A stretch of 11,995 bases of DNA from Candidatus Woesearchaeota archaeon (GTDB taxonomy: Archaea; Nanobdellota; Nanobdellia; Woesearchaeales; 21-14-0-10-32-9): contig PWWA01000058.1 of the NCBI GenBank assembly GCA_003562145.1, forward strand, positions 1-11,995, written 5' to 3'. Below are positions 1-11,995 of this stretch, piece after piece. The number at the start of each line of letters is the position of its first letter. Positions within the stretch are counted from its first letter, which is position 1. Position numbers and translations under genes: made by a program. Under the pieces are notes generated by a model. It was not told where the DNA came from, made no database searches, and saw only the letters and a list, made by a program, of their open reading frames with translations.

Positions 1-288
1 AACTTGGTCTACGCCACGAACATTCCTAAGAGCACGCACATCACTCATCGTAAGAGGCGCAGGTACGGTATCAGTCAACCCAAAAGTAGCACCTTCAGGC
101 AGGATAACAATCATATCAGCGCCCATAGCAACGAATTCTTCCCGTATAGTATTCTCCAAGCCCTGGCCTAAGCTAAACAAGCTAACAACAGCGGCAATAC
201 CAATAAATATGCCTACCATGGTAAGCCAGCTTCTAAGGCCGCGGTGCCTTATGCTTTGCAGCGCGATCTTAAAGTATTCTCTTAACAT
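1..288 (-). CDS. ABC transporter permease, MacB/FtsX type (partial, C-terminus beyond window)
   Basis: The first 96 residues of a membrane permease are visible; the rest lies left of the window. The N-terminus reads MLREYFKIALQS, then an amphipathic stretch and a first membrane helix (about residues 17-40, GLRSWLTMVGIFIGIAAVV), then the start of the extracytoplasmic MacB-type domain. It closely parallels the full-length permease just upstream: both share GLRSWLTMVGI and IGIAAVVSL, so the pair look like tandem duplicates. The ATG at 288 lies one base after the upstream permease's TAA, which argues for translational coupling. Role by family: the membrane subunit driven by the LolD-like ATPase encoded upstream, moving a lipophilic or peptide substrate or transmitting force outward. 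The substrate cannot be read from the sequence. Two permeases could form a heterodimer, as LolC/LolE do; that is inference. Confidence 0.88.
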   Translation of the reverse strand, partial: MLREYFKIALQSIRHRGLRSWLTMVGIFIGIAAVVSLFSLGQGLENTIREEFVAMGADMIVILPEGATFGLTDTVPAPLTMSDVRALRNVRGVDQV

Positions 289-289
289 T

Positions 290-1510
290 TTAAACCTTCC
301 TCAACGCATCCACAGGGTTCATCCTCGCAGCCGAAAGAGCAGGGGTAATCCCAAATAAGGAGCCGAGCAAGAACGAAAATAGCAAAGCCCCAAACACTAA
401 TGGCAACGTGATAACTGCCTGCAACAGTGCAACACCTAAGAAGGTGACTGCGATGAATTCAACGAGCCACGCAAACCCCAAGCCTATTGCTACACCTATA
501 ACACCACCAGCCAAGCCAAGCAATCCAGACTCCAACAAGAATAAGCTAAGAACATCCCTATTCCTAGCACCAATCGCTTTCATAACGCCTATATCCCTAG
601 TACGCTCAAGCACACTCATATACATCGTATTAGCAATACCCACACCACCTACTACGAGACTTATAGCAGCGATGCCTACTACAACAACAGTAATAACATT
701 TAGCACTGTCCTAAAAGTGTCAAGAAGCTGCTGTGGAGTGGTTACCGAAAAAGTTTCCTGGCCAACGCGGTCACCCCTATGCCTCCTCAATTCATGGCGA
801 ATCCGCTCTGCAACGTCATCTATCTCATCAACATTCTGGACTTTAGCAGTAATCAAGGCGTAAGTATCCTCGTTGCCCGTTACTTCCCTGAGAACTTCTT
901 CATTTACTACCATGCTTCCATCGGTCTGGAAAGAGCCACTCCTCTTCATAACGCCAATAACAGTGAATTCCTGGCCACCGATAATTATTCGGTCACGGAC
1001 ATCAAGTTTTTTCCCGAGAACTGGGCGATCAAAATAGGTGTATCCAATTATTACGCTGTAGCGGTCATTGCTCCTCAGCATCCGCCCATACTCAATTTCG
1101 TAGTTATTATTATCTATGATGAATTGTCGCTCAACTGGGTCACGGGGAAGGCTGCCCACGAATTCCAAGGATAATTCATCATCAACCTCAACCATGACAG
1201 GCTCAATGAGAAACCCTGAAGCAATATCAACTCCGCGTGTGCGACGCACAACATTAAGATCAGACTCGTCCAAGGGAATGGCAACTGAAGACCCTGGGGG
1301 ACCGAAGCCAAGGCTTCTAGACTGCACAGTAATTCTTTCAACGCCTAGAACCTGGAATTGCTGGGCTACAGCTTGTTCAAGTCCCTGGCTTAGACTTATC
1401 AGGCTTACAACTGCAGCTATGCCGATTATTATGCCTACCATTGTAAGCCAGCTTCTAAGGCCCCGGCGCTTCAAGCTCTGAATTGATATTTTGAAGTATT
1501 CTCCCAGCAT
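290..1510 (-). CDS. ABC transporter permease, MacB/FtsX family
   Basis: A complete 406-residue permease of the MacB/LolC/FtsX superfamily. Layout: cytosolic amphipathic N-terminus, TM1 at about 21-41, a large extracytoplasmic MacB-PCD domain (about 45-262), TM2 about 270-296, a cytosolic coupling segment with ERTRDIGVMKAIGAR (about 302-316), TM3 about 321-352, TM4 about 367-390, and the family-typical ending PALSAARMNPVDALRK. Length and order match four-helix MacB-type permeases without a fused ATPase. The ATG at 1510 is preceded by AGGTG at a suitable distance. The gene lies downstream of the ATPase and the COG1361 protein and directly before a paralogous permease, so it is the membrane half of the same ABC system. 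A U-rich tract in front of it may lower its expression relative to the ATPase. The substrate is unknown. Confidence 0.95.
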   Translation of the reverse strand: MLGEYFKISIQSLKRRGLRSWLTMVGIIIGIAAVVSLISLSQGLEQAVAQQFQVLGVERITVQSRSLGFGPPGSSVAIPLDESDLNVVRRTRGVDIASGFLIEPVMVEVDDELSLEFVGSLPRDPVERQFIIDNNNYEIEYGRMLRSNDRYSVIIGYTYFDRPVLGKKLDVRDRIIIGGQEFTVIGVMKRSGSFQTDGSMVVNEEVLREVTGNEDTYALITAKVQNVDEIDDVAERIRHELRRHRGDRVGQETFSVTTPQQLLDTFRTVLNVITVVVVGIAAISLVVGGVGIANTMYMSVLERTRDIGVMKAIGARNRDVLSLFLLESGLLGLAGGVIGVAIGLGFAWLVEFIAVTFLGVALLQAVITLPLVFGALLFSFLLGSLFGITPALSAARMNPVDALRKV

Positions 1511-1528
1511 TTCAACACCTTAAACACC

Positions 1529-1546
1529 AAAAAAAAGGAAAAAAAA
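1529..1546 (-). terminator. U8-CC-U8 tract between the COG1361 gene and the permeases
   Basis: Immediately after the stop of the COG1361 gene the minus strand reads eight T, two C, eight T. Archaeal RNA polymerase terminates at U-rich tracts without needing a strong hairpin. The coding end just before it is A/G-rich (lysine and glutamate codons) and could pair weakly with the tract. It lies inside an otherwise tight operon, so partial termination or attenuation before the permease pair is the likeliest role. Slippage is another possibility. No experiment supports either. Confidence 0.45.
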
Positions 1547-2785
1547 TTATTCCATTTCTTCGCGTTTCTTCTTTTTCTTCCTATAATACCATATTACTGC
1601 AGCTAAGAGCACTAATACTACTACGATCACTACGCCTACGCCTGCTCCATTGTTTTCGCATACATCACATACTTCATGCTGTATGTTAAACATCTCAATC
1701 CTTTGGTTGTTCAAGGCATCCCTGTATTCCAATGTTATCGGGAACAAGACGGTGTCAGGGTTTAGGGCTCTCACTCTGTACCTTACGGTTTGGTAGTCGT
1801 CACTAAAAATATTGCCTATGTAAACAGATCTTGAAGGGGATATTAATTCGTAGTCATTACTTTCCTTAAGCGTTATGGTTAATAGCTTAACATCTGCAAG
1901 GCCTTTGTTTACAATGCTGAAAACTATTTCCCCTGTCATCCTGTTCACATGAAGGTCGGTGTTATCTACCAACACTGTTAAGTCAGGCTCGTCGTTGATC
2001 TTCACGCCGATTATTGTAGTTTGCTCGAAGAACCTGCCTGCATCATTTGTGTAAGATATGTGCAAAGGGACTTTGTGTATTCCGGCGTCTGCATCCGGAT
2101 ATGCGTTAAGGTTGAACCTGAACTCCGATGTTTGGCCTGGTGCAATTCTATTCACTGATTTTTGGTTTGTTGAACCTGCAGGAATTATTGGAATATCCGC
2201 TAGTATAGTATTTCCCGCTACTATTGGCTCCAAACCCAGGGCGACTGTTACATCTCTGAGGCTTTCACCTGATGCAAGGTTTTTTAGTGATAAAACCAGC
2301 TCTGATGTACCACCTGGCACGAGTTGTTCTGGCTCCAAGACTATATTGCTTACATGAAGAACAGCCCTAGACGTTTGTACTAGCACAGGCACTCTTGCCG
2401 TCGCTTCCACGCCAGGGGCGTCCGCTAATGTGTAAGTTAGTTGTATATTGCTTGTTCCCTCGGGTGCGTCACTGGCAACCATTACCCTGTATCTTAACAA
2501 GTAGTCTTTCTGGGTGCCAAGCACAGATATTGTTTTTACCCTGTCTTGCTCGGATACTAATCTGAATGGGAATGAGTCCACGAATCTAATTTCTATATCT
2601 CTCGCATCCCGATCCCCAATGTTTTGGACGGTGACCCATACATCTACAGGCCTTCCTGGCTCTGCAGGCATAGGTTCCTGTGTTGACAATGAATATCTTA
2701 GCACAGGATTGTTTTGTGCTGATACACTTGCCGCTGCCAATAATACTACTAGCATCATGCTTATTGCAACTATTATTTTTTTCAT
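1547..2785 (-). CDS. COG1361-type surface protein with signal peptide and C-terminal membrane anchor
   Basis: About 412 residues. The N-terminus (MKKIIVAISMMLVVLLAAA, then SVSAQ) is a clear Sec signal peptide. The mature part looks like three consecutive Ig-fold CARDB/NEW3-like units (roughly 30-138, 142-265, 268-372), with phrases such as 'VTVQNIGDRDARD' and 'FSIVNKGLADVK' typical of this fold. A single membrane helix (about 381-400) follows, then a basic tail of lysines, so the bulk faces outside. Two cysteines (CDVC) sit just outside the membrane. COG1361 proteins are often encoded with MacB-type ABC genes in archaea and probably act as the extracytoplasmic partner. An ATG also exists at 2791, but the AAGGAGG at 2794-2800 is only 2-3 nt from it and about 8 nt from the ATG at 2785, so I prefer 2785. 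Confidence 0.88.
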   Translation of the reverse strand: MKKIIVAISMMLVVLLAAASVSAQNNPVLRYSLSTQEPMPAEPGRPVDVWVTVQNIGDRDARDIEIRFVDSFPFRLVSEQDRVKTISVLGTQKDYLLRYRVMVASDAPEGTSNIQLTYTLADAPGVEATARVPVLVQTSRAVLHVSNIVLEPEQLVPGGTSELVLSLKNLASGESLRDVTVALGLEPIVAGNTILADIPIIPAGSTNQKSVNRIAPGQTSEFRFNLNAYPDADAGIHKVPLHISYTNDAGRFFEQTTIIGVKINDEPDLTVLVDNTDLHVNRMTGEIVFSIVNKGLADVKLLTITLKESNDYELISPSRSVYIGNIFSDDYQTVRYRVRALNPDTVLFPITLEYRDALNNQRIEMFNIQHEVCDVCENNGAGVGVVIVVVLVLLAAVIWYYRKKKKKREEME

Positions 2786-2793
2786 TTTCATTT

Positions 2794-2800
2794 CCTCCTT
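2794..2800 (-). promoter_or_regulatory. Strong ribosome binding site of the COG1361 gene
   Basis: AAGGAGG on the minus strand, overlapping the first base of the stop codon of the upstream ATPase gene. It is the strongest Shine-Dalgarno match in the operon and decides between two in-frame ATGs (2791 too close, 2785 well spaced). Confidence 0.7.
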
Positions 2801-3564
2801 TAGTTTTCTGTTAAGTATTTTGATGTGTCTTCATCCAGGGATTTTACTATCATTCCATCTTTTATGTATATTATCCTGTTGGCTTGTTTTGCTACGCGTT
2901 CATCATGCGATACAAGGACTATTGTTGTTCCTTTTTCTTTGTGTAGCTTTTTTAGGAAATCCAGTACGGTGCTTCCTGATTTGCTGTCAAGGTTCCCGGT
3001 TGGCTCATCGGCTAGTATTACTTCTGGGTCTCCTGCGAGCGCCCTAGCTATTGCAACTCTTTGTTGCTGGCCTCCGCTTAGCTGCGTGGGCTTATTGTTA
3101 TACTTATCTGACAGCCCCACCAAGGATAAGTAGTTTTCTGCAAGCTTCTCGCGCTTATAACCTGTGTATCCTTGGAATGTTAATGGGAGCATAACGTTTT
3201 CCTTTGCTGTTAAGGAATTTAAGAGGTTAAATTGCTGGAATATGAAGCCTATTGTTCTTCCTCTAATCTGGGCTAAGCCTGATTCTGTCATTTTCGCTAT
3301 GTTCTTTCCGTTGAGGTGTACTATGCCTTTGCTTGGAACGTCTAAGCACCCTATCATGTTCATGAGTGTGCTTTTTCCGGATCCGCTCGGGCCCATTACT
3401 GCGAGGAATTCGCCTCTCTTTACTTTTAGGGTTGCACCTCTTAATGCGTGGAATTTTACTTCGCCCATCCTGTATGTTTTCCATACTCCGTCAAGTTCTA
3501 TTACGTGGCCATTATTAGCTTGCTTTGGAGGCATTTTTTTCTTTGCAATCTTTGCTTTTTGCAT
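2800..3564 (-). CDS. ABC transporter ATP-binding protein, LolD/MacB family
   Basis: A 254-residue cytosolic ATPase with all ABC motifs intact: Walker A GPSGSGKST (58-66), Q-loop glutamine near 110 in FIFQQFNLL, signature LSGGQQQRVAIARAL (162-176), Walker B VILADEPTGNLDS (182-194) and the switch histidine in LVSHD (about 220). The FIFQQFNLL and LADEPTGNLDS variants are characteristic of the LolD/MacB/FtsE group. A basic N-terminal extension of about 19 residues precedes the core; an internal ATG at about residue 11 could also serve. The start at 3564 is supported by AGGTG, which overlaps the stop of the PadR gene 8 nt upstream, indicating a coupled operon. It should power the two downstream permeases and work with the COG1361 surface protein. 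Confidence 0.96.
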   Translation of the reverse strand: MQKAKIAKKKMPPKQANNGHVIELDGVWKTYRMGEVKFHALRGATLKVKRGEFLAVMGPSGSGKSTLMNMIGCLDVPSKGIVHLNGKNIAKMTESGLAQIRGRTIGFIFQQFNLLNSLTAKENVMLPLTFQGYTGYKREKLAENYLSLVGLSDKYNNKPTQLSGGQQQRVAIARALAGDPEVILADEPTGNLDSKSGSTVLDFLKKLHKEKGTTIVLVSHDERVAKQANRIIYIKDGMIVKSLDEDTSKYLTEN

Positions 3565-3572
3565 TTTTACAC

Positions 3573-4070
3573 CTATATTTGCTTTAGCTTCTTTGTTGTT
3601 TCTACTAGTATCCGCTTTATTTTTGCTTTGTTATTCTTGATCTTGTTTTCTTTCATTAATCGAAACATCTCTTTTTTTAGGGCTGTGGTTTCTTCGTGGA
3701 GTTCCATGAATGATATGTTTCCCTTTTTGACTTCTTCTATTAGTTCCATATCCGGGCTAATATCTAGGCCGTAGATGGAGTTTAGCATTTTGTATGTGTT
3801 GATGAGGGATTCTATGAGTTGCTGTTTTTCGGCGTCTTTCTTTTTTAGTTCCTGCTTTCCTTTTGAAGTTAGCTTGTATTCCTTCTTTTTTTCTGCGGGG
3901 CATTGCTCTATTAGGCCTTCTTTTGCCATTTGCTCTAGTGCAGGGTATATTGAGCCGTAGCTTGGCTTCCATCCTAGTTCTCTCTCTATCTCTGCTGCGA
4001 GCTCCGCTCCGGACATCGGGTTTTTGTTTAGCATGCATATTATAATTGTTTTCAGTTGTCCTCTCATCAT
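3573..4070 (-). CDS. PadR-family transcriptional regulator
   Basis: A 165-residue DNA-binding protein. The N-terminal 75 residues form a PadR winged helix (ICMLNKNPMSGAELAAEIER, then SYGSIYPALEQMAKEGLIE, then the wing KKEYKLTSKGKQEL). The remainder is charged and predicted helical (about 75-165), fitting the coiled-coil dimerisation arm of the longer PadR proteins. It is the first gene of the ABC operon, the usual arrangement for PadR repressors controlling transporters, which sense a small molecule in the dimer groove. The promoter in front carries three copies of a palindrome, two over the predicted transcription start, which predicts autorepression. ATG codons at 4070 and 4067 are both possible; a GGGTGA lies 10-13 nt upstream. 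The ligand is unknown. Confidence 0.93.
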   Translation of the reverse strand: MMRGQLKTIIICMLNKNPMSGAELAAEIERELGWKPSYGSIYPALEQMAKEGLIEQCPAEKKKEYKLTSKGKQELKKKDAEKQQLIESLINTYKMLNSIYGLDISPDMELIEEVKKGNISFMELHEETTALKKEMFRLMKENKIKNNKAKIKRILVETTKKLKQI

Positions 4071-4093
4071 TTTTTGTTTTCACCCATTGTTTT

Positions 4094-4107
4094 TATCGAA
4101 AGCGATA
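4094..4107. promoter_or_regulatory. Operator 1: palindrome TATCG-N4-CGATA
   Basis: TATCGAAAGCGATA. Its outer five bases on each side are perfect inverted repeats. It overlaps operator 2 by two bases and lies in the predicted 5' leader of the PadR mRNA. Assigned to PadR by position only. Confidence 0.7.
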
Positions 4108-4119
4108 TCGAAAGCGATA
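4106..4119. promoter_or_regulatory. Operator 2: palindrome TATCG-N4-CGATA over the PadR start site
   Basis: An exact copy of operator 1, shifted by 12 bp. It sits about 26 bp downstream of the minus-strand TATA box centre, so a protein bound here would cover the predicted transcription start of the PadR-ABC operon. With three more flanking bases on the left and two on the right it matches operator 3 in 18 of 19 positions. Confidence 0.72.
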
Positions 4120-4137
4120 AATGGTAATCTGTGCTGG

Positions 4138-4153
4138 TTTATATACCTTTCGG
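4138..4153 (-). promoter_or_regulatory. BRE/TATA promoter of the PadR-ABC operon
   Basis: On the minus strand CCGAAAGG (BRE-like) is followed by TATATAAA (4138-4145). The predicted start of transcription is near 4115, giving a leader of about 45 nt that contains GGGTGA before the ATG at 4070. The TATA box lies between operators 2 and 3. Confidence 0.7.
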
Positions 4154-4159
4154 TTCCGA

Positions 4160-4173
4160 TATCGAAAACGATA
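4160..4173. promoter_or_regulatory. Operator 3: palindrome TATCG-N4-CGATA upstream of both promoters
   Basis: TATCGAAAACGATA, one base different from operators 1 and 2. It lies upstream of the PadR TATA box and about 26 bp upstream of the TATA box of the divergent YjbQ operon. It could therefore support looping with operators 1-2 or link control of the two operons. Confidence 0.66.
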
Positions 4174-4191
4174 AAACTCCTGAGTGATAAA

Positions 4192-4206
4192 CGAAAAGCA
4201 TAAAAA
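4192..4206 (+). promoter_or_regulatory. BRE/TATA promoter of the YjbQ operon (leaderless)
   Basis: CGAAAAG (BRE-like) followed by CATAAAAA. The box centre is about 25-26 bp before the GTG at 4228, so transcription should begin at or next to the start codon. This agrees with the absence of a ribosome site there. Confidence 0.6.
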
Positions 4207-4227
4207 CACAGCAATAAAAAGCACTTT

Positions 4228-4635
4228 GTGATAAAGGAAATAACCATCCAGACCAAGAAAAGAAACGAATTAGTAGACATAACCTCGCACGTGAAAGAAT
4301 TTGCTAAGAGCATTGAAGAAGGCACTATAACTATTTACTGCCCGCACACCACAGCAGGAATAACCATTAACGAGAACGCAGACCCAACCGTAAAAGAAGA
4401 CATCCTGAGAAAGCTTTCAGAACTCATACCTAAGAACGACAACTACAAGCACATGGAAGGAAACAGCGACAGCCACATAAAAGCCACCCTTACAGGAAGC
4501 AGCGCGACAATAATAGTGCAAGACGGAAAGCCCTTACTGGGAACATGGCAAGGAATCCTGTTCTGCGAATACGACGGGCCTAGAACCAGAAAGATAATCA
4601 TACAAACAAGGAAATGGAAGAGCCACACCTCATAA
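4228..4635 (+). CDS. yjbQ: YjbQ family protein (UPF0047, secondary thiamine-phosphate synthase-like)
   Basis: A 135-residue protein of full family length, carrying the conserved signatures CPHTTAGITINENADP (38-53), HMEGNSDSHIKA (75-86), GTWQGI (105-110) and EYDGPR (114-119). The histidines and acidic residues of these motifs line the family's active-site-like pocket. Bacterial members show weak thiamine-phosphate synthase activity in vitro and complement some thiamine mutants, but the physiological role is unsettled; no other thiamine gene is visible here. The start is a GTG without a ribosome site but with a TATA box about 26 bp upstream, which fits a leaderless mRNA. The gene overlaps the next by 22 nt, so the two should be co-expressed. 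Confidence 0.93.
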   Translation: MIKEITIQTKKRNELVDITSHVKEFAKSIEEGTITIYCPHTTAGITINENADPTVKEDILRKLSELIPKNDNYKHMEGNSDSHIKATLTGSSATIIVQDGKPLLGTWQGILFCEYDGPRTRKIIIQTRKWKSHTS

Positions 4636-5177
4636 AAGAAATAGAGAACGCGTTCAAAAAATACAGGTACGCAATACTAACAACAATAGGCTGCATAATA
4701 GGAATCTCGCTGATAGCCATAGCAATAGGAAGATCCCTAATCCTCGGAGAAACCACGAGCCTAGCCACATTCATAATGATACATTTCGCCGGATACCTTT
4801 TCTTCATACTAGCCGCAGTGGAATTACTATTCATACACATGATACTACTAGGCTATAACCCATCACTCCTAATACTATTAGCACTTGCAACAGCAGTCAC
4901 AGCACAAGCAATAGACTACAACATAGGAAAGCTAGCAAGCAAAAAAGTCATAAAAGACATAATAGGGCAAAAAAGGTACGAGCGCTCCAAAGGAAGAATA
5001 GAGAAATTCGGGGACCCAGCAATATTCATATTCAACCTATTCCCGCTATCCTCACCAATACTAATACTCGTAGCAGGAATGATAAACTACAAGTACAAGA
5101 AAATCCTCTTATACTCCGTGCCAGCATTAACCATAAAATACCTGTTTCTGGCAGTAATGTTCTACAGACCTATGTAA
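4614..5177 (+). CDS. VTT/DedA-like (SNARE-associated, YqaA-type) membrane protein
   Basis: A 187-residue integral membrane protein with helices at about 19-40, 50-78, 80-97, 135-156 and 163-185. The central part, including QAIDYNIGKLASKK, GQKRYERSKGRIEKFGDPAIF and NLFPLSSPILILVAGMINY, matches the VTT domain pattern: a GxxY/DYxxG-like element, then a re-entrant loop with an FGDPAIF-type motif, then a proline/serine-rich membrane segment. VTT proteins include lipid scramblases and DedA transporters; the substrate here cannot be deduced. The ATG at 4614 lies inside the end of the YjbQ gene (22-nt overlap, different frame). No proper Shine-Dalgarno precedes it, so translation may rely on coupling. 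Confidence 0.85.
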   Translation: MEEPHLIKEIENAFKKYRYAILTTIGCIIGISLIAIAIGRSLILGETTSLATFIMIHFAGYLFFILAAVELLFIHMILLGYNPSLLILLALATAVTAQAIDYNIGKLASKKVIKDIIGQKRYERSKGRIEKFGDPAIFIFNLFPLSSPILILVAGMINYKYKKILLYSVPALTIKYLFLAVMFYRPM

Positions 5178-5180
5178 AAC

Positions 5181-5196
5181 CGAAACAATTAATAAA
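5181..5196 (+). promoter_or_regulatory. BRE/TATA promoter of the GNAT gene (leaderless)
   Basis: CGAAAC followed by TTAATAAA (5189-5196). The predicted start is near 5218-5220, at the ATG. A perfect 12-bp palindrome, TACATTAATGTA (5202-5213), lies between the TATA box and the start and could be an operator. Confidence 0.55.
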
Positions 5197-5219
5197 CAAC
5201 ATACATTAATGTAGCCGCC

Positions 5220-5672
5220 ATGAAAATAGCACAAGTAACCCCTAATAACAAAGAAAGAAAAAACAGGCTTGTGAAAACAGTCGAACAACTGACAGAGGAA
5301 GACAAGAACCTCGACTTTTTCCCCGAACACTACAAAAACACAAAATACTTCGAGAAAGAATACCTAAATAGAAGAAAATACGATGTTATAATAATAGAAC
5401 AAGGAAATGCAGCTATAGGCTACATAATAGGCATAAAAAAAACAAGACACGTATATGGCGTGGAAATGCATTACGTGATTCCAGACATGCGAGGGTTTGG
5501 CATTGCGAAACAGCTCAAAAGAGCACTGGAAGAAAGAGCAAGGCAACAAGATTTCAAACTAATAACAAGCTACGCAACCATAGACAACCATGCAAGCATA
5601 AAGCTAAACGAAAACGCCAATTACAGGCAGGAAACAATAGGACATTATGTTTATTTCAGAAAAGAACTGTGA
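5220..5672 (+). CDS. GNAT-family N-acetyltransferase
   Basis: A 150-residue cytosolic acetyltransferase. The acetyl-CoA pyrophosphate-binding motif A is MRGFGIAKQLKRAL (about 90-103), following the beta strand VEMHYVIP. The typical C-terminal segment NHASIKLNENANYRQE (about 123-138) corresponds to the family's N..A..L...GF pattern. The N-terminal third is charged and helical and probably shapes the acceptor site. The acceptor (amino acid, small amine or protein N-terminus) is unknown. It has its own promoter 43 nt after the VTT gene; with the TATA box about 26 bp before the ATG and no ribosome site, a leaderless transcript is likely. Confidence 0.9.
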   Translation: MKIAQVTPNNKERKNRLVKTVEQLTEEDKNLDFFPEHYKNTKYFEKEYLNRRKYDVIIIEQGNAAIGYIIGIKKTRHVYGVEMHYVIPDMRGFGIAKQLKRALEERARQQDFKLITSYATIDNHASIKLNENANYRQETIGHYVYFRKEL

Positions 5673-5845
5673 AAAACCAACAAATATCTACTTATAAAAC
5701 TCGAAAAAAAGGCTTCCAGGGAAAATTTAAAAATAAAAAGAGATTCCTGGTGAGATCTGCCTTGACAAGCAGTTCTAAGACACTAGTAAAGGATGTCCTT
5801 CTTAATGAAAGCTGAGTTCCCCTGCGATATTAACTTATGAGAGTA
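5673..5845 (+). other. Intergenic stretch of 173 nt, possible small RNA
   Basis: No protein gene is seen. The plus strand has a TATA-like A/T segment at about 5725-5737, flanked by a near-perfect inverted repeat (CCAGGGAA at 5716-5723 and TTCCTGG at 5744-5750). Downstream are two small possible hairpins (CTGC...GCAG at 5757-5772; AAGG-ATGT-CCTT at 5789-5800) and a CTGA. I tried to fit a C/D or H/ACA guide RNA and could not do so convincingly. On the minus strand, T-rich runs at about 5725-5741 and 5704-5712 may terminate the tRNA transcript. Confidence 0.2.
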
Positions 5846-5918
5846 AGCCCCTGGGGAGATTTGAACTCCCGACCTGCAGATTACAAGTCTGCCGCAATAG
5901 CCGCTATGCTACAGGGGC
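5846..5918 (-). tRNA. tRNA-Thr (anticodon UGU)
   Basis: A complete 73-nt cloverleaf can be folded by eye. The acceptor stem is GCCCCTG with CAGGGGC and the discriminator is U at 5846. The D arm is GCAT...TTGC with GG in the loop. The anticodon stem GCAGA/TCTGC encloses loop CTTGTAA with anticodon TGT (5883-5885). The T arm is GGGAG-TTCAAAT-CTCCC. There is no encoded CCA and no intron. U at the discriminator position is a known feature of archaeal tRNA-Thr. It reads ACA and, by wobble, possibly other ACN codons; ACA is common in the neighbouring plus-strand genes. Confidence 0.97.
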
Positions 5919-5940
5919 GTGTTTATAGAGAAAAAGGCGG

Positions 5941-5948
5941 GTTTAAAA
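5941..5948 (-). promoter_or_regulatory. Box A of the tRNA-Thr gene
   Basis: TTTTAAAC on the minus strand, centred about 26 bp before the tRNA 5' end. It lies in the 39-nt gap after the PAP2 gene, so the tRNA probably has its own promoter. Confidence 0.5.
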
Positions 5949-5957
5949 AAGTTTTCT

Positions 5958-6389
5958 TTAAAATATCATGTAAAATATGAATACGGCTGTGAGAATCCCT
6001 ATAATTATTCCTATGGTTACCTGGAAGAATGAGTGGCCGTGGACGACTTTAACAGGGTCCTTCTTGAGTCCTTTCAGGACTTTGTTCAATGTATCTCCTT
6101 GTAAGCCTACGTTTCTCCGTACGCCGAATGCATCGCTTATAATTATTATTGAGAATGCCAAGGAAACAAAGAATAAGTCTGAGAAGCCCTGCATCATGTA
6201 AACCGCTGTAGTCAAGGCTGCGACGAACGCAGAATGGCTGCTTGGCATCCCTCCGTTGGAAAAGCCTTTTTTCAGGCTGAAGTCCTTATTTTGTGATGAG
6301 AGAATAATGGATTTTACTATTACTGATATGAGCCACGCAGATATAATGGATACAAAATAATAATTCCCGAAAAAGCCTTCTAGCGCCAT
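5958..6389 (-). CDS. Divergent PAP2 family membrane protein (DUF212)
   Basis: A 143-residue membrane protein with about four helices. It carries the DUF212 signatures GGMPSSHSA (46-54), ISDAFGVRRNVG (84-95) and GHSFFQV (118-124), which correspond to the PAP2 phosphatase motifs with the histidines and the arginine pair retained. The family length is usually about 140-160, so it is complete. PAP2 enzymes remove phosphate from lipids such as undecaprenyl or isoprenoid pyrophosphates; DUF212 members have not been tied to a defined substrate, and a role in dolichol-type lipid carrier recycling is only a guess. A TTATAAAC box at 6414-6421 lies about 28 bp before the ATG, pointing to a (nearly) leaderless transcript. 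Confidence 0.92.
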   Translation of the reverse strand: MALEGFFGNYYFVSIISAWLISVIVKSIILSSQNKDFSLKKGFSNGGMPSSHSAFVAALTTAVYMMQGFSDLFFVSLAFSIIIISDAFGVRRNVGLQGDTLNKVLKGLKKDPVKVVHGHSFFQVTIGIIIGILTAVFIFYMIF

Positions 6390-6413
6390 AACAGAATATA
6401 TGGATTAAAACAG

Positions 6414-6421
6414 GTTTATAA
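6414..6421 (-). promoter_or_regulatory. TATA box of the PAP2 gene
   Basis: TTATAAAC on the minus strand in the 43-nt gap between the VWA gene stop and the PAP2 ATG. It is placed for transcription to begin around 6391-6392, two or three bases before the ATG. The PAP2 gene thus need not depend on the Bat-like operon upstream. Confidence 0.5.
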
Positions 6422-6432
6422 TTCTTTTGGAA

Positions 6433-7389
6433 TCAAACAACTCGCCTGAAAAGCGTGTTGGCGAGGCCCCATTCTAAGAAAACCAAGATTAAAACAACTA
6501 ATAGCGCTGGGAAGAAAAGCTCTAAGTCAACGTATGCCTCGAAAGCATCTCCTTCGATGAAGTTAAATGCTTCTTCCAGTTCCGTTGCTGAGGGCGAGTA
6601 TAAGTAAAATCCTCCTGTTTCTTCAGCGATGAATTCTAGTATTTCCTCGTTAAAACCTATTGTTATGTTATAGTATTCTGGGAGGAATCCTACCGGGCCG
6701 GAATCAGTCCCGATGCCTATCGTGTATATTACAACGTTGTTATTCCTTGCATATGTTAATGCTTCCCTTACAGAACCCCCTACAAAAACATCTATGGTTG
6801 TAATGCCGTCAGATATTATTAGTATTGCTTTGGAGCGCTCAGAGCCTGCGAGCAGATTAGTGCTTGTTATTATTGCGCCAGGCATATCTGTGCCTCCTGA
6901 GCGCATCACTTCCGAGGATCTTAGGGCTTCACGGATTTCGAGCCTTGACTCTGTCAGCGGGCTTTTCACAAAGGAGACTCCTGAATAGGAAACAAGGCCT
7001 ATACTGGTGCGGGTTCCAAGGGAGCCTATAAAATCGGATGCGATTCTTTTTGCCTCGTCAAACCTTGAAGGAAATACGTCTTGGGAGGTCATTGACGGGC
7101 TGGAATCCAGGGCGATTACGAAGTCTACTTCGCTCACCATGCCCCTGTACCAGAACGTAGCGCCTGAAGCGGCCACTATGAGGAAGAATACAAGTGCAAC
7201 CCTTAAAAAAAGGTGTGTCATGTTTTTTGTCAGGAACTTGTCGCCTGAAACCCGCTTTAGAGCTTCGAAGTTAGCGAATTTCATGGCTTTGCTCCTAGAT
7301 TTTTTTAGGAAATAGAAGTGGCTTATTATGAATAATGGTATTGCAAATAGTAACCATAAAAATTCTGGTCTTTCAAAAGTGAAATACAT
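6433..7389 (-). CDS. BatA-like VWA-domain membrane protein
   Basis: A 318-residue protein with the BatA layout. Two N-terminal helices (about 10-28 and 60-80) flank a short basic segment; an extracytoplasmic von Willebrand A domain (about 88-270) follows, then a C-terminal helix (about 291-310) and a basic tail. The metal-binding MIDAS is intact: DSSPS (D95, S97, S99), T167 in GGTDM, and D194 in IISDG. BatA-type proteins act with MoxR ATPases and DUF58 proteins, presumably in assembling or stressing envelope complexes; the client is unknown. The gene is last in the operon, 13 nt after the DUF58 stop, with GAGG about 11 nt before the ATG. Confidence 0.93.
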   Translation of the reverse strand: MYFTFERPEFLWLLFAIPLFIISHFYFLKKSRSKAMKFANFEALKRVSGDKFLTKNMTHLFLRVALVFFLIVAASGATFWYRGMVSEVDFVIALDSSPSMTSQDVFPSRFDEAKRIASDFIGSLGTRTSIGLVSYSGVSFVKSPLTESRLEIREALRSSEVMRSGGTDMPGAIITSTNLLAGSERSKAILIISDGITTIDVFVGGSVREALTYARNNNVVIYTIGIGTDSGPVGFLPEYYNITIGFNEEILEFIAEETGGFYLYSPSATELEEAFNFIEGDAFEAYVDLELFFPALLVVLILVFLEWGLANTLFRRVV

Positions 7390-7402
7390 TTTTTGTCATG
7401 CC

Positions 7403-8299
7403 TCAATCTTGGCGCTTTGATCTTTTCTGAAAAAATTTTACGATGTGCCCTAGCGGCTCTTCATCTGTGGGGAGCAATAAAAAGTCGCCTCTGCAACGAA
7501 CGAATATATTCTGCATTTTCATTATTTCAGCGTGCATTTTCTCCTTGTATAGCTTTGAGTAGTGCTTGACGTCAATATAAATATTCTCATCTGAGAAAGG
7601 GTTTTTTAGCATGTATTGCCCGCCGGTTCTTGGTAGCTCAATATCCCTGCGGTCACGCACCATTAAGGCTATTAATTCGAAGTCTTCGGACATCATTTCA
7701 ACGTAGCGCTCCCAGCCATCGCCTAATCCTATGAAGTCAGATACTATTATTACCACCGCTTTTTTTTGCAGCAAAGACCTTGTTAGCATAAGTGCTTTCT
7801 TGAAGTTAAACCCGCCACCATAATTCTTTGGGTCTGAAATGTTTGACCTTACACGGTTTAGTATCTCTGCGCCTATATCCGGGTATATTTTGTTTACGAA
7901 GTCATCGTTGAACATGGCCATGCCTACTGCGTCGCCTCCCTTGTTTATTGCATCTGCCAGTACATATATCAGCTCGGCTGCGAACTCGCACTTTAGCTTG
8001 TCCGTGGATGTAAAGAGCATTGAATCACTTACATCGAAGAGGAAGAAAACCGTGAAGTTCTTGAATTCCTCGAATTCCCTGATTAGCGTGTCGTTAGCGC
8101 GCAGGCTGGCTTTCCAATCTATTAGGCTTGCGTCATCCCCGTATTGGTAGACTCGAAACCCCGCGAATTCTATGCCGCGCCCCTTGAAGACAGTGGACCA
8201 TTCACCTTCCATAGTTTTTGAAAGGACGTCCCTCCTAGAGTAAACGTCTAGCTTTCTTAGCTCAGGGGCAAGATCAAGTTTTATTTCTTTTATCGCCAT
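7403..8299 (-). CDS. DUF58 domain-containing protein
   Basis: A 298-residue soluble protein. The DUF58 hallmark runs from GRGIEFAGFRVYQYGDD (about 40-56) to the DWKASLR and TLIREFEE blocks (about 61-78). A VWA-like fold then shows a MIDAS-type FDVSDSM (D89, S91, S93) and VSDF (D188). No signal peptide or membrane helix is seen, so it is probably cytosolic, unlike the many bacterial DUF58 proteins with two N-terminal helices. It lies 16 nt after the MoxR gene and 13 nt before the VWA gene, the standard MoxR-DUF58-VWA order. It likely links the ATPase to the membrane VWA protein; that role is inference from conserved context. Confidence 0.93.
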   Translation of the reverse strand: MAIKEIKLDLAPELRKLDVYSRRDVLSKTMEGEWSTVFKGRGIEFAGFRVYQYGDDASLIDWKASLRANDTLIREFEEFKNFTVFFLFDVSDSMLFTSTDKLKCEFAAELIYVLADAINKGGDAVGMAMFNDDFVNKIYPDIGAEILNRVRSNISDPKNYGGGFNFKKALMLTRSLLQKKAVVIIVSDFIGLGDGWERYVEMMSEDFELIALMVRDRRDIELPRTGGQYMLKNPFSDENIYIDVKHYSKLYKEKMHAEIMKMQNIFVRCRGDFLLLPTDEEPLGHIVKFFQKRSKRQD

Positions 8300-8315
8300 T
8301 GATAAAACCTTGGAT

Positions 8316-9326
8316 TCATATTATCTTTACTTTGGCAAGGAGCTCCTCAATTACTACTTCAGGCGTTATTCCTTCTGCTTGGCCCTCGAAGTTTATTAGT
8401 ATCCTGTGCCTCAGGACGTTCATTGCTACGCCTTTGACATCTTCAGGGGTTACTTCAGCCCTTTCATTGAGCAATGCCCTTGCCTTAGAAGAAATGAAAA
8501 ACGCGATGCTCGCCCTTGGGCTTGCGCCGTAGCCTATGTATTTCCCCTTTTTCAGGCCGTACTTGTCAGGGTTTCTCGTGGCATCAACTATCCGTATTAT
8601 GTATCTCTCCACTTTTTTGTCGGTTAATATTCTTTGGGCCAGCGATTGCGCCCTTGTTATCTGATCGGGATCCAGTACTGGCTCTAAGTTATAGTCCTCG
8701 AAATTCTTTAGGGTTATGTTCTTTGTGAGTATCTCTATTTCCTCTTCCGTCGTTGGGTAGCTCATTACGACTTTGTACAGGAACCTGTCCAGTTGCGCTT
8801 CAGGCAGTTTGTAAGTTCCTAGTTGTTCTAAAGGGTTTTGTGTGGCCATTACGAAGAAAGGATACGGAAGCTTAAAAGATTCCTTGCCTATTGTTACCTG
8901 CCGCTCCTGCATAGCCTCTAGCAAAGCGGATTGTACTTTCGGTGGGCTCCTGTTTATTTCGTCACCTAGCACGAAGTTGGCGAACACAGGGCCTTTCACG
9001 GTATAAAAGCCTTTTCCTTCCTCGTACGTTGTTATTCCAAGAATGTCCGTAGGAAGTAGGTCAGGGGTGAACTGTATCCTTGAGAAAGAACAACCCGTGA
9101 TTTTGGCAAGCGTCCTTATGAGAAGTGTCTTGCCAACGCCAGGTATGCCTTCGAGTAGTACGTGGCCGTTGCAAAGCAAGGCTTCAACGAGTGAGTAAAC
9201 CATTTCCTCTTGGCCGGTAAATATCTTAGAAATCTCTTTTTTTACTGCCTCAAATTTTTTTTGGTAACCGATTACTTCTTGTGTTAATTCATCTTTGCTT
9301 TCTTGTTGCTCATGGTATGATTCCAT
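8316..9326 (-). CDS. MoxR-family AAA+ ATPase
   Basis: A 336-residue ATPase with Walker A GIPGVGKT (60-67), Walker B NFVLGDEINRSPPK (D122, E123), sensor ATQNPLEQLGTYKLPEAQ (N164) and the arginine finger in LDRF (R181). The C-terminal lid holds GASPRASIAF, the sensor 2 arginine region. All active residues are present and the length is normal. MoxR ATPases act as chaperone-like factors on metalloprotein or membrane complexes together with DUF58 and VWA partners, as seen here. It is the first gene of a three-gene operon. The ATG at 9326 has no ribosome site but a TATA-like box about 26 bp upstream, so the transcript is probably leaderless. Confidence 0.96.
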   Translation of the reverse strand: MESYHEQQESKDELTQEVIGYQKKFEAVKKEISKIFTGQEEMVYSLVEALLCNGHVLLEGIPGVGKTLLIRTLAKITGCSFSRIQFTPDLLPTDILGITTYEEGKGFYTVKGPVFANFVLGDEINRSPPKVQSALLEAMQERQVTIGKESFKLPYPFFVMATQNPLEQLGTYKLPEAQLDRFLYKVVMSYPTTEEEIEILTKNITLKNFEDYNLEPVLDPDQITRAQSLAQRILTDKKVERYIIRIVDATRNPDKYGLKKGKYIGYGASPRASIAFFISSKARALLNERAEVTPEDVKGVAMNVLRHRILINFEGQAEGITPEVVIEELLAKVKII

Positions 9327-9346
9327 CTAAGACTGATAGTTAAAAC

Positions 9347-9356
9347 TTTTATTTAA
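9347..9356 (-). promoter_or_regulatory. Promoter (box A) of the MoxR-DUF58-VWA operon
   Basis: TTAAATAAAA on the minus strand, centred about 26 bp before the ATG at 9326. The divergent promoter for the charged protein has its box A 75 bp away at 9431, so the 152-nt gap drives both directions. Confidence 0.55.
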
Positions 9357-9423
9357 TAATTTATTGCTCCACTGAAGAATAGCAACAGAACGCTTTCCGT
9401 TAGCCATAATATACTCTGGCATT

Positions 9424-9438
9424 AGAAAAGTTTAAATA
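9424..9438 (+). promoter_or_regulatory. BRE/TATA promoter of the charged-protein gene
   Basis: AGAAAAG followed by TTTAAATA (9431-9438). The predicted transcription start is about 9460, immediately before the ribosome site at 9461-9472. This excludes any start codon upstream of about 9460. Confidence 0.6.
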
Positions 9439-9460
9439 CAAGAATTTAAAAGATAGCATT

Positions 9461-9472
9461 AGGAGAGGTGAG
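9461..9472 (+). promoter_or_regulatory. Ribosome binding site deciding an ATT start
   Basis: AGGAGAGGTGAG. Its AGGTGA (9466-9471) is a perfect six-base match to the archaeal 16S rRNA 3' end. Seven bases separate it from the ATT at 9479, the only plausible initiation codon in the open frame that follows. Confidence 0.55.
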
Positions 9473-9478
9473 CACAGA

Positions 9479-10540
9479 ATTAAAACAGACGAAGTTAAGC
9501 AGGGTGCCAGCAAGGCCTCGAAGAGGCTTTTAGAGGACGCGACTCATAGGAAGATAAGCTATTTCCTAAATAAGAATGTTGTTGCCGACTCAGATATTTA
9601 CAATACTGTCAAAGATTTCTTCAAGGAATACCTGGAATCTGACTACGAATTCACAATAGGGGAGCTAATAAAAGACCTTGATAAGACTTTTGTAGAGCTT
9701 GAAACAAGGGATAAGCTAGTTCCCTTCCTGGAAAAAATCAAGGTGATAGAGTACAAGGAAAACCCTTATAGCGAGGAGCAGGTAAGGGAGTTCTTCAGGG
9801 AATTCGATATCGTGGTAAGGGACCTTGTGAGAAGCAGTGAAAGGAAAAGAGGCGGTTTTTTCTCTAGGCTTTTCGGAAAAAAGAAAAAAGAAAAACAGCA
9901 GCCTGATAAAAAAGAAGAAAAACTGGAAGAGAAAGAGCCTGAGGAGGATGAGCCGCCAGAAGAAAAGCCTAAGCCTGAAGACAAAGAAAAAATGCAAATA
10001 GAAGAGCCATTTGAACAAAAAACAGGGGGCGCCACGGATTTAGGGGAAGAGCCTGCCCAGCAAGAAATAAGCATAGATGAGGAGCTTGATAGCTTTTCAA
10101 GTGCCATAAAAGAAATGGAGTATGAAGAAAAGCAAACAGCGCAGAAGAAAGACGCAAAGCACGATATACCTGTACAGCTTAAGGAAAACGAAGAAAGCCC
10201 CGATGCATGGGCCATGGATACTGAAGAAGAGAAGGCTGTAGATGCGCCAAGCGAACTCGCAGAAGATGTATCCAAAGCAGATCTTGATAAAACAATAGAA
10301 GAAGTCTTTGAGAAGAAAAAAGGCGTTCCGGAAAAGAAAAAGCAGGCCAAGAAAAAACCCGGGAAAAAGAAAAGCCTCAAAGAAATGATTTCAAAGGCAA
10401 AAAAAGAAAAGAAAGTTGATAAGCTAATAGATATATACCACGAAATACTTGAGGTGTACGAAGAGCAAAGCGGGGAAGAGCAGGGCAAGTATTACGATGA
10501 AATAAATGATTTGTACAATAGAATACTAAAAGAAAAGTAA
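9479..10540 (+). CDS. Highly charged cytosolic protein of unknown function, probable ATT start
   Basis: I do not recognise a family. The frame is open from 9410 to 10540. The only in-frame standard start downstream of the promoter is a GTG at 9743, which would discard about 88 well-formed residues. The upstream part (KTDEVKQGASKASKRLLED...) reads as continuous helical protein, so I place the start at ATT 9479, giving about 353 residues. Layout: helical N-terminal domain (about 1-125), a basic patch GGFFSRLFGKKKKEK (about 128-142), a long lysine/glutamate-rich linker with low complexity (about 143-300), and a C-terminal helical pair (about 305-353, VDKLIDIYHEILEVYEE...) resembling one TPR-like hairpin. 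No signal peptide or membrane helix. It is divergent from the MoxR operon and convergent with a surface-protein gene, so a cytosolic adaptor role in that system is possible. A sequencing indel instead of an ATT start cannot be excluded. Confidence 0.72.
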   Translation: MKTDEVKQGASKASKRLLEDATHRKISYFLNKNVVADSDIYNTVKDFFKEYLESDYEFTIGELIKDLDKTFVELETRDKLVPFLEKIKVIEYKENPYSEEQVREFFREFDIVVRDLVRSSERKRGGFFSRLFGKKKKEKQQPDKKEEKLEEKEPEEDEPPEEKPKPEDKEKMQIEEPFEQKTGGATDLGEEPAQQEISIDEELDSFSSAIKEMEYEEKQTAQKKDAKHDIPVQLKENEESPDAWAMDTEEEKAVDAPSELAEDVSKADLDKTIEEVFEKKKGVPEKKKQAKKKPGKKKSLKEMISKAKKEKKVDKLIDIYHEILEVYEEQSGEEQGKYYDEINDLYNRILKEK

Positions 10541-10543
10541 GGT

Positions 10544-11995
10544 TTATTTCTCTTTAGACATCTTATTCTTTATGCCTGCAACAAGATAAAAGAAAATTGT
10601 TACGAGAGTAAGAACAACAGCGCTTATTACCAAGCCAAAAGCGTTCTCATCAGCAAACTTTATAGTGGTTTTTAGCGTGCCAGGCCTTTCAAATCGCCTG
10701 GATTCCTCTTCGGTTACCAAGTACTTGCACCCATTAATAACAGACTCTATTATCCTCCTGGCTTCTTCATAGTTCTGCCTTTCAAACTCGCGGTCCGCCC
10801 TGTCCAGCAAGGCGTTTAGCTCTGCGCACTGGCTGTTATCAGATAATAAGTCCCTTGCAAAAGTTACAAGCAAACGAACGCCTTCTTCGCTGACCCCTGT
10901 CTGCTCCAGGCCAGATATAAGAACTGTTGCAGTGTCATTAAACGGGGGGTCTACAACATGAGCATGCACTGATAATTCGTGCGGGCCAGGAGACCTGTAG
11001 TTAGATACGGTCAGCAAAGCAGTAATATTTTCCCCTGGTTGCATAACCTGGAAGAAATCCCTTGATAAATCAAAAGTCGCGTTCTCCTCCCCAGTCATTG
11101 ATGCGCTCAGCGAGACACCCCTGATTTCCTCATTCCAAGTATTAATTATCATAACAGGGACAGAGATAGTTTTATTAACATACATTGTGGCAGAACTCGG
11201 TATCACTATTTTTATTGGCGCGGGAACATCAATTTCTTGCTCGAAAGGAAGGACAACAACATCAGTCCTTGCTGTTGCGCCGCCTGAAGGGCTAGGGTCA
11301 GGGCTTGTCTGAGGCTCATCAAAGCCAGTTATTAGTATTTCAACTTCGTGGCTTAGAACGCTTAAGCCGTCAGGAGTAGTAGCGTTAAACTTTACCCTGC
11401 AGAGGCCTACTCCTGAAGGGACAACAAAAAGATCATCTCCCTCTATGGGGAATGTTGCAATCGGGCAGGGCGTGACGTGTATAACGCTATATGTTAGGCT
11501 TGTAGGGGTTGGCGGGTTGTCACCAATCCATCTCCTCGGGTTACCACTAAGGTCTTTGAGGCCGCCGGGTAAGTAGTTCTGGTTTATGTCATCATATACG
11601 TAGTAGAATCTTTGGTAGCCGCCGCTGTAGCTGAAATAGTTTAATACGCCCATAGTCCTGTTAACTGTGAGGTCTTGCAGCGTTCCATTGTGATATATTG
11701 GCTCTATGGGAATCCTTGACATGCTAAGGTTCCAAGTCCATGATGCTTCTGAGCCCAGGGAGTCCGTTATTTCTAGGTAGACAATTCTGCTTCCATGTGA
11801 AAATAAGTCGAATTCATGCAGCAATGAAGAATTCGTTCCAGGATCTGCATTTTCAATTTGGAGCACTAAATTATTGTCCACAAACCAATTGTATGTTAGT
11901 GTGTTGTTTTCGCCTAATTCTGATTCTTGGTCTACTTGGGCTATGGCGTCAAACAATATTGTTTGGTTGACTTCCACATCATCTATGAATATTTC
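10544..11995 (-). CDS. Membrane-anchored extracytoplasmic protein with PKD/CARDB-like domains (partial, N-terminus beyond window)
   Basis: The frame stays open to the window edge, so the true start lies to the right; a GTG at 11977 is internal. About 483 residues are visible. First comes a PKD-like unit (TYNWFVDNN..., LEITDSLGSEASWTWNLS), then a less defined section with two cysteines (TPCPI and GLCRV), a proline/serine-rich linker (about DEPQTSPDPSPSGG), and a CARDB/NEW3-like domain (SVPVMIINTWNEEIRGVSL, then VSNYRSPGPHELSVHA). A short helical domain with two cysteines (NSQCAELNALLDRADREFE, NGCKYLV) follows, then one membrane helix (AFGLVISAVVLTLVTIFFY) and a lysine-rich tail. Eleven N-X-S/T sequons suggest a glycosylated outside face. 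It ends 3 nt from the charged-protein gene and is close to the MoxR-DUF58-VWA operon; by topology it could play a BatD-like part. No named family assigned. Confidence 0.85.
   Translation of the reverse strand, partial: EIFIDDVEVNQTILFDAIAQVDQESELGENNTLTYNWFVDNNLVLQIENADPGTNSSLLHEFDLFSHGSRIVYLEITDSLGSEASWTWNLSMSRIPIEPIYHNGTLQDLTVNRTMGVLNYFSYSGGYQRFYYVYDDINQNYLPGGLKDLSGNPRRWIGDNPPTPTSLTYSVIHVTPCPIATFPIEGDDLFVVPSGVGLCRVKFNATTPDGLSVLSHEVEILITGFDEPQTSPDPSPSGGATARTDVVVLPFEQEIDVPAPIKIVIPSSATMYVNKTISVPVMIINTWNEEIRGVSLSASMTGEENATFDLSRDFFQVMQPGENITALLTVSNYRSPGPHELSVHAHVVDPPFNDTATVLISGLEQTGVSEEGVRLLVTFARDLLSDNSQCAELNALLDRADREFERQNYEEARRIIESVINGCKYLVTEEESRRFERPGTLKTTIKFADENAFGLVISAVVLTLVTIFFYLVAGIKNKMSKEK

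Follow-up and report, generated by a model that had tools for sequence, protein, structure and literature searches.

The intergenic DNA upstream of padR, in the 11,995-nucleotide stretch of a Woesearchaeota genome analysed here (the window), carries an array of the palindrome TATCG-N4-CGATA, to which the repressor encoded by padR itself very probably binds. We are fairly confident that a long archaeal PadR controls its own transcription from this region and represses the MacB-like exporter operon that padR heads; the half-site would go by the recognition helix and the spacing by the dimer type. The proposed autoregulation is argued from the position of the sites and from their conservation. 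To our knowledge, few operators have been identified for the regulators of uncultivated DPANN archaea. The operon and its divergent neighbour are arranged as follows.

290..1510, minus strand: MacB-type permease (MacB_PCD and FtsX), by profile search
1547..2791, minus strand: CARDB-like domain protein, probably exported or membrane-bound (PF07705, 30.4 bits against a cut-off of 22.7)
2800..3564, minus strand: ABC transporter ATPase, MacB/LolD-like (PF00005)
3573..4070, minus strand: padR, 165 aa, a long PadR with the recognition helix KPSYGSIYPAL (profile, alignment and model)
4228..4635, plus strand: yjbQ (UPF0047), divergent neighbour, probably with a leaderless GTG start (profile matches)

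The protein encoded at 3573-4070 is a PadR by profile and by fold. It matches PF03551 at 55.1 bits (cut-off 27) over residues 10-77, and its AlphaFold2 model (pLDDT 90.2, pTM 0.67) is a winged helix with a C-terminal helical part, composed of helices at 3-16, 21-32 and 38-50, strands at 54-59 and 62-67, a helix at 69-100 and three helices thereafter. The top of the Foldseek list consists of PadR-type regulators, including 5x11 (a PadR-operator complex), RosR and LmrR, and the query-based TM-scores are 0.37-0.51. The protein also has a linked and co-oriented ABC gene, which is a frequent though not obligatory trait of PadRs; for this ATPase, each of the 25 NCBIfam matches listed falls below its cut-off. 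A same-strand ABC ATPase follows padR in 51 of the 53 Woesearchaeota loci described below, and in the other two (L087 and L130) the contig ends at that point. In genome G001 the match to padR (L007/L066) is split over two overlapping frames and includes one stop, which points to either a broken gene or an assembly error.

A pattern scan of the window located exact copies of TATCG-N4-CGATA at 4094-4107, 4106-4119 and 4160-4173, and a further copy, differing at one base, at 4148-4161. Since this fourth copy overlaps the one at 4160 by two bases, exactly as 4094 overlaps 4106, the array resolves into two double operators of 26 bp each, B at 4094-4119 and A at 4148-4173, which are spaced 54 bp apart and lie on either side of the padR TATA box. 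The sites and the promoter elements around them are listed here.

4094..4107, no strand: predicted PadR site B1, exact TATCG-N4-CGATA; genome G001 keeps the arms and has a changed spacer
4106..4119, no strand: predicted PadR site B2, exact; has TA in common with B1 and lies over the predicted padR transcription start
4138..4145, minus strand: padR TATA box (TATATAAA), read from the sequence by the general archaeal promoter rule
4146..4152, minus strand: BRE-like element CGAAAGG of padR, read from the sequence; overlaps site A1
4148..4161, no strand: predicted PadR site A1, one change (TTTCGGTTCCGATA); its outer arm is CGAAA on the minus strand
4160..4173, no strand: predicted PadR site A2, exact TATCG-N4-CGATA; has TA in common with A1
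4192..4207, plus strand: BRE-like CGAAAAGC and TATA-like ATAAAAAC of yjbQ, read from the sequence; 18 bp past operator A

An earlier, sequence-only reading of this DNA had described a three-copy array whose last member carried one changed base. The array in fact has four copies, and the arms at 4160 are exact, only the N4 spacer being different (AAAA vs AAAG). The 12-bp period of the copies at 4094 and 4106, with their two shared bases (TA), was borne out by the scan, and the 19-bp agreement CGATATCGAAARCGATAAA that the same reading had seen at 4103 and 4157 holds at 18 of 19 positions (95%). On comparing the window genome (G000) with G001, all arms of operator B were found unchanged while its spacer bases differ, and operator A was identical at 26/26 bases. 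We also considered the inner palindrome CGATATCG as the physical unit. It was rejected, as the N4 unit is constant across arrays of 12-bp and 14-bp step and the middle of the inner palindrome is not; a lone N4 unit in L026 and units 28 bp apart in L021 and L154 disfavour it further. In genome G004, two contigs (L009, at G004:C5:5-42, and G004:C8:2-51) open with the same 12-bp tandem, TATCATATCCGA. Since one of these contig starts coincides with the operators of padR, either a longer array or an assembly break is likely there.

Archaeal transcription generally starts 22-26 nt beyond the TATA box. By this rule the padR start is predicted at 4116-4112, inside the site at 4106-4119, and the sequence-only reading was right in placing the operator over it. 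The changed outer arm of site A1 (4148-4152) reads CGAAA on the minus strand and is part of the BRE-like element of padR, and operator A as a whole sits between the padR and yjbQ promoters. The gap between the TATA box and operator B is 18 bp in the window; the usual gap in its relatives is 4-6 bp. Among the 51 Woesearchaeota loci with sites, 37 have a TATA-like octamer immediately before the array, 4-6 bp away from it in 27 cases; 6 have one immediately after it, and 3 are counted under both. For randomly placed 28-bp stretches the frequencies are 0.184 upstream and 0.225 downstream. The strict TATA pattern used for this count misses 11 of the 51 loci, including the window, whose promoter was read by eye. 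With the array just after the TATA box, as in many relatives, the initiation region would be covered. The placement in the window, where A abuts the TATA box and BRE and B lies over the predicted start, and that in the relatives would both be compatible with repression.

In order to follow the motif beyond the window, 194 genomes were searched at the protein level. PadR relatives were found in 81, and the upstreams of 30 such loci were read (L006 being without an upstream). To these we added the best 80 of 569 matches to the helix pattern PSxGS[IM]YP[LA]L in named genomes, and the set from other phyla is therefore biased towards the PSxGS helix. Two loci in which a start could not be located (L006 and L090) and another 16 with duplicate upstreams were dropped before counting. 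This left 92 distinct upstreams, 53 from Woesearchaeota, Nanoarchaeota-labelled or same-order genomes (the Woesearchaeota loci) and 39 from other phyla. Within 200 bp upstream, the exact N4 site occurs in 40/53 Woesearchaeota loci and a site with any other spacer from 0 to 12 in none or one, the shuffle mean being 0.06. With slightly longer upstreams the exact site was found in 41/53, and a site with at most one change in 51/53 (shuffle mean 0.6 for the latter), the two exceptions being L024 and L074. The sequence-only reading had proposed looking for the palindrome before padR orthologs, and it is present there. A scan of self-complementary 5-mer dyads at spacings of 0-16, to which the motif was not supplied, ranked TATCG-N4-CGATA first in Woesearchaeota (40/53). 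In the other phyla ATATC-N6-GATAT, which is the same site in another frame, came first (25/39) and TATCG-N4-CGATA second (14/39).

Outside the Woesearchaeota the exact N4 site is thus found in 14/39 upstreams, leaving 25/39 without it, and a site with at most one change in 23/39. The exact sites come from Archaeoglobaceae, Brockarchaeota, Bathyarchaeota, Thermoplasma, Thorarchaeota, Bipolaricaulota, Clostridiales, Limnochordia and Neomarinimicrobiota records. A further batch of long PadRs comprised 18 regions, 16 of them usable (L160 and L161 were dropped for want of a start). Here 9/16 had an exact site and 11/16 one with at most one change, or 8/15 and 10/15 after removal of L146, which lies on the same contig as L099. 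Five of the 16 had no N4 site at up to one change; among these, L156 and L162 carry exact N5 sites and L158 an exact N3 site. As these are natural sites at loci of long PadRs, the N4 rule is not absolute. Among the 58 exact sites, 35 different spacers occur. Conservation thus concerns the arms and, for the most part, the spacer length of four, and the spacer letters are free. Tandem steps, counted where one site had at most one change and its partner at most two, are 14 bp in 44/53 Woesearchaeota loci and 12 bp, the arrangement of the window, in 5/53; in the other phyla they are 12 bp in 10/39 and 14 bp in 8/39. Preservation of the motif before orthologs across the whole order and beyond, together with the linked ABC gene, supports the earlier proposal that this is a PadR operator array.

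We then compared the sites of paralogous PadRs. The paralog set consisted of 20 short PadR genes and 40 further places, of which L213 was dropped (same contig as L130), and by recognition helix it divides into 24 short PSxGT proteins, 26 LTxGT proteins and 9 others. Upstream of the short PSxGT paralogs (L172-L182, L192-L202, L211 and L212) TATCG-N6-CGATA is exact in 22/24 cases and the N4 form in 0/24; the N6 counts are 9/11 in the first batch, where the form was first noticed, and 13/13 in the second. The LTxGT genes (L163-L171, L203, L205-L208, L210, L215-L218, L221, L223-L226, L228 and L229; LTPGTIYP) have an exact TATCG site with N4 or N6 in 0/26. TATTG-N6-CAATA, recognised post hoc, is exact in 8/17 of their later batch and in 0/9 of the first, which is the window's own family. 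The remaining nine (L204, L209, L214, L219, L220, L222, L227, L230 and L231) have ISAS-type and similar helices, and ATATC-N7-GATAT, with an odd spacer and again found post hoc, is exact in 5/9 of them.

These counts show the half-site to be correlated with the recognition helix: PS occurs with TATCG, and LT with no exact TATCG and in some cases TATTG. In a 117-row tree, built from few columns and with rough support, the long proteins fall on one side of a branch, as do the LT proteins, and PSxGT requires two changes. Each helix class is one clade or nearly so, and the correlation between class and site therefore rests on few evolutionary events. The spacer in turn goes with the type of protein, N4 with long PadRs and N6 with short ones, and so probably with the dimer. 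Helix and spacing are separated by archaeal PadRs of 132-135 aa outside Woesearchaeota (L114, L117 and L131), which combine a PSxGS helix with exact N6 sites; among the other-phyla proteins of at least 149 aa with an exact N4 or N6 site, the spacer is N4 in 13/13. These same three short proteins make us doubt that the S/T change between PSxGS and PSxGT causes the difference between N4 and N6. Length alone does not fix the spacer, as L115, of 141 aa, has an N4 site. We hypothesise a two-part PadR code, for which we put the chances at about even. The half-site (TATCG or TATTG) would be set by the residues at the start of the helix (PS or LT) and the spacer by the dimer module (N4 for proteins that have the long C-terminal domain, N6 for short proteins), so that paralogs in one archaeal cell would be kept apart mainly by 2 bp of spacing. 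L114, L117 and L131 are as this code predicts.

Could the repeats be a chance product of base composition? The stretch is intergenic and AT-rich, and in the assembly of the window genome (655,780 bases, 73.1% complete) the motif with one mismatch allowed occurs at 10 places as against 23 for the reversed-pattern control. The three exact copies in that assembly, however, all lie in this array (reversed control, 1), and at up to two mismatches the window alone holds 10 matches where 3.54 are expected, a number reached by 0/200 shuffles. Of the exact copies in other genomes, those before padR are 3/3 in G001, 2/2 in G009 and only 2/5 in G010, and the exact motif does not outnumber its reversed control in many of the 194 genomes. 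Given the one-mismatch deficit, the signal is to be sought in the local cluster and its position before padR and not in a genome-wide excess. Such clustering, the shuffles, the spacer controls and the orthologs speak against chance, which conservation renders extremely improbable. A one-mismatch copy (TATCGCCATTGATA) at 8291-8304, at the start of the 7403-8299 reading frame, is probably fortuitous. A role of the repeats in the padR 5' leader RNA, as a hairpin or attenuator and not as DNA operators, is also very improbable. Operator B does lie mostly inside the predicted leader, but this leader (4065-4117) shows no better folding than its shuffled versions (z -0.60; 49/200 as good), operator A is upstream of the TATA box, and the arrays of many relatives begin right after the TATA box and would be largely untranscribed.

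Another transcription factor, for example a TrmB-like one, might read the sites and regulate PadR operons, with PadR binding elsewhere. TrmBL1 belongs to a protein family other than PadR. In Pyrococcus it reads TATCAC-N5-GTGATA, which has the same TATC/GATA ends, and it represses a PadR gene (PMC4706686, as far as the text was available to us); this site has other inner letters and a wider spacing (TATC-N9-GATA vs TATC-N6-GATA here). Moreover, the motif accompanies padR through very different genomes and phyla, the exact genome copies in G000, G001 and G009 are all at padR, and each class of PadR paralogs has its own variant of the motif, which is hard to explain unless PadR is the reader. We regard a foreign reader as improbable. 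The sequence-only reading had further suggested looping and shared control of yjbQ. No evidence was found for looping between the operators, and the 54 bp that separate them are short for a protein-bridged DNA loop. As to yjbQ, operator A could be an upstream element through which PadR activates or represses it, given that A lies between both promoters and keeps all its 26 bases in G001, where yjbQ also adjoins. That identity can also be accounted for by the overlap of operator A with the padR BRE, and A stops 18 bp before the BRE-like element of yjbQ. Furthermore, yjbQ is the divergent neighbour in just 3/92 distinct loci (the window, L066 in G001 and L065 in G009), where 85/92 have at least 600 bp on the neighbour side and 7 have less, and the G009 operators are located by the start of padR, at a distance from yjbQ. 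In the window's family a yjbQ relative occurs in 7/11 genomes, beside padR in 3 and only elsewhere in 4, the padR of G004 being at a contig end. Co-control of yjbQ is accordingly unlikely, and we judge yjbQ to be a bystander.

We therefore return to PadR as the reader of its own operator, for which the following mechanism may be envisaged. Each TATCG-N4-CGATA would take one PadR dimer, and dimers would sit in tandem at 12-bp steps in the window and at 14 bp in most relatives; neighbouring dimers at the 12-bp overlap look sterically tight. Occupied, double operator B would block RNA polymerase at the padR transcription start. Double operator A abuts the TATA box, and because its outer arm doubles as the BRE-like CGAAA, a bound dimer would be expected to exclude TFB. 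In the presence of the exporter substrate, PadR would release the DNA and the padR-ATPase-CARDB-permease operon would be transcribed. Dimer binding, cooperativity, repression and induction by substrate are all inferred by analogy with the PadR family. The work implies that one predicted operator spans an order and extends to other archaeal phyla and some bacteria, and that natural paralogs vary half-site and spacer separately. If the binding is borne out, sequence could reveal the target genes of many PadRs, and sensors based on PadR with a chosen half-site and spacing could be predicted.

TATCG-N4-CGATA was not found for a PadR in the parts of the open-access PMC literature available to us, and in those of PMC6624303, PMC11970672, PMC5484467 and PMC10886379 the matching letters are primers or spacer sequences. 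The textbook operator of PadR from Pediococcus and Lactobacillus and of Listeria LadR is given as ATGT-N8-ACAT in the accessible parts of PMC4517056 and PMC3506622. It is absent from 4080-4230 at 0-1 mismatches and exact in 0/53 Woesearchaeota upstreams, in agreement with the earlier suggestion that the present motif is distinct. Elsewhere in the window, ATGT-N8-ACAT with one mismatch occurs at 10 places outside 4080-4230, mostly in reading frames, against 4.35 expected (3/200 shuffles equal). The two operators are alike in dyad symmetry and in having an efflux or stress target beside the regulator (PMC4517056, PMC3506622), and by our comparison also in register. An A precedes 36/58 and a T follows 40/58 of our exact sites, and as ATATCG-N4-CGATAT contains ATAT-N8-ATAT, the half-sites are about 12 bp apart from centre to centre, as in the textbook site. 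They are unlike in that the half-site is ACAT there and CGATAT here, where the CG by the spacer belongs to the motif and tandems run at 12 or 14 bp.

The short PadR-s2 proteins LmrR, bcPadR1 and cdPadR1 have reported ATGT/ACAT spacers of 8-10 (PMC3506622 and PMC5050560, in the parts available). They resemble our short paralogs, whose N6 corresponds to a spacer of 10 in ATGT/ACAT numbering, and LmrR controls an ABC exporter. In contrast, cdPadR1 reads TACT(N11-12)AGTA, in which the spacer is loose, the site of LmrR is ATGT/ACAT, and the window protein is of the long type. For LmrR the accessible texts give ten bases in PMC5050560 and N8 in PMC4517056, so the published division into long and short is not clean. 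TrmBL1, discussed above, likewise has a palindromic archaeal site and a PadR gene among its targets, with the differences already described; the accessible part of PMC4706686 describes PadR function in Archaea as unknown. The window PadR also matches RTP of Bacillus subtilis (PF02334) weakly, at 20.5 bits, below the curated cut-off of 26.7. RTP binds as cooperative dimers on overlapping sites. The two would be related in fold, judging by this weak Pfam match, and differ in that RTP is a replication terminator with no regulatory operon. An archaeal relative, matched at the level of both sequence and fold, is the winged-helix protein RosR of Halobacterium, with a palindromic TCG/CGA-containing site near start codons (PMC4287449, in the part available). 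Its site, TCGnCGACGAGnTCGnCGAC, serves a global regulon, whereas the array described here has another spacing and belongs to a local operon.
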